Shown here: positions 1 to 64,000 of the stretch, in pieces
Numbering within the stretch: the stretch's first letter is position 1
Layout of the letters: every line of letters begins with the position of its first letter
NCBI GenBank assembly: GCA_017599285.1
Contig: JAGFXX010000001.1
Location: 1,612,001-1,676,000, forward strand
Length of the DNA stretch: 64,000 nucleotides
DNA from: Cereibacter azotoformans
GTDB taxonomy: Bacteria > Pseudomonadota > Alphaproteobacteria > Rhodobacterales > Rhodobacteraceae
Reading direction: 5' to 3'
Translations under genes and position numbers: made by a program
The notes under the pieces: generated by a model
Database searches by the model: none
What the model saw: only the letters and a program-made list of their open reading frames with translations
Told to the model about the DNA's origin: nothing

Positions 1-824
1 TGGATGAATACGGCAAGGTGATCGACGACATCTATGACTTTGCCGAGGCGCAGGGCTTCGAGATCGACGGGATCCTTCAGGAAGGCGGCGCGGGTCAGGT
101 CGAGATCAACCTCGCCCACGGCGATCCGGTCGCGCTGGCCGACCAGATCTTCTTCTTCAAGCGGCTGATCCGCGAGGCGGCGCTGCGGCACGACTGCTTC
201 GCCACCTTCATGGCCAAGCCCATCGAGGGCGAGCCCGGCTCGGCCATGCATATCCATCATTCCGTGGTCGAGACCGGGACGAACCTCAACATCTTCTCGG
301 ACGCCAAGGGGGGCGAGGCCGAGGCCTTCCTCCATTTCATCGCCGGGATGCAGACCCATCTGCCCGCCGCGGTGGCCCTGCTTGCGCCCTACGTCAACAG
401 CTACCGCCGCTATGTCCCGGACTTCGCGGCGCCCATCAACCTCGAGTGGGGCCGCGACAACCGCACCACCGGACTGCGCGTGCCGATCTCGGGGCCCGAG
501 GCGCGCCGGCTTGAAAACCGGCTCGCGGGGATGGACTGCAACCCCTATCTGGGCCTCGCGGCCTCGCTGGCCTGCGGCTACCTCGGGCTGAAGGAGCGGA
601 AGATGCCGCGCCCCGAATGCACGGGCGACGCCTACATGTCCGAGACGGACCTGCCCTACAACCTCGGCGATGCGCTCGACCTGCTCGAGGAGAACGCGGC
701 GCTCCGCGACGTGCTGGGGCACGAGTTCTGCGGCGTCTATGACGCGGTCAAGCGCAACGAATACAAGGAGTTCCTGCAGGTCATCAGCCCGTGGGAGCGC
801 GAGCATCTGCTGCTGAACGTATGA
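1..824 (+). CDS. puuA: Glutamine synthetase family protein, probable gamma-glutamylputrescine synthetase (C-terminal part)
   Basis: Only the last 273 residues lie in the window; the reading frame is open from base 3 and the N-terminal part is upstream. The visible part is the catalytic barrel of a glutamine synthetase-like ligase, with the MHIHHSV segment and the NRTTGLRVP substrate-binding segment, then the conserved SxPEARRLENR and NPYLGLAASLACG stretches. Family knowledge: these short GS-like enzymes attach glutamate to amines such as putrescine. The stop overlaps the start of a PuuB-like oxidase (ATGA), which supports a gamma-glutamylputrescine route rather than ammonia assimilation. The exact amine is inferred from context. 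Confidence 0.8.
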   Translation, partial: DEYGKVIDDIYDFAEAQGFEIDGILQEGGAGQVEINLAHGDPVALADQIFFFKRLIREAALRHDCFATFMAKPIEGEPGSAMHIHHSVVETGTNLNIFSDAKGGEAEAFLHFIAGMQTHLPAAVALLAPYVNSYRRYVPDFAAPINLEWGRDNRTTGLRVPISGPEARRLENRLAGMDCNPYLGLAASLACGYLGLKERKMPRPECTGDAYMSETDLPYNLGDALDLLEENAALRDVLGHEFCGVYDAVKRNEYKEFLQVISPWEREHLLLNV

Positions 825-2122
825 ACCTGCTCTATGCCAACGACCGGCCGGGGGAATATCCCCGCTCCTGGTATGCGGCCACCGCGGCCGATCTTGCCCC
901 CTTCCCCGCGTTGGAGGGCGAGGTGCGGGCCGATGTCTGCGTCGTGGGGGCCGGATATACGGGCCTCTCGGCCGCGCTGCATCTGGCCGAGCGCGGCTAT
1001 TCGGTGGTTCTGCTCGAGGCGCATCGGGTGGGCTTTGGCGCCTCGGGGCGCAACGGCGGGCAGGTGGGCTCGGGCCAGCGGCTCGGGCAGGACGAGCTTG
1101 AGGCGATGGTGGGCCTCGACGATGCGCGGAAGCTCTGGGATCTGGGCGAGGAAGCCAAGGCGCTGGTCCGCGATCTGATCCTCCGCCACGACATGCCGGT
1201 CAGCTTCCATCCGGGCATTGCCCACGCCTGCCGCAAGTCCTCGGAGGTGGCCCACGCTCACGCTTATGCCGAGAAGCTTGCGCGCGACTACGGCTATGAC
1301 CGGATCGAGCCGCTCGACCGGGACGGGATCCGCCGCCTGATCGGCTCGGAAGCCTATGTCGGCGGGGACATCGACCGCGGGGCCGGCCATCTCCATCCGC
1401 TGAACTACGCCATCGGCCTGGCCCGCGCCTGCGTTGCGGCGGGCGTGCGGATCTGCGAGCGGAGCCCGGTGACGCGGGTCCTTCATGGCGCCGAGCCTGT
1501 GGTCGAGACCGCCGCGGGGCGCGTGCGCGCCGCCCAGGTCGTGCTGGCCGCGAACGGCTACCTGGGCAGTCTCGAACCCTCCGTCGCGGCCCGCGTGATG
1601 CCGATCAACAACTTCATCCTGACGACGGAACCGCTGGGCTCCCTCGCGGCCGAGGTTCTGTCGGAACCCGTGGCGGTGGCGGACACGCGCTTCGTCGTGA
1701 ACTACTGGCGGCTGTCCGAGGACGGGCGACTGCTCTTCGGCGGCGGCGAGAGCTACGGATACCGCTTCCCCGACATCGAGCGGACCGTGCGGAAGCCCAT
1801 GCTCGAGGTCTATCCGCAGCTGCGCGACGTGCGGATCACCCATGCGTGGGGCGGCACGCTCGCCATTACCATGAACCGGCTGCCCTGCTTCACGCGGGTG
1901 ACACCCAACATCCTGTCAGCCTCGGGCTATTCGGGACACGGGGTGGCGATGGCGACGCTCGCAGGGCGGCTGATTGCGGAAGCGGTGGCAGGTCAGGCCG
2001 AGCGGTTCGATCTGATGACAGGCTTGCCGCAGCCCCGCTTTCCCGGCGGCGCTGCGCTGCGCTGGCCGATGCTGGTGCTGGCGATGACCTGGTATTCCCT
2101 CCGCGATCGGCTGGGGATCTGA
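821..2122 (+). CDS. puuB: FAD-dependent amine oxidoreductase, PuuB-like gamma-glutamylputrescine oxidase
   Basis: A 433-residue DAO-family flavoenzyme. A Rossmann dinucleotide motif, VVGAGYTGLSAA, sits near residues 41-52, followed by the GFGASGRNGGQ segment typical of PuuB/OrdL proteins. The C-terminus has the FAD-contacting GYSGHGVAMATLAG segment. The ATG at 821 overlaps the upstream ligase stop by four bases, so I prefer it to the GTG at 791, which would lie inside the previous gene. It should oxidise the gamma-glutamylated amine made by the upstream enzyme to an aldehyde and H2O2. The product assignment is inference from family and operon. Confidence 0.8.
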   Translation: MNLLYANDRPGEYPRSWYAATAADLAPFPALEGEVRADVCVVGAGYTGLSAALHLAERGYSVVLLEAHRVGFGASGRNGGQVGSGQRLGQDELEAMVGLDDARKLWDLGEEAKALVRDLILRHDMPVSFHPGIAHACRKSSEVAHAHAYAEKLARDYGYDRIEPLDRDGIRRLIGSEAYVGGDIDRGAGHLHPLNYAIGLARACVAAGVRICERSPVTRVLHGAEPVVETAAGRVRAAQVVLAANGYLGSLEPSVAARVMPINNFILTTEPLGSLAAEVLSEPVAVADTRFVVNYWRLSEDGRLLFGGGESYGYRFPDIERTVRKPMLEVYPQLRDVRITHAWGGTLAITMNRLPCFTRVTPNILSASGYSGHGVAMATLAGRLIAEAVAGQAERFDLMTGLPQPRFPGGAALRWPMLVLAMTWYSLRDRLGI

Positions 2123-2142
2123 AGCGCGGCGCCAGCGGGAGC

Positions 2143-2193
2143 CGCCGGGGGCTGTCTGCCCCCGGACCCCCGAGGATATTTGAGCCAGAATGA
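2143..2193 (-). repeat. Composite intergenic hairpin repeat, copy 1
   Basis: Read on the minus strand this starts TCATTCTGGCTCAAATATCC, followed by a CGGGGG block, then the hairpin GGGGGCAGACAGCCCCC. It begins 20 bases after the puuB stop. Related copies with the same two modules are at 15299, 22366, 46687 and 51205. The G/C hairpin may stop transcription from puuB. Confidence 0.75.
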
Positions 2194-2198
2194 GAGGC

Positions 2199-2983
2199 AT
2201 GTTGCCGAGGCCACTTGCGAAGCGGTCACGCGGCCGACCATGCGGTTCGTCGCGGTGAAGACCGAGAATCAGCAGGCGGTGCTGATGCTGCACAAGGCGC
2301 GCGAGCTTCTGGTGCGCCAGCGGACGATGCTGACGAACGCGCTGCGGGCGCATCTGGCCGAACTGGGCCTGGTGGCGGCACAGGGGCCGGAGGGGCTGAA
2401 CCAGCTGAAAGCCCGGTTCGGCTCCGTCCTAGACAGCCTGTCGGATCATGCCGTTGCCGCACTGACCGCCCGGATCACCCGAGCCGAAGGTCTGGCGGAC
2501 GAGGTGGATCGCCTCGAGCGCCGGATCCTGGACTGGCACCGGACCAGCGACGCCAGCCGTCGGCTCGCCACCATCTCCGGCATCGGCCCGATCACCGCCA
2601 GCGCTATTGCGGCGAACGTGCCGGACGCGAGCCTCTTCCGCTCTGCCCGCCAGTTGTTCGCGGGGGCAAGCGTCCACTGGAAGCTTGCCTGATCCCGCTC
2701 ACCATGGCTCGGGCTGACACCGAGAGCGCATTCCAGCCGCGGCAAGGGCCGCCAGACCGGGATCAGCAAGCAGCGCGACGGATACATCCGGCGCCTCCTG
2801 GTTTCCGGGGCAAGCGCCGCGCTGCGGTTCACGCGCCAGGGCGATCCGGGCAAGGCGTGGCTCTTGCTGCTCAAGGAGCGCAAGCGCCCGAGGGTCGTCG
2901 CCGTCGCCCAGGCGAACAAGACCGCGCGCAACGCCTGGGCGCTCCTGCGCCGCAACGAGATCCACGCGGCTCCGGCTCCTTGA
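2199..2983 (+). pseudogene. IS110/IS1111-type transposase remnant (5' truncated, disrupted)
   Basis: The first reading frame (2199-2692) gives CEAVTRPTMRFVAVKTENQ and a GIGPITASAIAANVPD segment, both typical of IS1111-group transposases. The C-terminal half resumes in another frame from about 2705 with WLGLTPRAHSSRGKGRQTG and runs to a stop at 2983. About 45 bases between the two halves (2660-2704) interrupt the expected FAAWLGLTP join and contain a 7-bp inverted repeat, GGCAAGC/GCTTGCC. The N-terminal RuvC-like catalytic domain is missing; the homology starts only a few bases after the composite repeat. The copy cannot make an active transposase. Confidence 0.75.
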
Positions 2984-3245
2984 GGGGCTGACGGGCTGCG
3001 GACGCGAATGCGTGAAGACTGAGGAAAGTTGACAAACCGGTCGAACCGGGGATCAGGACACGCCACGGGGTCAAGGCGCCACCTACAGCGCGTACTTTGA
3101 ATGGGACCTGATCCGCGGACTTCATCCGGGCCAGCGGGCGACCGCACACATGGGCCGTAGACAAGACTGCTTTCGGCATGGGCTCGTCAGTTTCCCGGCT
3201 TGCGCCTCAGGGGCCCTCCAGACAGGACCGCATCGCGCCTGAGCC

Positions 3246-3425
3246 CCGATCCGGCCAGACCTCGACTTCTACATCGTCGCCGTCGCCCGCCTCGGCGGAT
3301 ACCTTGCCCGAAAACACGACGCGCCGCCCGGAGCCATCATCCTCTGGCGAGGCTTCTCCCGCCTCGCCGACCTCGTCATCGGTTTCGAGGCTGCAGCCCA
3401 ACCAGAGCAGAACACTTGTGGGTAA
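3246..3425 (+). pseudogene. IS4-type transposase C-terminal fragment
   Basis: The frame gives about 59 residues containing LGGYLARKHDAPPGAIILW then RGFSRLADLVIGFEAA and ends TCG with a stop. This matches the C-terminal signature of IS4-family transposases (a GGYL...PPG...WRG.SRL pattern). The frame is closed or degenerate upstream, and I recognise nothing in 2984-3245, so only the tail of the element survives. With the IS1111 remnant it marks 2.2-3.4 kb as an old insertion site between the oxidase and aminotransferase genes. Confidence 0.55.
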
Positions 3426-3530
3426 GTGAAAGACAGAACGGCCGGTTCCTGTCGAAGGATCGGCGGCGGGTGTTGAACCTCTGCCGGCGCGTCGCTAGCC
3501 TGTGCCCCAACCCAATACGAGGAGCCGATC

Positions 3531-4898
3531 ATGCGTGACGATGCGCCAAATTCCTGGGAGTCGCGGGCCGACGCCTTCTCCCTCTACGGTTTCACTGACC
3601 TGCCTTCGGTGCACCGGCGCGGCGCTGTGGTGCTGACGCATGGCACGGGGCCCTACGTTTACGACGTTCACGGGCGCGCCTATCTGGATGCCAATTCGGG
3701 GCTTTGGAACATGGTGGCCGGGTTCGACCATCCGGGTCTGATCGAGGCCGCCAAGGCGCAGTATGACCGCTTTCCGGGCTATCACGCCTTCTTCGGGCGG
3801 ATGTCGGACCAGACCGTGATGCTGTCGGAGAAGCTCGTGGAGGTCTCGCCCTTCGACCGCGGCCGGGTGTTCTACACCAACTCGGGCTCCGAGGCGAACG
3901 ACACGATGGTCAAGATCCTGTGGTTCCTCGGGGCGGCCGAAGGGCATCCCGAGCGGCGCAAGATCATCACCCGCGTGAACAGCTATCACGGCGTCACCGC
4001 CGTCTCGGCCTCGATGACCGGCAAGCCCTACAACAGCCTGTTCGGCCTGCCGCTGCCGGGCTTCATCCATGTGGGCTGCCCGCACTACTGGCGCTTCGGC
4101 CAGGAGGGGGAGAGCGAGGCCGCCTTCACCCAGCGCCTCGCGCGGGAACTTGAAGCCACCATCATCAAGGAGGGGCCGGAGACGATCGCGGGCTTCTTCG
4201 CCGAGCCCGTGATGGGTGCCGGCGGGGTGATCCCGCCGTCGGAGGGCTATTTCCAGGCCATCCAGCCGGTCCTGAAGCGCTACGGCATCCCTCTGATCGC
4301 GGACGAGGTGATCTGCGGCTTCGGGCGGACCGGCAACACCTGGGGCTGCCAGACCTACGACTTCGTGCCGGACGCGATCATCAGCTCGAAGAACATCACC
4401 GCGGGCTTCTTCCCGATGGGAGCGGTGATCCTTGGGGCGGAGCTGTCGGATCGGGTGCAGGCGGCCGCCGAGGCGGTCGAGGAGTTCCCGCACGGCTTCA
4501 CCGCCTCGGGCCATCCGGTGGGCTGCGCCATCGCGCTCAAGGCCATAGACGTGGTGATGAACGAGGGGCTGGCCGAGAATGTGAAGCGGCTGACGCCGAA
4601 GTTCGAGGCGGGGCTGGCCCATCTGGCCGAACATCCGAACATCGGCGAGTGGCGCGGCAAGGGTCTGATGGGGGCGCTTGAGGCGGTGAAGGACAAGGCC
4701 ACCAAGACCCCCTTCCCCGGCGACCTCTCGGTGTCGGAGCGGATCGCCAACACCTGCACCGATCACGGGCTGATCTGCCGGCCGCTGGGCCAGTCGATCG
4801 TGCTCTGCCCGCCCTTCATCATGACGGAGGCGCAGATGGACGAGATGTTCGACAAGCTGGGCGCCGCGCTGAAACAGGTCTTCGCAGAGGTCGCCTGA
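3531..4898 (+). CDS. Class III PLP-dependent aminotransferase (omega-amino acid/amine:pyruvate type)
   Basis: A 455-residue fold-type I aminotransferase. The cofactor-lysine motif SSKNITAG is at about residues 285-292 (Lys287), followed by FPMGAV. The phosphate-binding NSGSEANDT motif is near residue 124, and the substrate region has IADEVICGFGRTG. An AGGAG ribosome site lies a few bases before the ATG. The family moves amino groups from amines or omega-amino acids to pyruvate, which fits breakdown of putrescine-derived compounds made by the neighbouring puuA/puuB-like enzymes. It is separated from them by IS debris, so co-transcription is doubtful. The precise substrate cannot be read from sequence. 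Confidence 0.85.
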   Translation: MRDDAPNSWESRADAFSLYGFTDLPSVHRRGAVVLTHGTGPYVYDVHGRAYLDANSGLWNMVAGFDHPGLIEAAKAQYDRFPGYHAFFGRMSDQTVMLSEKLVEVSPFDRGRVFYTNSGSEANDTMVKILWFLGAAEGHPERRKIITRVNSYHGVTAVSASMTGKPYNSLFGLPLPGFIHVGCPHYWRFGQEGESEAAFTQRLARELEATIIKEGPETIAGFFAEPVMGAGGVIPPSEGYFQAIQPVLKRYGIPLIADEVICGFGRTGNTWGCQTYDFVPDAIISSKNITAGFFPMGAVILGAELSDRVQAAAEAVEEFPHGFTASGHPVGCAIALKAIDVVMNEGLAENVKRLTPKFEAGLAHLAEHPNIGEWRGKGLMGALEAVKDKATKTPFPGDLSVSERIANTCTDHGLICRPLGQSIVLCPPFIMTEAQMDEMFDKLGAALKQVFAEVA

Positions 4899-4913
4899 CC
4901 CTTGCCAACGGGG

Positions 4914-4935
4914 GCTCCGCAGTCGCCTGCGGAGC
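4914..4935. terminator. Bidirectional hairpin between convergent aminotransferase and phaR genes
   Basis: A perfect 9-bp stem, GCTCCGCAG/CTGCGGAGC, with a TCGC loop lies in the 49-base gap between two convergent genes. There is no strong T-run. Confidence 0.55.
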
Positions 4936-4947
4936 GCCTCCGGGCCG

Positions 4948-5502
4948 TCAGAGCTTGGAGAGCTTCTTCTGCAGGTCGGCGAGCTGCTTGCGGATCTGGG
5001 CCAGCTCTTCGGCGCTGCCGGCCTCGGGCGTCTCTTCCCTCGTCGGCGCCGGCGGTGTCCAGCCGGGCAAGGCCATCATCGCCTTGATGAAGGCTTCCTG
5101 CTGCTTGCGCATCGCCTCGAAGCCCGGCATCCCCGCCATCGGCCCCGACATCTGGCTGAAATTCTCCATCATCTTGGTCTGGCCCGAGCGCAGCATCTCG
5201 AAGGAGGCCGCCAGGAACTGCGGCACAACGGACTGAACCTCGGTCGTGTAGCTGCGGACGAGATCGGTCAGCACCGCGAGAGGCAGGACATTGTCGCCCT
5301 TCGATTCATGCTCGGCGATGATCTGGAGGAGATATTGCCGGGTCAGGTCATCCCCGGACTTCAGGTCGATGATCTGGACCTCGCGCCCCGCCCGGATGAA
5401 CCCGGCGATATCCTCGAGCGTGACGTAATCGCTGGTCTCGGTATTGTAGAGGCGCCGACTGGCATAGCGCTTGATCAGCAACGGCTTGTCGGTCTCGGCC
5501 AT
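4948..5502 (-). CDS. phaR: Polyhydroxyalkanoate synthesis regulator PhaR
   Basis: A 184-residue protein with the PHA-accumulation DNA-binding domain at the N-terminus (IKRYASRRLYNTETSDYVTL, about residues 11-30). It is followed by the PHB-binding accumulation domain and a lysine-rich coiled tail (QIRKQLADLQKKLSKL). Family knowledge: PhaR represses phasin and its own gene and is released when it binds nascent PHB granules. The ATG at 5502 is chosen over a TTG six bases upstream. It lies directly downstream of phaP on the same strand, and three CTGC-N3-GCAG operator matches occur in this cluster, upstream of phaP and between phaC and phaZ. Confidence 0.93.
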   Translation of the reverse strand: MAETDKPLLIKRYASRRLYNTETSDYVTLEDIAGFIRAGREVQIIDLKSGDDLTRQYLLQIIAEHESKGDNVLPLAVLTDLVRSYTTEVQSVVPQFLAASFEMLRSGQTKMMENFSQMSGPMAGMPGFEAMRKQQEAFIKAMMALPGWTPPAPTREETPEAGSAEELAQIRKQLADLQKKLSKL

Positions 5503-5564
5503 ACCCAACCCTGTCCTCTTGTGCGGTTGCAGAGAAGACTAGGGCAGGCCCGGAAAAAAGGAAA

Positions 5565-5585
5565 GGGCGGGCTTTTGGCCCGCCC
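5565..5585 (-). terminator. Rho-independent terminator after phaP
   Basis: On the minus strand an 8-bp GGGCGGGC/GCCCGCCC stem is followed by TTTCCTTTTTT. It sits between the phaP stop and phaR, so most phaP transcripts should stop here and phaR should be expressed at a lower level. Confidence 0.85.
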
Positions 5586-5628
5586 CCCGCGCATCCGCCT
5601 TGGGAGGAGTGGGTGGATGCGCGCCGGC

Positions 5629-6078
5629 TCACTTCGCCGGTGCGGTGGACTTCTTGGCGGCCGAGGTCACATCGACGGTCGCCTTCTTGACCGCCGCGGT
5701 CGCGTCGTCCTGCATGTCCTTGCCGGCGGCCAGCATCAGCTCGACCGTCTCCATCTGCACCTTCTTGGCCACTTCGGCGAAGGCGGCGAGGTTCTCGGCG
5801 GCCATCTCGGCGGCGGCCGACGCAAAGTCCGTCGCAGCCTTGGTATATTCGGTCGGTTCGGACTTGGCCTTGGCCAGGTCGCCGAACTTGGCGATCGTGT
5901 CCTTGGCCCACTTGGCGGTGATCTCGGTCGATTTCTCGGCGGCCTCGAGGGTCACCTTCGACATCTTCTCGGCCATCGCGGCCTGGGTCTTGAACGCGTT
6001 CTGCATCGCGGACGAGTCGACCGGGAAAGCCGCCATCATGTCCTGCATCACTTTGGTGAAGTCGGGGGTCTTGGTCAT
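5629..6078 (-). CDS. phaP: Phasin (PHB granule-associated protein)
   Basis: A 149-residue, alanine- and lysine-rich, cysteine-free helical protein typical of phasins. It has amphipathic heptad-like stretches (AEKMSKVTLEAAEKSTEI, about residues 35-52) and an AAKKSTAPAK tail. It coats PHB granules and limits coalescence. The ATG at 6078 has a good GGAGA site seven bases upstream; in-frame codons further upstream would run through the operator region and are rejected. Two PhaR-type operators lie 59-97 bases upstream. It sits between phaC and phaR on the same strand. Confidence 0.9.
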   Translation of the reverse strand: MTKTPDFTKVMQDMMAAFPVDSSAMQNAFKTQAAMAEKMSKVTLEAAEKSTEITAKWAKDTIAKFGDLAKAKSEPTEYTKAATDFASAAAEMAAENLAAFAEVAKKVQMETVELMLAAGKDMQDDATAAVKKATVDVTSAAKKSTAPAK

Positions 6079-6136
6079 TGCCTTGTCTCCTGCGAGCGGG
6101 CTCATGCCCGGTTGTCCTGTGACAAGGATATAAATG

Positions 6137-6175
6137 CTGCGCCGCAGCAAATCAAGCCTGATTTCTGCGACGCAG
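6137..6175. promoter_or_regulatory. Two PhaR operator sites upstream of phaP
   Basis: Two 11-base palindromes of the form CTGC-N3-GCAG, CTGCGCCGCAG at 6137-6147 and CTGCGACGCAG at 6165-6175, are spaced 28 bases apart, centre to centre. This form was reported as the PhaR binding sequence in R. sphaeroides. Their position just upstream of phaP fits repression that is lifted by PHB. Confidence 0.8.
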
Positions 6176-6229
6176 CATTTTTGGCCGGATGGCCGAAAAG
6201 TCCTTACCTTGCGGCAGGCTTTTGCCGGG

Positions 6230-8038
6230 TCATCCCAGCTCGGGCTGAGAGACGACATAGGTGCCGGGCGCCGGAGCAAGCTCGGGATGCTTCGAATCAC
6301 CCGGCTGGCGCGCCTTGATCCGCTTGCCCGAACGCTCGGCCAGCCAGGCGCCCCACCGCGGCCACCACGAGCCCTCATGGAACTCGGCCGATTCCCGGAA
6401 GGCGTCGGCTGTGGTCAGGGGCGCGGGATTGACGTAGTGCCCATACTTGTTGCGGCTGGGCGGGTTCACGATCCCGGCCACATGGCCGGACTGGGACAGG
6501 ATGAAGGTCTTGTCATCGGAGCCGAACTGCCGGAAGCCGTTGAAACTGCTCTTCCAGGGCGCGATGTGGTCGGTCTCGCAGGCGATGGCGCAGACCGGGA
6601 TGGTCACGTCGGCAAGCCCCACGGGCGAACTGAGCACCGGGAAGCTCCCCTTGGCGAGCCGGTCCTGCTGGCAAAGACCGCGCAGATATTCCACCGCCAT
6701 CTGGGCGGGCAGGTTGGTGCCGTCGCCGTTCCAGTAGAGCAGGTCGAAGGCCGGCGGCGCCTCGCCCATCATGTAGCTCTTGATGGCGGGCTGGTAGATC
6801 AGGTCGTTCGAGCGCAGGTAGCTGAAGGTCCGCGACATGAAGGTCTTGTCGAGGATGCCGTCCACCGCGACCTGCCGCTCGATCCCGTCCACGAAATCGT
6901 CGTTCAGGAACACGCCCACCTCGCCCGGATCCGAGAAGTCGGTGAGCGTGGTGAAGAAGGTGGCCGAGCGCACGGTCGCGTCGCCAGCCTTTTCCAGATG
7001 CGCGAGCGTCAGCGTCAGCGTGGTGCCCGCGATGCAGTAGCCGACCGCGTTGATCTGCTTCTGCCGGGTGATCGAGCGCACCTCGGCCATGGCGCGCATG
7101 TAGCCCTCGCGGATGTAGTCATCCATGCCGACGCCGGCATAGCCCTTGCCGGGGTTCACCCAGGAGACGACGAAGACGGTGAAGCCCTGGTCCACCAGCC
7201 ATTTCAGCAGCGAATTCTGCGGCTTGAGGTCGAGGATGTAGAACTTGTTGATCCAGGGCGGGAAGATCAGCAGCGGCGTCTCGTGGACCGTGTCGGTCGT
7301 CGGGCGATACTGGATCAGCTCGAACATGCGGTTGCGATAGACCACCGCGCCTTCCGTCGTGGCGAGGTTGTGGCCGACGTGGAACGCCTCGCGGTCGGCC
7401 AGCGTCACCAGCAGGTCGCCGTTGTTCGCCTCGATGTCGCGCACCAGATTCTCGAGCCCCTGCACGAGGCTCTCGCCATCCGTCGCGATGGCGCGCTCGA
7501 GCGCGTCGGGGTTCGTGCCGAAGAAATTGGTGGGCGAGAAGAGATCGACGATCTGGCGCGAGAAATACTCGACCCGCTTCTTGTCGGAAGGCTCGATCTG
7601 CTCGAGCGCGTCCACGGCCTGCTGCACCGCCTCGGCGTTCATCAGATACTGCTGCTTGAGGTAGTTGAAGAACGGATGCGTCTGCCAGAGCGGGTTCGAG
7701 AAGCGCCGGTCCTTCGGCGTCGCATCCGGCGGCGGCTTCAGCTCGCCCTTGACGAGCTGCTGCTGCGCCTCGACGTAGTGCTTCAGGCTCTTGCCCCAGA
7801 AACTGATCTGATGCTCGAGGATCTTGGCCGGATTCTGCATCATCTCGGCCATGTAGGCGGTCATCGCCTTGAGAAACACGTCGCTGGACGGGCCATGGAG
7901 CGCCGGGTCGGACAGCTTGCGCCGGGTCAGCGCCGCCGTAAGCCGCTTCGACAACTCGTCGATGCGCGCCAGGTTGGCGTTCAGACGCTCGAGCTGCGCG
8001 TCGCGGACGGAACCCGGGGCCTGCTCTTCGGTTGCCAT
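6230..8038 (-). CDS. phaC: Class I poly(3-hydroxyalkanoate) synthase PhaC
   Basis: A 602-residue PHB polymerase, the usual class I length. The lipase-like box GYCIAG carries the nucleophile Cys335. The other triad members are Asp490 (CETDHIAPW) and His519 (SQSGHVAG). The N-terminal PhaC_N domain covers roughly residues 85-255. The ATG at 8038 is preceded by a GAGGGGGGA ribosome site; an upstream ATG near 8155 is rejected because it would overlap the divergent phaZ leader. It polymerises (R)-3-hydroxybutyryl-CoA on the granule surface. It is transcribed divergently from phaZ, with a PhaR-like site in between. Confidence 0.95.
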   Translation of the reverse strand: MATEEQAPGSVRDAQLERLNANLARIDELSKRLTAALTRRKLSDPALHGPSSDVFLKAMTAYMAEMMQNPAKILEHQISFWGKSLKHYVEAQQQLVKGELKPPPDATPKDRRFSNPLWQTHPFFNYLKQQYLMNAEAVQQAVDALEQIEPSDKKRVEYFSRQIVDLFSPTNFFGTNPDALERAIATDGESLVQGLENLVRDIEANNGDLLVTLADREAFHVGHNLATTEGAVVYRNRMFELIQYRPTTDTVHETPLLIFPPWINKFYILDLKPQNSLLKWLVDQGFTVFVVSWVNPGKGYAGVGMDDYIREGYMRAMAEVRSITRQKQINAVGYCIAGTTLTLTLAHLEKAGDATVRSATFFTTLTDFSDPGEVGVFLNDDFVDGIERQVAVDGILDKTFMSRTFSYLRSNDLIYQPAIKSYMMGEAPPAFDLLYWNGDGTNLPAQMAVEYLRGLCQQDRLAKGSFPVLSSPVGLADVTIPVCAIACETDHIAPWKSSFNGFRQFGSDDKTFILSQSGHVAGIVNPPSRNKYGHYVNPAPLTTADAFRESAEFHEGSWWPRWGAWLAERSGKRIKARQPGDSKHPELAPAPGTYVVSQPELG

Positions 8039-8061
8039 ATTGACTTTTCCCCCCTCATTTG

Positions 8062-8072
8062 CTGCCATGCAG
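8062..8072. promoter_or_regulatory. PhaR-like operator in the phaC/phaZ intergenic region
   Basis: CTGCCATGCAG matches the CTGC-N3-GCAG pattern, and its flanks (TTTG...CATC) resemble the phaP sites. It lies 24 bases upstream of the phaC ATG, in the gap shared with divergent phaZ, so PhaR could coordinate synthesis and degradation. Confidence 0.55.
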
Positions 8073-8139
8073 CATCGTGTGCCTGCCTCTGGGGGGAGAA
8101 CTGCAGGATCACAGCGCCTCCACCGGGCAGGGATACCGA

Positions 8140-9411
8140 ATGAAATATATGACAACCTATGACGTCATGGAGAGTGCGCGCAACACCAACGAGTGGTTGG
8201 GCGCGACCGCAAGGGCCATGGCCTCCTATCCACTCTTTGCCCTTTCGATGAATCCCATGCTGGCGCTGACCGCCGCCTGGGGAGAGGTGACAGAGCGCAG
8301 CTTCGCCCGGATGGTCGCCAAGCCCGACTGGGGCATCCGCTCGATCGTGGGCGAGGACGGGCAGGACCATCTGGTCGATGTGAAGACCATCGTGGAAAAG
8401 CCTTTCGGCAACCTCATACAGTTCTTCGTCCGCCGCCGGCCCCCGATGGCCCGCAAGGTGCTGCTGGTGGCCCCCATGTCGGGCCACTACGCGACGCTCC
8501 TGCGCTCGACCGTGCTCAGTCTGCTGCCGGACTGCGACGTCTATGTGACGGACTGGCACAATGCGCGGGACATTCCGGTGTCCTGCGGCAAGTTCGACGT
8601 CGAGGATTACACCCTCTATGTCGTCGAGTTCATGCGCGCCCTCGGCCCCGACACCAACGTGATCGCCATCTGCCAGCCGGCGCCGCTCGTGCTCGCCGCC
8701 ACGGCCTATCTGGCGGGCGAGGATCCGGCGGCGCAACCGCGGACCCTCACGCTCATCGGTGGCCCGATCGACCCGGATGCGGCCGCGACCGAAGTGACGG
8801 ATTTCGGCCGCCGCGTGACGATGGGCCAGCTCGAGCAACTCGCCATCCAGCGCGTCGGCTTCAAGTACATGGGCGCCGGGCGGCTGGTCTATCCGGGCCT
8901 CCTCCAGCTTCAGAGCTTCATCTCGATGAACATGGAGCGCCATTCCAAGGCGTTTCACGAGCAGATCGTGCGCGTGGCGCGCGGGCAGGCGTCGGACCAT
9001 GACGCGCACAACCGCTTCTACGACGAATACCTCGCCGTGATGGACATGACGGCCGAGTTCTACCTCTCGACCGTCGAGCGCGTGTTCAAGAACCGCGAGA
9101 TCGCGAAGAACGAGTTCACCGTCGCGGGCAAGCGGGTGGATATCGGCGCGATCACCGATGTGGCGGTGAAGACGGTCGAGGGCGAGAAGGACGACATCTC
9201 GGCCCCCGGCCAGTGCGTCGCCGCACTGAACCTGCTGACGGGTCTGCCGGACTCGAAGAAGGCGAGCCACCTCGAGCCCGACGCCGGTCACTACGGCATC
9301 TTCGCGGGCAAGAGCTGGCGGCTCAACATCCGCCCGCTGGTGTTGCGCTTCATCGACGCGAACGCCCCCAAGCCGAAACCCAAGATCGTCCCCGCGGCCG
9401 TGGCGGGCTGA
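8140..9411 (+). CDS. phaZ: Intracellular PHB depolymerase PhaZ
   Basis: A 423-residue member of the intracellular depolymerase family (PHB_depo_C type). The active-site cysteine is in AICQPAPL (Cys178), where lipases would have a serine box. A late conserved segment, GLPDSKKASHLEPDAGHYG (about residues 366-384), supplies the histidine. The ATG at 8140 (MKYMTTYDVMES) is preferred over one at 8059 that would cover the intergenic operator. It releases 3-hydroxybutyrate oligomers from native granules when carbon is short. Divergent from phaC. Confidence 0.9.
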   Translation: MKYMTTYDVMESARNTNEWLGATARAMASYPLFALSMNPMLALTAAWGEVTERSFARMVAKPDWGIRSIVGEDGQDHLVDVKTIVEKPFGNLIQFFVRRRPPMARKVLLVAPMSGHYATLLRSTVLSLLPDCDVYVTDWHNARDIPVSCGKFDVEDYTLYVVEFMRALGPDTNVIAICQPAPLVLAATAYLAGEDPAAQPRTLTLIGGPIDPDAAATEVTDFGRRVTMGQLEQLAIQRVGFKYMGAGRLVYPGLLQLQSFISMNMERHSKAFHEQIVRVARGQASDHDAHNRFYDEYLAVMDMTAEFYLSTVERVFKNREIAKNEFTVAGKRVDIGAITDVAVKTVEGEKDDISAPGQCVAALNLLTGLPDSKKASHLEPDAGHYGIFAGKSWRLNIRPLVLRFIDANAPKPKPKIVPAAVAG

Positions 9412-9420
9412 CCGGAATGA

Positions 9421-9440
9421 GGGCGCCCCGCGGGGCGCCC
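9421..9440. terminator. Palindromic terminator between phaZ and the alpha/beta hydrolase
   Basis: GGGCGCCCC/GGGGCGCCC forms a 9-bp stem with a 2-base centre, followed by TTCTC on the plus strand. It lies between two convergent genes. Confidence 0.65.
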
Positions 9441-9463
9441 TTCTCGCAAGTCCCGGCCGCGGA

Positions 9464-10210
9464 TCACCGGCCGAGAACCTGCCCCACCGCATCCTCGATC
9501 ATCGTCAGGCATTCGGGCGTCGAGAATCGGTGGTCCGCCCCCTTGACCAGCGTGAGGCGGATGTCCGGCCCCGTCGCATGATCCAGCAGCCGGAGCGCGA
9601 CCGAGGGCGGAACATCCGTATCCGCGGTGCCCTGCAGCAGCCGCACCGGGAACGGCAGGTCGAGCGGATCGCGCAGCACGAGGCGCCCGCGCCCCTCCTC
9701 GATCAGGCGGCGCGTGATGATGTAGGGCTCATCGGAATAGTCCGAAGGCAACGTCACCTGCCCGTCGCGCTGCAACGCCGCGCGTTGCGCCTCGGAAAAG
9801 CCTGCCCACATGCTGTCCTCGGTGAAATCGGGGGCTGCGGCAATGCCGACAAGCCCTGCGATCCGCTCCGGCATCGCGCGGGCAAGGAGGAGCGAGATCC
9901 ACCCGCCCATCGACGAGCCCACCAGAACGAGCGGCCCCGCCAGCAGGCCGCAGGCGGCGCGGGCATCCTCGAACCAGTCGCCGATGGCGCCTTCGAGGAA
10001 GGCGCCCTCCGAGGATCCGTGGCCGGAATAATCGAAGCGCAGGAACGCCCTGCCCGTCTGCTCGGCCCAGCGTTGCAGATGCAGCGCCTTCGTCCCCTCC
10101 ATGTCCGACTTGAAGCCGCCGCAGAAGACCACCGCCGGCCCTTCGCCGTCGGTGAGACGGTAGGCGATGCGGCGATGTTCGGGGGTCACGAGAAAGCTCG
10201 GGTCTGGCAT
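9464..10210 (-). CDS. Alpha/beta hydrolase (ABHD10-like serine esterase)
   Basis: A 248-residue single-domain alpha/beta hydrolase. The nucleophile elbow is GSSMGG (Ser100), the likely acid is in TADTDVPP and the histidine is in KGADHRF near the end. An RFDYSGHGSSEG segment around residues 58-69 forms the oxyanion-side loop seen in peptidase S33 and ABHD10-like proteins. There is no signal peptide, so it is cytoplasmic. It stands alone, convergent with phaZ and divergent from thrS. The substrate is unknown; a role in PHB turnover is possible from position only. Confidence 0.8.
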   Translation of the reverse strand: MPDPSFLVTPEHRRIAYRLTDGEGPAVVFCGGFKSDMEGTKALHLQRWAEQTGRAFLRFDYSGHGSSEGAFLEGAIGDWFEDARAACGLLAGPLVLVGSSMGGWISLLLARAMPERIAGLVGIAAAPDFTEDSMWAGFSEAQRAALQRDGQVTLPSDYSDEPYIITRRLIEEGRGRLVLRDPLDLPFPVRLLQGTADTDVPPSVALRLLDHATGPDIRLTLVKGADHRFSTPECLTMIEDAVGQVLGR

Positions 10211-10363
10211 GGGGCACCTCCTTTGCGCCCAGCCTTAGCAAAGCCCGCCACAGCAGGCCACCTCGGGTGCGTTGACTTTCCCCGACGTGCGGCGCAGAAG
10301 CGGGCGACCATAACCCGCAACCGGGCGCAATCGTAGGCGCCAAACCGACGAGGAGAGCCAGCC

Positions 10364-12304
10364 ATGGCCCAGATTTCCCTCACATTTCCCGACGGCAACG
10401 CACGCGAGTTCCCCGCCGGCATCACCCCTGCCGAAGTGGCGGCTTCGATCTCGACCTCGCTCGGGAAGAAGGCGATCTCGGCCAGCGTCGATGGCCGGCA
10501 CTACGACCTGCAATGGCCCATCGAGGCGGATGCGAAGATCGCCATCCACACCATGGCCGACGAGGCGCAGGCGCTGGAACTGATCCGCCACGACCTCGCC
10601 CACATCATGGCCCGCGCGGTGCAGGAGCTGTGGCCCGACGTCAAGGTCACCATCGGCCCGGTCGTCGCGAACGGCTGGTATTACGACTTCGACCGCGAGG
10701 AGACCTTCACGCCCGAGGATCTGGGCGCGATCGAGAAGCGGATGAAGGAGATCATCAACGCCCGCGACGCGGTGCGCACCGAGACGTGGGACCGCGACCG
10801 CGCCATCGCCCATTACGAGGCGCGCGGCGAGAACTTCAAGGTGGAGCTGGTGCAGGCGATCCCCGCCGACCAGCAGATCCGCATGTATTGGCACGGGAAC
10901 TGGCAGGACCTCTGCCGTGGCCCGCATCTGCAGCACACGGGCCAGGTTCCGGCGGATGCCTTCAAGCTGATGTCGGTGGCCGGCGCCTACTGGCGCGGCG
11001 ATTCGAACAACAAGCAGCTCCAGCGCATCTACGGCGTGGCCTTCAAGACCCGCGACGAGCTGAAGGCCTACCTCCACATGCTGGAAGAAGCCGCCAAGCG
11101 CGACCACCGCAAGCTGGGAAAGGAGATGGAGCTGTTCCATCTTCAGGAAGAGGCCCCCGGCATGGTGTTCTGGCACCCGAACGGCTGGCAGATCTACCGC
11201 ACGCTGGAAGACTACATGCGCGGCCGACTGCGGCAGGCGGGCTACAAGGAGATCCGCACCCCGCAGGTGGTGGACCGCAAGCTCTGGGAAGCCTCGGGCC
11301 ACTGGGAGGCCTACAAGGAGAACATGTTCCTCGTCGAGGTCGAGGAAGAACATGCCAAGGAAAAGCGCATCAACGCGCTGAAGCCGATGAACTGCCCCTG
11401 CCATGTGCAGGTCTATAACCAGGGCCTCAAGTCCTACCGCGACCTGCCGCTGCGGCTCGCCGAATTCGGCTCGTGCCACCGCTATGAATCCTCCGGCTCC
11501 ATGCACGGGCTGATGCGGGTGCGCGGCTTCGTGCAGGATGACGCCCACATCTTCTGCACCGAGGACCAGATCGAGGGCGAATGCGCGGCCTTCATCGAAC
11601 TCCTGTCCAGCGTCTACAAGGATCTCGGCTTCGACAGTTTCGAGATCAAGCTCTCCACCCGCCCCGAGGTGCGCATCGGTTCGGACGAGGCGTGGGACAA
11701 GGTCGAGACCGCGCTCGAGAATGCGATCAAGAAGGTGGGCGCCGCCTATGAGATCGACCCCGGCGAAGGCGCCTTCTACGGGCCGAAGCTCGACTTCAAG
11801 CTGACCGACGCGATCGGGCGGAAATGGCAGTGCGGCACCTTCCAGGTCGATCCGAACCTGCCCACCCGCCTCGGCGCCGAATATATCGGCGAGGATGGGG
11901 CCAAGCACCGGCCCTACATGCTGCACCGCGCGATCCTCGGCTCTTTCGAGCGGTTCATCGGCATCCTGATCGAGAACTACGCCGGCAAGCTGCCCTTCTG
12001 GCTCGCACCGCGGCAGGTGGTGGTGGCCTCGATCGTCTCGGACGCCGATGCCTACGTCGCCGAGGTGGTGGCGGCGCTTCGGGCGCGCGGCGTGCGCGCC
12101 GAGGCCGACACCCGGAACGAGAAGATCAACTACAAGGTGCGTGAGCATTCGGTGGGCAAGGTGCCGGTGATCCTCGCCATCGGGATGCAGGAGGTCGAGG
12201 GCCGGACCGTCTCGGTCCGCCGCCTCGGCGAGACACGGACAGAGTCGGCGCCCCTCGATCAGGTGGTCGAGAGGCTCGCCACCGACGCCCGCATCCCCGG
12301 TTGA
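10364..12304 (+). CDS. thrS: Threonyl-tRNA synthetase
   Basis: A 646-residue class II synthetase of normal length. An N-terminal TGS domain (residues 1-63) is followed by the editing domain with the [10 protein letters not shown] metal-site motif. The catalytic core has the zinc cysteine in [11 protein letters not shown], motif 2 around [17 protein letters not shown], and a C-terminal anticodon-binding domain ending DARIPG. It charges tRNA-Thr and removes mischarged serine. A GAGGAGAG ribosome site precedes the ATG. It is apparently monocistronic, with two hairpins straight after the stop. Confidence 0.97.
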
Positions 12305-12367
12305 ATCCCGCCATCGGCGGGATGTCGCTCATCCGCCCCCGGCATCATCCGACCTTGGGATGATGCC
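12305..12367 (+). terminator. Tandem hairpins after thrS
   Basis: Two perfect stems follow the stop: ATCCCGCC/GGCGGGAT (12305-12323, loop ATC) and GGCATCATCC/GGATGATGCC (12341-12367, 7-base loop). Neither has a T-run, so they may act with Rho or protect the 3' end. Confidence 0.5.
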
Positions 12368-12800
12368 GGCCTCATCGGCCAGGGCCTTCCTCCGCCCGGC
12401 CGGAGCGATGGCCGGTTCGGGGCGCCGGTGCGCGCCCCGGCTCTTCTGATTGCGGGTTCCCGCAAGGACACGCCTTATCAAGTGATTAAGAGTTCTGCGC
12501 CGCATGCCGCGCGGCAGTTGGTCGCGCGGCCTCCGGCGGATTTCTGCCCTTTAATCGAGAGCACGCAAGCCAGATCCGCCAGCGACCGGAAACCAGAAGG
12601 CAATTGCTCGCCCTGCGGGCAAATGCTTGTTTCGCACGACTTTTCCTTTGTTGCTTGATTTTCGTTGGCGCTTTGGCATCCTTTCGCACGTGACAACAGA
12701 CGTTCTGACGCTTTCCTGTTTCCAGGGCGGATGCGGAGAACCTGGATGCACGGCCCGCGGCAATGTCGCCCGGGTGAAGGCTGACGAAGGGAGAGACGGA
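12368..12800 (+). other. Long leader upstream of the cold-shock gene
   Basis: No coding frame I would trust lies between the thrS hairpins and the cold-shock ATG. The last 250 bases are less GC-rich than their surroundings. They probably hold the promoter and a long untranslated leader, as is usual for cold-shock mRNAs. I could not fix a promoter. Confidence 0.4.
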
Positions 12801-13007
12801 ATGCCGACCGGCACCGTGAAATGGTTCAACAGCACCAAGGGTTTTGGCTTCATTGCGCCGGATGATGGCGGCAAGGACGTGTTCGTCCACATATCGGCGG
12901 TGGAACGTGCCGGCCTCAAAGGCCTCAGCGACAACCAGAAGATCGGTTACGAGCTGCAGTCCGGCCGCGATGGCCGCTCCTCTGCGGGCGACCTGCGGCT
13001 GCTGTAA
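12801..13007 (+). CDS. Cold-shock domain protein (CspA family)
   Basis: A 68-residue single cold-shock domain. RNP1-like KGFGFIAPDD (about residues 13-22) and RNP2-like DVFVHISAV (about 26-34) are intact. A GGGAGAGACGG sequence before the ATG provides the ribosome site. Such proteins bind single-stranded RNA or DNA and melt mRNA structure. The C-terminal half (SGRDGRSSAGDLRLL) diverges slightly from the usual ...KGPQAANV tail. Whether it is cold-induced cannot be told from sequence, but the long leader is consistent with that. Confidence 0.93.
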   Translation: MPTGTVKWFNSTKGFGFIAPDDGGKDVFVHISAVERAGLKGLSDNQKIGYELQSGRDGRSSAGDLRLL

Positions 13008-13062
13008 CGCCAGAGAACGAGCCTGAGACTACAGAGACAGCCTGCCGACCCGTGGGCTGTTC

Positions 13063-13389
13063 TCATCCCAGAAGCCGCCGCTGCACCCCCGAATCCCATC
13101 CCAGAAACAGCCCCTCCTCCGTGCGGATGACCGGACGCTTCATCAGCGTCGGTTGGGCCGCAATCTGGGCCTCGGGTTCCGAAGCCTTCAGCCAGTCCGA
13201 AAGCCCGCGCCAGGTGGTGGACTGCCGGTTGACGATCGCATCGCCGAACTCCGTCACCAGTTCCGAGATCTCGCTCTCGCTCAGGGGCCTGGCCCGCACG
13301 TCGCGGAATTCGATGCTGTGTCCCGCCGCCTCCAGCGCCTTCAGCGCCTTCTTGCAGGTGTCGCAGGTGGATATGCCGTAGAGGATCAT
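13063..13389 (-). CDS. ArsC/Spx-family thioredoxin-fold protein
   Basis: A 108-residue protein of the arsenate reductase (ArsC-like/YffB) family. The N-terminal MILYGISTCDTCKKA carries a CxxC pair at residues 9-12, and the domain ends with the MKRPVIRTEEGLFLGW strand pair of the family. The start at 13389 places the first beta strand at residue 1. It is the last gene of the thyA-folA-DUF2177 run on the minus strand. Family members act in glutathione-dependent reduction or as regulators; nothing here points to arsenic. Confidence 0.75.
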   Translation of the reverse strand: MILYGISTCDTCKKALKALEAAGHSIEFRDVRARPLSESEISELVTEFGDAIVNRQSTTWRGLSDWLKASEPEAQIAAQPTLMKRPVIRTEEGLFLGWDSGVQRRLLG

Positions 13390-13454
13390 GGAGTGCCCGT
13401 GCTCGCGATGTGGGGGCCCAGTGATGCCGGATTTCCGCGCCTGCGCAAGCACCC

Positions 13455-13859
13455 TCAGATCGGAGCGATCCAACGTGTGACCGCAACGCCCACGCCGGCC
13501 GAAACGCCGGTGAGGATGGCGCCCCAGGCCAGATCCACCGCCACCATCGTCGGGTGCCAGTCGCGCAGGATCGTGTAGCTGGTGAATTCGTAGGTGCCAT
13601 AGGCCACCGCGCCGAGCACCGCGCCCGCAATCAGCGCCTGCATCGCCGATCCCTCGCGCAGCGCGGGCCAGGAGACGAGCCAGATCAGCCCCGCGATGTA
13701 GCCGACATAGAAGATCGCCGCGGGCAGCATCCGCGGGCTTTCGAGCATCAAGGGCCCGATATGGGCCTCAAACAGCGGCTTCATAACGCGCGACAGCATC
13801 AGCGCGTCGAGCCCGAGAAAGACAAGGCCGGTGACGATGGCAAGGACGGCGAGACTCAT
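13455..13859 (-). CDS. DUF2177 family membrane protein
   Basis: A 134-residue inner-membrane protein with four predicted hydrophobic segments (about residues 2-22, 45-65, 74-92 and 107-130). It contains the family features FLGLDALMLSR near the start and YGTYEFTSYTILRDW near residues 87-101. Function is unknown. It lies 37 bases after folA on the same strand, and its presence next to thymidylate genes is probably coincidental. Confidence 0.8.
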   Translation of the reverse strand: MSLAVLAIVTGLVFLGLDALMLSRVMKPLFEAHIGPLMLESPRMLPAAIFYVGYIAGLIWLVSWPALREGSAMQALIAGAVLGAVAYGTYEFTSYTILRDWHPTMVAVDLAWGAILTGVSAGVGVAVTRWIAPI

Positions 13860-13896
13860 GCGGCGACTCCTGTGCGGGTGGTGAACCCGCCCAGTA

Positions 13897-14376
13897 TCAG
13901 CGCCGCCGCAGGTATTCGTAAAGCACGCAGGCGGGCGACGCAGCCCGCAGCTCGATCCGGGCGGCGCAGACCCACTCCGACGGATCGAACTCGGGGAAGA
14001 AGGTATCCGCCCCCTCGACCTCCAGATCGACCTCGGTCACGAGCAGCCGGTCGGCGATCGGCAAGTGGGCCGAAAAGACCCGCGCCCCGCCGATCGAATA
14101 GATCCGGGCATGGCCCGCCGCCCGCGCCGCGGGAATGGCCGCGTCGAACGAGGTGAAGAGCGCCTCGCCCTCCAGCTTCCGCGAGGTGACCACGATGTTC
14201 AGCCGCCGTGGCAACGGCCTCTTCGGCAGGCTCTCCCAGGTGCGCCGCCCCATGATGAGGGCGCCGCCCAGGGTCTCGCGCTGGAAAAAGGCCAGATCCT
14301 CCGGCGCGTGCCAGGGGATCGTGCCGTCCTTGCCGATCGCGCCGCCCTTCGCGCGGGCCACCACCAGCGTCAGCAT
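13897..14376 (-). CDS. folA: Dihydrofolate reductase
   Basis: A 159-residue DHFR of typical length. It shows the IGKDGTIPWHAPEDLAFF substrate segment, LIMGRRTWESLP with the NADPH-binding Arg/Thr, IVVTSR, and YSIGGARVF (the GG cofactor loop). The acidic catalytic residue is in the PEDLAFF helix. The start overlaps the thyA stop by one base (TGATG), so the two genes are translationally coupled. It regenerates the tetrahydrofolate oxidised by ThyA. Confidence 0.96.
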   Translation of the reverse strand: MLTLVVARAKGGAIGKDGTIPWHAPEDLAFFQRETLGGALIMGRRTWESLPKRPLPRRLNIVVTSRKLEGEALFTSFDAAIPAARAAGHARIYSIGGARVFSAHLPIADRLLVTEVDLEVEGADTFFPEFDPSEWVCAARIELRAASPACVLYEYLRRR

Positions 14377-15272
14377 CAGACCGCCACCTCCGCCGCAATC
14401 GCCGGATGGGGCTCGTAGCCCTCCACCGCGAAATCCTCGATCCGATAGTCGTCGATGCTCTCCGCCCGACGCACCAGCCGCATCCGCGGCCAGTCCCGCG
14501 GCGCCCTCGAGATCTGCTCGCGCGCCTGCTCGAGATGGTTCAGATAGAGATGCGTGTCGCCCCCGACCCAGACCAGCTCTCCGGGCAGGAGGTCCGCCTG
14601 CTGCGCGATCATCAGCTGCAGCGCCGCCGCGCCGACGAAGTTGAACGGCGCCCCCAGGAGCAGATCCACCGACCGCTGGTAGAGCAGCGCATTCAGCCGC
14701 CCGTCCGAGGTGACGTGATACTGATAGACCATGTGACAGGGCGGCAGCGCCATCTGCCCCACCTCGGCCACATTCCAGGCGTGGAACAGCATCCGTCGGC
14801 TTGCCGGATTGGTCCGCAGCGTCTCGATCAGTCCCGCGATCTGGTCATGCTCGCGCCCGTCCGGCCCGAGCCAATGCCGCCACTGCTTGCCATAGACGGG
14901 CCCGAGATCGCCCCAACGGGCAGCAAACCCTTCATCCGCCACGATCCGGGCCTCGAACTCGGCCTGGCCAATCTCCTCGCCCGTCGCGCGCCGATAGGCC
15001 GCCAGCGGCCAGTCGGTCCAGATCCGCACATTCTGTTGCAGCAGCGGCCGGATGTTCGTGCCGCCGGTGAGGAACCACAGCATCTCCTTCACCGCGGTCT
15101 TCCAGTAAACCTTCTTCGTGGTCAGGATCGGCGCCGCGCCCTTCGACAGGTCGAACCGCAGCATCGCTCCGAACAGCGAAAGCGTGCCCACGCCGGTCCG
15201 GTCCACCCGCCGGTCGCCGCGCGCAAGCACCTGCGCCAGAAGATCGAGATAATGCTGCTCCGGATGCGCCAC
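14376..15272 (-). CDS. thyA: Thymidylate synthase
   Basis: A 298-residue ThyA. The catalytic cysteine is in [13 protein letters not shown] (Cys179). The dUMP-binding arginine pair is in [13 protein letters not shown], and the [15 protein letters not shown] segment is intact. The ATG at 15272 follows a GGGAGGACC site. It makes dTMP from dUMP and methylene-tetrahydrofolate and is paired with folA downstream. A short extension around residues 60-100 compared with E. coli ThyA is visible but normal for alphaproteobacteria. Confidence 0.97.
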
Positions 15273-15298
15273 GCCGGTCCTCCCTGTCCCGCCCCTGC

Positions 15299-15350
15299 CA
15301 TTTTCACTCTGCGAAAATATCCCGGGGGTCCGGGGGCAGAGCCCCCGGCG
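15299..15350 (+). repeat. Composite intergenic hairpin repeat, copy 2
   Basis: A variant CATTTTCACTCTGCGAAAAT then ATCCCGGGGGTCC module is followed by the hairpin GGGGGCAGAGCCCCC. It lies between the divergent thyA and glyoxalase-like genes, so here it cannot be a simple gene-end terminator for either neighbour. Confidence 0.65.
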
Positions 15351-15478
15351 GTTGCTACCAGACCGCCGCCCGCCATGCCAGTCGGTTTACCGGCCGACCA
15401 TCGCACCTGCCTCCTGCCCACGGTTTCCTTCCCGCCGCAATCTGGCTAGCCTGCCCCCAAAACATGAAAGGGAACCAC

Positions 15479-15907
15479 ATGCAGGTCAAATATCTCCACA
15501 CCATGGTCCGCGTCCTCGACCTCGAGAAGAGCATGGAGTTCTTCCGCCTTCTCGGGCTGGAGGAAACACGCCGCACCGAGAGCGAGAAGGGCCGCTTCAC
15601 CCTCGTCTTCATGGCGCCGCCCGGACAGCCCGAATGCCCGGTCGAGCTCACCTACAACTGGGACGGCGACGAGGGCCTGCCCTCCGACAGCCGCCATTTC
15701 GGCCATCTCGCCTATGCGGTCGAGGATATCTACGACATGTGCGCCCGGCTGCAGGCGGCGGGTGTCACGATCAACCGCCCCCCGCGCGACGGCCACATGG
15801 CCTTCGTCCGCAGCCCCGACAACATCTCGATCGAACTGCTGCAGATGGGCGATGCGCTGCCCCCGGCCGAGCCCTGGGCCTCGATGCCGAACACCGGCCA
15901 CTGGTAA
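15479..15907 (+). CDS. gloA: VOC family protein, lactoylglutathione lyase-like
   Basis: A 142-residue glyoxalase I-like protein. The N-terminal [19 protein letters not shown] supplies the first metal ligand (His). [11 protein letters not shown] carries the middle glutamate, [16 protein letters not shown] the second histidine, and [11 protein letters not shown] the last glutamate. All four metal ligands of glyoxalase I are in place. The ATG at 15479 has an AAAGGGAA site; an ATG 15 bases upstream is less well placed. It should detoxify methylglyoxal as its glutathione hemithioacetal. Confidence 0.85.
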
Positions 15908-15920
15908 GGCCTGCGCCTTC

Positions 15921-15945
15921 GAGGACTGCCCGGCGGGCAGTCCTC
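15921..15945. terminator. Bidirectional terminator between gloA and ribD
   Basis: A perfect 11-bp stem, GAGGACTGCCC/GGGCAGTCCTC, with a GGC loop. It overlaps the last bases of ribD and lies 13 bases after gloA; the genes are convergent. Confidence 0.75.
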
Positions 15946-17032
15946 AGAGCGGCCGCCAGCGCGCCAGAAGATCCACGCCCACCGTCTCGACCGAGGCCAG
16001 CCGGAAGGCCGGCGCTCCGGCAAGCTGCGCCAGCCGCAAGGGCCCCATCGCGCCGCGTCCCTCCTCGCCGATCAGCTTGCCGGCCGTAAAGGACACAAGC
16101 TCGTCGCAGAGGCCGGCCCGCACCAGGGCCGCGCCGAGCCGCGCGCCCCCCTCGCAGAAGATGCGCGTCAGCCCTTCGGACGCCAGGCGCCGCATCACCG
16201 CGGCCGGATCGAGCCCGTCCGGCCCCGCCTCGCATTCGAGCAGGAGCGCACCCGCCGCCCGCCAGCCGGCCCGCGCGGCTTCGGGCGCATCCGGCCCGTG
16301 GCAGAGCCAGACCGGCACATGCCGCGCGGTCCGCCCCAGGCGGCTGTCGCAGGAATGGCGCAGGAGGCTGTCCACCACGATCCGCACCGGCTGGTGCGCC
16401 GCCCCCAGGTCTCGCACGGAGAGGTCGGGGTCGTCGGCCAGCGCCGTTCCCACGCCCACCATCACCGCATCATGCCGCATTCGCATCGCATGAACGGCCC
16501 GCCGCGCATGCGCCCCCGTGATCCAGCGGCTCTCGCCCGAGGCGGTGGCGATGCGCCCATCGACGCTCGCCGCCAGCTTCAGCGTGACGAAGGGCAGCCC
16601 AAGGGTCACGCGCTTCAGGAACCCCGCGTTGGCCGCGCGCGCCTCCGCCTCGAGAACACCTTCGGTCACGGCAATTCCCGCCGCCCGCAGCAGGGCGTGC
16701 CCGCGGCCCGCAACGCGCGGATCGGGATCGCCGGCGGCCGTCACCACACGGGCGACCCCGGCGGCGGCAAGCGCCTCGGCGCAGGGCGGCGTCCGCCCAT
16801 GATGCGCGCAGGGCTCGAGCGTGACATAGGCCGTGGCCCCCAACGCCGCGACCCCGGCCTCGGCCAGCGCCACAGGCTCGGCGTGGGGGCGCCCGCCGGG
16901 ACGGGTCCAGCCGCGGCCCACCACGCGCCCCGCCTTCACGATCACGCAGCCCACCGCCGGGTTGGGCCAGGTCCGCCCGAGGCCCCGCGCGCCCAGCCGC
17001 AGCGCATGGGCCATGTGGTCGGCGTCGGTCAC
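15944..17032 (-). CDS. ribD: Riboflavin biosynthesis deaminase/reductase RibD
   Basis: A 362-residue bifunctional enzyme. The N-terminal deaminase domain has the zinc site PHAEPVAL and [15 protein letters not shown] (about residues 48-86). The C-terminal reductase domain starts near residue 145 ([15 protein letters not shown]) and contains the FCEGGARLG segment. It performs the second and third steps from GTP to riboflavin. Its start overlaps the nrdR stop by four bases (ATGA), a common alphaproteobacterial pairing. No FMN riboswitch is visible because the gene is internal to the operon. Confidence 0.95.
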
Positions 17033-17496
17033 TCTTCCGCGGGGGCGGTGGGACGCAGCTCGGACACGAACTTGTCGAAATCGTCCGCCGCCTGGAAGTT
17101 CTTGTAAACGCTCGCAAAGCGAACGTAGGCGACCGTGTCGATCCGCGCGAGGCTCTCCATCACGATCTCGCCGATCACCTTCGAAGGGATGTCGGTGTCG
17201 CCCAGGCTCTCCAGCCGCCGCACGATGCCCGAGATCATCTGGTCGATCCGCTCGGGCTCGATCGGGCGCTTCTGCATCGCGATGCGGATCGAACGTTCCA
17301 GCTTGGTGCGATCGAAATCCTCGCGTTTGCCCGAGGATTTGATCACGACGAGATCGCGCAGCTGCACCCGCTCGTAGGTCGTGAACCGGCCGCCGCAGGC
17401 CGGGCAGAAGCGGCGGCGGCGGATCGAGACATGATCCTCGGCCGGGCGGCTGTCTTTCACTTGCGTGTCGATGTTTCCGCAGAACGGGCAGCGCAT
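17029..17496 (-). CDS. nrdR: Transcriptional repressor NrdR
   Basis: A 155-residue protein with the N-terminal zinc ribbon ([18 protein letters not shown] and [17 protein letters not shown]; two CxxC pairs) and a C-terminal ATP-cone domain (about residues 48-138). It senses ATP/dATP and represses ribonucleotide reductase genes. A GGGAGAGGC site precedes the ATG at 17496. It is the first gene of an nrdR-ribD unit. Confidence 0.96.
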
Positions 17497-17716
17497 CGCC
17501 TCTCCCTCATGCCTCAGGTCGGGGGCGCAGGCCCCGGAGATCAGATCCGGGGGGTGCCCCTCTCGTTATCCACAAGACCATAGCCAGAGGCCGAGGGGTT
17601 GCACAGCGGAAATCTCAAACCCCCAGATGAGGGACGCGGGCTGTGGCGCAGGAGACTCAGGCGGCCGGATCGAAGGGTCCTGCCGGCGCGCGAGGACGGG
17701 CTGGCACCCGGAAATG

Positions 17717-17742
17717 AAAAGGGCCGGCGCATCGGCCGACCC
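17717..17742 (-). terminator. Rho-independent terminator downstream of the rpoD operon
   Basis: On the minus strand GGGTCGGC and GCCGGCCC pair (one G-U) and are followed by TTTTCATTT. It lies 24 bases after the small secreted-protein gene and probably ends the rpoD transcript. Confidence 0.75.
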
Positions 17743-17766
17743 TCGGACTCATCCTGTCAGGGGCGA

Positions 17767-18147
17767 TCAATCGTTGATCGGCGGGTCCTTCCGGCAGAGG
17801 GTGCGGGCGTGGATCGCGCTGAGCGACGCATCCTCGGAGCCCAGGATGAAGAGGCCGGTCTTGCTGGCCGCACCCTCAGGCGACAGGCCAAAACGCACGC
17901 CCTCGCCCTGCCGCCGCGGCGGCTCGGACAGGCGCCAGATCCGGGTCGTCGGCGCAAGGCCCATCGCCATCACATAATCCCCCGCCGCGCACCAGCTTTC
18001 GCCCGGCCCCTGCCCCGGGCTGCCCACAACCAGAAAGCTGCCGCCGCTTTCGGCCCGGACCTGCAGACCGTTCTGCGCGATGTAGGCCGCCGCCGGCCCT
18101 GCAAGGGCCAGCGCGGCGACAGAGGCAATCACGAGATGACGGATCAT
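17767..18147 (-). CDS. Small predicted secreted protein of unknown function
   Basis: A 126-residue protein with a clear Sec signal peptide (MIRHLVIASVAALALAGPAA, cleavage near residue 21). Mature-form features are two cysteines (SWCAAGDYVMAMG and ARTLCRKDP) that may form a disulfide, and a GSFLVVGSPGQGPGESWC segment. I recognise no family. It starts 11 bases after the rpoD stop and is followed by a terminator, so it is probably co-transcribed with the housekeeping sigma factor gene, an unexpected partner. Confidence 0.65.
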   Translation of the reverse strand: MIRHLVIASVAALALAGPAAAYIAQNGLQVRAESGGSFLVVGSPGQGPGESWCAAGDYVMAMGLAPTTRIWRLSEPPRRQGEGVRFGLSPEGAASKTGLFILGSEDASLSAIHARTLCRKDPPIND

Positions 18148-18158
18148 GGAACCGCTCC

Positions 18159-20162
<2,004 letters not shown>

Positions 20163-20303
20163 GGATGCTCCTCAGAAGCGCGGAGGGTGGTCTTGCCGAA
20201 GCGAAAGTCGAATCGTCGGGACGATATAGCGAATCAATAGCTCGAATCACAGGTGGGGGAAGCGCACGGGCCGCAGTTTTTACGGCCGCGCCGAGTCGGG
20301 GCC

Positions 20304-22268
20304 CTATCGGTGCCTCGTCCGGCCGCCACGGGAAAAATCGATCTGGTCGAAAGACTTCTTCATGTATTCCACTTCGTCCCTGTTCAGTTCGACCCCGTTG
20401 GGCGCGATGATGACCTCCGGCCCGGCCTGGGCGGGACCACGTGCCGCATCGAATCGCGCGCGGTTGATCTGGTCGATCCGCCATGTGAGGCTTTCGTCCG
20501 GCAGGCCGTTGATGTCCTCGAGCGCCTCCTCGATCTCGCGCCGGGCGGCGATGCGGGCGGCCTTCTTGGCCAGCGCCTCGCGCACGCATTGTTCGGCCAG
20601 ATCGTCCTCGTCGCCCTCCCGCGCACCGGGCGCTATGCGCAGGTGGCTCTCCGACAGGAGCTTTTCAAGCCCCTCTCCCGCCTCCGCTGCGATCCGCGCG
20701 CGCAGGTCGCGCACCTCCACCCCCGGAAGGGCGTGGCGCATCAGGGACCGCCACACCTGCCGGTGGCCCTCGCCCAGAAAGTCCACCGCCTCGATCCCGG
20801 CCTCGAATCGCGCAACCAGCCCCGGATGCGTCACCAGCGCGGCCAGCAGCACGGCCTCCTGCAACTGCTCCTCCGCCGCCTCGCTCGCCGCCCGCGCCAG
20901 CAGCGAGTTGCGCGCGACCGAGACCTGCATCCCGGCCCCGGCCTCGCGGCGCCCGCCCCGATGAAAGGCCCGCCGCGGCGTGGCGCTGCCGAAGAGATCC
21001 ATCCGCAGCCGGTTCAGCTCGTCGCCGTAGTGCCGCCGGATCGTCGGGTCCGCGATCCGCTGCACCGCCGCCCGCAGCCGCTTGTCCAGCGCGGCCCGCC
21101 GCTCGGGGCTGTCGAAGATCTGCCCTTCGGTCTCGCGCCGCCAGAGCAGGCTCACCATCGGCTGCGCGCCCTCGATCACGCGCGCCATGGCCGCGGCCCC
21201 CTCCGAGCGGATGAGATCGTCGGGATCGAGCCCCGGCGGCAGCACCGCAAAGCGCAGCCCCTGCCCCGCCTCCAGCAGTGGCAGCGCCAGATCCACCACC
21301 CGCAGCGCCGCCCGCAGGCCCGCCGCATCCCCGTCGAGCGCGATCACCGGCTCGGAATGGATGCGCCACATCAGGCGCAGCTGATCCTCGGTGACCGCCG
21401 TCCCGAGCGGCGCCACAGTGGCCCCGAAGCCCGCCTCCGAGAGCGCGATCACATCCATGTAGCCCTCGGCCACCACGAGCGGCTGGCCCTTGCCCGCCGC
21501 CTCGCGCGCCGGCCCGATGTTGTAGAGGTTTCGCCCCTTGTCGAAGAGCGGCGTCTCGGGCCCGTTGAGATATTTCGCCCGCGCCGCCGGATCCATCGCC
21601 CGCCCGCCGAGGCTGATCGCCCGCCCGCGCGCGTCCCGGATCGGAAAGATGATGCGGTTGCGAAAGCGGTCATAGGGCGCGCCGCCATCCTCGGGCCGGG
21701 CGCAGAGCCCCGCCTCGACCAGCAGTTCCGCCGCAATCCCCTTGCCGGTCAGGGCCTGGAACAGGGCCTGCCGCCCGTCGGGCGCGAAACCGATCCCGAA
21801 CCGCTCCTGCCCCTCATTCGAGAGGCGGCGCCGCACCAGATAGTCGCGGGCCGCCGAGGCCGCCCCGGTGCGCAGCTGGAGACGGTAGAACTTCACCGCC
21901 TCCTCCATCGCCTCGGCCAGCTGGCTTCGCCGGTCCGCCTTCTCCGCCGCCCGCGGATCGCGGGCCGGCATCGTCATCCCCGCCTCCCGCGCGAGGATCT
22001 CGACGGCCTCCATGAAGCCCACGTTCTCGGTTTCCTTCACGAAGCCGATGGCATCGCCCTTCGCATGGCAGCCGAAGCAGTAGTAGAAGCCCTTGCGGTC
22101 ATCGACGTGAAAGCTCGCCGACTTCTCCTGATGGAACGGACACGGCGCCCAGAAGTCGCCCCTGCCCTGGTTCGACTTGCGCAGATCCCATGTCACCTTG
22201 CGCCCGACCACCTGCGAGAGCGGGACGCGGTTGCGCAGTTCGTCGAGGAATCCGGGTGGCAGGCTCAT
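20304..22268 (-). CDS. dnaG: DNA primase
   Basis: A 654-residue primase. The N-terminal zinc-binding domain is complete (CPFHQEKSASFHV...YYCFGCHAKGD, about residues 43-70). The RNA polymerase/TOPRIM core has VVAEGYMDVIAL and IALDGDAAG around residues 265-325. The C-terminal helicase-interaction domain extends to the end. The ATG at 22268 (MSLPPGFLDEL) is chosen because upstream in-frame codons would enter the repeat and the neighbouring dehydrogenase gene. It synthesises RNA primers at the replication fork. Confidence 0.96.
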   Translation of the reverse strand: MSLPPGFLDELRNRVPLSQVVGRKVTWDLRKSNQGRGDFWAPCPFHQEKSASFHVDDRKGFYYCFGCHAKGDAIGFVKETENVGFMEAVEILAREAGMTMPARDPRAAEKADRRSQLAEAMEEAVKFYRLQLRTGAASAARDYLVRRRLSNEGQERFGIGFAPDGRQALFQALTGKGIAAELLVEAGLCARPEDGGAPYDRFRNRIIFPIRDARGRAISLGGRAMDPAARAKYLNGPETPLFDKGRNLYNIGPAREAAGKGQPLVVAEGYMDVIALSEAGFGATVAPLGTAVTEDQLRLMWRIHSEPVIALDGDAAGLRAALRVVDLALPLLEAGQGLRFAVLPPGLDPDDLIRSEGAAAMARVIEGAQPMVSLLWRRETEGQIFDSPERRAALDKRLRAAVQRIADPTIRRHYGDELNRLRMDLFGSATPRRAFHRGGRREAGAGMQVSVARNSLLARAASEAAEEQLQEAVLLAALVTHPGLVARFEAGIEAVDFLGEGHRQVWRSLMRHALPGVEVRDLRARIAAEAGEGLEKLLSESHLRIAPGAREGDEDDLAEQCVREALAKKAARIAARREIEEALEDINGLPDESLTWRIDQINRARFDAARGPAQAGPEVIIAPNGVELNRDEVEYMKKSFDQIDFSRGGRTRHR

Positions 22269-22365
22269 GCTCCGGTTATCGTGCCGCCCGGCCCCCGAGT
22301 CCAGCAGCCACCGACAGCGCCCCCCTTGCGAGCGCCGCCACCGACCGGCGCCGCGCCCGCCCACT

Positions 22366-22414
22366 TCATTCTGGCCCAAATATCCCGGGGGGGGTGGGGG
22401 CAGCGCCCCCACCC
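22366..22414 (+). repeat. Composite intergenic hairpin repeat, copy 3
   Basis: TCATTCTGGCCCAAATATCC, then CGGGGGGGG and the hairpin GGGTGGGGGC/GCCCCCACCC. It begins six bases beyond the glutamate dehydrogenase stop (minus strand), in the same relative orientation to the gene end as copies 1 and 4. Confidence 0.75.
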
Positions 22415-22419
22415 TTAAC

Positions 22420-23847
22420 TTACAGCCCCTTCGACCGATAGGTCGCCGCCACGCGCCGGATCGCCACGATATAGGCGGCCACCCGCAGATCCTCGACCCC
22501 GTCGCCCCCGTGCCAGACCTCGCGCATCGACTGGTAGGCGATGCGCATCGCATCATCGAGCCCCGAGCGCACCAGCGCCAGTTCGTCCGAGCCCTGCATG
22601 AACTTCTCCTTGAAATCCGGCGCCAGCTGCCAGCCCAGCCCCTGATCGGCCGAGAGCCGCTCCAGCTCCTCGACAAGCGCCCGGCTCCGCGCCTCCTCGG
22701 CGCGGCGCTGCATCCGGCCGAAGCGGATGTGGCTGAGGTTCTTCACCCACTCGAAGTAGGAGACCGTCACGCCGCCGGCGTTTGCATAGAGGTCGGGGAT
22801 GATGACCGTCCCCTTCTGCCGCAGGATCTCGTCCGCGCCGAACGTCACCGGCCCGTTGGCGGCCTCGATGATCAGCGGCGCCTTGATCCGGGCGGCGTTG
22901 TCGCGGGTGATCACGCCCTCCATGGCCGCGGGCATGAGGATGTCGCACTCCTCCTCCAGCACCGCGCCGCCCTCTTCGGTGAAGTCGGCATGCGCAAAGC
23001 CCCGGATCGAGCCGGTCTTGAGCATCCAGTGGCGGAGTTCCTCGATCGGGATGCCCGCCGGGTTCACCAGCGCCCCGTCGCGCTCGATCACGGCCACGAC
23101 CTTCGCCCCGTCCTCTTCCGAGAGGAACTTGGCCGCATGGTAGCCCACGTTGCCAAGCCCCTGCACGATCACCCGCTTTCCCTCGAGATCGCCCGAAAGG
23201 CCGGCGCGCGCCTTGTCGTCCGCGTGCCGGAAGAATTCGCGAAGCGCGAACTGCACGCCCCGGCCCGTCGCCTCGACCCGGCCATGAATGCCGCCCGCAT
23301 TGATCGGCTTGCCGGTCACGCAGGCGCGCGCGTTGATGTCGGTGGTGTTCATCCGCGCATACTGGTCGGCAATCCAGGCCATCTCGCGCTCGCCCGTTCC
23401 CATGTCCGGGGCGGGCACGTTCTGCGCGGGATGGATCAGGTCGCGCTTGGCCAGTTCGTAGGCGAAGCGGCGGGTGATCTGCTCGAGTTCATGCTCGTCC
23501 CATTCGCGCGGGTCGATGCAGAGCCCGCCCTTCGAGCCGCCGAAGGGCGTCTCGACCAGCGCGCATTTGTAGGTCATCAGCGCGGCCAGCGCCTCCACCT
23601 CGTCCTGGCTCACCGAGAGCGAGTAGCGGATCCCGCCCTTCACCGGCTCCATATGCTCGGAATGGACCGAGCGGTATCCGGTGAAGGTGAAGATCTTGCC
23701 CCGCAGCCGCACCCCGAAGCGCACGGTGTAGGTCGAGTTGCAGACCCGGATCTTCTCCTCGAGGCCAGGCGACAGATCCATGAGCGCCACCGCGCGATTG
23801 AACATCAGATCGACGGATTCGCGGAAACCGGGTTCTGCGACATGCAT
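22420..23847 (-). CDS. Glutamate dehydrogenase (Glu/Leu/Phe/Val dehydrogenase family)
   Basis: A 475-residue enzyme. The substrate lysine motif PVKGGIRYS and the catalytic segment PFGGSKGGLCIDP fall at about residues 68-115. The Rossmann motif VIVQGLGNVGYHAA is near residue 238, and the second conserved block LIIEAANGPVTFGAD near 340. A strong GAGGAGG site precedes ATG 23847. It interconverts glutamate and 2-oxoglutarate plus ammonia. Cofactor preference (NAD or NADP) cannot be decided by eye; the length and DMGTGEREMAWIADQY segment suggest the NAD-type catabolic group. Confidence 0.9.
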   Translation of the reverse strand: MHVAEPGFRESVDLMFNRAVALMDLSPGLEEKIRVCNSTYTVRFGVRLRGKIFTFTGYRSVHSEHMEPVKGGIRYSLSVSQDEVEALAALMTYKCALVETPFGGSKGGLCIDPREWDEHELEQITRRFAYELAKRDLIHPAQNVPAPDMGTGEREMAWIADQYARMNTTDINARACVTGKPINAGGIHGRVEATGRGVQFALREFFRHADDKARAGLSGDLEGKRVIVQGLGNVGYHAAKFLSEEDGAKVVAVIERDGALVNPAGIPIEELRHWMLKTGSIRGFAHADFTEEGGAVLEEECDILMPAAMEGVITRDNAARIKAPLIIEAANGPVTFGADEILRQKGTVIIPDLYANAGGVTVSYFEWVKNLSHIRFGRMQRRAEEARSRALVEELERLSADQGLGWQLAPDFKEKFMQGSDELALVRSGLDDAMRIAYQSMREVWHGGDGVEDLRVAAYIVAIRRVAATYRSKGL

Positions 23848-24095
23848 GGTATGCCTCCTCCTCGCATCGGGCGCGGCGTGCGCCCGGGGTGCAAGCTAGT
23901 CCGCCCCGGCCCGGTCGTCACCTCCTTCGGCAGCCAAAGCGATTCGCCGGCCCGGCGCCGGCGCCTTTCGCAGGCGTCCGGGCCCGCGGAACGCGGAACA
24001 ATCCACAGGCCGGCCGCGGCACCGTTTCCGGCAGCCGGCCCAATCCGCCAAGTCTCGTGCGGGGCGCCACAATTCTGCCCCACCCCATACGTTAG

Positions 24096-25859
24096 ATGAG
24101 GATGCTCCTCCGCTTTCGGATGCGGCCGCGCCGCAGGCGGCGGAGCGCGTTTCGAGGATCGCGTTTCATGGCCCAGTTCAACATTTCCGTCCCGAGGGAG
24201 TCCGACGTCACCGCTTGTCCAGCGGGCCGATCGCAAGGATGCGCCGCACGTTTCGCGCGGTCCGAGGAGGGTTCGATCCTCGTCTTCGGCCTCATGCTGT
24301 TCATCCTCATGCTGATGCTCGGCGGCTTTGCGGTCGATGTCATGTCCTTCGAGGCCAAGCGCACCGACCTTCAGCAGGCCGTGGACCGCTGCGCCCTGAC
24401 GGCGGCGGCGCTGGCGCAGACCCGCGACCCCGAGGAGGTGGTCGAGGACTGCATGCTCAAGGCGGGCAAGGCGGACTATGTCACCCTCATCGACCACGAC
24501 GAGGGGCTGAACTACCGCGAGGTGGTGGTCACGGCCCAGCAGCCGACCAAACCCCTGTTCGCGCACATGCTGGGCATCGACAGCCTCACCGCCCCCGCCG
24601 CCACCAAGGCCGAGCAGAAGGTGACCAACGTCGAGATCGTCATGGTTCTCGACGTGTCCGGCTCGATGGTCCGCGACTCTTACAGCAGACCCACGGACAA
24701 GCTGAAGAACCTGAAGGCCGCGGCCAAGGAATTCGTGGACACGATGTTGGCGAAGGATCTGAACCACCGGATCTCGATCGCCATCGTGCCCTACAACGGT
24801 CAGGTGAACCTCGGCAAATCCCTGCGGCAGAAGTTCAATATCTACGACAACAACGGCGTGACCTACATGGATTGCGTGGACATGCCGGCGTCAGTCTATG
24901 CCAGCACCGGGCTTTCCCGGACGGTGAAGATGCCGATGACGGCGAATGCCGATACCTTTTCGGCGGCCTTCAGCAACGCGCGGACAGGTGGCACGCCGCC
25001 CGATACCTATTCGGGTCCGAAGACATCCGAGGCACAGCCCACCCCCGGCAACCGCTGGTGCCTGCCTACGGCTGCCAACGTGGTCCGCCTCCCGACGGGC
25101 AGCATTTCGAGCCTTCAGGCCAGCATCGACGGGCTCGAGGGCAACGGCGCCACCTCGATCAACGCGGGAATGAAGGTCGGGCTGTCGCTTCTGGACCCAT
25201 CGGCCCGCCCCATGTTTTCGGAATTCGTCGGCTCGGGTGAAATCCAGTCCTATTTCCATGGCCGCCCCTTCGACTACACCGACGAAGAGGTGATGAAGGT
25301 CATGATCGTGATGACCGATGGCGAGCATTTCGAGGAAGAGCGGGTCAATGACGGCTACCGCGTCGGCGACTCCCCGATCTACCGCAGCAGCGACGGCGAA
25401 TATCTCTCGCTCAAGCTGAGCAATGGCAAATTCTACTGGCCCTACGACAACACGACGACCAACAGCGCGGCAAAGGGCAAATCACCCACACAACTGACCT
25501 GGCAGCAGGTCTGGGCCAGCTACAGGACCTCCTACATCGCCTGGCAGCTTTATTCCCGGCGCCCCGGCTTCAAATCCAGCGACCGGCTGGCCGCCTATAC
25601 GGCACAGATGAATGCGTTCCGCACCCTGACGCCCATCAGCACGATGGACGCGCAGTTGCAGGCGCTCTGCAACCTCGCCAAGTCCAACAATGTCACCATC
25701 TTCGGCATCGCGTTCGAGGCGCCGGCGAATGGCAAGACGCAGATCCAGAACTGCTCGACCTCCAGGAGCAGCCACTATTTCGATGCGTCCGGCCTCGAGA
25801 TCCAGACCGCCTTCCGGGCCATCGCCAGCCAGATCAGCTACCTGAGGCTCAGCCAATGA
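24096..25859 (+). CDS. TadG-like pilus-assembly protein with von Willebrand A domain
   Basis: A 587-residue protein. An arginine-rich N-terminus precedes one hydrophobic segment (about residues 68-90, SILVFGLMLFILMLMLGG) of the TadE/TadG prepilin type. A VWA domain follows from about residue 182, with the MIDAS motif DVSGSMV and a later MTDGEHF. The C-terminus ends ISYLRLSQ. It is likely anchored in the inner membrane with the VWA domain in the periplasm. It overlaps the next gene by four bases and forms a three-gene unit with two TadE-like proteins. No secretion ATPase or Flp pilin gene is nearby. A start at 24168 is also possible. Confidence 0.8.
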   Translation: MRMLLRFRMRPRRRRRSAFRGSRFMAQFNISVPRESDVTACPAGRSQGCAARFARSEEGSILVFGLMLFILMLMLGGFAVDVMSFEAKRTDLQQAVDRCALTAAALAQTRDPEEVVEDCMLKAGKADYVTLIDHDEGLNYREVVVTAQQPTKPLFAHMLGIDSLTAPAATKAEQKVTNVEIVMVLDVSGSMVRDSYSRPTDKLKNLKAAAKEFVDTMLAKDLNHRISIAIVPYNGQVNLGKSLRQKFNIYDNNGVTYMDCVDMPASVYASTGLSRTVKMPMTANADTFSAAFSNARTGGTPPDTYSGPKTSEAQPTPGNRWCLPTAANVVRLPTGSISSLQASIDGLEGNGATSINAGMKVGLSLLDPSARPMFSEFVGSGEIQSYFHGRPFDYTDEEVMKVMIVMTDGEHFEEERVNDGYRVGDSPIYRSSDGEYLSLKLSNGKFYWPYDNTTTNSAAKGKSPTQLTWQQVWASYRTSYIAWQLYSRRPGFKSSDRLAAYTAQMNAFRTLTPISTMDAQLQALCNLAKSNNVTIFGIAFEAPANGKTQIQNCSTSRSSHYFDASGLEIQTAFRAIASQISYLRLSQ

Positions 25860-26401
25860 ACCGCCTCTTCGCACGGCTCCGGCGCAGGGCGTCGAACGAA
25901 AGCGGCTCGGCCGGCGTCGAATTCGTGCTGGCGCTGCCGATCATCTTCTCGATCTTCATGGCATCGGCTGAAAGCGGCCTGCTGATGATGCGCCTCATCA
26001 TGCTGCAACGGGCCACCGACATGACGATGCGGGATCTGCGGCTGGGCAACTTCTCCGACCCGAACGCGCAGATCCTGAAGAAGGAGATCTGCGACAAGGG
26101 CGTGATCCTCGGCGACTGCGAAAGCCGGATCATGGTCGAACTTCAGCCGGTCAGTTCGGACAGCTGGGCCATGCCCGCCACCGCGACCCAGTGCAGCGAC
26201 CGCGACGAGAGCCTCGACCCGCCCCCCTTCGTGCTCGGCTCCGACAAGGAGATCATGCTGGTCCGCGTCTGCCTCATCATGGACCCGATCTTCCCGACCA
26301 CCGGCATCGGCCTGTCGCTCCAGCGCGACAAGGGCGGCTATGCGCTGATCGCCGCCTCGGCCTTCGTGAACGAACCGCAACAGAACACTCCGGGCACATG
26401 A
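25856..26401 (+). CDS. TadE-like pseudopilin
   Basis: A 181-residue protein with the short charged N-terminus and hydrophobic helix of TadE-like proteins (SAGVEFVLALPIIFSIFMA, about residues 22-40, including the conserved glutamate after the would-be processing site). The remainder is a periplasmic domain with two to four cysteines. ATGA overlaps join it to the genes on both sides, implying tight translational coupling. It is expected to be a minor subunit or assembly factor for a type IVb (Flp/Tad) system. Confidence 0.78.
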   Translation: MNRLFARLRRRASNESGSAGVEFVLALPIIFSIFMASAESGLLMMRLIMLQRATDMTMRDLRLGNFSDPNAQILKKEICDKGVILGDCESRIMVELQPVSSDSWAMPATATQCSDRDESLDPPPFVLGSDKEIMLVRVCLIMDPIFPTTGIGLSLQRDKGGYALIAASAFVNEPQQNTPGT

Positions 26402-26973
26402 TGGACCGTCTGTTCCGTCCCTTCCGCCGCGACGAAAGCGGCACCGCGGTGGTCGAGCTGGTGCTTGTCCTGCCGATCATGCTGTGGGCCTATCTCGCGC
26501 TCTTCACCTACTGGGACGCCTACCGCGTGCTCAACACCACGCAGAAGGCCAGCTACACGATCGCCGACATGATCTCGCGCTTCGACACGCTGGACCCTGC
26601 GGACTTTCCGGGGATGCAGGACGTTCTCGAATACATGATCGGCGACCGCGAAGGGGCGAAGATGCGGATCACCGCCGTCGTCTGGAGCGACAGGGACAAG
26701 CGGTTCAACGTCCAGTGGTCCTGCTCTCCGGGCAACGCGAAATCGGTCTGGAACACGGCCCTCCTCAATGCCGACACCGGGGTCAAGGGGCGCATCCCCT
26801 CGCTGGATGATGGCGAATGGTCGGTGATCGTCGAGACCTGGGTCGATTTCGTGCCCGCGATGGATCTCAGTTCGCTGCCGGTCTCGACCCCGCTCGAACC
26901 GCGGACCTTTCACCAGTTCATCGCCACCCGTCCGCGTCCGGGCAAGACCAACCTCACGAACAGATGTGAGTGA
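26398..26973 (+). CDS. TadE-like pseudopilin (second)
   Basis: A 191-residue relative of the previous protein, with an N-terminal DESGTAVVELVLVLPIMLWA helix (about residues 12-31) and a periplasmic domain. ATGs at 26398 and 26401 are both possible; the first overlaps the upstream stop by four bases. Its 3' end overlaps the convergent TetR gene by 20 bases, so transcription of the two could interfere. Function is inferred from family and operon. Confidence 0.78.
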   Translation: MMDRLFRPFRRDESGTAVVELVLVLPIMLWAYLALFTYWDAYRVLNTTQKASYTIADMISRFDTLDPADFPGMQDVLEYMIGDREGAKMRITAVVWSDRDKRFNVQWSCSPGNAKSVWNTALLNADTGVKGRIPSLDDGEWSVIVETWVDFVPAMDLSSLPVSTPLEPRTFHQFIATRPRPGKTNLTNRCE

Positions 26974-27559
26974 CGGCCGCCACCGCCTTCAGCGCCATGT
27001 CGGCGTAGATCGCCTGCACCTCCTCGCGACCCAGACGCCCGCCCTCGCGGTACCAGTTCGTCACGCCCGTCAGCATGGCGATCAGCGCGAGCGAGGCGAG
27101 CCTCACGTCGGGCAGGTCAAAGACGCGTTCGGCGGCCCCCCGCTCGAGGATCGCCTCGAGATGCCGCTCATAGCGCCGCCGGAGCCGCTCGATCTCGGCG
27201 AAGTTCTCGGGGCTCAGGTTCCGCAGTTCCATGTAGGCGATGAAGACCGCCTCGGGCCGGTCGATGTGATAGCCGATGTGGAACCGGGCGAACCGGGCCA
27301 ACGCCTCGCGCGGGTCGCGGGGCACGGCAAGCGCCTCATAGGCGGCCAGCAGTTCCTCCATGTGCAGCCGCATGAGGTCGAAGAGCAGCGTCTGCTTGTC
27401 GGGCGTGTAGAGGTAGAGGGCCCCGGCCTGCACCCCCACCTCGGCCGCGATCTGGCGCATCGAGACGGCCGCATAGCCGTGGCGCGCGATCAGGGTCTGG
27501 GCCGCCGCGCGCACGCGCGGGCCTGTCGTTTCGGCGTGGGATCCTGCCTTGCGTGCCAT
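26954..27559 (-). CDS. TetR family transcriptional regulator
   Basis: A 201-residue regulator. The N-terminal helix-turn-helix covers about residues 15-60 (TLIARHGYAAVSMRQIAAEV, then GVQAGALYLYTPDKQTLLFD). The ligand-binding C-terminal part is helical (FIAYMELRNLSPENF). A 16-base palindrome, CTGAAC-N4-GTTCAG, lies 15 bases upstream of its start, so it probably regulates itself and possibly the divergent lipoprotein gene. The ligand is unknown; the operator resembles those of TetR regulators of acyl-CoA metabolism. Confidence 0.85.
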   Translation of the reverse strand: MARKAGSHAETTGPRVRAAAQTLIARHGYAAVSMRQIAAEVGVQAGALYLYTPDKQTLLFDLMRLHMEELLAAYEALAVPRDPREALARFARFHIGYHIDRPEAVFIAYMELRNLSPENFAEIERLRRRYERHLEAILERGAAERVFDLPDVRLASLALIAMLTGVTNWYREGGRLGREEVQAIYADMALKAVAAVTHICS

Positions 27560-27573
27560 GACCGCAGGATTAT

Positions 27574-27589
27574 CTGAACGGTGGTTCAG
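27574..27589. promoter_or_regulatory. Palindromic operator for the adjacent TetR regulator
   Basis: CTGAAC-GGTG-GTTCAG is a perfect 6-bp inverted repeat with a 4-base spacer, placed between the TetR start and the divergent lipoprotein gene, where an autoregulatory operator is expected. Confidence 0.65.
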
Positions 27590-27677
27590 TTCAAGGACCC
27601 GCGTTCCCGCCGCCGGACGGGGGCTTGTCGCCGCCGCGGGACGGGCGCTAATCTCCGCCCGCCCGATGGAGCGACCG

Positions 27678-27923
27678 ATGCGCCCTGCCCTGATCCTTGC
27701 CGTGATGACCGCTCTCGCAGGCTGCGAGCAGTTTCCAGAGGTCGATGCGGCCCGAGCGGGGCGCGAGGATGCGCCACCGCCTCCCCTCCTGCCGCTCGAC
27801 GAGCTGCTTGCGCAGGCCGGAACCCCGACCGTCTCTCCCGAGACCGAGGCCGCGCTCGAGGCGCGCGCGGCGGCACTGCGCGTCCGTGCGGCCGCGCTGC
27901 AGGCGGCGCCCGCAGCGCCCTGA
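27678..27923 (+). CDS. Small predicted lipoprotein
   Basis: An 81-residue protein. The N-terminus MRPALILAVMTALAGCEQ has a lipobox (LAGC) with the lipidated cysteine at residue 16. The mature part contains a proline run and an alanine/arginine-rich helix (LEARAAALRVRAAALQAA). I recognise no family. It is divergent from the TetR gene, with the palindromic operator about 90 bases upstream of its start. Confidence 0.6.
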   Translation: MRPALILAVMTALAGCEQFPEVDAARAGREDAPPPPLLPLDELLAQAGTPTVSPETEAALEARAAALRVRAAALQAAPAAP

Positions 27924-28012
27924 GCCGCGTTGCTCTTCCGGCCGCGAAAGGCTAACAGACCAGCGCATCCCAGCCCGGCGCGCGCCGCCGGTCCACAGTT
28001 CTCGGAGGTTTC

Positions 28013-29299
28013 ATGGCTGCCCCCCTGCGTCTTGGTATTGCCGGTCTCGGCACCGTCGGTATCGGGGTGGTCAAGATCATCCAGCGCCACGCGGACCTGA
28101 TCGCGGCGCGCGCGGGACGCCCCGTCACCATCACCGCCGTCTGCGCCCGCGACCGCGCGAAGAACCGCGACGCGGATCTCTCCGGCTACGCCTGGGAGAC
28201 GGACGCCGTGGCGCTCGCACAGCGCGAGGATGTCGATGTCTTCGTCGAGGTCATGGGCGGATCGGAGGGCGCGGCCCGCGCCTCGACCGAGGCCGCGCTC
28301 GCCGCAGGCAAGGATGTGGTGACGGCCAACAAGGCGCTCCTGGCCCATCACGGGCAGGCCCTGGCCGAGATGGCCGAGGCCGCGGGCCTCGCCATCCGGT
28401 TCGAAGCCGCCGTCGCGGGCGGCATCCCGGTCATCAAGGCGCTGACCGAAGGGCTCGCCGGCAACCAGATGCGCCGCGTGATGGGCGTGATGAACGGCAC
28501 CTGCAACTACATCCTGACCCGGATGGAGACCGCGGGCCTGCCCTACGAGCATGTCTTCGAGGAGGCCCGCCAGCTCGGCTATCTCGAGGCCGACCCGAAC
28601 CTCGACGTGGGCGGGATCGACGCGGGTCACAAGCTCTCGCTGCTGGCTTCGATCGCCTTCGGCACCCGCGTCAGCTTTGACGCGGTGCAGCTTGAAGGGA
28701 TCGGCCAGATCTCGATCGACGACATCCGCCATGCGGGCGATCTCGGCTTCCGCATCAAGCTTCTGGGCGTGGCGCAGGTCTCGGGCCGCGGGCTCGAGCA
28801 GCGGATGACCCCCTGCCTCGTGCCGGCCGACAGCCCCTTGGGACAGCTTCAGGGCGGCACCAACATGGTGGTGCTGGAAGGCGACTCGGTCGGACAGATC
28901 GTCCTGCGCGGGCCCGGCGCGGGCGAAGGCCCGACGGCCAGCGCCGTGATGGGCGACGTGATCGACCTCGCCCGCGGCCTGCGCCTGCCCACCTTCGGCC
29001 GCCCCGCCACCAGCCTCGTCGAGGCGGTGCCCGCCAAGGTCGCGGCGCCTGCGCCCTGGTATCTGCGCATGACGCTCCTCGACAAGCCCGGCGCGCTGGC
29101 CAAGATCGCGACCGCCCTCGGCGACGCCGGCATCTCGATCGACCGGATGCGCCAGTATGGCCACGCGGGCGGCCACGCCCCGGTGCTGATCGTCACGCAC
29201 AAGGCCACGCGCGACGACATTTCCCATGCGATAAGCCAGTTTGGCGCCACCGGCGTCCTCGTCGGCGAGCCTGTGGCCATCCGCATCGAAGAGGTTTGA
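28013..29299 (+). CDS. hom: Homoserine dehydrogenase
   Basis: A 428-residue enzyme. The NAD(P) Rossmann motif is GIAGLGTVGIGV (about residues 6-17). The conserved ANKALLAHHG and AAVAGGIPVIKAL blocks and the substrate segment GVMNGTCNYIL follow. A C-terminal ACT domain (about residues 345-425) indicates feedback control, usually by threonine. A GGAGG site lies before the ATG. It makes homoserine for threonine and methionine. It is followed by glpX after a short hairpin. Confidence 0.96.
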   Translation: MAAPLRLGIAGLGTVGIGVVKIIQRHADLIAARAGRPVTITAVCARDRAKNRDADLSGYAWETDAVALAQREDVDVFVEVMGGSEGAARASTEAALAAGKDVVTANKALLAHHGQALAEMAEAAGLAIRFEAAVAGGIPVIKALTEGLAGNQMRRVMGVMNGTCNYILTRMETAGLPYEHVFEEARQLGYLEADPNLDVGGIDAGHKLSLLASIAFGTRVSFDAVQLEGIGQISIDDIRHAGDLGFRIKLLGVAQVSGRGLEQRMTPCLVPADSPLGQLQGGTNMVVLEGDSVGQIVLRGPGAGEGPTASAVMGDVIDLARGLRLPTFGRPATSLVEAVPAKVAAPAPWYLRMTLLDKPGALAKIATALGDAGISIDRMRQYGHAGGHAPVLIVTHKATRDDISHAISQFGATGVLVGEPVAIRIEEV

Positions 29300-29303
29300 T
29301 CCC

Positions 29304-29328
29304 CCCCTCCCGTTCCGATAGGGAGGGG
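29304..29328 (+). terminator. Hairpin between hom and glpX
   Basis: CCCCTCCC/GGGAGGGG forms an 8-bp stem with a 9-base loop right after the hom stop. No T-run follows, so it may attenuate rather than end transcription into glpX. Confidence 0.4.
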
Positions 29329-29360
29329 TCGGAGAACTTGCACCCTCGAGGAAAGTGATC

Positions 29361-30326
29361 ATGGCAGACGCCGCACAATTTCATGACCGAATGCTTTCGC
29401 TGGGCCTCGCCCGTGTGTCCGAGGCCGCTGCCCTCGCCTCGGCCCGCCTGATCGGGCGCGGCGACGAGAAGGCCGCCGACCAGGCCGCGGTCAACGCGAT
29501 GCGCGACCAGCTCAACCTGCTCGACATCGCCGGGGTCGTCGTCATCGGCGAGGGCGAACGCGACGAGGCGCCGATGCTCTTCATCGGCGAGGAAGTGGGC
29601 ACCGGCCATGGCCCGGCCGTCGATATCGCCCTCGACCCGCTGGAAGGCACGACGCTCACCGCCAAGGACATGCCGAACGCGCTGACCGTGATCGCCATGG
29701 CCCCGCGTGGCACGCTGCTGCACGCGCCCGACGTCTATATGGAAAAGCTCGCCATCGGGCCGGGCTACGCACCCGACACGGTGACGCTGAAGATGAGCCC
29801 CGCCGAGCGCGTCCATGCGCTGGCCCGCGCCAAGAACGGCACGGCCGAGGATGTGACCGTCTGCATCCTCGAGCGTCCGCGCCACGAAGAGCTGATCGCC
29901 GAGGTCCGCTCGACCGGCGCGGCGATCCGGCTGATCACCGACGGCGACGTGGCCGGCGTGATCCACTGCGCCGAGGCCCACCTGACCGGCATCGACATGT
30001 ACATGGGCTCGGGCGGGGCGCCCGAGGGAGTTCTGGCCGCCGCCGCGCTGAAATGCATGGGCGGGCAGATGTATGGCCAGCTCCTGTTCCGCAACGACGA
30101 CGAGCGTTCGCGCGCCCGCCGCGCCGGCATCCAGGATCTCGACCGGATCTACACCCGCGACGAGCTGGTGACGGCCGACGTGATCTTCGCCGCGACCGGC
30201 GTGACCAACGGCTCGATCCTCGCCGGCATCAAGCGCGAGCCGGGCTGGGTCACCACCGAAACGATTTTGATGCGGTCCAAGACCGGCTCGGTCCGCCGGA
30301 TGAGCTACCGCAACCCGGTGAAATGA
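29361..30326 (+). CDS. glpX: Fructose-1,6-bisphosphatase class II
   Basis: A 321-residue GlpX-type phosphatase. Metal and substrate motifs are VVIGEGERDEAPML (about residues 56-69), DPLEGTT (about 93-99), and MYMGSGGAPEGVL near residue 213. ATG 29361 follows GAGGAAAG; a GTG six bases upstream is less likely. It acts in gluconeogenesis and can support the Calvin cycle. Its stop overlaps the recJ start by four bases. Confidence 0.95.
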   Translation: MADAAQFHDRMLSLGLARVSEAAALASARLIGRGDEKAADQAAVNAMRDQLNLLDIAGVVVIGEGERDEAPMLFIGEEVGTGHGPAVDIALDPLEGTTLTAKDMPNALTVIAMAPRGTLLHAPDVYMEKLAIGPGYAPDTVTLKMSPAERVHALARAKNGTAEDVTVCILERPRHEELIAEVRSTGAAIRLITDGDVAGVIHCAEAHLTGIDMYMGSGGAPEGVLAAAALKCMGGQMYGQLLFRNDDERSRARRAGIQDLDRIYTRDELVTADVIFAATGVTNGSILAGIKREPGWVTTETILMRSKTGSVRRMSYRNPVK

Positions 30327-32074
30327 CGGGTCCGGCGGCGCGTGCGTTTCTGGGGGTCGAGGCCTCCGCGACCGGGCGCCGCTGGGTCGGCCCCTCCCCC
30401 GAGGAGGACCGGCTGGCCGAGGCGATGGCGCAGACCACGCGCCTGCCGCTCGCGCTCTGCCGCACTCTGGTGCGGCGGGGTGTCCCCCCCACGGAGGCCG
30501 AGAGCTTCCTTGCGCCCGCACTGCGCGACCTGCTGCCCGATCCCCTCACGCTGAAGGACATGGCGCCCGCCGCCGCGCGGCTCCTGCAGGCCGTGGCGCG
30601 GCGCGAGAAGATCGCGATCTTCGCCGATTACGACGTGGACGGCGGCTCCTCGGCCGCGCTGCTGATCGTCTGGCTGCGGGCGATGGGGCGCGCGGCCACG
30701 CTCTACATTCCCGACCGGATCGACGAGGGCTATGGCCCGAACGTGCCCGCCATGCAGGCGCTGGCCGCGGCGCACGACCTGATCCTCTGCGTCGATTGCG
30801 GCACCCTCTCGCACGAGCCGATCGCGGCGGCGACGGGAGCGGATGTGGTGGTGCTCGACCACCATCTGGGGACCGAGACCCTGCCCCCCGCGCTCGCCGT
30901 GGTGAACCCGAACCGGCAGGACGAGGACGGCAGCCTGGGCCATCTCTGCGCCGCGTCCGTGGTCTTTCTCCTGCTGGTCGAGGCCAACCGCCGCCTGCGC
31001 GCCGAGGGCGTGCAGGGGCCCGATCTGATGGCGATGCTCGACCTCGTGGCGCTAGCCACCGTGGCCGACGTGGCGCCATTGACAGGCGTCAACCGCGCCC
31101 TCGTGCGGCAGGGCCTGAAGGTCATGGCGCGGCGCGAGCGGCCGGGCCTCGTGGCGCTGGCCGATGTCTCGCGCATGAACAGCGCGCCGAACTGCTACGC
31201 CCTGGGCTTCCTGCTCGGACCGCGTGTCAATGCCGGTGGCCGCATCGGACAGGCCGACCTCGGCGCGCGGCTTCTCGCCACCGACGACCCGCGCGAGGCT
31301 GCGGCGCTGGCCGAGCGGCTCGACCAGCTCAACACCGAGCGGCGCGAGATCGAGGCCCGCGTGCGCGAAGAGGCGCTGGCCCAGGCCGAGGCGCGCGGCA
31401 CCTCCGGCCCCCTGGTCTGGGCCGCGGGCGAGGGCTGGCATCCGGGCGTGGTGGGGATCGTCGCCGCCCGTCTCAAGGAAGCGACCAACCGCCCGGCCAT
31501 CGTGATCGGCCTCGAGAACGGGATCGGCAAGGGTTCGGGTCGCTCCATATCCGGGGTGGATCTGGGCGCCGCGGTGCATCGCGTGGCGCATGAGGGGCTC
31601 TTGCTGAAGGGCGGCGGGCACCGGATGGCCGCGGGCCTCACGGTCGAGGAAGGGCGTCTTGGCGCGGCGATGGAACGGCTCTCGGACCTTCTGGCGCGGC
31701 AGGGTGCGGCCTCGGCGGGGCCGGCCGATCTGCGGCTCGACGGGGTGCTGATGCCGTCGGCCGCCACGGCCGCCTTTGTCGAGCAGATCGAATCCGCGGG
31801 CCCCTACGGCGCGGGCGCCGCCGCCCCGCGCTTCGCCCTGGCCAGCCAGCGCGTCGTGACCCGGCGCATGGGCGAGAAGCACCTGCGCCTGACCATCGGC
31901 GGCGCCGAGGGCCGGCTGGAGGCGGTGGCCTTCGGCTGTTTCGACGGCCCGCTCGGGCCGCTTCTGGAAGGCGGCGGCGCAGGCTTGTTCCATCTGGCGG
32001 GCCGGCTCGAGATCGACACCTGGGGGGGCAGCGCGCGGGTGCAGATGCGGCTCGAAGATGCCGCACGCGCGTGA
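30323..32074 (+). CDS. recJ: Single-stranded-DNA-specific exonuclease RecJ
   Basis: A 583-residue RecJ. The DHH-family motifs are present: FADYDVDGGSSAALL (motif I, about residues 96-110), ILCVDCGTLSHEP (II), VVVLDHHLG (III, the DHH itself), and later GPRVNAGGRIG and GKGSGRSISGVDL of the DHHA1/OB region. The ATG overlaps the glpX stop. It digests single-stranded DNA 5' to 3' in recombination and mismatch repair. Motif I has DGGSS where most RecJ proteins have DGATS or DGISG, a mild variation. Confidence 0.93.
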   Translation: MTGPAARAFLGVEASATGRRWVGPSPEEDRLAEAMAQTTRLPLALCRTLVRRGVPPTEAESFLAPALRDLLPDPLTLKDMAPAAARLLQAVARREKIAIFADYDVDGGSSAALLIVWLRAMGRAATLYIPDRIDEGYGPNVPAMQALAAAHDLILCVDCGTLSHEPIAAATGADVVVLDHHLGTETLPPALAVVNPNRQDEDGSLGHLCAASVVFLLLVEANRRLRAEGVQGPDLMAMLDLVALATVADVAPLTGVNRALVRQGLKVMARRERPGLVALADVSRMNSAPNCYALGFLLGPRVNAGGRIGQADLGARLLATDDPREAAALAERLDQLNTERREIEARVREEALAQAEARGTSGPLVWAAGEGWHPGVVGIVAARLKEATNRPAIVIGLENGIGKGSGRSISGVDLGAAVHRVAHEGLLLKGGGHRMAAGLTVEEGRLGAAMERLSDLLARQGAASAGPADLRLDGVLMPSAATAAFVEQIESAGPYGAGAAAPRFALASQRVVTRRMGEKHLRLTIGGAEGRLEAVAFGCFDGPLGPLLEGGGAGLFHLAGRLEIDTWGGSARVQMRLEDAARA

Positions 32075-32099
32075 TTTTCACGAAGCGTGAATTTCCCTC

Positions 32100-32128
32100 T
32101 TGCGCCTTTCCGCGCGCCGACATAAGAC
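32100..32128 (+). promoter_or_regulatory. Promoter of tRNA-Glu copy 1
   Basis: TTGCGC, a 17-base spacer, then TAAGAC, about 16 bases before the mature tRNA. The same CCTCTTGCGCC context with a 17-base spacer occurs before the second tRNA-Glu. Confidence 0.5.
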
Positions 32129-32137
32129 CGCGCCAGT

Positions 32138-32222
32138 CCACAGTGGCCCGTTCGTCTATCGGTTAGGACACCAGGTTTTCAACCTGGGAAGAGGGGTTCG
32201 ACTCCCCTACGGGCTGCCACTT
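32138..32222 (+). repeat. Left arm of an inverted repeat containing tRNA-Glu
   Basis: About 85 bases (CCACAGTGGCCCG ... GGCTGCCACTT) recur as the reverse complement at 33806-33890. The match covers the whole tRNA and about 7 bases on its 5' side, then ends shortly after the CCA. Confidence 0.85.
32145..32219 (+). tRNA. tRNA-Glu (anticodon TTC), copy 1
   Basis: A cloverleaf folds with acceptor GGCCCGT/ACGGGCT (terminal G-U pair), anticodon loop TTTTCAA giving TTC within the CCAGG/CCTGG stem, T-arm AGGGG-TTCGACT-CCCCT, discriminator G and an encoded CCA. It is 75 nt long with CCA. An identical gene lies inverted at 33809-33883. Confidence 0.97.
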
Positions 32223-32415
32223 ATCCCCTTGATCCAGATAGGGATGGTCGGTTTTCGACTGATCTGGTCTTGTCGAAGCACCCGGGGTCTTGGCGGCATG
32301 CCACGGAATTTCCCGGCAAGAGGCGACACGCTTGGATAGGCCGCCGGTAATCCTCCCCAAGGTTAGAGGGATGCGGAAGTAGAATTTTCTCGGCAGGATG
32401 GACGAGGAGATTCCG

Positions 32416-32679
32416 ATGAAGAAGAGCCGTTTCACCGAAGCCCAGATCATGGGCGTGCTGCGTCAGGCGGAGGGCGGTTTGGCCGTGGCCGAACTGTGCC
32501 GCGAGCATGGGATCAGCACTGCGACGTTCTACAAGTGGCGGGCGAAGTATGGCGGCATGGACGCGTCCATGATGAGCCAGATGAAGGCCCTCGAGGACGA
32601 GAACCGGCGGCTGAAGCGCATGTTCGCCGACCTGAGTATGCAGGCCGACCTGCTTCGCGAGGCCCTTGGAAAAAAGTGA
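32416..32679 (+). CDS. IS3-family transposase OrfA
   Basis: An 87-residue helix-turn-helix and leucine-zipper protein. [20 protein letters not shown] and [19 protein letters not shown] form the DNA-binding part, and [16 protein letters not shown] the zipper. The ATG at 32416 follows GAGGAG; an ATG 18 bases upstream is less well placed. It ends GKK-stop within an AAAAAAG run at 32670-32676, where a -1 shift would produce the OrfAB fusion transposase. Confidence 0.9.
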
Positions 32680-33503
32680 CGCGGCCAGCTCAGCGCCGCG
32701 AGCTGGCCGAGAAGGCGGTGGCGACGAAGGGTGTGAGCATCGCGCTGGCCTGCCGGGCGTTTGGCGTCAGCGAGACCTGTTTCCGCTACAGCTCGAAGCG
32801 CGACGAAGAGAACGAGATGATCGCAGACCTGCTGGTCGGGCTGACCAATGTCCACAAGACCTGGGGGTTCGGGCTGTGTTTCCTGCACCTGCGGAACGTC
32901 AAAGGGCACGTCTGGAACCACAAGCGGGTCCATCGGATCTACTGCGAACTGGAACTGAACCTGCGCATCAAGCCGCGGCGACGGCTGAAGCGGGAGAAGC
33001 CCGAGGAACTGGCCGTGCCCGAGGCGCCGAACCTGGTCTGGTCGATGGATTTCATGGCCGATCGGCTGGCGGATGGGCGGCAGTTCCGGCTGTTGAACGT
33101 GCTGGACGACTTCAACCGCGAAGGTCTGGGTATCGAGGTCGACTTCTCGCTGCCCGCCGAGCGGGTCGTCCGGTCGCTGAACCAGATCATCGAGTGGCGC
33201 GGCAAGCCCTTGGCGATCAGGGTGGACAACGGCCCGGAATACGTCAGTTCCACGCTGATGACCTGGGCTTCGAAGCAGGGCATCGCCCTGACCTACATCC
33301 AGCCCGGCAAGCCGCAGCAGAACGCTTACGTCGAGCGCTACAACCGGACGGTCCGGCATGAATGGCTGGACCTCTACATCTTTGAAACCATCGAGGAAGT
33401 GCAGCAGATCGCCACCGAATGGCTCTGGAACTACAACAATGAACGCCCCAACATGGGCATCGGCGGGGTCACACCTGCCATGAAGCTGAAGATGGCCGCG
33501 TGA
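32670..33503 (+). CDS. IS3-family transposase OrfB (read by -1 frameshift from OrfA)
   Basis: About 277 residues with the rve-type DDE integrase core. The catalytic acids are in [19 protein letters not shown] and [17 protein letters not shown], with the usual D-D-35-E spacing. The N-terminal HTH_21-like part is [15 protein letters not shown]. The frame joins OrfA through [14 protein letters not shown] after a -1 slip on AAAAAAG. No stop or frameshift interrupts the catalytic core, so it is likely functional. Confidence 0.9.
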
Positions 33504-33546
33504 ATTCTACGGCCGGATCCCGCTAAAACCGGGAGGATTACCCGCC

Positions 33547-33805
33547 CGCAAGCCGATCTGCCGCGAGGCCGTCGCCTGCCACGGCGTCAGGCCAACATCT
33601 GCAGGCACAGCTTGGCTCCGCCGCCGACAGACTGCTGAAGGCACGTGCCCGCAGGCCGAGAGCCTCCCATCTGACGTTCGGAGGCAGCCGCAAGGAACCC
33701 GTGGGAGACCCTTTGACGGGACGGCCGCCACTGCGGCGGGCAAGTGCAGCGGAGATCACGATGCAAAAGTGCGGCTAGTGTCGCCGATCTTTCAGCGTTC
33801 GGAAG
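33547..33805. other. Gene-free spacer between the IS and tRNA-Glu copy 2
   Basis: About 260 bases between the IS end and the right tRNA arm. I found no start-to-stop frame with recognisable protein, no integrase fragment and no clear terminator. Together with 32223-32341 it is the spacer that originally lay between the two tRNA genes. Confidence 0.5.
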
Positions 33806-33890
33806 AAGTGGCAGCCCGTAGGGGAGTCGAACCCCTCTTCCCAGGTTGAAAACCTGGTGTCCTAACCGATAGACGAACGGGCCACTGTGG
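33806..33890 (-). repeat. Right arm of an inverted repeat containing tRNA-Glu
   Basis: Reverse complement of 32138-32222, covering the entire tRNA-Glu and short flanks. With the left arm it forms an inverted repeat about 1.6 kb apart that could support homologous inversion of the segment carrying the IS. Confidence 0.85.
33809..33883 (-). tRNA. tRNA-Glu (anticodon TTC), copy 2
   Basis: Identical over its length to the first tRNA-Glu, including encoded CCA, but on the opposite strand so that the two genes converge on the IS. It has its own upstream promoter-like sequence, suggesting both copies are expressed. Confidence 0.97.
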
Positions 33891-33899
33891 ACGAGGCGC

Positions 33900-33928
33900 T
33901 GTCTAGGCGACTCGGCCGCCGGGCGCAA
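33900..33928 (-). promoter_or_regulatory. Promoter of tRNA-Glu copy 2
   Basis: On the minus strand TTGCGC, a 17-base spacer, then TAGACA, ending 17 bases before the mature tRNA. Confidence 0.5.
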
Positions 33929-33937
33929 GAGGCAAAA

Positions 33938-34741
33938 TCACCGATCGATCTGTTGTGCCATGATCGCAATGGCCTGCTGATAGACGCTCGCCGCGTTCCA
34001 CTCGCGGATCACGGCAAAGTTTGGCTCGCCCGGCTGGTAGCCCAGCCCCGGTTGCCAGCCCTTGCGCGCGAGGAAGTTCGCCGTCGAAGCCATGGCGTCG
34101 GTGATGTTGCCCAGATCCACCCGCCCGTCTCCGTTGCCGTCCACCCCGTAGGCCAGCGCGTTGCCCGGCAGGAACTGCGTATGGCCCAGCTCGCCGTGCT
34201 TGGCGCCCACCGACGCGGGGCTGATCGAGCCGCGATCCACAAGCACCAGTGCGGCCAGCAGGTGCGGCGTGAAGAAATCCGACCGGCGGCAGTCGTAGGC
34301 CAGTGTCGCAATGGCCGAAACCACGTTCGTGTCACCCATGAAGCTGCCGAAACCCGTCTCCATCCCGTGGATCGCCAGCAACACCCCGGCCGGCACGCCG
34401 TAGCGCCGCTCGAGCGAGGCGTAGAACTCGGGGTTCTTGGCCTTGCGCGCCCGGCCCTGCCGGATGATCGTGTCCGACCCGCGCACCTGCATGAACTTGT
34501 CGAGACTGTATCGGAAGCTCTTCTGGTTGCGATCCGCGGCGATGGTGCGGGAGGAATAGGAACTGCCCATGAGGGCCGCAATGCCCCTCTGCCCCACGCC
34601 CGCCGCCGCGGCTTCCTGCGCCATGAGGCTCTTCCAGCTCTCATAGTCGGCGCCGGTGTTGCTGCAGGGCGCCGCCGCCACCGGCCCGGCCAACAGTCCG
34701 GCGATCAGGGCGAGGGCGCAACGGCCAAGGCGAAAGGTCAT
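33938..34741 (-). CDS. Lytic murein transglycosylase (MltB/SLT type 2)
   Basis: A 267-residue protein with a Sec signal peptide (cleavage after GPVAAA, about residue 24). The MltB-like domain has the catalytic glutamate in IHGMETGFGSFMGDTN, followed by ATLAYDCRRSDFF, GELGHTQFLPGNALAYGVDG and the GDGRVDLGNITDAMASTANF segments. It is expected in the periplasm, where it cleaves peptidoglycan to 1,6-anhydromuropeptides. There is no lipobox, so unlike MltB it is probably soluble. It is monocistronic, upstream of tRNA-Glu. Confidence 0.9.
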   Translation of the reverse strand: MTFRLGRCALALIAGLLAGPVAAAPCSNTGADYESWKSLMAQEAAAAGVGQRGIAALMGSSYSSRTIAADRNQKSFRYSLDKFMQVRGSDTIIRQGRARKAKNPEFYASLERRYGVPAGVLLAIHGMETGFGSFMGDTNVVSAIATLAYDCRRSDFFTPHLLAALVLVDRGSISPASVGAKHGELGHTQFLPGNALAYGVDGNGDGRVDLGNITDAMASTANFLARKGWQPGLGYQPGEPNFAVIREWNAASVYQQAIAIMAQQIDR

Positions 34742-35038
34742 CGTGCAATCCTTGTTGGGAACGCGCTGACTGTAGGCGGGGCAGGGCCGCGCGCAAGAGG
34801 TTGCTACCGCTTTCGCACGATAAGTTGTCGAGACGCGGCGCGCAGGTTCCCGCGTCATCACCCTTCGGTGAAGGGGCCACCGGGCCCGCCAGAACCAACT
34901 CGATACTCCCGAACCAGCGGTCTCAGCCTCTGCAGTTCGCCATTGCCGGGCATTTCCCGCACGGAACATGAATTATTCTTGACGCTTTCATGACGATCAG
35001 GGTTTCCTACCCGGATTGGTGAATTGAGGATTACGATA

Positions 35039-35746
35039 ATGTTACAGGCTGCCGCCGCACTTGATCTGGAGCTTTCGTTGCTGATCAACAGCCCCGTCGG
35101 GACGCTGCCCACCTTCGATCAGATCCTGCACATCATCGAGCGGAACAGCCTGTTCAAGGGCGTCTTCTCGATGATGCTCTTCTGGGGGCTCTGGTTCGGG
35201 GTGCAGCGGAACGCAGAGCAGACGCGCACCCGTCTGCTCGCGACGCTGGTGGTCTCGATGCTCGCGGTCTTCGTGGGCCGGGCGCTTGCGGTCACGCTGC
35301 CCTATCGGCCGCGGCCGATCCATGACCCGGAGCTGGGCTTCCTGCTGCATACGGGCCTCAGCCACGAGACCCTCGACGGCTGGAGTTCGATGCCGAGCGA
35401 TCATGCGGTTCTCTACTTCGCCCTGGCGACCGGAATCTTTCTTGCGCATCGCGCCGTGGGGGCGGTGGCCCTGCTGCATGCGATCTTCATCATCTGCCTT
35501 CCGAGGGTCTATTTCGGGCTCCACTACTCGTTCGACATCCTCGTGGGGGCGGTGATCGGGGTGGCGATGGCGCTGGCGCTGGTGCCGTGGCTGGCCCGGC
35601 AGTTCCAGCGGTTCGACGTGCCTGCCTACGCCGCCACTCACGGCGGGCTGTTCTACCCGGCCGTGTTCTTCGTGACCTGGCAGGTGGCGGCCATGTTCGG
35701 ACCCGTGCGAGACCTGCTGCGCGAACTGGCGGCCGTGCTCACCTGA
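35039..35746 (+). CDS. PAP2-superfamily membrane phosphatase
   Basis: A 235-residue integral membrane protein with about six hydrophobic segments. The PAP2 motifs are LPYRPRP (about residues 84-90), SMPSDHAV (PSxH; about 120-127) and PRVYFGLHYSFD near residue 165, supplying the catalytic histidine and Asp. It should remove phosphate from a lipid phosphate such as undecaprenyl pyrophosphate or phosphatidate. The ATG at 35039 has GAGGA nearby. It is followed 300 bases later by a phosphoesterase and lipid glycosyltransferase pair. Confidence 0.85.
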   Translation: MLQAAAALDLELSLLINSPVGTLPTFDQILHIIERNSLFKGVFSMMLFWGLWFGVQRNAEQTRTRLLATLVVSMLAVFVGRALAVTLPYRPRPIHDPELGFLLHTGLSHETLDGWSSMPSDHAVLYFALATGIFLAHRAVGAVALLHAIFIICLPRVYFGLHYSFDILVGAVIGVAMALALVPWLARQFQRFDVPAYAATHGGLFYPAVFFVTWQVAAMFGPVRDLLRELAAVLT

Positions 35747-36047
35747 GCCTGCCCCACCCCCAAGGGGGCCAAGGCGCAAGCCATGCGGTGACGCGGCGCT
35801 CGGGCGGATCCTGTCCGGCACATCACCGGGGCGGTCTGCGGCCCGCAGGGCTGTGGATCGGCCCGGCGTCCGGGGGCAGTCGGACAACGGCGCCCCTCGG
35901 CAGGAGCCTGCCGGTGCGGTCCTTCGACGCAATCTTCCGACCCAGTGCCTGCGTTACATGACTGAAGGGAGACGGTCACAAAACGGTGTCGTGACCGTGG
36001 CATAGCGCGGGCAAGCCGGCCCCGTTTCCCCAGTCAAGGACGCGTCC
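35747..36047. other. Gene-free region before the phosphoesterase
   Basis: About 300 bases with no reading frame I can support on either strand and no clear terminator. It presumably carries the promoter for the downstream two-gene unit. Confidence 0.4.
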
Positions 36048-36854
36048 ATGGACATGTGCCCCCTGCCGCCGCCGCGCCGCCACCGCAGCCTCTTTCTGTC
36101 CGACCTGCATCTGGGCTCGCGCGGGTGCCGCGCCGAGCGCATCCTCGCCTTCCTGCGCGACCACACGGCGCCGGACATCTACCTCGTGGGTGACATCCTC
36201 GACCTCTGGCACCCGCCCTTCCCCCACTGGACGGCCAGCCACGACGCCATCCTCGCGCTTCTGCTGCGGCGCGTGCAGGAGGGCGCGCGCCTGCATTACC
36301 TGACCGGAAACCACGACGCGGCGATGCGCGTCTATCTCGGCCAGCATTTCCAGCGCATCACCGTCGCCGAAGAGATCCTCCACGAGGCGGCCGATGGGCG
36401 GCGCTATCTGGTGATCCATGGCGATGTCTGCGACCCGCGCCTGCTGCGCTTTCACATGATGACACGGCTGGGCAGCCGCCTCGACTGGATGCTGCGCCAC
36501 CTCGACGAGCGGCTGAAGCGGATGCGCCGCACCGCCGATCCAGACCGCCGGAGCCTGATCGAGGCCCTGCTGAAGGGCGTGGATGCGGCCATGGCCTTCG
36601 GCACCGCCTACGAGCAGCGGCTCGTGGCGCGGGCCCGTCGGGCGGGGTGCGACGGGGTGATCTGCGGCCATTTCCACAAGGCGGCCCTGCACGAGGCCCA
36701 CGGGCTCGTCTATGCCAACTGCGGCGACTGGGTGGACAGCTTCACCGCGCTGGCCGAGGACGACGCGGGACGGCTCTCCCTGATCGAAGCCAGCGCCGCC
36801 CCCGAACCCGCGGACGCCTTCGCCCGCGCCTTTCCCATCCCTGCCGAGGCATGA
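36048..36854 (+). CDS. Metallophosphoesterase, LpxH-like (UDP-2,3-diacylglucosamine diphosphatase family)
   Basis: A 268-residue calcineurin-like phosphoesterase. All metal-binding blocks are present: FLSDLHLGS (about residues 15-23), YLVGDILDLW (about 45-54), TGNHDAAM, VIHGDVCD and ICGHFHKA. This is the LpxH/YbbF-like arrangement. In alphaproteobacteria the lipid A step is usually done by LpxI, so this paralogue may act on another nucleotide-linked or phosphorylated lipid. ATGA overlap with the glycosyltransferase implies a common pathway. Confidence 0.8.
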   Translation: MDMCPLPPPRRHRSLFLSDLHLGSRGCRAERILAFLRDHTAPDIYLVGDILDLWHPPFPHWTASHDAILALLLRRVQEGARLHYLTGNHDAAMRVYLGQHFQRITVAEEILHEAADGRRYLVIHGDVCDPRLLRFHMMTRLGSRLDWMLRHLDERLKRMRRTADPDRRSLIEALLKGVDAAMAFGTAYEQRLVARARRAGCDGVICGHFHKAALHEAHGLVYANCGDWVDSFTALAEDDAGRLSLIEASAAPEPADAFARAFPIPAEA

Positions 36855-37942
36855 TGTCCCTCACCCTTGCCGCCTTAGGGCTTCTGACGCTTCACCTGCT
36901 GGCGGCGGCGCTTGCCGCCTCGCACGGCCGCCGCCGCGGCCCCGCGCCCTCGCACCGGCCCTTCATCTGCCTCCTGCGCCCGGTCTGCGGCCGCGACCGG
37001 CATGACCGCGAGACGCTCGGATCCAGCTTCGGGCTGAACTGGCCCGATTACGAGATCGTCTTCTGCGCGGCCCATGAGGAGGATGCCGCCGTCCCGCTGG
37101 TGCGCGAGCTGATCCGCCTCCATCCGGGCGCACGGGCGCGGCTGCTGATCGGAGAGGAGCGCCTCACCGCCAATCCCAAGCTCAACAATCTGGCCAAGGG
37201 CTGGGCCGGCACCGAAGCGCGCATGATCGCCATTGCGGACGCCAACCTGATGCTGCCGGGCGACTACCTGGAACAGCTCATGTCGGAATGGCGGCCGGGC
37301 GTGGGGCTGGTCTCCTCGCCCCCTGCAGGCGGGAGGGCCGAGGGGATCTGGGGCGCTCTCGAGGCATCGTTCCTCAACGGGTTGCAGGGCCGCTGGCAGC
37401 TTGCGGCCGCGCGCGTGGGGCTGGGCTTCGCGCAGGGCAAGACCATGTTCCTCGACCGCTCGCTTCTGGACGAGCGCGGCGGTCTGGCAGCACTCGGGGC
37501 CGAACTGGCCGAGGATGTGGCCGCGACACGCCTCGTCCGTGCGGCGGGCCGCTCGGTCAGGCTGGTCCCGCGCCCCTTCACCCAGCCGATCGGTCGCCGC
37601 CGCCTGCGCGATGTCTGGGACCGGCAGCTGCGCTGGTCACGGATCCGCCGGAAGGGCTTTCCGGCCCTCTTCGCGCTCGAGCCGCTGCTGTCGCCCGTCG
37701 TGCCCCTCGTCATGCTGGGGGTGGCCGCGCCGCTCTGGATCCTGCCGTTCCTCGCGCTCTGGTATGGGGCCGAGACGGCGCTCTGCCGGGCGATGGGCTG
37801 GCCCTGTGGGCGGCGCGATCTGGCGGCCTGGGCGGCGCGCGACCTGATGCTGCCGGTGCTGTGGGTTGCGACCTTCGCCCGGCAGGGGTTCGAATGGCGC
37901 GGCACGTCGATGTCGCCCGCGGCGGGAAAGCCCGCGGCCTGA
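36851..37942 (+). CDS. Family 2/21 glycosyltransferase (ceramide glucosyltransferase/HpnI-like)
   Basis: A 363-residue membrane-anchored glycosyltransferase. An N-terminal hydrophobic helix (about residues 3-22) is followed by the catalytic domain: IADANLMLPG (DXD-like, about residue 127), ELAEDVAATRL (catalytic acid) and QLRWSRIRRKG, the (Q/R)xxRW motif of processive-fold GT2/GT21 enzymes. C-terminal hydrophobic helices follow. These features match GT21 ceramide glucosyltransferases and hopanoid HpnI. The acceptor is probably a membrane lipid; which one cannot be told. Confidence 0.8.
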   Translation: MMSLTLAALGLLTLHLLAAALAASHGRRRGPAPSHRPFICLLRPVCGRDRHDRETLGSSFGLNWPDYEIVFCAAHEEDAAVPLVRELIRLHPGARARLLIGEERLTANPKLNNLAKGWAGTEARMIAIADANLMLPGDYLEQLMSEWRPGVGLVSSPPAGGRAEGIWGALEASFLNGLQGRWQLAAARVGLGFAQGKTMFLDRSLLDERGGLAALGAELAEDVAATRLVRAAGRSVRLVPRPFTQPIGRRRLRDVWDRQLRWSRIRRKGFPALFALEPLLSPVVPLVMLGVAAPLWILPFLALWYGAETALCRAMGWPCGRRDLAAWAARDLMLPVLWVATFARQGFEWRGTSMSPAAGKPAA

Positions 37943-37960
37943 TCCCGCCCGCCGGCCGGG

Positions 37961-38680
37961 TCAGTCGGCCAGCGCGAGGGTCACGCGGCGGTTCTGCCGG
38001 CCCTTCTTCTCGATCTTGCCGATCGCCACCCGTCCGATCTCGCCGGTGCGCGCGACATGGGTGCCGCCGCAGGGCTGGAGGTCCACCTGATCCGCCCCCT
38101 GCCCGATGCGGACGAGCCGCACCCGGCCCTGCCCCGTGGGCGGCATCACCGACATGGTCTTGACGATCGAGGGATCGGCCAGAAGCTCCGCGTCGGTGAT
38201 CCAGTCCTCGGACACCGGCAGGTCACGCCCGACCAGCGCGTTCAGCGCCTCTTCGAGCGCGGCCACATCGGCCGGCGGCTCAGGCATGTCGAAGTCGAGC
38301 CGGCCACGCTCGGCCCCGATCTGGCCACCCGTCACCGGCAGAGGGATCACCACCGACAGCAGATGCAGCGCCGTATGCACGCGCATGTGCCGGTGCCGCC
38401 GGTCCCAGTCGAGGATCTGGCGAACCGGCGCGCCCTCGGGCGGCAGCGCCGCGGCCTCGGCCGGCACCAGCGCGACGCGCCCGCCCTCGGCCTTGAGCGC
38501 GGTGGCGATCGGAAGCCGGCCGCCGTCCCACACGAGACAGCCGCTGTCGCCGGGCTGCCCGCCGCCCGTCGGATAGAAGATCGAGCGGTCGATCAGGATG
38601 CCCCCCTCGGCGGTGTGGCCGATGACGCGGGCTTCGGCCTCGCGCAGGTAGGGATCGGTGCGAAAAAGCGGCTCGGTCAT
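37961..38680 (-). CDS. Alanyl-tRNA editing protein (AlaX type)
   Basis: A 239-residue AlaX-like deacylase. SIFYPTGGGQPGD (about residues 33-45) and the zinc ligands HTALH (about 101-105) and CGGTH (near residue 205) are intact, as in the AlaRS editing domain. It hydrolyses Ser-tRNA-Ala or Gly-tRNA-Ala in trans. The ATG overlaps the stop of the upstream mechanosensitive-channel gene by one base (TGATG). Confidence 0.9.
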   Translation of the reverse strand: MTEPLFRTDPYLREAEARVIGHTAEGGILIDRSIFYPTGGGQPGDSGCLVWDGGRLPIATALKAEGGRVALVPAEAAALPPEGAPVRQILDWDRRHRHMRVHTALHLLSVVIPLPVTGGQIGAERGRLDFDMPEPPADVAALEEALNALVGRDLPVSEDWITDAELLADPSIVKTMSVMPPTGQGRVRLVRIGQGADQVDLQPCGGTHVARTGEIGRVAIGKIEKKGRQNRRVTLALAD

Positions 38681-41229
38681 CAACGGTTGCTCCCGGTTGC
38701 TTCGGCGCCCCCCTCGGTCGCGCCATCGGCGTCCGCATCGCCGTCCGGCTCGTCCTCGGGGTCGTCCTCGTCCTCGGCGCGGGGATCGACCGCGCTCGTG
38801 CCCTTTGGCACATTGTCCTTCTGCCGGGGCGCAGGCGCCAGCAGGGCGGCCATCTCCTCCTCGTCGAGCCCTTCGGGCTCGGGTTCTTCCGGCTCCGGCG
38901 GCCAGACCTCGCGCGTCATGTGGGTGAGCCGGAGCCCCTCCTCGGCGAATCTCTGCACGATCATGTGGTTGATGTCGGAGCGCACCGAGAGCGAGAAGTT
39001 CACGTCGCGCAGGATCACCCGGATCTCGAAGCTCATGAACTCCTGCGTGAAGCCCATGAAGACCACCGAAGGCGGCGGGTTCAGGATCGCGAGCGGCTGC
39101 GCCTCGGCGATCTCGCGCAGCACGCGCTCGACCTTGCGGGTGTCGCAGCCATAGGCCACGCCGACGGGCACGATCAGCCGCCCGGTCATGTTGTAGCGGG
39201 TCCAGTTCGTCACCCGGCCGGCCACGAGATCCTGGTTCGGCACGATCACGTCGGTTCGGTCGAAGGTCTGGATCCGGGTGGAGCGGACCGAGATCGACTT
39301 GACGGTGCCCTGCACCCCGCCCACCTCGATCCAGTCGCCCTCCGAGACGGGGCGCTCGATCAGCAGGATGATGCCCGAGACGAAGTTGCCGACGATGTTC
39401 TGGAGACCGAAACCGATGCCGACCGACAGGGCACCGGCGACGATGGCGAGATTCGACAGGTCGAGGCCCGCGGAATTGACCGCGACAAGGGCCGCAAGGA
39501 TGATGCCGAGGTAGCCCACCCCCGAGACGACCGCGTTGCGCCCGCCCTGATCGAGCCGCGTCTTGGGCAGGATCTGGCTCTTGAGCGCGCCCTGCAGCAG
39601 GCGGGTGATGCCGTAGCCGATCGAGAAGACGATGGCGAGGAGCAGGAAGTTCGTGGGCGAGATGCGGGTCGAACCGACCTGATAGCCCTCGCGGAAGCGG
39701 GCCCAGATCTCGGTCAGGTCGGCCACGCGCGCGCCCCAGACCAGCGCCAGCAGCGGCACCATGGCCAGCGCAAGCAGGAAGCCGATCAGCACCGGCAGAA
39801 GCGCGTCGCGCCCGCCCTCCTCGTTGCGGGTGGCAAGGCCATAGAGGTCCACCACCAGCGTCTGCAGCACGAAGAGCAGCCCGATCAGCCCGAGGGTGAT
39901 GCCCGCCGGATAGACCAGCGCCGTGGCCGCCGCGATGTAGCCCGGCGCCGCCAGCAGCGGGCCGATCACGCCGATGGCGATGGCGCCGCGCCCGAGCAGG
40001 TCGATGACGCTGTTGCGAAAGCTCGTGGGTTCGTCGTCGCCCAGATCGTTGCGGACGCTGGCCAGCATCAGCTGGCCGATGCGGAACAGGACGACGCCCG
40101 CAAGGACGATCATGGGGAAGGCCATGACCGAGGTTGCGGCCTCGCCCACCCGCGCGGGCGGCAGCGCCACGCTGCGCAACCCGTCGAGCGCCAGCACCAC
40201 GCCGAACATGGCCGTGTGGAAGCGCCCCTCGCGCCGGCGCTCGACCGAGAGGTTCAGGGGCGAGGTCTGCTGGCCGTTCTTGGGAAAGATCCGGCCGGCG
40301 AGCCACCCCGCCGAATAGAGGATGAAGCCCACGGCCGGCAGGGCCTCGACGATCAGCGTCGTGCGGGGCCCAGCCAGCCCCGAGAGCGTGATCGCGTGGC
40401 TCACCGCCACGACGCCCGCCACCGGAGCCGCGATCTGCCCCAGCGAGACCAGGAGCGAGGTCACCTTGCGCCCCCGCGCCGAGGCCTGATCCTGCAGCTG
40501 CTGCGTCAGCCGCTCCATCAGCGAGCGCCCGCGCGCCATGAGCAGCAGCCCCACGGCCAGCAGGCCGAGGATCGCGGGCAGGTTGTCCCGCGTGGTCGAT
40601 TGCGCGGCGGGCGAGTTGACGCGACCCGAGCCCTCGTCCCAGAGATCCACGGCGAGGCCCGACACCTCGGCGGCGGCGCTCGGCCAGTTGGCGGGGTTGA
40701 GCGGCATGGGCCAGATGCGCAGCAGCTCTTCGGTCTGACGTTCGCGCACCACGCGGTCGATCTCGCGGATCAGGCCGTCCGCGCGCTGGTAGGCCTCTTC
40801 GGCGGCCAGGACCGGCGCCCGAAGCTCGGCCACCTGCGCGGTCAGCTCGCGGCGGCGTTGCGCGATGTCGTCGGGTTCGGTTTCGCCCTCGGCGGGCGCC
40901 GGCCCGAGCGCGTCGAGCTGGCTGCGCACCGAGGCGATGCGGCTGGCGTTCAGCCCCTGCGCCCCGAGGAACGTGTCGCGCCATTGCACGAGGTAGCCGC
41001 GCATCATCTCGTAGGACGCGCTCTCGGTCTCGCGGTCGGCGATCTCGCGCTCGGCCCGCGTGGCGGTCTTCTCCCACTGCTTGTAGTCCGGCGCCTTCAT
41101 CTCGTCGGCGCCGGCGGCCGGGCCGACCATCTCCTGGGCCACCGCCCGGTCCGGAGACCAGAGCGGCAGGCTCGCGCAGGCGAACATCACCCACAGCAGC
41201 AGGACAGGCATCACGCGCAGGATGGGCAT
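38680..41229 (-). CDS. Large mechanosensitive channel protein (MscS family, MscK/YbdG-like)
   Basis: An 849-residue protein. An N-terminal signal (MPILRVMPVLLLWVMFACAS) and a periplasmic helical region (to about residue 190) precede about ten membrane segments. The MscS core lies around residues 580-740, with the pore helix and the NIVGNFVSGIILLIERPVSE signature, followed by the beta-domain. The C-terminal tail is acidic and charged (EDEDDPEDEPDGDADADG). The ATG at 41229 lies 4 bases from the cysK stop. It should release solutes during hypo-osmotic shock. Confidence 0.9.
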   Translation of the reverse strand: MPILRVMPVLLLWVMFACASLPLWSPDRAVAQEMVGPAAGADEMKAPDYKQWEKTATRAEREIADRETESASYEMMRGYLVQWRDTFLGAQGLNASRIASVRSQLDALGPAPAEGETEPDDIAQRRRELTAQVAELRAPVLAAEEAYQRADGLIREIDRVVRERQTEELLRIWPMPLNPANWPSAAAEVSGLAVDLWDEGSGRVNSPAAQSTTRDNLPAILGLLAVGLLLMARGRSLMERLTQQLQDQASARGRKVTSLLVSLGQIAAPVAGVVAVSHAITLSGLAGPRTTLIVEALPAVGFILYSAGWLAGRIFPKNGQQTSPLNLSVERRREGRFHTAMFGVVLALDGLRSVALPPARVGEAATSVMAFPMIVLAGVVLFRIGQLMLASVRNDLGDDEPTSFRNSVIDLLGRGAIAIGVIGPLLAAPGYIAAATALVYPAGITLGLIGLLFVLQTLVVDLYGLATRNEEGGRDALLPVLIGFLLALAMVPLLALVWGARVADLTEIWARFREGYQVGSTRISPTNFLLLAIVFSIGYGITRLLQGALKSQILPKTRLDQGGRNAVVSGVGYLGIILAALVAVNSAGLDLSNLAIVAGALSVGIGFGLQNIVGNFVSGIILLIERPVSEGDWIEVGGVQGTVKSISVRSTRIQTFDRTDVIVPNQDLVAGRVTNWTRYNMTGRLIVPVGVAYGCDTRKVERVLREIAEAQPLAILNPPPSVVFMGFTQEFMSFEIRVILRDVNFSLSVRSDINHMIVQRFAEEGLRLTHMTREVWPPEPEEPEPEGLDEEEMAALLAPAPRQKDNVPKGTSAVDPRAEDEDDPEDEPDGDADADGATEGGAEATGSNR

Positions 41230-41233
41230 GGGG

Positions 41234-42268
41234 TCAGATGTCCTCGAACACCGACGGGACGGCCGGCGGCGCCTCGTCGAGCCAATGGGGCACCGGAAGC
41301 CCCTTGTCGCGCAGGAAGTAGGGGTTGAACAGCTTGGACTGGTAGCGGTTGCCATAGTCGCAGAGCACGGTGACGATCGTGTGGCCCGGCCCCATCTCGC
41401 GCGCCATGCGGATCGCGCCCGCGATGTTGATCCCCGACGAGCCCCCGAGGCACAGCCCCTCTTCCTGAAGCAGGTCGAAGACGATCGGCAGCGCCTCGGC
41501 GTCGGGGATGCGGCAGCTGAAGTCGGGCGTCAGCCCTTCGAGGTTGGCCGTGATCCGGCCCTGCCCGATCCCCTCGGTGATCGAACTGCCGGGGGCATCG
41601 AACGTGCCCTCGGTGTAGAAGGAATGGAGCGCCGCGCCCTCGGGGTCGGCAAGGCCGATCCTGACGCCCTTCGGCTGCAGCGCCATCGCCACGCCCGCGA
41701 GTGTCCCGCCCGAGCCCACGGCGCAGATGAAGCCGTCCACCCCGCCCTGCGTCTGCTCCCAGATCTCGGGGCCGGTGGTCTCGACATGGGCCTGACGGTT
41801 GGCGATGTTGTCGAATTGGTTGGCCCAGATCGCGCCCTGCGGCTCGGTCCGGGCCAGCACCTCGGCCAGACGGCCCGAGTAACGGACATAGTTGTTCGGG
41901 TTGCGGTAGGGAGCGGCCGGGACCTGCACCAGTTGCGCCCCCGCAAGGCGCAGCATGTCCTTCTTTTCCTGGCTCTGGGTCTCGGGGATCACGATGACCG
42001 TGCGGAAGCCCATCGAGGCCCCCACCAGCGCCAGCCCGATCCCGGTGTTGCCCGCCGTTCCCTCGACGATGGTGCCTCCGGGCTGCAGCAGCCCCTTCGC
42101 CACCGCGTCGCGGATGATGTAGAGCGCGGCCCTGTCCTTGACCGACTGGCCGGGGTTCAGGAACTCGCACTTGCCGAGGATCTCGCAGCCCGTCAGCTCC
42201 GAAGCCTTGCGGAGACGAATGAGGGGGGTGTTGCCGATCGTGTCGGCAAGGTCGCGGTGAATGCGCAT
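41234..42268 (-). CDS. cysK: Cysteine synthase A (O-acetylserine sulfhydrylase)
   Basis: A 344-residue fold-type II PLP enzyme. The cofactor lysine is Lys44 in NPGQSVKDRAAL. The substrate loop is EGTAGNTGIGLA, and the phosphate-binding glycine loop is GSGGTLAGVAMAL. It makes cysteine from O-acetylserine and sulfide. The C-terminus is somewhat longer than in E. coli CysK. Established knowledge: cysK next to trgAB contributes to high-level tellurite resistance in R. sphaeroides. A TTGAGT-N17-TACACA promoter candidate precedes the gene. Confidence 0.92.
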   Translation of the reverse strand: MRIHRDLADTIGNTPLIRLRKASELTGCEILGKCEFLNPGQSVKDRAALYIIRDAVAKGLLQPGGTIVEGTAGNTGIGLALVGASMGFRTVIVIPETQSQEKKDMLRLAGAQLVQVPAAPYRNPNNYVRYSGRLAEVLARTEPQGAIWANQFDNIANRQAHVETTGPEIWEQTQGGVDGFICAVGSGGTLAGVAMALQPKGVRIGLADPEGAALHSFYTEGTFDAPGSSITEGIGQGRITANLEGLTPDFSCRIPDAEALPIVFDLLQEEGLCLGGSSGINIAGAIRMAREMGPGHTIVTVLCDYGNRYQSKLFNPYFLRDKGLPVPHWLDEAPPAVPSVFEDI

Positions 42269-42295
42269 TCGGGGCCGTCCTTTGCTGAGACCTCC

Positions 42296-42324
42296 TGTGT
42301 AGGAGGCGGGTCGGCGGAACTCAA
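42296..42324 (-). promoter_or_regulatory. Candidate sigma-70 promoter for cysK
   Basis: On the minus strand TTGAGT, a 17-base spacer and TACACA, 28 bases upstream of the cysK ATG. It suggests that cysK-mscS-alaX can be transcribed separately from trgAB. Confidence 0.45.
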
Positions 42325-42402
42325 GCACCCGGCCCCTCACGCCTTGCGGCGTTCAGCGGCTTTCGGCCCGACGGACGGCGCGGGCCGGACCTGCGCCCCC
42401 CC

Positions 42403-43491
42403 TCAGCGGCGGGCCGCCCTCAGCCCCGGACGCTCGCGCTCGAGCCAGAGCGCGGTCAGCAGCAGCGGCCCGTTGCAGATCTCTCCGCTGCGGACAAGCT
42501 CCATCATCTCGTCGAAGGCCATGAGATGCCCACGGATGTCCTCGCCCTCGCCCTCCATGCCGAAGACGCCCTCGATCCCGTCGGGCAGTTCGGCCAGAGC
42601 GACGTAGGAATAGAGATATTCCGCCTTGGCCGCGGGCGTGGGGTAGTAGGAGGCCACGGGCAACAACTCGCCCAGCGCAAGGCCCGCCTCCTCGACCGCC
42701 TCGCGCCGGGCCGACCCCTCGGGCGTCTCGCCCGGATCGATGCGGCCCGCGATGGGCTCGAGAAGCCAGGGCTGGCCGTCCCCGCGCCCGAAGGGACCGG
42801 GGCGGAACTGCTCGATCAGAAGCACCCGGTCGCGCGCGGGATCGTAGGGCACCACCGTCACCGCATCGCCCGAGATGAACACGGCCCGGTTGACCGCCGG
42901 GCTCATGCCGCCGCCAAAGCTGCGGAACGACAGGTCATATTCCTCGACCGCGAAGAAATTGGCGTAGGGCTGCCTGCGGCGGATCACCGACACATCGGCG
43001 GGCGAGGCCGCAAGGCGCCGCCGCGACGGCGCGGGGGCCGCGGCGCGCACCCGGCTCGCGCCCTGCACCAGCATCAGCCGGTAGCGCCGCCCGACCTGCT
43101 CGGCCGGCACCTCGGGCCAGAGCGCCATCACATCGCCCGCGGTGGCCGCGACGATGGGCCCCCAGACGGCGTTCCACGTCACGGGATCCCAGGCCTCGGC
43201 CCCGTCGGGATCGGCCGTGAAGACAACCGCCGGCGCGCCGCCGATCTCGTGCGTCTCGACCCGATAGCCCGCGGCCTGCTGGTGATAGGCGAGCCGTGCG
43301 GCCGCCTCTGGCCCCGGTTCGGCCAGCACCCCCTCGACCCCATCGGATCCGGCCGGCACCGGCACGACCGTCGCCCCCGCGGCGCGCAGCGCGTGCCCCT
43401 CGAGCCGCGCGAGCACGCCCGCCACCTCCTCGCCCAGCACCAGCGCGCGCAGCGCCTCGTCGGCCATCGGCCCGCAGAGGAACACCCTCAT
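42403..43491 (-). CDS. trgB: TrgB: NUDIX hydrolase with N-terminal gamma-glutamylcyclotransferase-like domain
   Basis: A 362-residue two-domain protein. Residues 1-120 resemble the AIG2/GGCT fold (MRVFLCGPMAD in place of the usual YGTL start). The C-terminal part is an ADP-ribose pyrophosphatase-type NUDIX domain with the box GRIDPGETPEGSARREAVEE around residues 250-270. The start overlaps the trgA stop by four bases. TrgB is one of two products linked to tellurite resistance in R. sphaeroides. How the two domains cooperate is not known from sequence. Confidence 0.88.
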   Translation of the reverse strand: MRVFLCGPMADEALRALVLGEEVAGVLARLEGHALRAAGATVVPVPAGSDGVEGVLAEPGPEAAARLAYHQQAAGYRVETHEIGGAPAVVFTADPDGAEAWDPVTWNAVWGPIVAATAGDVMALWPEVPAEQVGRRYRLMLVQGASRVRAAAPAPSRRRLAASPADVSVIRRRQPYANFFAVEEYDLSFRSFGGGMSPAVNRAVFISGDAVTVVPYDPARDRVLLIEQFRPGPFGRGDGQPWLLEPIAGRIDPGETPEGSARREAVEEAGLALGELLPVASYYPTPAAKAEYLYSYVALAELPDGIEGVFGMEGEGEDIRGHLMAFDEMMELVRSGEICNGPLLLTALWLERERPGLRAARR

Positions 43492-43928
43492 TTCCAGCGC
43501 CGCCCCGCCCATTCCGAGATGCTGCCACCCATGAGCCCCCCCACGAGCAGCATGGCAAGGATCTCCGGCACGGCGAGCAGCCTGGCATAGGACAGCATCA
43601 GCGCGGAGACCCCCAGCAGCGCCTCGATCGGCCCGTCATAGAGCATCCGCATCGCCCGGAGCACCATGATGTAGATCGAATAGGCCAGCAGCGCGACGAA
43701 GGCCGTGGTGACGACGGTGCGCACCCCGGTGCTCATGGCGGCGACATAGCCGCGCCCGACCAGCGCCCCCGAGATCATCCAGCCGCAGACGAGGCCCACG
43801 GCCGCCGTGGCGGGCCCGAAGATGTCGGTCGGCGTCCCCTCGGGCAGCTGCCCCGCAAAGAGCCGCCCCCCGAGAAAGCCCAGCGCGGCGAAGGCGAGGG
43901 CTGCGAACAGTTTGGCGGCGGTCGGCAT
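43488..43928 (-). CDS. trgA: TrgA family membrane protein (tellurite resistance)
   Basis: A 146-residue inner-membrane protein with about four hydrophobic segments (residues 4-24, 38-58, 68-88 and 108-130) and the conserved GTPTDIFGPATAAVGLVCGW loop (about residues 31-50). The ATG at 43928 has AGGACAGGC before it. It lies 23 bases after the cfaS stop and overlaps trgB, so phrA-cfaS-trgA-trgB looks like a single transcription unit. The mechanism of tellurite resistance is unknown. Confidence 0.88.
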   Translation of the reverse strand: MPTAAKLFAALAFAALGFLGGRLFAGQLPEGTPTDIFGPATAAVGLVCGWMISGALVGRGYVAAMSTGVRTVVTTAFVALLAYSIYIMVLRAMRMLYDGPIEALLGVSALMLSYARLLAVPEILAMLLVGGLMGGSISEWAGRRWK

Positions 43929-43951
43929 GCCTGTCCTGCGAAGGGGCCGTC

Positions 43952-45163
43952 TCAGGCGGCCCGGGTTACCGTGATCTGCGTCACGTCGCAGTTTCCGCCG
44001 TCGAACGAGCCCGCGCAAGAGGTCAGGTAGAAGTTCCACATGCGGCGGAACCGCTCGTCAAAGCCCAGCGCCGCCACCCGGTCCCAGCGGTCGTTGAAGG
44101 TCTCGTGCCAGCGGCGCAGCGTCATCGAGTAACTCTGGCCGAACTCGACCGAGTCCGTCACATGCAGACCCGCCTTCGCGATCTCGACCCGCAGGGCCGT
44201 CGGAGAAGGCAGCATCCCGCCCGGAAAAATGTATTTCTGGATGAAGTCCACGCCGCGGCGATAGACCTCCCACCTCTTGTCCTGCACGGTGATGATCTGC
44301 AGCGTGGCACGGGCCTCGGGCTTCAGCCGCTCGCGCAGCGTCTGGAAATAGACCGGCCAGTATTTCTCGCCCACCGCCTCGAACATCTCGATCGAGGCGA
44401 TGCCGTCGAAGGTGCCGCGCTCGTCCCGGTAATCCTGCAGCCGGATCTCGACCCGGTCCGACAGGCCCGCTCGCGCGATCCGCCGGGCGGCGTAATCGTG
44501 CTGGGCCCGGCTGATCGTCAGCCCGGTGACGCGCAGTCCGCGCTCCTTCGCGGCATATTCGGCGAATCCGCCCCAGCCGCAGCCGATCTCGAGCACATGA
44601 TCACCCGGCTTCGCGCCGATCCGGTCCACCATGCTGGCGTATTTCGCCCGCTGCGCCTCCTCGAGGCTTTCCTGCCCGGTGCGGAACAGGGCCGAGGAAT
44701 AGGTCATGCTCTCATCGAGCCAGAGCTCGTAGAAGTCGTTGCCGAGGTCGTAATGCGCGGCGATGTTCTTCCGGGCCTGCCGCTTCGAGTTGCCGCGCAG
44801 CCAGTGGCGGAGATTCTCGAAGGCGCGCAGCAGCCCCATGCCCGGAAAGCCGTCATAGACGTCGTCATTGTCGGCATGCACGAGATCCATGAACGCCTGC
44901 AGATCCGGGGTGGACCAGCCGCCCTCCAGATAGGCCTCGCAGAAACCCAGATCGCCCTCGCGGATCAGCCGGGCGAAGATGTCGGAATCGTGGATGTCCA
45001 GCTCGGCCACCGGACCCGGTCCCGCGCCCTCGATGCGGAAGCGCCGGCCATCGTCCAGCACGAAATCAAGCCGCCCGTGACGCAGGCCCTGCATCACGTC
45101 GAACACCTGCGGGAAGTAGCGCGGCAATTCGGTCTGCCCTCGCGTGCTCATCAATGCCGTCAT
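43952..45163 (-). CDS. cfaS: Cyclopropane-fatty-acyl-phospholipid synthase family methyltransferase CfaS
   Basis: A 403-residue SAM-dependent lipid methyltransferase. The SAM motif VLEIGCGWGGFAEYAA is at about residues 170-185. The family blocks ARKNIAAHYDLGNDFYELWL (substrate-binding, about 130-149), SIEMFEAVGEKYWPVYF and QKYIFPGGMLPS are all present. It modifies unsaturated acyl chains in the membrane. A GGAAGGAGAAGGA site precedes ATG 45163, 37 bases after phrA. Established knowledge: phrA and cfaS are in the sigma-E (singlet-oxygen) regulon of R. sphaeroides. Confidence 0.92.
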   Translation of the reverse strand: MTALMSTRGQTELPRYFPQVFDVMQGLRHGRLDFVLDDGRRFRIEGAGPGPVAELDIHDSDIFARLIREGDLGFCEAYLEGGWSTPDLQAFMDLVHADNDDVYDGFPGMGLLRAFENLRHWLRGNSKRQARKNIAAHYDLGNDFYELWLDESMTYSSALFRTGQESLEEAQRAKYASMVDRIGAKPGDHVLEIGCGWGGFAEYAAKERGLRVTGLTISRAQHDYAARRIARAGLSDRVEIRLQDYRDERGTFDGIASIEMFEAVGEKYWPVYFQTLRERLKPEARATLQIITVQDKRWEVYRRGVDFIQKYIFPGGMLPSPTALRVEIAKAGLHVTDSVEFGQSYSMTLRRWHETFNDRWDRVAALGFDERFRRMWNFYLTSCAGSFDGGNCDVTQITVTRAA

Positions 45164-45200
45164 TCCTTCTCCTTCCCGTCCGGCGCCTGCCCGCGCCCTG

Positions 45201-46613
45201 TCAGTCGTCCCTGCGCCCGTAGGCCGCCAGTGCCCGCGCGCGCCCCTCGGCCAGCCCCACGACAGGCCGAGGATAGCATTGATCCGGCGCAAGCCCCCAA
45301 CTCCGAGGCACCGCCTCGAAGAACGACAGCGCCTCCGGCCCCGGATCGGGCGAAAGTTCGGCGATGAACCGCCGTCGATAGGCGCCGTCGGGATCGAACT
45401 TCTCCGCCTGCGTCGCCGGATTGAAGACCCGGAAATAGGGCGAGGCATCGGGCCCCGAACCCGCCACCCATTGCCAGCCCAGCGCGTTCGAGGCCGGATC
45501 CCAGTCGATCAGACAATCCTCGAACCAGGCCTGCCCCACCCGCCAGTCCGTCAGAAGGTGCTTCGTCAGGTAGCTGCCCGCGATCAGCCGGGCGCGGTTG
45601 TGCATCGTGCCGGTCACGAACAGCTCGCGCATGGCGGCATCGACGAAGGGCTCGCCCGTCATCCCGCGCCGCCACCGCTCGGCCTCGGCATTGTCCGCGC
45701 GCCACGGAAACGCATCCCATTCGCCGCGCCAGTTCCGGCTGGCAATCTCGGGCGTGTGGTAGAGCAGATGCCAGGCGAACTCGCGCCAGACGAGCTCCTG
45801 CAGGAACTTCTCGGCGCCCGCGCGCCCTTCCGCACGGGCCCGCAGCCCCGCGTGCCAGATCGTGCGCGCCGAAATCTCGCCATAGGTCAGGTTTTCGGAC
45901 AGTCGCGAGGTCACCGCCTGGTCGGTCCGGTCGCGCCCGGCCGCGTAGCGGTCCATGGGATCGTCGAGGAACCGCGCCAGCCGCTCCGCCGCGGCCGCCT
46001 CGCCCACCGCCACATGGCGCGCCACGACGGCCGCGCCCCGGTTCATCGCCCGCGCCAGCCCCCAGTCCGCCAGCCGGTCCGACCGGGGCCAGACCGTCGG
46101 CGCCCGCAACCCCGCCGGAGCGGCGAGCGGGGCCGGCACCGGGCGGTCCTTCACGCTCTTCCAGAAGGGCGTGAAGACCCGGTAGAAGCCGCCCTGCCCG
46201 GTCCGAACCTCCCACGGCTCGAACAGCGTGTGGCCGGCATGGCTCTCGGCCGCGATCCCCTGCCGCTTGAGCCCCGCCTTCACCCCCTCGTCCCGGCTGC
46301 GCCAGCCAGGCTCGCAGAGCCGAGACCAGCGCACGCCCAGGGCCCCGGTCTCTGCGGCCAGCCGCCCGAGCACCTCGAGCGCCGGCCCGCGCCGCAGGAT
46401 CAGCCGGCTGCCCAACCGCTCCAGCGCCTGCGCGAAAGACTCCACGGCCAAGCCGAGGCGCCATTTCGGCGCCGCGCCCAACCGCTCGGTCTCGGGGTCG
46501 AGGATGAAGACCGGCACCAGCGGACGCCCCGTCGCCGCCGCCTCCCGCACCATCGGATTGTCGGTCAGCCGCAGGTCGCGCCGGAACCACAGGATCAGGG
46601 GAGCCTCGGCCAT
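45201..46613 (-). CDS. phrA: Deoxyribodipyrimidine photolyase
   Basis: A 470-residue photolyase. The N-terminal alpha/beta domain starts LILWFRRDLRLTDNP. The FAD-binding C-terminal domain contains SRLSENLTYGEISARTIWH (about residues 235-253), WREFAWHLLYHTPE and the GTMHNRARLIAGSYLTKHL signature, with the tryptophans for electron transfer to FAD. It repairs UV-induced cyclobutane dimers using light. The ATG at 46613 follows AAAGGAC. The promoter upstream matches the sigma-E pattern. Confidence 0.95.
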   Translation of the reverse strand: MAEAPLILWFRRDLRLTDNPMVREAAATGRPLVPVFILDPETERLGAAPKWRLGLAVESFAQALERLGSRLILRRGPALEVLGRLAAETGALGVRWSRLCEPGWRSRDEGVKAGLKRQGIAAESHAGHTLFEPWEVRTGQGGFYRVFTPFWKSVKDRPVPAPLAAPAGLRAPTVWPRSDRLADWGLARAMNRGAAVVARHVAVGEAAAAERLARFLDDPMDRYAAGRDRTDQAVTSRLSENLTYGEISARTIWHAGLRARAEGRAGAEKFLQELVWREFAWHLLYHTPEIASRNWRGEWDAFPWRADNAEAERWRRGMTGEPFVDAAMRELFVTGTMHNRARLIAGSYLTKHLLTDWRVGQAWFEDCLIDWDPASNALGWQWVAGSGPDASPYFRVFNPATQAEKFDPDGAYRRRFIAELSPDPGPEALSFFEAVPRSWGLAPDQCYPRPVVGLAEGRARALAAYGRRDD

Positions 46614-46636
46614 GTCGTCCTTTCTCGTCTTGCCCC

Positions 46637-46666
46637 GTTCTACGCGCGGCCGCCCGGCCCGGATCA
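46637..46666 (-). promoter_or_regulatory. Sigma-E (RpoE)-type promoter upstream of phrA
   Basis: On the minus strand TGATCC (46661-46666), an 18-base spacer, then TAGAAC (46637-46642). This fits the R. sphaeroides sigma-E consensus of TGATCC at -35 and TAA/TAGA-like at -10. It lies 24 bases before the phrA ATG and is the only obvious promoter for phrA-cfaS-trgA-trgB. Confidence 0.8.
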
Positions 46667-46686
46667 CATGGCCTGGCCCAACTTGT

Positions 46687-46752
46687 TCATTCTGGCGGAA
46701 ATATCCTCGGGGGAGATCGGCCGAAGGCCGATCCGGGGGCAGACAGCCCCCG
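46687..46752 (+). repeat. Composite intergenic hairpin repeat, copy 4 (with extra hairpin)
   Basis: TCATTCTGGCGGAAATATCC, then TCGGGGGA, then an added perfect hairpin GATCGGCC-GAA-GGCCGATC, then CGGGGGCAGACAGCCCCCG. It lies between the class V aminotransferase stop and the phrA promoter, in the same relation to the gene end as copies 1 and 3. Confidence 0.8.
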
Positions 46753-46796
46753 CCTTCGCCCGGCCCCCACCTTCGCCCGGCCCGCGCGCCCCGCGC

Positions 46797-48110
46797 CTAC
46801 AGCACCGCGTCGAGCGCCAACATCAGCTGCGCCACCTCGGCCTCCGAGGTGTAATGCACGAAACTCATCCGCAACACGCCGCGCGTGCGATCCACCCCCA
46901 TCGCCTCCAGCGGGCGCACCGCGTAGAAATCCCCGCCGCTCGCCATGATCCCGTGCGCCGCGAGCGCCGTCGCAACCTGCTCGGCGGGCCGGTCAAGCGC
47001 CAGCGCCACCGTCGGCGCCCGAAGCCCGGCCTCGCTCGGGCCGAGCAGGCGCACGTCGTTCCGCCCCGCGAGCTGGTCGAGCAGCGGCCGCAGCAGCCGG
47101 ATCTCGTGCTCTCGCATCAGCCGGTGCACCTCGCGCGCGCGATCAAGAGGCGACGGGCACGGGGCCGCCAGGGCGCGCTCGGCGTCACGTTGCACCCGAT
47201 GCGCGCCATCGACCGACGGCGCCCCGCCCGAGCCCTGCCCCGCGGCCGCATGATGGTCCGCCAGCGCGTCGATGTAATCCGCAAGCCCCGCGCAGGCCGC
47301 GACCTGCGCATGATCCGGCCCCGCGGGCGTGAAGCGCTTGTGGAGCGTGCCTGCGTTGAACCAATGCCCCTGCGCGGGCAGCAACTCTCCGACCTCGCGC
47401 CGGATCAGCATGAGGCCCTGATGCGGCCCGTAGGTCTTGTAGGTCGAGAAGAGATAGATGTCGGCCCCCAGCGCGCCCATGTCGGGCAGGCCGTGCGGGG
47501 CATAGCTGACGCCGTCCACGCAGGTGAAGGCGCCCGCGGCGCGCGCCATGGCGCAGATCTCGGCCACCGGGTTGATTTCGGCCACGACATTCGAGCAATG
47601 CGGAAAGCACACCAGCCGCACCCGCCCGTCGCCGAGGAGCTGCGCAAGGCCCGCGGGATCGAGATGCCCCGTGTCCGGGTCGATCCGCCACTCCCGCACC
47701 TCGATCCCCTCGTCGGCCAGCCTGCGCCAGACGCCCGAATTGGCCTCGTGGTCCTGATCGGTGACGACCACGGCGCCGCCCTCGCGCTTCAGCCAGCCGC
47801 GCACGGCCTGCGCCAGCACGAAGGTGTTGGCCGACGTCGATGGGCCGAAGGACAGCTCGTCCTCATCCACCCCCATCAGCGCGGCAAGCCGGCTCCGCGC
47901 CTCGTCCATCTCGGCCCCGGCGGCATGGGAGGCGGCGTAGGGCGCATAGGGCTGCACCTTGCGCTGGTGATAGAAGCGGCTGAGCCGGTCGATCACCTGC
48001 CGGCAGGTGTAGGACCCGCCCGCATTCTCGAAGAAGGCCTGTCCGGCAAGGGCGGGCTCGGACAAGGCGGGAAAGCAGGCGCGGACATAGTCGATGTCGA
48101 GGACGGTCAT
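46797..48110 (-). CDS. Aminotransferase class V family protein (cysteine desulfurase-like)
   Basis: A 437-residue fold-type I PLP enzyme. The cofactor lysine is in LFSTYKTYGPHQG (about residue 230). CVDGVSYAPHGLPDMGALGA carries the PLP-contacting Asp, and SFGPSTSANTFVLAQ is the N-terminal phosphate loop. This subgroup resembles cysteine desulfurases, but I see no clear mobile cysteine loop of the IscS type, so desulfurase activity is uncertain. It stands alone, ending in a composite repeat. Confidence 0.8.
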   Translation of the reverse strand: MTVLDIDYVRACFPALSEPALAGQAFFENAGGSYTCRQVIDRLSRFYHQRKVQPYAPYAASHAAGAEMDEARSRLAALMGVDEDELSFGPSTSANTFVLAQAVRGWLKREGGAVVVTDQDHEANSGVWRRLADEGIEVREWRIDPDTGHLDPAGLAQLLGDGRVRLVCFPHCSNVVAEINPVAEICAMARAAGAFTCVDGVSYAPHGLPDMGALGADIYLFSTYKTYGPHQGLMLIRREVGELLPAQGHWFNAGTLHKRFTPAGPDHAQVAACAGLADYIDALADHHAAAGQGSGGAPSVDGAHRVQRDAERALAAPCPSPLDRAREVHRLMREHEIRLLRPLLDQLAGRNDVRLLGPSEAGLRAPTVALALDRPAEQVATALAAHGIMASGGDFYAVRPLEAMGVDRTRGVLRMSFVHYTSEAEVAQLMLALDAVL

Positions 48111-48368
48111 GGGATCTCCGGGGCTGGCCAGCCAAGGCTAGACATGCGCTTGCCGCAAGACAAGCAGGCGCGGGCACGCGCCGGCCGCCGGGACGGAGGC
48201 CCCGCACGGACAAGCCTGCGTGAGGATCCGGCCGCCCCGCTTGCCCGCCGGCCCGCCCCACCGCCAGACTGCAATAAGTGCTTGAGCCGTCACGGGTGCT
48301 ATTCTAGCGTCCGATCATCTGCCGGCCAGCCCGGGACCCGTCGCAGACCCATGTTTCAAGGAGCCTCC

Positions 48369-49415
48369 ATGATCCGTCGCACTTCCCTTCTGGTCAGCGT
48401 TGCCGCCGTCCTGGCGCAGCCGGCCCTTGCCGCCGATCCGAACCTCATCGTCTTCGACTGGGCCGGATTCGAAAGCGAAGGCCTGATGAAAAGCTACATC
48501 GAGAAACACGGGCAGATGCCGACCTACGCCTTCTACGGCGACGATGACGAGGCCTTCCAGAAGGTCGCCTCGGGCTTCAAGGCCGACCTCGCGCATCCCT
48601 GCTCGCAGATGGTGTCGAAATACCGCGACGCCGGCCTGATCGAGCCCTGGGACGTGAGCCGGATCCCCGAGTACGAGAACATCTCCGAACGGTTCAAGGA
48701 CTCCGAGATCTTCAGCGACGATCAGGGCGTCTGGTACATCCCGACCGACTACGCCTACACGGCCATCGCCTACAACACCGAGAGCGTACCCCCCGAGGAT
48801 CTCGCCTCGGTGCAGATCTTCCTCGATCCCCGATATGCCGGCCGCATCTCGCTGCCCGACAACACCGACGACATCTGGTCGCTCGCCCTGCTCGCCACCG
48901 GCGTCTCGGACTGGACCGAGCTTACCGAAGAGCAGTTCCAGGCGGGCGCCCAGTGGCTGCGCCAGGCCCACGAGAATGTGCGCGCCTATTGGGCGGACCC
49001 GTCCGAACTGTCGCAGTTGATGGCCACCGGCGAGGTGCAGCTCGCCTGGACCTGGAACGACGCCATCGCGCTGATGCGGCAGGAGGGCTTCCCCGTGGGC
49101 TTCCAGCGCCAGTCGGAAGAGGGCTCGGCCACCTGGTTCTGCGGCTATGTCAACATGAAGGACGCGCCCGGCAGCGAGGACAAGGCCTACGACTTCATCA
49201 ACTCGTGGCTGGCCCATTCCTCGGCGCCCTCGCTGCTCGAGACGCACGGCTATGCGCTGACCAACGAGGCCGCCATGGCCGAGATCTCGGAGGAGGATCT
49301 GAAGAAGGCGGATCTCGACCCGGTCGAGACGACGCTGCTCGCCCAGACGCCGCTCGATCCGGCGATGCGCGACCGGATGCTGGAAGAGTTCGAGAAGATC
49401 AAGGCGGGCTTCTGA
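48369..49415 (+). CDS. Periplasmic substrate-binding protein (PotD/spermidine-putrescine type)
   Basis: A 348-residue protein with a Sec signal peptide (cleavage after QPALAA, about residue 22). The PotD-like fold follows: LIVFDWAGF, GSGFKADLAHPCSQM-like ligand segment (ASGFKADLAHPCSQMVSKYR), WYIPTDYAYTAIAYN and the AWTWNDAIALMRQEGF hinge. ATG 48369 follows AAGGAGCC. It would capture polyamines or related cations. No ABC permease or ATPase gene is adjacent, so it must work with a transporter encoded elsewhere. Confidence 0.85.
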   Translation: MIRRTSLLVSVAAVLAQPALAADPNLIVFDWAGFESEGLMKSYIEKHGQMPTYAFYGDDDEAFQKVASGFKADLAHPCSQMVSKYRDAGLIEPWDVSRIPEYENISERFKDSEIFSDDQGVWYIPTDYAYTAIAYNTESVPPEDLASVQIFLDPRYAGRISLPDNTDDIWSLALLATGVSDWTELTEEQFQAGAQWLRQAHENVRAYWADPSELSQLMATGEVQLAWTWNDAIALMRQEGFPVGFQRQSEEGSATWFCGYVNMKDAPGSEDKAYDFINSWLAHSSAPSLLETHGYALTNEAAMAEISEEDLKKADLDPVETTLLAQTPLDPAMRDRMLEEFEKIKAGF

Positions 49416-49423
49416 CCCGCAAG

Positions 49424-49449
49424 GGCGCGGGGGCTTCGGCTCCCGCGCC
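49424..49449 (+). terminator. Terminator after the substrate-binding protein gene
   Basis: GGCGCGGGGGC/GCTCCCGCGCC forms an 11-bp stem (one G-T pair) closed by a stable TTCG tetraloop, 8 bases after the stop. Confidence 0.75.
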
Positions 49450-49579
49450 ACCATCGGGCGCGCAGGATCGCAACCGCCGCCCCCTTCTTGCGCACTCCAC
49501 GGCTGGCGGCGCCCCAAGGGTCCGCGCCCTGCACCGGCCCCCCCCCCGCTCGGCTGCGCCTCCCCCAAACCACATCCGC

Positions 49580-49608
49580 TTGCAGCGCGCGGTGCGCGCC
49601 CCTATATT
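49580..49608 (+). promoter_or_regulatory. Sigma-70 promoter of ssrA
   Basis: TTGCAG, a 17-base spacer and TATATT: the strongest housekeeping-type promoter seen in the window. Transcription should start near 49615. Confidence 0.75.
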
Positions 49609-49614
49609 CACCCT

Positions 49615-49926
49615 GTCCGGGGCAACCCGGACTATGGGCATAAACGCGCTCGTCATAAGCGGATCGGACCCGGGGGCGGTACCCGGCGGCTCCACCATAC
49701 ATCCCTCGTTGGGGGCGGAAGGGGCCGAAACAGGATCGACGAACGTCTAAAGGGGTTGCTTTGTCCCGGTGAGGTACCACCGTTATCGGTCCGAAAAGTA
49801 CAGTTGCCAACGACAACCGTGCTCCGGTGGCTCTGGCTGCGTAAGCAGTTCGAGTTATCGAAACCTAAGTCCTTGCGCTTAGCCGTGTAAGGCGGGGCTC
49901 GCAGGTGCCTGGCAACAGAAACCTGC
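49615..49926 (+). ncRNA. ssrA: Transfer-messenger RNA, circularly permuted two-piece type
   Basis: The tRNA 3' half comes first: CGGCTCC-A-CCA ends at 49697, preceded by a T-arm-like CCGGG/CCCGG stem with loop GGCGGTA. After a 23-base linker (49698-49720) the 5' half starts with GGGGCCGAAACAGGATCGAC at 49721. GGGGCCG pairs fully with CGGCTCC (one G-U), as required for a split molecule. The tag is at 49806-49844, encoding ANDNRAPVALAA and a stop. A GCAGGT/ACCTGC stem closes the 3' end. It rescues stalled ribosomes; after transcription the linker should be removed to give two RNA pieces. Established for alphaproteobacteria. Confidence 0.95.
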
Positions 49927-49969
49927 ACTTCCTCCTTGCCCTTCCCGTCACCGCGCGCCACGCTTTGCC

Positions 49970-50626
49970 ATGCTTCGCGCGCTGTTCCTTGCCCTCTGTC
50001 TCGCCGCGCCCCTGCCCGCACCGGCCTGCGACACGGCGCTTCTCCTTGCCATCGATGTTTCGGGCTCGATCGACCGCGGCGAATATGCGCTGCAGGTCGA
50101 GGGCCTTGCCGATGCGCTCGAGGATGCGGACGTGGGCGAGATGCTGCTCGCCGGCCAGAGCGCGCTCGCCGTCGTCCAGTGGTCGGGCGTGGGCCGGCAG
50201 GCGCTGGTGCTGCCCTGGCGGCGGATGCTGGGCCCGGACGAGCTGGCGGATTTCGCCCGCGAGGCCCGCGCGCTCCCTCGCGCCTTCGCCGCCTCGGACA
50301 CGGCGGTGGGCGAGGCCATCACCTTCGCGCTGGACCAGTTCGGCGCCGTGGCGGACTGCCGCCGCAAGGTGATCGACATCTCGGGCGACGGCCCCGAGAA
50401 CGCGGGCTTCACCGTCGCCGCCGCACGCCGCGCCGCCGAAACCGCCGGGGTCGAGATCAACGCCATCGCCATCGAGGACATGGGCGCCTCCGCGCCGATC
50501 ACGGCCTTCTACAACCGCTGGGCCGTGACGCGGAACGGCTTCGTGCTCACCGCCCGCGGCCTGCAGGACTACCGTCGGGCCATCCGCGCCAAGCTGCTGC
50601 GCGAACTCGGCAAGCCCGCGAGTTGA
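49970..50626 (+). CDS. DUF1194 von Willebrand A-like secreted protein
   Basis: A 218-residue protein with a signal peptide (cleavage after PAPA, about residue 18). A VWA-like domain follows with a MIDAS motif, AIDVSGSIDR (about residues 27-36), a threonine-site DTAVGEAI and DISGDGPEN. This matches the DUF1194 family. Function is unknown. It starts 44 bases after ssrA and is about 100 bases before sspB. It may bind metal ions or a protein partner in the periplasm. Confidence 0.82.
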   Translation: MLRALFLALCLAAPLPAPACDTALLLAIDVSGSIDRGEYALQVEGLADALEDADVGEMLLAGQSALAVVQWSGVGRQALVLPWRRMLGPDELADFAREARALPRAFAASDTAVGEAITFALDQFGAVADCRRKVIDISGDGPENAGFTVAAARRAAETAGVEINAIAIEDMGASAPITAFYNRWAVTRNGFVLTARGLQDYRRAIRAKLLRELGKPAS

Positions 50627-50727
50627 CCCGGCACCCCGTCGCCTTTCGGCAGAAAAACCCCCGCGCGGCCCCCTTTTCTTCCGAACCGAATCCCCTATGC
50701 TGACCCCGAAGCGACAGGGGATATTGC

Positions 50728-51189
50728 ATGGCGCGTTCGATTGACTACGGCAACCTCATGCACCGCGCGATGCGGGGCCTGATCCAGAGCGTGCTCGAGG
50801 ATGTGGCCGAGCACGGGCTGCCGGGAGCGCACCATTTCTTCATCACCTTCGACACGACCCACCCCGATGTGGCCATGGCCGACTGGTTGCGCGCCCGCTA
50901 CCCGCAGGAAATGACCGTCGTCATCCAGCACTGGTACGAGAACCTCGCCGTGGACGACCGCGGCTTCTCGATCACGCTGAACTTCGGCAACCAGCCCGAG
51001 CCGCTGGTGATCCCCTTCGACGCCGTCCGCACCTTCGTCGATCCGTCCGTGGAATTCGGCCTCCGGTTCGAAACCCACGAGGACGAGGACGAGGAGGAGG
51101 ACACCGACAGCGACGAGGGTCCCGACGGCGATGACGAGCCGCCGCGCCACGACGCGCAGGTGGTCAGCCTCGACAAGTTCCGCAAGTAG
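50728..51189 (+). CDS. sspB: SspB family ClpXP adaptor (alphaproteobacterial type)
   Basis: A 153-residue SspB-alpha. The folded tag-binding domain spans about residues 1-115 (SIDYGNLMHRAMRGLIQSVL, FITFDTTHPDV, IQHWYENLAV). A long acidic linker follows, and the C-terminus VVSLDKFRK matches the conserved ClpX-docking XB tail. It tethers ssrA-tagged proteins to ClpXP. Its gene lies about 0.8 kb downstream of ssrA, which makes the tag it recognises. Confidence 0.93.
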   Translation: MARSIDYGNLMHRAMRGLIQSVLEDVAEHGLPGAHHFFITFDTTHPDVAMADWLRARYPQEMTVVIQHWYENLAVDDRGFSITLNFGNQPEPLVIPFDAVRTFVDPSVEFGLRFETHEDEDEEEDTDSDEGPDGDDEPPRHDAQVVSLDKFRK

Positions 51190-51204
51190 CGCGCCGCCCC
51201 CCTT

Positions 51205-51272
51205 TCATTCTGGCTCAAATATCCCCGGGGGAGTCTCCGGCATCGGCCGGAGACGGGGGCAGGCAGCCCCCC
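51205..51272 (+). repeat. Composite intergenic hairpin repeat, copy 5 (with extra hairpin)
   Basis: TCATTCTGGCTCAAATATCC, then CCGGGGGA, an added hairpin GTCTCCGGC-ATC-GGCCGGAGAC, then GGGGGCAGGCAGCCCCC. It lies between sspB and fumC. The extra hairpin occupies the same place as in copy 4 but has an unrelated sequence. Confidence 0.8.
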
Positions 51273-51359
51273 TGCGCCGCTTCCGCATGCGATGGCATGC
51301 CGATTGATTTTCCCGCCCGTCTTCCCTAAGAGCTTGCGGGAAAATCAAGGAGCTTGCGC

Positions 51360-52754
51360 ATGACTGCAACCCGCACCGAGACCGACAGCTTCGGCCCGCT
51401 CGAGGTTCCCGCCGACAAATACTGGGGCGCGCAGACGCAGCGCTCGATCCAGAACTTCCCCATCGGCTGGGAGCGTCAGCCCGTCGCCATCATCCGCGCG
51501 CTCGGCGTGATCAAGAAGGCCTGCGCGCTGGTCAATGTCGATCAGGGCGACATGCCCAAGGAACTGGGCGAGGCCATCGCCGCCGCCGCGACCGAGGTGA
51601 TCGAGGGCCGCTTCGACGACAACTTCCCGCTGGTGGTCTGGCAGACCGGCTCGGGCACGCAGTCGAACATGAACGCGAACGAGGTGATCTCGAACCGCGC
51701 GATCGAGATGCTGGGCGGCGTGATGGGCTCGAAAAAGCCCGTGCACCCGAACGACCATGTGAACATGGGCCAGTCCTCGAACGACACTTTCCCCACCGCG
51801 ATGCATGTCGCCATCGGCATGATGGCGCGCGATGTGCTGCTGCCGGGGCTCGAGAAGCTGCATGCCGCGCTGCTGGCCAAGTCGGAAGAGTTCAAGGACA
51901 TCATCAAGATCGGCCGCACCCACACGCAGGACGCGACGCCCCTGACGCTGGGCCAGGAGTTCTCAGGCTATGCCAAGCAGGTGGAAAAAGGCATCGCTCG
52001 CGTGAAGGCCTGCCTGCCCGACATCTACGAACTGGCGCAGGGCGGCACCGCCGTCGGCACCGGCCTCAACACCCGCGTCGGCTGGGACAGCCGCGTGGCG
52101 GGCAAGATCGCCGAGATCACCGGCCTGCCCTTCGTCACCGCCGAAAACAAGTTCGAGGCGCTGGCCGCCCATGATGCGATGGTGATGTTCTCGGGCGCGC
52201 TGAAGACGGTCGCGGCGTCGCTCTTCAAGATCGCAAACGACATGCGTCTGCTCGGCTCCGGCCCCCGCTCGGGCCTGGGCGAACTGATCCTGCCCGAGAA
52301 CGAGCCGGGCTCGTCGATCATGCCGGGCAAGGTGAACCCGACACAGGCCGAGGCGCTGACGATGGTCTGCGCCCATGTCATGGGCAACGACGCCGCCGTG
52401 GGCTTCGCCGGCAGCCAAGGCCATTTCGAGCTGAACGTCTACAACCCGATGATGTCCTACAACGTGCTGCAGTCGATGCAGCTTCTGGGCGATGCGGCAG
52501 GCAGCTTCACCGACAACATGGTGGTGGGCACGCAGGCCAACACCGCTCGTATCGACAAGCTGATGAAGGAAAGCCTGATGCTGGTGACGGCGCTCGCCCC
52601 CACCATCGGCTACGACAACGCGACGAAGGTTGCCAAGACCGCGCACAAGAACGGCACCACGCTGCGCGAAGAGGCGATTGCCCTCGGCTTCGTCGATGCC
52701 GAGACCTTCGACCGCATCGTGCGCCCCGAGGACATGATCGGGCCCAAGGGCTGA
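51360..52754 (+). CDS. fumC: Fumarate hydratase class II
   Basis: A 464-residue FumC. The signature [13 protein letters not shown] (about residues 318-330) carries the catalytic serine loop. [18 protein letters not shown] and [19 protein letters not shown] are intact. An AAGGAG site precedes the ATG. It is an iron-free, oxygen-stable TCA-cycle enzyme. Its stop overlaps the start of a DUF4169 gene by one base, and a ribbon-helix-helix gene follows, making a three-gene unit. Confidence 0.97.
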
Positions 52755-52957
52755 TGGCCGAGATCGTCAACCTTCGCGCGAAGCGCAAGGCGGCGGAGCG
52801 CGACGCCCGCCGCCGGAAGGGCGACGAGAACGCCGCGAAGTTCGGCCGCACCAAGGCCGAGCGCGATCTGCAGGAGGCCCGGGCCGAGAAGGCCCGGGAT
52901 CACCTCGACGCCCACAGGCGAGAGTCCGGGCGAGAGCCCGGGCCCGAGCCGGAATGA
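52754..52957 (+). CDS. DUF4169 family small protein
   Basis: A 67-residue, highly charged helical protein (AEIVNLRAKRKAAERDARRR ...), matching the DUF4169 family found beside fumC in Rhodobacterales. It overlaps fumC by one base and the next gene by four (ATGA). Function unknown; the basic N-terminal half suggests nucleic-acid or membrane contact. The coupling suggests it is expressed at a level tied to FumC. Confidence 0.78.
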   Translation: MAEIVNLRAKRKAAERDARRRKGDENAAKFGRTKAERDLQEARAEKARDHLDAHRRESGREPGPEPE

Positions 52958-53172
52958 GGCCCGAGAAACACTCGCTGACGCTGCGGGGCCACCGCACCAG
53001 CGTCTCGCTGGAAGAGGACTTCTGGCGCGCCTTCCGCGAGATCGCGGCCGAGCGGGGACTGCCGGTCAATGCACTCGCCGCCGAGCTGGACGAGGGGCGC
53101 GACCCAGAGGTGGGGCTGGCCACCGCCATCCGGCTCTTCGTGCTGCGCCACTACCGCGACCGCCGGGTTTAG
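52954..53172 (+). CDS. Ribbon-helix-helix domain protein
   Basis: A 72-residue protein. The strand GHRTSVSLEEDFWRAFREIA (about residues 12-31) followed by a helix gives the RHH DNA-binding pattern. The family is short and usually dimeric. It is the third gene of the fumC unit; its target is unknown, with autoregulation of fumC the simplest guess. Its stop overlaps the convergent zinc-ribbon gene by four bases. Confidence 0.75.
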   Translation: MRPEKHSLTLRGHRTSVSLEEDFWRAFREIAAERGLPVNALAAELDEGRDPEVGLATAIRLFVLRHYRDRRV

Positions 53173-53324
53173 CCGCCACCGATCGGGGTGATCACCTTGC
53201 CGGTGCCGCCGCAATCGGGGCACTCGCCGCCCTCGATCCGGCCGCTGCCCTCGCACCGGCGGCAGATGTTCTCTCCGGCGCCCACGGGTTTGCCGGGCAC
53301 TTCCTCGGGGTTCTGGTCGGACAT
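53169..53324 (-). CDS. Zinc-ribbon microprotein (DnaJ-type CxxCxGxG repeats)
   Basis: A 51-residue protein with two cysteine pairs: ICRRCEGSGRIEGG and CPDCGGTGKVITP, each matching CxxCxGxG of the DnaJ zinc-binding domain. A strong GAGGAGG site lies before the ATG at 53324, supporting translation. There is no J domain, so it is not a chaperone by itself. Related short proteins occur singly in Rhodobacterales. Function unknown. It converges on the fumC unit, sharing four bases with the RHH gene. Confidence 0.7.
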   Translation of the reverse strand: MSDQNPEEVPGKPVGAGENICRRCEGSGRIEGGECPDCGGTGKVITPIGGG

Positions 53325-53378
53325 GGCGTGCCTCCTCGGATGGCACACGAAACCGGGGCGCGCGGGCTTTGTTCCGCC

Positions 53379-54125
53379 TCAGCCCAGCCGGGCCAGCGCC
53401 GGGAAGGTCTCGAGCAGCCAGTAGGAGAAGCTGGAGAAGCCCCCGGTCAGCATCAGAAGGCCGATGGTCCAGAGCAGCAGGCCCATGATGCGCTCGATCC
53501 GCTCCATGTGCCGCTTCATCCAGGCCATGAGGCCGGTCAGCCGCGGGAAGAAGGCCGCGACCAGCAGGAAGGGGATGCCGAGACCGGCGGCGTAGGTGGC
53601 CAGCAGCGTGGTGCCGCGCGCGATGCTCGCCTCGGACGCCGCAAGCGTCAGGATCGCGCCCAGCTGCGGACCGATGCAGGGCGTCCAGCCGAAGGCGAAG
53701 GCCAGGCCCAGAATGTAGGCTCCGAAGGCCGAGCCGCCCCGGTCGCCCGCATCCATCCGCATCTCCCGATCCAGGAAGGAGATGCGGTAGATGCCGAGGA
53801 AATGCGCGCCGAAGGCCATGACGATGATGCCCGCCAGCGTGGCGAAACTGTCGGCGTTCTGAAGGAAGAAGGCGCCAAAGGCAGAGGCGGTGAACCCGAG
53901 AAACAGGAAGACCGTCGAAAGCCCCATCACGAAGAACAAGGCCGCGAGGATCGGCCCGCGCGAGGCGCCCTCGTTCAGGTCCTTCATCGAGATCCCGCCC
54001 ATGTAGGCGAGGTAGGGCGGCACGATCGGCAGGACGCAGGGGCTGAGGAAGGAGAGCACCCCCGCCACCAGCGCAATCAGCATCGCCGGCAGCAGCCCTG
54101 CGTCGATCAGCTCCAGTCCGAACAT
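53379..54125 (-). CDS. ccdA: Cytochrome c biogenesis protein CcdA
   Basis: A 248-residue inner-membrane protein with six hydrophobic segments. The two redox-active cysteines are in SFLSPCVLPIVPPYLAYMGG (about residues 26-45) and GWTPCIGPQLGAIL (about 150-163), as in CcdA/DsbD-beta. It carries electrons from cytoplasmic thioredoxin to the periplasm for cytochrome c maturation. It lies opposite the TusA-like gene. Confidence 0.9.
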   Translation of the reverse strand: MFGLELIDAGLLPAMLIALVAGVLSFLSPCVLPIVPPYLAYMGGISMKDLNEGASRGPILAALFFVMGLSTVFLFLGFTASAFGAFFLQNADSFATLAGIIVMAFGAHFLGIYRISFLDREMRMDAGDRGGSAFGAYILGLAFAFGWTPCIGPQLGAILTLAASEASIARGTTLLATYAAGLGIPFLLVAAFFPRLTGLMAWMKRHMERIERIMGLLLWTIGLLMLTGGFSSFSYWLLETFPALARLG

Positions 54126-54269
54126 CTTCGCTCCCTCTTTCCTGCTCTCCTAGCCGCTTGCCGGCGCCCCGTCACGGGGCCGGGTCTCACATTGACGTGG
54201 ACCGGCCCCCGGCGTATCGCGCGGACGGGCGCTGCGCGCGTTGATCCGGCGCAACTTTCGGAGAAGGCC

Positions 54270-54500
54270 ATGGAGTTCGACGAGGATCTGGATTGCGCGG
54301 GGCTGATCTGCCCCCTGCCCGTCCTGCGCGCCCGCAAGCGGCTGATGGGGATGGCGCCCGGCCGCGTGCTGCGCGTGACGGCCACCGATCCGATGGCGGT
54401 GATCGACCTGCCGCATTTCTGCAACGATGCCGGGCATGAGATCCTGGCCTGTCAGCGCGACGGCCTCGAAAGCGTCTGGCTGATCCGCCGCGGAGAGTGA
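54270..54500 (+). CDS. TusA-family sulfurtransferase
   Basis: A 76-residue protein. The CPxP motif in DCAGLICPLPVLRARK places the sulfur-carrying cysteine at about residue 14. The ATG at 54270 follows GGAGAAGG. TusA-like proteins pass persulfide sulfur to acceptors for tRNA thiolation or cofactor synthesis. Divergent from ccdA, so both may concern thiol chemistry, but that is position only. Confidence 0.88.
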   Translation: MEFDEDLDCAGLICPLPVLRARKRLMGMAPGRVLRVTATDPMAVIDLPHFCNDAGHEILACQRDGLESVWLIRRGE

Positions 54501-54521
54501 TCCCGGCCGGGCGAAGGAAAA

Positions 54522-54539
54522 GGGCGCCCGCAGGCGCCC
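54522..54539 (-). terminator. Rho-independent terminator of rne
   Basis: On the minus strand GGGCGCC/GGCGCCC forms a 7-bp stem with a 4-base loop, followed by TTTTCCTTC, just after the rne stop. It also follows the convergent TusA-like gene. Confidence 0.75.
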
Positions 54540-54554
54540 CGATCCGTTCTTCGC

Positions 54555-57164
54555 TCAGCGGCTGATCGACCACCAGCCGCGGCGCCTGGGCTTGCTCTCC
54601 TCGTCCGTCTCGCCCGAGACCGGCTCGGGCTGGGGCTCGGGGGCCGCCTCGGGTTGCGGGGCCGCCGGGGCCGGCTCGGCCGGCGTCTCGACCACGTCGA
54701 GCGCGGCCTCGGCCGGAGCTTCATCGACCGTCACCGCCACCTCGACCGCAGGAGCGGCTTCCTCGGCTGCCGACGCGCTCTTGCGGCTGCGGCTCGTGCG
54801 GCTCCGGGAGGGCTTCTTCGGCTCCTTCGGCTCGGCTTCGGGCGCGGCCTCGGCGGGGGCCGCCGCACTCTCCTCGACCACCTTCGGCTTGCGGACGCGG
54901 GTGCGCTTGCGCGGGGCGGGCGGCTCTTCGGCCACCGGCTCGGGCTCGGCCACAGGTTCGGCCACCGGCTCGGCTGCGGGTTCCGCGATCACCGCCTCGG
55001 GCGCCATCTCGGGCACGAAGGCTGCCGGTTCCGGCACGTCGCCCTCGTCGGCGGTTTCGTCCTCATCCTCGTCCGAGTCGTCCGACTCGTCGCTCTCGGC
55101 CACCTCGGCGCCGGTCTGGTCCGTGGCACCGTTCGCGCCATTGCGGCGGCGGCGACGACGGCGGCGCTTTTTCTTGGGCTGGCCTTCAGAGGGAGCGGCC
55201 TCGGCAGGTTCCGCGGCCTCGACCGCTTCCTCGGCCTCCTCGACCTCGGGCTCCTCCTCGATCCAGTCGTCCTCGGGCTCGTCCACCGGCGCGCCCATGA
55301 GATCGGCGCTGCCCGAGATCACCTTGACCGTCTCGGGCACAACCCGCGTCGCGGTCTTGAACTTCTCGATCACATAGTCCGGGCTGGACAGCGAAGGATC
55401 GGCCTCGACCCGCACCGCCATGCCATACCGGGCCTCGATCATCGCGATATGCTCGCGCTTCTGGTTCATCAGGAAGTTGACGACCGCGATCGGGGCGCGC
55501 AGCAGCACCTCCTTCGAGCGTTTCCGCGTGCCCTCTTCTTCCAACTGGCGCAGCACCTGCAGCGCGAGGCTGTCGTCCGAGCGGATCAGGCCGGTGCCGT
55601 GGCAATGCGCGCAGGGCTGCGTCGTCGACTCGAGCATCCCCGGACGCAGGCGCTGGCGGCTCATCTCCATCAGGCCGAAGCCCGAGATGCGGCCGACCTG
55701 GATCCGCGCGCGGTCGGTCTTCAGCTTGTCCTTCAGACGCTTCTCGACGGCGGCGTTGTTCTTCCGCTCTTCCATGTCGATGAAGTCGATGACGATCAGC
55801 CCGGCAAGGTCACGCAGGCGCAACTGCCGCGCCACCTCTTCGGCGGCCTCGAGGTTGGTCTTGAGCGCCGTGTCCTCGATCGAGCCCTCCTTGGTGGCCC
55901 GGCCGGAGTTCACGTCGATGGCGACCAGCGCCTCGGTCACGCCGATGACGATGTAACCGCCGGATTTCAGCTGGACCACCGGGTTGAACATGCCCGAGAG
56001 GTAGCTTTCCACCTGATAGCGCGCAAACAGCGGCATCGGCTCATCGTAGCGGATCACCTGCCGGGCGTGGGCCGGCATGATCATCCGCATGAAGTCCTTG
56101 GCGGTGCGGTAGCCCGTCTCGCCCTCGACCAGCACTTCCTCGATCTCGCGGTTGAAGAGGTCGCGGATCGACCGCTTGATCAGGTCGCCTTCCTCGTAGA
56201 TCGGCGCCGGGGCGACCGACTTCAGCGTGAGTTCGCGGATCTGCTCCCAGAGGCGGAGCAGGTATTCGTAGTCGCGCCGGATCTCCTGCTTGGTGCGCTT
56301 GGCGCCGGCCGTGCGGATGATCAGGCCCGCGCCTTCCGGCACCTCAAGCTCCGAGGCGATTTCCTTCAGCTTCTTGCGGTCGGCGGCCTGGGTGATCTTG
56401 CGGCTGATCCCGCCGCCCCGCGCCGTGTTCGGCATCAGCACGCAATAGCGGCCGGCCAGGCTGAGATAGGTCGTGAGCGCCGCGCCCTTGTTGCCGCGCT
56501 CTTCCTTGACCACCTGCACCAGCATGATCTGGCGCACCTTGATCACTTCCTGGATCTTGTAGCGGCGCTGGCGGGGCTTCCTCGGGGCCGGGATCTCCTC
56601 GGCCACATCCTCGTCGGCGACGGATTCGATCTCGTCGTCGGTCTCGGCGGCGTGATCCACCGCCTTCCAGGGCTTCTCGGCCTCGTCCGCCTCGGGCCGG
56701 GCCTCCCCGCGCTCGGTCTCGTAGAGAGCGTCGGCGCCGGTCTCTTCACCGAGATCGACCACATCCATGCCGCCCACATCGCCCGACTGGACGGCATCCG
56801 CCGACGGCGCCTCGGCCGGGGCCGGCCGCGACCTGCGGCGCGAGCGGCCGTGATCCTCATCCTCCTCGGCGCGGGCGTAGGCCCGCTCTTCCTCGATCAG
56901 GGCCTTACGATCGGCCACCGGGATCTGGTAATAATCGGGATGGATTTCGGCGAAGGCCAGAAAGCCGTGCCGGTTGCCGCCGTAATCGACGAAGGCCGCC
57001 TGAAGCGAAGGTTCGACCCGCGTTACCTTGGCGAGATAGATGTTGCCGGCAAGCTGCCGTTTGTTGACGGTCTCGAAGTCGAACTCCTCGACCTTGTTTC
57101 CGTCCACCACCACGACCCGGGTCTCCTCCGGGTGGGTGGCATCGATAAGCATTTTCTTGGCCAT
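54555..57164 (-). CDS. rne: Ribonuclease E/G family endoribonuclease
   Basis: An 869-residue RNase E. The S1 domain starts at about residue 38 (GNIYLAKVTRVEPSLQAAFV) but is split by an acidic, low-complexity insertion of about 125 residues (roughly 75-200). The sensor and DNase I-like core contain AIDVNSGRATKEGS and VIDFIDMEE (catalytic Asp pair). The zinc-link CAHCHGTG follows. The C-terminal third is a disordered acidic and basic scaffold with KKKRRRRRRRR. It starts mRNA decay. ATG 57164 is chosen from MAKKMLIDA homology. Confidence 0.93.
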   Translation of the reverse strand: MAKKMLIDATHPEETRVVVVDGNKVEEFDFETVNKRQLAGNIYLAKVTRVEPSLQAAFVDYGGNRHGFLAFAEIHPDYYQIPVADRKALIEEERAYARAEEDEDHGRSRRRSRPAPAEAPSADAVQSGDVGGMDVVDLGEETGADALYETERGEARPEADEAEKPWKAVDHAAETDDEIESVADEDVAEEIPAPRKPRQRRYKIQEVIKVRQIMLVQVVKEERGNKGAALTTYLSLAGRYCVLMPNTARGGGISRKITQAADRKKLKEIASELEVPEGAGLIIRTAGAKRTKQEIRRDYEYLLRLWEQIRELTLKSVAPAPIYEEGDLIKRSIRDLFNREIEEVLVEGETGYRTAKDFMRMIMPAHARQVIRYDEPMPLFARYQVESYLSGMFNPVVQLKSGGYIVIGVTEALVAIDVNSGRATKEGSIEDTALKTNLEAAEEVARQLRLRDLAGLIVIDFIDMEERKNNAAVEKRLKDKLKTDRARIQVGRISGFGLMEMSRQRLRPGMLESTTQPCAHCHGTGLIRSDDSLALQVLRQLEEEGTRKRSKEVLLRAPIAVVNFLMNQKREHIAMIEARYGMAVRVEADPSLSSPDYVIEKFKTATRVVPETVKVISGSADLMGAPVDEPEDDWIEEEPEVEEAEEAVEAAEPAEAAPSEGQPKKKRRRRRRRRNGANGATDQTGAEVAESDESDDSDEDEDETADEGDVPEPAAFVPEMAPEAVIAEPAAEPVAEPVAEPEPVAEEPPAPRKRTRVRKPKVVEESAAAPAEAAPEAEPKEPKKPSRSRTSRSRKSASAAEEAAPAVEVAVTVDEAPAEAALDVVETPAEPAPAAPQPEAAPEPQPEPVSGETDEESKPRRRGWWSISR

Positions 57165-57645
57165 TTGATTCCATGGCACCCGGACAACGGGCTTGGGCCG
57201 GAGCATGCTCCGGCCGGGGTCCATTGCGCGTGGTGGCTTGTTCGGGCGTGGCTGCGCCGGGGGCCGGATCGTGGGCCAGACCGCGCGGAGCCCCAAGGGC
57301 CCTTCGCGCGGTCTTGCAGTCGGTCGGCGCGGCTCATCGCGTTTCTGTATCCCGAGACGCCGGAGCGTCCATTGCACTGGCCCGTTCCGTCAGGGACTTG
57401 GCGGGCGAACTTGTGGGCCTCGCGGCCCGGAGGTCTGCCAGGACGGTGCCCCGGACCCCTCGTCCGGATTGCGCGCTTGACAGAGAAACTGGTGCGCAAA
57501 CTCCTGCCGAATAGGGCAGAACCCGCGTAGGTGCGACATTAGCGGCAGGGACGGGCAAAAGACAATGGCCTATTTTTCCCCGACCCCCTGCAACCAGCGG
57601 TCGAGCGCGGCCCGGAATGGCCGCGAGGCGGGTGGATTGATCGGG
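57165..57645 (-). other. Long leader/promoter region of rne
   Basis: About 480 bases with no convincing gene. On the minus strand a TTGTCT-N18-TAATGT promoter candidate lies about 400 bases before the rne start, giving a long untranslated leader as in other rne genes. A perfect 20-base palindrome, GGCCGGAGCATGCTCCGGCC (57196-57215), sits 31 bases upstream of the ATG. A CGCGGCC/GGCCGCG hairpin at 57606-57625 follows the dctD stop. Confidence 0.5.
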
Positions 57646-58974
57646 TCAGACGTAGTCCGCGCGGCTCAGGCCATATTTGGCCATCTTCTCGTTCAGCGTC
57701 CGCCGCGGCAGGCACAGTTCTTCCATGACGGCCACGATCGAGCCCTTGTGGCGACGCATCGTGTTGTCGATCAGCATCCGCTCGAACGCCTCGACATAAT
57801 CCTTCAGCGGCTTGCCTTCGGTGGTCAGCGCGGGCCCCGACGCCTCGTTGTCGGCCATCAGCAGCGAGGCGATCGAGCCCGAGCCGCGCCGGTTCTGCAG
57901 CACCGCCCGCTCGGCGATGTTCACCAACTGGCGGACATTGCCGGGCCAGGGCGCCTGGAGAAGCTGGGCCGCCTCCTGCGCGGTGACCTGCGGCGCCTCG
58001 CAGCCATATTCCTCGGCGAACTGCTCGGACATGCGGGTAAAGAGGGTCAGGATATCCTCGCCCCGCATCCGCAGCGGCGGCAGCACGATCGTCATGGCGC
58101 CCAGCCGGTAATAGAGATCCGAGCGGAGCACGTTTTCCAGCGTCGTGTCCGGCGCGTGCTCGTTGCAGATCGCGATGATGCGTGTCTCGGGCGGGGTGCC
58201 CTGTTCGTTGATCACCGTCAGCAGCCGCGACTGGAGCGGGTGCGACAGCGACTCGATGTCCTCGAGGCAGAGCGTGCCGCCGCGAGCCTCCTCGACCAGC
58301 GGCAGGGAGCCGTCCTCGTTCGGGCCGAAGAGCTTGGCGGAGAGCTGATCCTCGGACCAGGCGGCGCAGGAGATGGTGACGAACTTGCGCCCGGCCCGCG
58401 CGCCGACCGCATGCAGCGCATGGGCCACCAGCGTCTTGCCGGTGCCGGTCTCGCCGTCGATCAGCACATGGCTGTCGGCCTGCCCCAGATCGAGGATATC
58501 CTCGCGCAGACGCTCCATCACCGGCGAGGAACCGATCAGCTTCTTCATCAGCACGGTGCCGTCCGACAGCTCGCGCCGCAGCGCCCGGTTGTCGAGCGTC
58601 AGGCGCCGCTGCTGCGTCGCGCGCTTGGCAAGCTCGGTCATCCGGTCGGGGTTGAACGGCTTTTCCAGAAAGTCGAACGCGCCCACGCGCATCGCCTCGA
58701 CCGCCATCGGCACGTCGCCGTGGCCGGTGATCAGGATCACGGGCAGGCCCGAATCCATGCTCATCAGCTTCTTGAGGAAGGTCATCCCGTCCATGCCGGG
58801 CATCTTGATGTCGCTGACGACCACGCCGGGAAAGTCCGCGTTCAGGCCCTTCAGCGCCTCTTCGGCACTGGCGTAGGTTTCCGTGTCAAAGCCCGAGAGC
58901 GCAAGCCACTGGCTGATCGACTGCCGCATATCGGCCTCGTCATCGACGATCGCCACCTTCATCGCACGCGCCAT
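57646..58974 (-). CDS. dctD: NtrC-family response regulator, DctD-like, lacking the GAFTGA motif
   Basis: A 442-residue regulator. The receiver domain has the phosphoacceptor Asp55 (VVSDIKMPGMDG). The AAA+ domain has Walker A GETGTGKT (174-181) and a Walker B-like GGTLCLEDI (232-240). The C-terminal Fis-type HTH ends the protein (SIVAVMEELCLPRRTLNEKM). Where GAFTGA should be, the sequence reads KLFGPNEDGSLPLVEEA (214-230), so the sigma-54-contacting loop is absent. It probably regulates C4-dicarboxylate uptake with the adjacent kinase, but through another RNA polymerase form or mode. Start follows AGGAAGAG. Confidence 0.8.
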   Translation of the reverse strand: MARAMKVAIVDDEADMRQSISQWLALSGFDTETYASAEEALKGLNADFPGVVVSDIKMPGMDGMTFLKKLMSMDSGLPVILITGHGDVPMAVEAMRVGAFDFLEKPFNPDRMTELAKRATQQRRLTLDNRALRRELSDGTVLMKKLIGSSPVMERLREDILDLGQADSHVLIDGETGTGKTLVAHALHAVGARAGRKFVTISCAAWSEDQLSAKLFGPNEDGSLPLVEEARGGTLCLEDIESLSHPLQSRLLTVINEQGTPPETRIIAICNEHAPDTTLENVLRSDLYYRLGAMTIVLPPLRMRGEDILTLFTRMSEQFAEEYGCEAPQVTAQEAAQLLQAPWPGNVRQLVNIAERAVLQNRRGSGSIASLLMADNEASGPALTTEGKPLKDYVEAFERMLIDNTMRRHKGSIVAVMEELCLPRRTLNEKMAKYGLSRADYV

Positions 58975-58983
58975 TGCTCTTCC

Positions 58984-60747
58984 TCACTCGGCTGCTTTCA
59001 CGTCTGCGCCCAATATGGGGAGCTGGACCTCGAATACAGCCCCGCCTCCCTCGGCGTTTCGCGCCGTCAGCCGTCCCCCGAGATCCGTCACGATGCCCGA
59101 CGAGATCGCAAGCCCGAGGCCCACACCCTCTCCGGGTTTCTTCGTGGTGTAGAAAGGCTCGAACAGGTTGTCGAGATCCTCGATTCCCTGACCATTGTCC
59201 CGGACGGTGAGGGTGGCCGTCTCGCCGGCCGCCAGAACGATGTCGATTTGCGGGCTGGCTACGCCCTTGGTGGCATCGAGCGCATTTCGCAGAAGGTTGA
59301 TGATCACCTGCTCCAGCCGGAGCCGATCGGCCATCACCATGACGGGCTGGCGCGGCAGCGTCCGGGTGATGCGGACCACGCGGATCTTGAGCTGCGGCTC
59401 CATCATCGTCAGCGCCGACGAGACGCAGATGCGCACATCCACCGGCTCGAAGGCCTCGCCCCCCTTCCGGGCATAGGACTTGAGCTGCCGCGTGATCGCC
59501 CCCATGCGCTCGATCAGGTCGTCGATCCGCTGGAACGAGGCCAGAGCCTCCTCGGTCCGCCGCCGCTGCAACAGCAGCTTTGCCCCCGCCAGATAGGTCT
59601 TCATCGCGGCGAGGGGCTGGTTCAGCTCATGGCTCACCGCGGCCGACATCTCGCCCAGAGCGGCCAATTTCGAGGATTGCGCAAGGGTCAGCTCGGCCAC
59701 GGCCAGATCCTTCTGCACCTTCTCGCGCTCGGCGATCTCTCGCTGCAAACGCGCGTTGAGCAGGCGAAGTTCCGCCGATTCGCGCTGAAACGACATGCTC
59801 TGCGACCAGGCCCGCCGCGACAGGAGATAGAAGGTCAGCGCAAGCAGGATCGCAAAACCCATGATCTCGAGCGCGAGAATGCCGTTCACCCGCTCGCGCA
59901 CCGAGTCGTAGGCGGTGAAGGTGACGATGCGCCAGCCGCGGAAGGGCACGCGCGCGTCAGTCTTCATCACCGCCTCGCCCTTCAGGTAGGCGTCCGGCGG
60001 CTGCTGGGCCCAGTCGGCCGTGGCCTGCAGCGCGCGCCGGATCGCCGAGGGCGCATCGCGGGCGGCCAGCGCCTCCTTGATGGTCAGGCCCCGCCAGCGC
60101 GGCTCGGTCGCGAGGATCACGGTGCCGGTGCTGTCGGTGACCATCACCGCATCCTGCAGCCCCGCCCAGGCGCGCTCGTATTTCATCAGGTCCACCGCCA
60201 CGACGATCACCCCCACGAGCCGATTGTCCGAGAGGATCGCCTTAGAATAGGTGAAGTCGAAGATGCCCGCGTCGCGCTGCGCCGAGGTGAAGACCGTATC
60301 GCGCGCCCGTTGCGCGTCGATGAAGAAGGGCTGGGTGCGGTGGCTCGTGCCGATCAGGTTGCGGTTCGTCGCCCCCACCGTCCGCCCGTCCTTGTCGAGC
60401 AGCATGATCGAGGCCGCGCCGATCTCGGTCTGGAACGAGATCAGCCGCTGCGAGGTGGCGGAATAGTCCCCCGACCCCAATGCCCCGATCAGCGCGGGAT
60501 CCCGCGCAAGCAGCAGCGGCACGACCGAGGTGCGCTGCAACTCGGTCAGCAGGTTGCCGGAGTAGAGCGCCAGACGAAGCTCCGCGCGCGAGCGGGTGCT
60601 CTCGGTGAAGCGTTCGCTCATCCAGCGGTTGGTGATGAGCACCACGGCAACCGCCACCAGGATGAGCAGGACGACCACGAGCTTGACCCGCCAGCCGTGA
60701 CCCGGCGGCGGCACCGGCGCATCGCTCTGATAGCCCGTCTCCTGCAT
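58984..60747 (-). CDS. dctB: Sensor histidine kinase, DctB-like
   Basis: A 587-residue membrane kinase. Two membrane helices (about residues 22-40 and 290-310) flank a periplasmic PDC/dCACHE sensor domain. A coiled coil, then HisKA with the phospho-His373 in AAVSHELNQPLAAMK, and the ATPase domain (NLLRNALDA, DNGQGIEDLD, GVGLGLAIS) follow. The architecture and the LNQPLAA motif are those of DctB. The ATG at 60747 is used; a GTG at 60798 overlapping the purQ stop would add 17 residues and is a real alternative. The partner regulator starts 9 bases downstream. Confidence 0.82.
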   Translation of the reverse strand: MQETGYQSDAPVPPPGHGWRVKLVVVLLILVAVAVVLITNRWMSERFTESTRSRAELRLALYSGNLLTELQRTSVVPLLLARDPALIGALGSGDYSATSQRLISFQTEIGAASIMLLDKDGRTVGATNRNLIGTSHRTQPFFIDAQRARDTVFTSAQRDAGIFDFTYSKAILSDNRLVGVIVVAVDLMKYERAWAGLQDAVMVTDSTGTVILATEPRWRGLTIKEALAARDAPSAIRRALQATADWAQQPPDAYLKGEAVMKTDARVPFRGWRIVTFTAYDSVRERVNGILALEIMGFAILLALTFYLLSRRAWSQSMSFQRESAELRLLNARLQREIAEREKVQKDLAVAELTLAQSSKLAALGEMSAAVSHELNQPLAAMKTYLAGAKLLLQRRRTEEALASFQRIDDLIERMGAITRQLKSYARKGGEAFEPVDVRICVSSALTMMEPQLKIRVVRITRTLPRQPVMVMADRLRLEQVIINLLRNALDATKGVASPQIDIVLAAGETATLTVRDNGQGIEDLDNLFEPFYTTKKPGEGVGLGLAISSGIVTDLGGRLTARNAEGGGAVFEVQLPILGADVKAAE

Positions 60748-60794
60748 GGGCGGGAAGGTACTGAAGGGCGCCTGACGCAACAAGCGCCGCGCGA

Positions 60795-61463
60795 TCACGC
60801 CAGCGCCATCCCGCCCAGCAGCGCGCGGAAGAGGCCCATCCCGTCGGCGCCGCCCTGCTCGGCCTCGATCGCCCGCTCGGGGTGCGGCATCAGCCCCAGC
60901 ACCCGGCGGTTGGCCGAGAGAAGGCCCGCGATGTCCTGCATCGAGCCGTTGGGATTCTCGACATAGGTAAAGGCCACGCGGTCCTCGCCACGCAGCCGCG
61001 CCAGCGTCTCGGGATCGGCGGTGTAGTTGCCGTCATGGTGCGCGATGGGAAAGCGGACCACATCCTCCGGCGCCCAGCCCGAGGTGAAGGCGCTGTCGGC
61101 GGTCGCCACGCGCAGATCGACGGGGCGGCAGATGAACTTCAGCCCCGCGTTGCGCATGAGCGCGCCGGGCAGGAGGCCTGTTTCCGTCAGCACCTGAAAG
61201 CCGTTGCAGATGCCGAGGACATAGCCCCCCCGCTCGGCATGACGGATCATGGCGCCGGCGATCGGCGAGCGCGCCGCAATGGCGCCGCAGCGCAGGTAGT
61301 CGCCGAAGGAGAAGCCGCCCGGCACCCCCACCACATCGACGCCCTCGGGCAGTTCGGTGTCCTTGTGCCAGACGCGGCTGACCGTGGCGCCCGCCTTCTC
61401 GAAGGCGGTGGCAAGGTCGCGGTCGCAGTTGGACCCGGGGAAGGTGATGACGGCGGCTTTCAT
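60795..61463 (-). CDS. purQ: Phosphoribosylformylglycinamidine synthase subunit PurQ
   Basis: A 222-residue class I glutamine amidotransferase. The nucleophile cysteine is in [12 protein letters not shown] (about residue 87) and the catalytic His/Glu in GLMPHPERA. It starts [16 protein letters not shown] as usual. It supplies ammonia for FGAM synthesis with PurS and PurL; purL is not in the window. It lies downstream of purS, with 171 bases between. Confidence 0.96.
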
Positions 61464-61634
61464 CGGCGGCGCTCCGGCTGGCAGAACTGGGGGCGGTGGC
61501 CGCGGGCAACGCCCGCGGTCGGACAGAGGCGTGGGCCCGGCGGAACCCGCGCCCCACATAACGCAATCCGCCCGACGCGAACAGTCCCGGGCGTGCCGAG
61601 CAGGCCGGACCGAAACCGGCCCGGCGACGCGGGC

Positions 61635-61874
61635 TCAGCCGATCTCGACCGTGTATTTCTCGATCACCGTGTTGGCGAGCAGCTTCTCGCACATCTGGCG
61701 TACCTCGGTCTCGGCCGCGGCGCGGTCGGTGGCGGCGAGATCCAGCTCGATCACCTTTCCCTGACGCACGCCCTCGACGCCCGAAAAGCCGAGGGTGCCG
61801 AGCGCGTGCCTCACCGCCTCGCCCTGCGGATCGAGGACGCCATCCTTCAGCATGACATGGACGCGGGCTTTCAT
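61635..61874 (-). CDS. purS: Phosphoribosylformylglycinamidine synthase subunit PurS
   Basis: A 79-residue PurS. The family pattern MKARVHVMLKDGVLDPQGEA at the start and NTVIEKYTVEIG at the end is complete. It bridges PurL and PurQ in the three-part FGAM synthetase. It lies 14 bases after purC. Confidence 0.95.
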   Translation of the reverse strand: MKARVHVMLKDGVLDPQGEAVRHALGTLGFSGVEGVRQGKVIELDLAATDRAAAETEVRQMCEKLLANTVIEKYTVEIG

Positions 61875-61888
61875 CGCGGCAGGGCCTT

Positions 61889-62641
61889 TCAGTTGATCAG
61901 CGTGGGCTTGGGGGAATGGGTGACGTTCGAGGGCAGCACCCCCAGACGCCGGGCGAGTTCGGTATAGACATCCTGCAGCGGGCCCGGCTCGCGCGGGGCC
62001 CCGCCCTCGCCCTCGGCGCGCACGTCCCAGAGGCGGCAGCTGTCGGGGCTGATCTCGTCGGCCACGATGAGGCGCATGTAGTCGCCCTCCCAGATGCGGC
62101 CGACCTCGATGCGGAAGTCGGCAAGGCGGATGCCCACGCCCATCATCACGCCCGACAGGAAGTCGTTCACGCGCAGCGCCAGCGCCACCACATCGTCGAG
62201 ATCCTGCTGGCTGGCCCAGCCGAAGGCGATGATATGCTCTTCCGAGACCAGCGGACAGCCGAGCTTGTCGTCCTTGAAGTAATATTCGACGATCGGGCGC
62301 GGCAGCGGCGTGCCCTCGGGGATGCCCAGCCGCTTCGAGATGCCGCCCGCAGCAAAGTTCCGCACCACCACCTCGAGCGGGATGATCTCGGCCATGCGGA
62401 CAAGCTGCTCGCGCATGTTCAGGCGGCGGATGAAGTGGGTGGGAACGCCGATGGCGTTCAGGCCGTTCATGAAGAATTCCGAAAGGCGGTTGTTCAGCAC
62501 GCCCTTGCCCTCCAGCGCCGGCTGGGGCGGGCTCGAGGAGGCGCTTCCGTCGTCCTTGAAGTACTGGATCAGCGTCCCGGGTTCGGGCCCCTCATAGAGG
62601 ATCTTGGCCTTGCCCTCGTAGACCTTCTTGCGACGTGCCAT
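61889..62641 (-). CDS. purC: Phosphoribosylaminoimidazole-succinocarboxamide synthase
   Basis: A 250-residue SAICAR synthetase. ATP and substrate segments: [12 protein letters not shown] (about 7-18), [31 protein letters not shown] and [10 protein letters not shown] are intact. The ATG at 62641 is preceded by GGAGTGTGC. It performs the eighth step of IMP synthesis. First gene of a purC-purS-purQ run. Confidence 0.97.
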
Positions 62642-62822
62642 GCACACTCCGATCGAACGACGAAGGGGGCGCGCACGGCGCACCCCGTTCAGGTTGCACT
62701 GGCCTATAAGCCAAGCCGCCCCGCCTCGCAAGGCAATCGCGGGGCGCGGCCGTGCGCGCACTTGCCCGGCCTTTGCGGCAAGGGCATATCAGGATCAAAG
62801 ACACTCTAGGGGAGGACCATCA

Positions 62823-63143
62823 ATGACCACCTTTGACGATCGCGAGCGCGCGTTCGAAAGCAAGTTCGCCCACGATGCCGAGATGCAGTTCCGCGCCGAG
62901 GTCCGGCGCAACAAGCTGGTGGGCCTCTGGGCGGCGGATCTGCTGGGCAAGACCGGCGACGAGGCGCAGGCCTACGCCCGCGAGGTGATCCAGGCCGACC
63001 TGCACGAGCCGGGCTTCGAGGATGTGGTGCGCAAGGTTGCGGCCGATCTGGGCGACAAGGCCTCGGCCGACATGGTGCGCGGCAAGATGCTGGAGCTGCT
63101 GCCGGTCGCCAAGGCGCAGCTGATGAGCGAAGCCGCGACCTGA
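62823..63143 (+). CDS. DUF1476 protein, ATP synthase inhibitor subunit zeta
   Basis: A 106-residue all-helical protein matching DUF1476 (MTTFDDRERAFESKFAHDAE at the start, then LVGLWAADLLG). In Paracoccus denitrificans this family is the zeta subunit, which blocks reverse ATP hydrolysis by the F1 motor through its N-terminal region. An AGGGGAGGA site precedes the ATG. It is divergent from purC and stands alone, away from ATP synthase genes. Confidence 0.88.
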   Translation: MTTFDDRERAFESKFAHDAEMQFRAEVRRNKLVGLWAADLLGKTGDEAQAYAREVIQADLHEPGFEDVVRKVAADLGDKASADMVRGKMLELLPVAKAQLMSEAAT

Positions 63144-63408
63144 TCGCGCCCTCAGCGGCAGGATCCTGCGGGACGGGCGCCGGTCGCGCCGCCCCTCTGA
63201 GGGGCGCGCGGTGACGTTCCGTCAGGCGGCAGGGGCGCCCGGTCAACCCGTCAGGCCACACGCCCGCCCACGGGCCCGTCCCGCTTCGGCCGGCAGCCGA
63301 CCAACGCTGCCGGCAATATGGATTTGCCACGCGGCCCGGCGCATGGCAGAGCTTCGCGCGAACGGCCCGCACTTCCTGCGCGCCGTCCCGGACCTCAGCG
63401 AGGACAAG

Positions 63409-64000
63409 ATGACCGACGCCCTTTCCCGCATGCTCCAGACCCGCGAATGGCTCATGGCCGATGGCGCGACGGGGACCAACCTCTTCAACATGGGCCTCTC
63501 GTCCGGCGAACCGCCGGAACTGTGGAACATCGACCGGCCGGACAATATCCGGGCCCTCTACCGGGCGGCGGTGGAGGCGGGCTCGGACATCTTCCTGACC
63601 AACAGCTTCGGGGGCAACGCCGCGCGGCTGAAGCTGCACGAGGCGCAGGGGCGGGTGGGCGAGCTCAACCGCACCGCCGCCGAGCTGGGACGCGAGGTGG
63701 CCGACGCCTCGGGCCGCACGGTGGTCGTGGCGGGCTCGATGGGCCCCACCGGCGAGATCTTCGAGCCGATGGGCACCCTCACCCACCGGATGGCGGTCGA
63801 GATCTTCCATGAGCAGGCCGAGGCGCTGAAGGCCGGCGGCGCGGACGTGCTGTGGGTCGAGACGATTTCGGCGGCGGAAGAGTTCAAGGCCGCGGCCGAG
63901 GCCGCGCGGCTGGCCGGCATGCCCTGGTGCGGCACGATGAGCTTCGACACGGCGGGGCGGACCATGATGGGCCTCACGCCCGCGGCGCTCGTCGATCTGG
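63409..64000 (+). CDS. Betaine-homocysteine S-methyltransferase-like protein (5' part)
   Basis: The gene runs off the window; 197 residues are visible. The N-terminus LMADGATGTNLFNMGL and the VEAGSDIFLTNSFGGNAARL segment are typical of homocysteine S-methyltransferases. GSMGPTGEIFEP and ADVLWVETIS follow the barrel pattern. The zinc cysteines should lie beyond the window. GAGGAC precedes ATG 63409. It should methylate homocysteine using betaine or a related donor. The 265-base leader upstream is GC-rich with hairpins but no riboswitch I recognise. Confidence 0.82.
   Translation, partial: MTDALSRMLQTREWLMADGATGTNLFNMGLSSGEPPELWNIDRPDNIRALYRAAVEAGSDIFLTNSFGGNAARLKLHEAQGRVGELNRTAAELGREVADASGRTVVVAGSMGPTGEIFEPMGTLTHRMAVEIFHEQAEALKAGGADVLWVETISAAEEFKAAAEAARLAGMPWCGTMSFDTAGRTMMGLTPAALVDL

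Follow-up and report, generated by a model that had tools for sequence, protein, structure and literature searches.

A DctD-like response regulator that has lost both sigma-54-facing loops is near-universal in sampled Rhodobacterales genomes and appears to work independently of sigma-54

In this study, we analysed a DctD/NtrC-type response regulator, referred to here as DctD*, whose gene lies on the minus strand at exactly positions 57646–58974 of the window (the whole 64,000-nucleotide stretch of Cereibacter azotoformans DNA under analysis) and which lacks both L1, the GAFTGA loop, and L2. The explanation that best accounts for the evidence overall, and that we regard as probable, is that DctD* is a former sigma-54 activator which has turned into a sigma-54-independent response regulator. 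In functional terms, our analysis suggests that DctD* is most likely a phosphorylation-controlled, ATP-binding switch that hydrolyses ATP poorly or not at all and binds DNA at sigma-70-type promoters.

The gene codes for 442 residues and a stop codon, and its product has the Pfam domains receiver, Sigma54_activat, AAA lid and Fis-type HTH. Pfam's name for the matched model, "Sigma-54 interaction domain", is misleading here, the match of DctD* itself being well above the cut-off. Much of the framework of the family is intact. The receiver phosphoacceptor position D55 (58810–58812, minus strand) is invariant in a 40-sequence alignment, as are D12, T83 and K105. Comparison of 81 DctD* proteins, comprising that of the window and the best 80 of at least 583 relatives found in genome contigs, revealed that the Walker A motif GETGTGKT (residues 174–181; 58432–58455, minus strand) has its Lys in 81 of 81, with T/S replacing the bEBP Glu, and that the R-hand (Arg finger) R284-x-D-x-x-x-R290 (58105–58125, minus strand) is likewise intact in all 81. 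The Fis-type HTH (57667–57762, minus strand), with the recognition part LPRRTLNEKMAKYGL, resembles those of the GAFTGA-bearing DctDs L099 and L100. The retention of receiver, Walker A and Fis-type HTH that was given in a preliminary description of this gene is therefore borne out by the Pfam domains and the Walker A Lys, and loss of L1 with these parts kept is the pattern of the GAFTGA-less bEBP relatives. A structure model of DctD* built from the 40-row alignment had a mean pLDDT of 83 and a pTM of 0.51, so that the single domains are well modelled and their mutual arrangement is not. The best solved structural matches to the model were Brucella NtrX and then NtrC1, and VpsR structures were also among its fold matches.

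Both sigma-54-facing loops have been deleted. Residues 214–230, correctly described previously as something other than GAFTGA, read KLFGPNEDGSLPLVEEA, and the site of the L1 deletion is GPNEDGSL at residues 217–224 (58303–58326, minus strand). Alignment to E. coli PspF and to DctD-like proteins gave no shifted or complete GAFTGA but a shortened L1 span: from the switch Asn to Walker B, it is 36–39 residues in all 81 DctD* proteins, and 44 in both PspF and 23 of 25 DctD-like proteins from other alphaproteobacteria. The string G[AS]FTG occurs in none of the 81 DctD* proteins (window and 80 loci) and in none of 29 further order-sample loci. The second loop, L2, which the preliminary description had missed, is also gone in the PspF alignment, since the span from Walker B to sensor-1 is 33 residues in 81 of 81 DctD* proteins and 42 in PspF and in 25 of 25 of the same DctD-like proteins; the nine-residue L2 (pre-sensor-1) loop is absent at the G259-T260 junction (58195–58200, minus strand). 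GAFTGA is missing from the divergent members L161–L168 as well (57–68% identity by blastp), one of which, L162, carries a longer insert of unrelated sequence in the L1 position, with a span of 49. DctD* thus lacks L1/GAFTGA, L2, the Walker B D-E and the switch Asn, all of which are features of canonical bEBPs (AAA+ clade 6). The loop loss is real, fixed among the proteins read, and older and deeper than previously described.

The conservation of DctD* is maintained by purifying selection. In five close pairs, formed with the five highest-scoring relatives in a 390-genome search, dS was 0.40–0.70, dN was 0.010–0.061 and dN/dS was about 0.03–0.09, and mean identity to the window protein across the 80 loci was 87% in the receiver, 81% in the AAA+ domain and 94% in the HTH. 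A pseudogene or sequencing error as the source of the altered sequence is rejected by dN/dS and conservation. In our tree, all 19 sampled DctD* proteins fall into one clade (support 100/100), the stem of which measures 1.16 changes per site, and the neighbours of that clade are the GAFTGA-keeping DctD-like proteins L099–L103, although the joining fork (94/90) is drawn open. DctD* therefore clusters with DctD-like proteins and, in addition, is adjoined by a DctB-type kinase, as expected of the DctD lineage. The conversion apparently happened once, near the base of the Rhodobacterales, to judge from the tree. Elsewhere in the tree, L173, L108 and L109 form one clade of DctD-like proteins with GAFTGA deleted and DE intact, a loss separate from that in DctD*; L243, L248 and L249, which are outside the tree, look like members of that group. 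A further branch of DctD-like proteins, from other genomes of the order, has GAFPGA or GAFAGA (L175, L176, L178 and L234).

The distribution of DctD* was determined in an order sample of 390 Rhodobacterales genomes representing 139 genera. A match at E ≤5.4e-149 was found in 387 of them, and the best matches in the three genomes without DctD* (G490, G607 and G521) were only 7.7e-85 to 8.8e-54. For most of the 387 genomes, orthology is presumed from the score, the loops having been read in 46 (the window's genome, L132–L160, L161–L169, L095–L098 and three from the rpoN-less set), and no DctD* from these 46 has GAFTGA. In a class sample of 385 genomes, the five of the window's family match at 78–100% identity, and the remaining matches listed are at ≤44%. 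The same 390 genomes were searched for rpoN with two Pfam models. The sigma-54 DNA-binding domain was found at E ≤1e-3 in 117 genomes, 100 with strong matches and 17 with weak ones (E 4e-10 to 9e-4) that were scored as absent; the core-binding domain was found in 100, and the union of the two was 101 by hand count from two tables, which differ at G401 and G483. Neither model matched in 289 of the 390 genomes, such that rpoN was not found with these models in about three-quarters of the sampled order. All 289 of these genomes have a DctD* match and the three genomes without DctD* do have rpoN; the co-occurrence with rpoN expected of a canonical bEBP is therefore not observed. This absence of rpoN was checked against the bEBP-like proteins: among 28 distinct ones from seven rpoN-less genomes (L258 and L260 being merged as second pieces of L253 and L252, and three clear candidates, two from G252 and one from G022, being left out of the set), none has GAFTGA, and the nearest is one GAFPGA. 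Where sigma-54 is missing, the relatives retained in the sampled genomes no longer have the contact motif. In one rpoN-less genome, G562, dctD* is split over two reading frames (L207 8304–9625) by recent decay or sequencing error.

We conclude that DctD* is likely to work without sigma-54 because its loops have been lost, a match is present in all 289 rpoN-less genomes and selection on it is purifying. The loss of sigma-54 dependence that had been proposed from the motif is thus strongly supported by comparison of sequences, with both loops deleted. The rpoN-less strains offer a natural experiment, as any activity of DctD* in them must be sigma-54 independent. DctD* is near-universal in a large order with genetically tractable members, and the mechanism of GAFTGA-less NtrC-family proteins has been studied in few proteins.

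Use of sigma-70 is an inference from these observations, and the mechanism may be as follows. The adjacent sensor histidine kinase, DctB*, whose gene adjoins dctD* upstream (58984–60798, minus strand), would phosphorylate D55; phosphorylation together with ATP binding would determine how the AAA+ domain oligomerises; and the oligomer would bind DNA and activate or repress sigma-70-type promoters. Such control would need no remodelling driven by ATP and would work through ordinary contact or competition, as is reported for R. capsulatus NtrC. Of the alternatives, the one that survives best is that DctD* is mainly a repressor, or a competitor of another activator, rather than an activator. Nothing in its sequence demands activation, and Caulobacter NtrC is reported, in the accessible text of PMC10274813, to repress at CtrA-activated promoters; R. 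capsulatus NtrC, however, is reported there as an activator, and we consider a mainly repressing DctD* possible but the less likely case.

In a neighbourhood survey in which window genes alone served as queries and some loci ended at contig edges, dctB adjoined dctD in 80 of 80 loci. Upstream of dctB, purQ was found in 77 of these loci, and 70 of the 80 had rne downstream of dctD in the same orientation. The purQ-dctB-dctD order is kept in three divergent genomes. In the window, purQ (60795–61559), rne (54555–57377) and the purC ORF that is first in the cluster (61889–62761), all on the minus strand, were named by reading, and the dctB* GTG start overlaps the purQ stop by four bases, a later start near 60747 being possible. 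No dctB or dctD was found in the 9 kb around purQ in the three genomes without DctD*, two of which have purQ, then a small gene, then purL (named by reading). A sigma-70-like promoter, TTGCGA-17-TATAGG, lies ahead of purC (62703–62731, minus strand), and one was found before purC in 44 of 51 sequences versus 2.5 expected from mononucleotide shuffles; a sigma-54-like promoter was found there in none of the 51. An inverted repeat, GCAAG...CTTGC, overlaps the purC -35 box (within 62703–62820 of the window) and occurs in 31 of 51 related sequences versus 0.5 expected from mononucleotide shuffles. No tie of this repeat to DctD* was established. Between dctD and rne there is no widely shared palindrome, the commonest being found in 4 of 80 loci.

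In a more ambitious reading, which we consider less likely, DctD* would be an order-wide pseudo-ATPase transcription factor. Its AAA+ domain, without the two insertions typical of the clade and without the catalytic pair, would act solely as a switch that senses ATP and controls oligomerisation in a sigma-70 regulator; its sensor would have exchanged dicarboxylates for another ligand, and the purC-purS-purQ-dctBD* coupling would be functional. If this were true, ATP supply might be reported by the nucleotide-binding site itself.

A separate question is whether DctD* controls C4-dicarboxylate uptake from sigma-70 promoters, as the preliminary description had proposed in tying it to dicarboxylate sensing. 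That proposal is consistent with the HTH, which resembles those of GAFTGA-bearing DctDs, and with the DctB* sensor domain, which matches the DctB structures of V. cholerae and S. meliloti. The Arg of the F-R-P-Y-F motif, which we take to be a DctB ligand contact, is nevertheless found in only 3 of 78 DctB* proteins (77 of the 80 loci and the window, excluding the short L032 and L034 and one frameless locus) versus 8 of 8 other DctBs (of nine rows, the truncated and misaligned T_L202 being excluded), and mean DctB* identity over the 77 loci is 65% in the sensor and 82% in the kinase part. The neighbours are purQ and rne in the survey, whose queries were window genes and not transporters, whereas some other DctBDs, where their neighbours were read, stand near TRAP-type genes. 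In the window's genome, dctPQM (by reading) adjoins a FixJ-type regulator and a kinase in a dctSR-like arrangement, and a TAXI-type TRAP operon stands beside its own second DctBD (names by eye); a DctA-type carrier was not found in this genome, the assembly of which is rated 84% complete. The DctD-like protein at the TAXI-type operon (L192 7392–8711; G000:C1 2139391–2140710, minus strand) has GYLAGT and a Walker B NE. Context thus argues against the proposed tie, the link of DctD* to dicarboxylates is weak, and the signal it receives has probably ceased to be a C4-dicarboxylate sensed in the canonical way; control of uptake by DctD* seems doubtful to us. Fitness data exist for Ruegeria dctD-2 in the available part of PMC10041152, but dctD-2 cannot be equated with dctD*.

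Target promoters were also sought through the candidate operator of another DctD, and neither a target promoter nor a binding site of DctD* was found. In G490, a GAFTGA-bearing DctD is encoded beside dctP, before which there are tandem TGTGCG-N6-CGCAC palindromes and a near-consensus -24/-12 element, TGGCACG-N4-TTGA (L201 10647–10800), likely a canonical DctD operator. As evidence for DctD* targets the TGTGCG-N6-CGCAC palindrome was rejected, as it is not enriched: three genomes of the window's genus have 4, 4 and 2 sites versus 17, 30 and 21 of the reversed control. A strict sigma-54 scan, which allowed no deviation from GG and GC, gave a single site over 15 regions, but it overlooked the G490 element with its -12 box TTGA and carries no weight for absence.

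Whether DctD* hydrolyses ATP bears on how it would act. Walker B reads LEDI (residues 237–240; 58255–58266, minus strand), exactly as noted before, with E-D in place of D-E; the first residue of the pair is E in 81 of 81 proteins and the second is D in 80 and G in one. Numbered as in PspF, E43 is replaced by T/S in 81 of 81 proteins and N64 mostly by S (Asn being left in 1 of 81); D107 has become E in all 81 and E108 has become D in 80; R122 has given way to T/S or other residues, and E125 to N in all 81; K42, R162, D164, R168 and R227 are kept in all 81. The accessible text of PMC3419264 reports that in PspF the substitutions E43A, N64Q, D107A, E108A/Q, R122A/E and E125A/D/Q lower Vmax from 39.5 to 0.07–8.9 per min, that E43D and Y126 changes are mild and that E125 is nonconserved. 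Because E125 is nonconserved and Thr/Ser at position 43 is the ordinary AAA+ residue, the weight falls on N64, D107, E108 and R122. Loss of hydrolysis is therefore predicted for DctD* from its changed PspF-equivalent residues. The changed Walker B pair is, in our alignments, almost confined to DctD* among the proteins read, although the NtrC-like L259 of G386 likewise has LED.

The opposite possibility is that DctD* still hydrolyses ATP, with E238 and D239 in swapped order, for work not involving sigma-54, such as on its own oligomer or on a sigma-70 complex. None of the 81 proteins departs from the Walker A Lys, the R-hand or the sensor II Arg, the acidic pair is kept in 80 of them, and Caulobacter NtrC, which lacks GAFTGA, is reported to need both ATP binding and hydrolysis (PMC10274813, as far as its text is accessible). 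Slow hydrolysis may still be permitted by the E-D Walker B, as the main clade retains the acidic residue. Against this, the switch Asn and R122 have changed along with the Walker B pair, and in the divergent L161–L168 the second Walker B residue is D in five of eight and N in three, making the pair E-N in the latter with a second residue that is not acidic. We therefore consider productive hydrolysis unlikely and prefer a DctD* that binds ATP as a switch.

For the window's genome, in which there are two rpoN genes and GAFTGA or GSFTGA is present in at least four bEBPs (L001–L004), sigma-54 dependence of DctD* is excluded by homology only; for comparison, four rpoN and five bona fide bEBPs are given for C. 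sphaeroides in the available portion of PMC11999139. It is very improbable that DctD* still reaches sigma-54 by other surfaces in genomes that do have rpoN, this one included: of the two loops for which contact with sigma-54 and the -12/-11 region is reported (PMC7175178, in its accessible part), neither remains, and all 289 rpoN-less genomes carry a strong match as well.

DctD* joins a wider set of GAFTGA-less proteins. The preliminary description had presented it as a second case in the same lineage as Rhodobacter NtrC; it is indeed such a case, but not the sole second one, since GAFTGA is also lacking in the NtrC (L008), NtrX (L006) and second DctD-like protein (L005, GYLAGT) of the same genome, and HupR belongs here too. 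Both loops have also been lost in NtrC (L008 and its counterparts) and in a group of ~420 residues (L187, L189 and L261). We found no GAFTGA-less DctD described in the Rhodobacterales in the literature searched, subscription papers being mostly beyond that search, and one may exist. HupR, TyrR, DhaR and VpsR, which belong to other families than DctD*, are likewise related to sigma-54 activators and have a defective GAFTGA; TyrR, DhaR and HupR are stated to depend on sigma-70 (PMC3162934, accessible text).

The closest counterparts in lineage are the DctD-like L099–L103 and DctD itself (receiver structures PDB 1qkk/1l5y), which share the domain order, receiver, HTH and tree neighbourhood of DctD*, but L099–L103 keep GAFTGA, L2 and DE. 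NtrX (Brucella 5m7n/5m7p; L006) also has no GAFTGA and is the best PDB match of DctD* in both structure and sequence, whereas L006 has an L1 span of 40, a full-length L2 (span 42) and an intact D-E. Caulobacter NtrC resembles DctD* in being without GAFTGA, and the data of its authors point to sigma-70 promoters; it differs in having an eight-residue L1 deletion and in its reported need for ATP hydrolysis (PMC10274813, in part). As DctD* does, L008 and R. capsulatus NtrC represent an NtrC-type response regulator that has lost L1, and L008 has lost L2 too, with spans of 26 and 32 versus 44 and 42 in PspF; unlike DctD*, L008 keeps the Walker B D-E and R122, lies outside the DctD clade on a long, uncertain branch and has ntr neighbours (ntr cluster L198, by reading). 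The NtrC proteins of Caulobacter, R. capsulatus and other Rhodobacterales lack GAFTGA, and R. capsulatus NtrC acts with sigma-70 and needs ATP binding but not hydrolysis, as summarised in the accessible text of PMC10274813. The residue pattern of DctD* fits ATP binding without hydrolysis of this R. capsulatus NtrC type.
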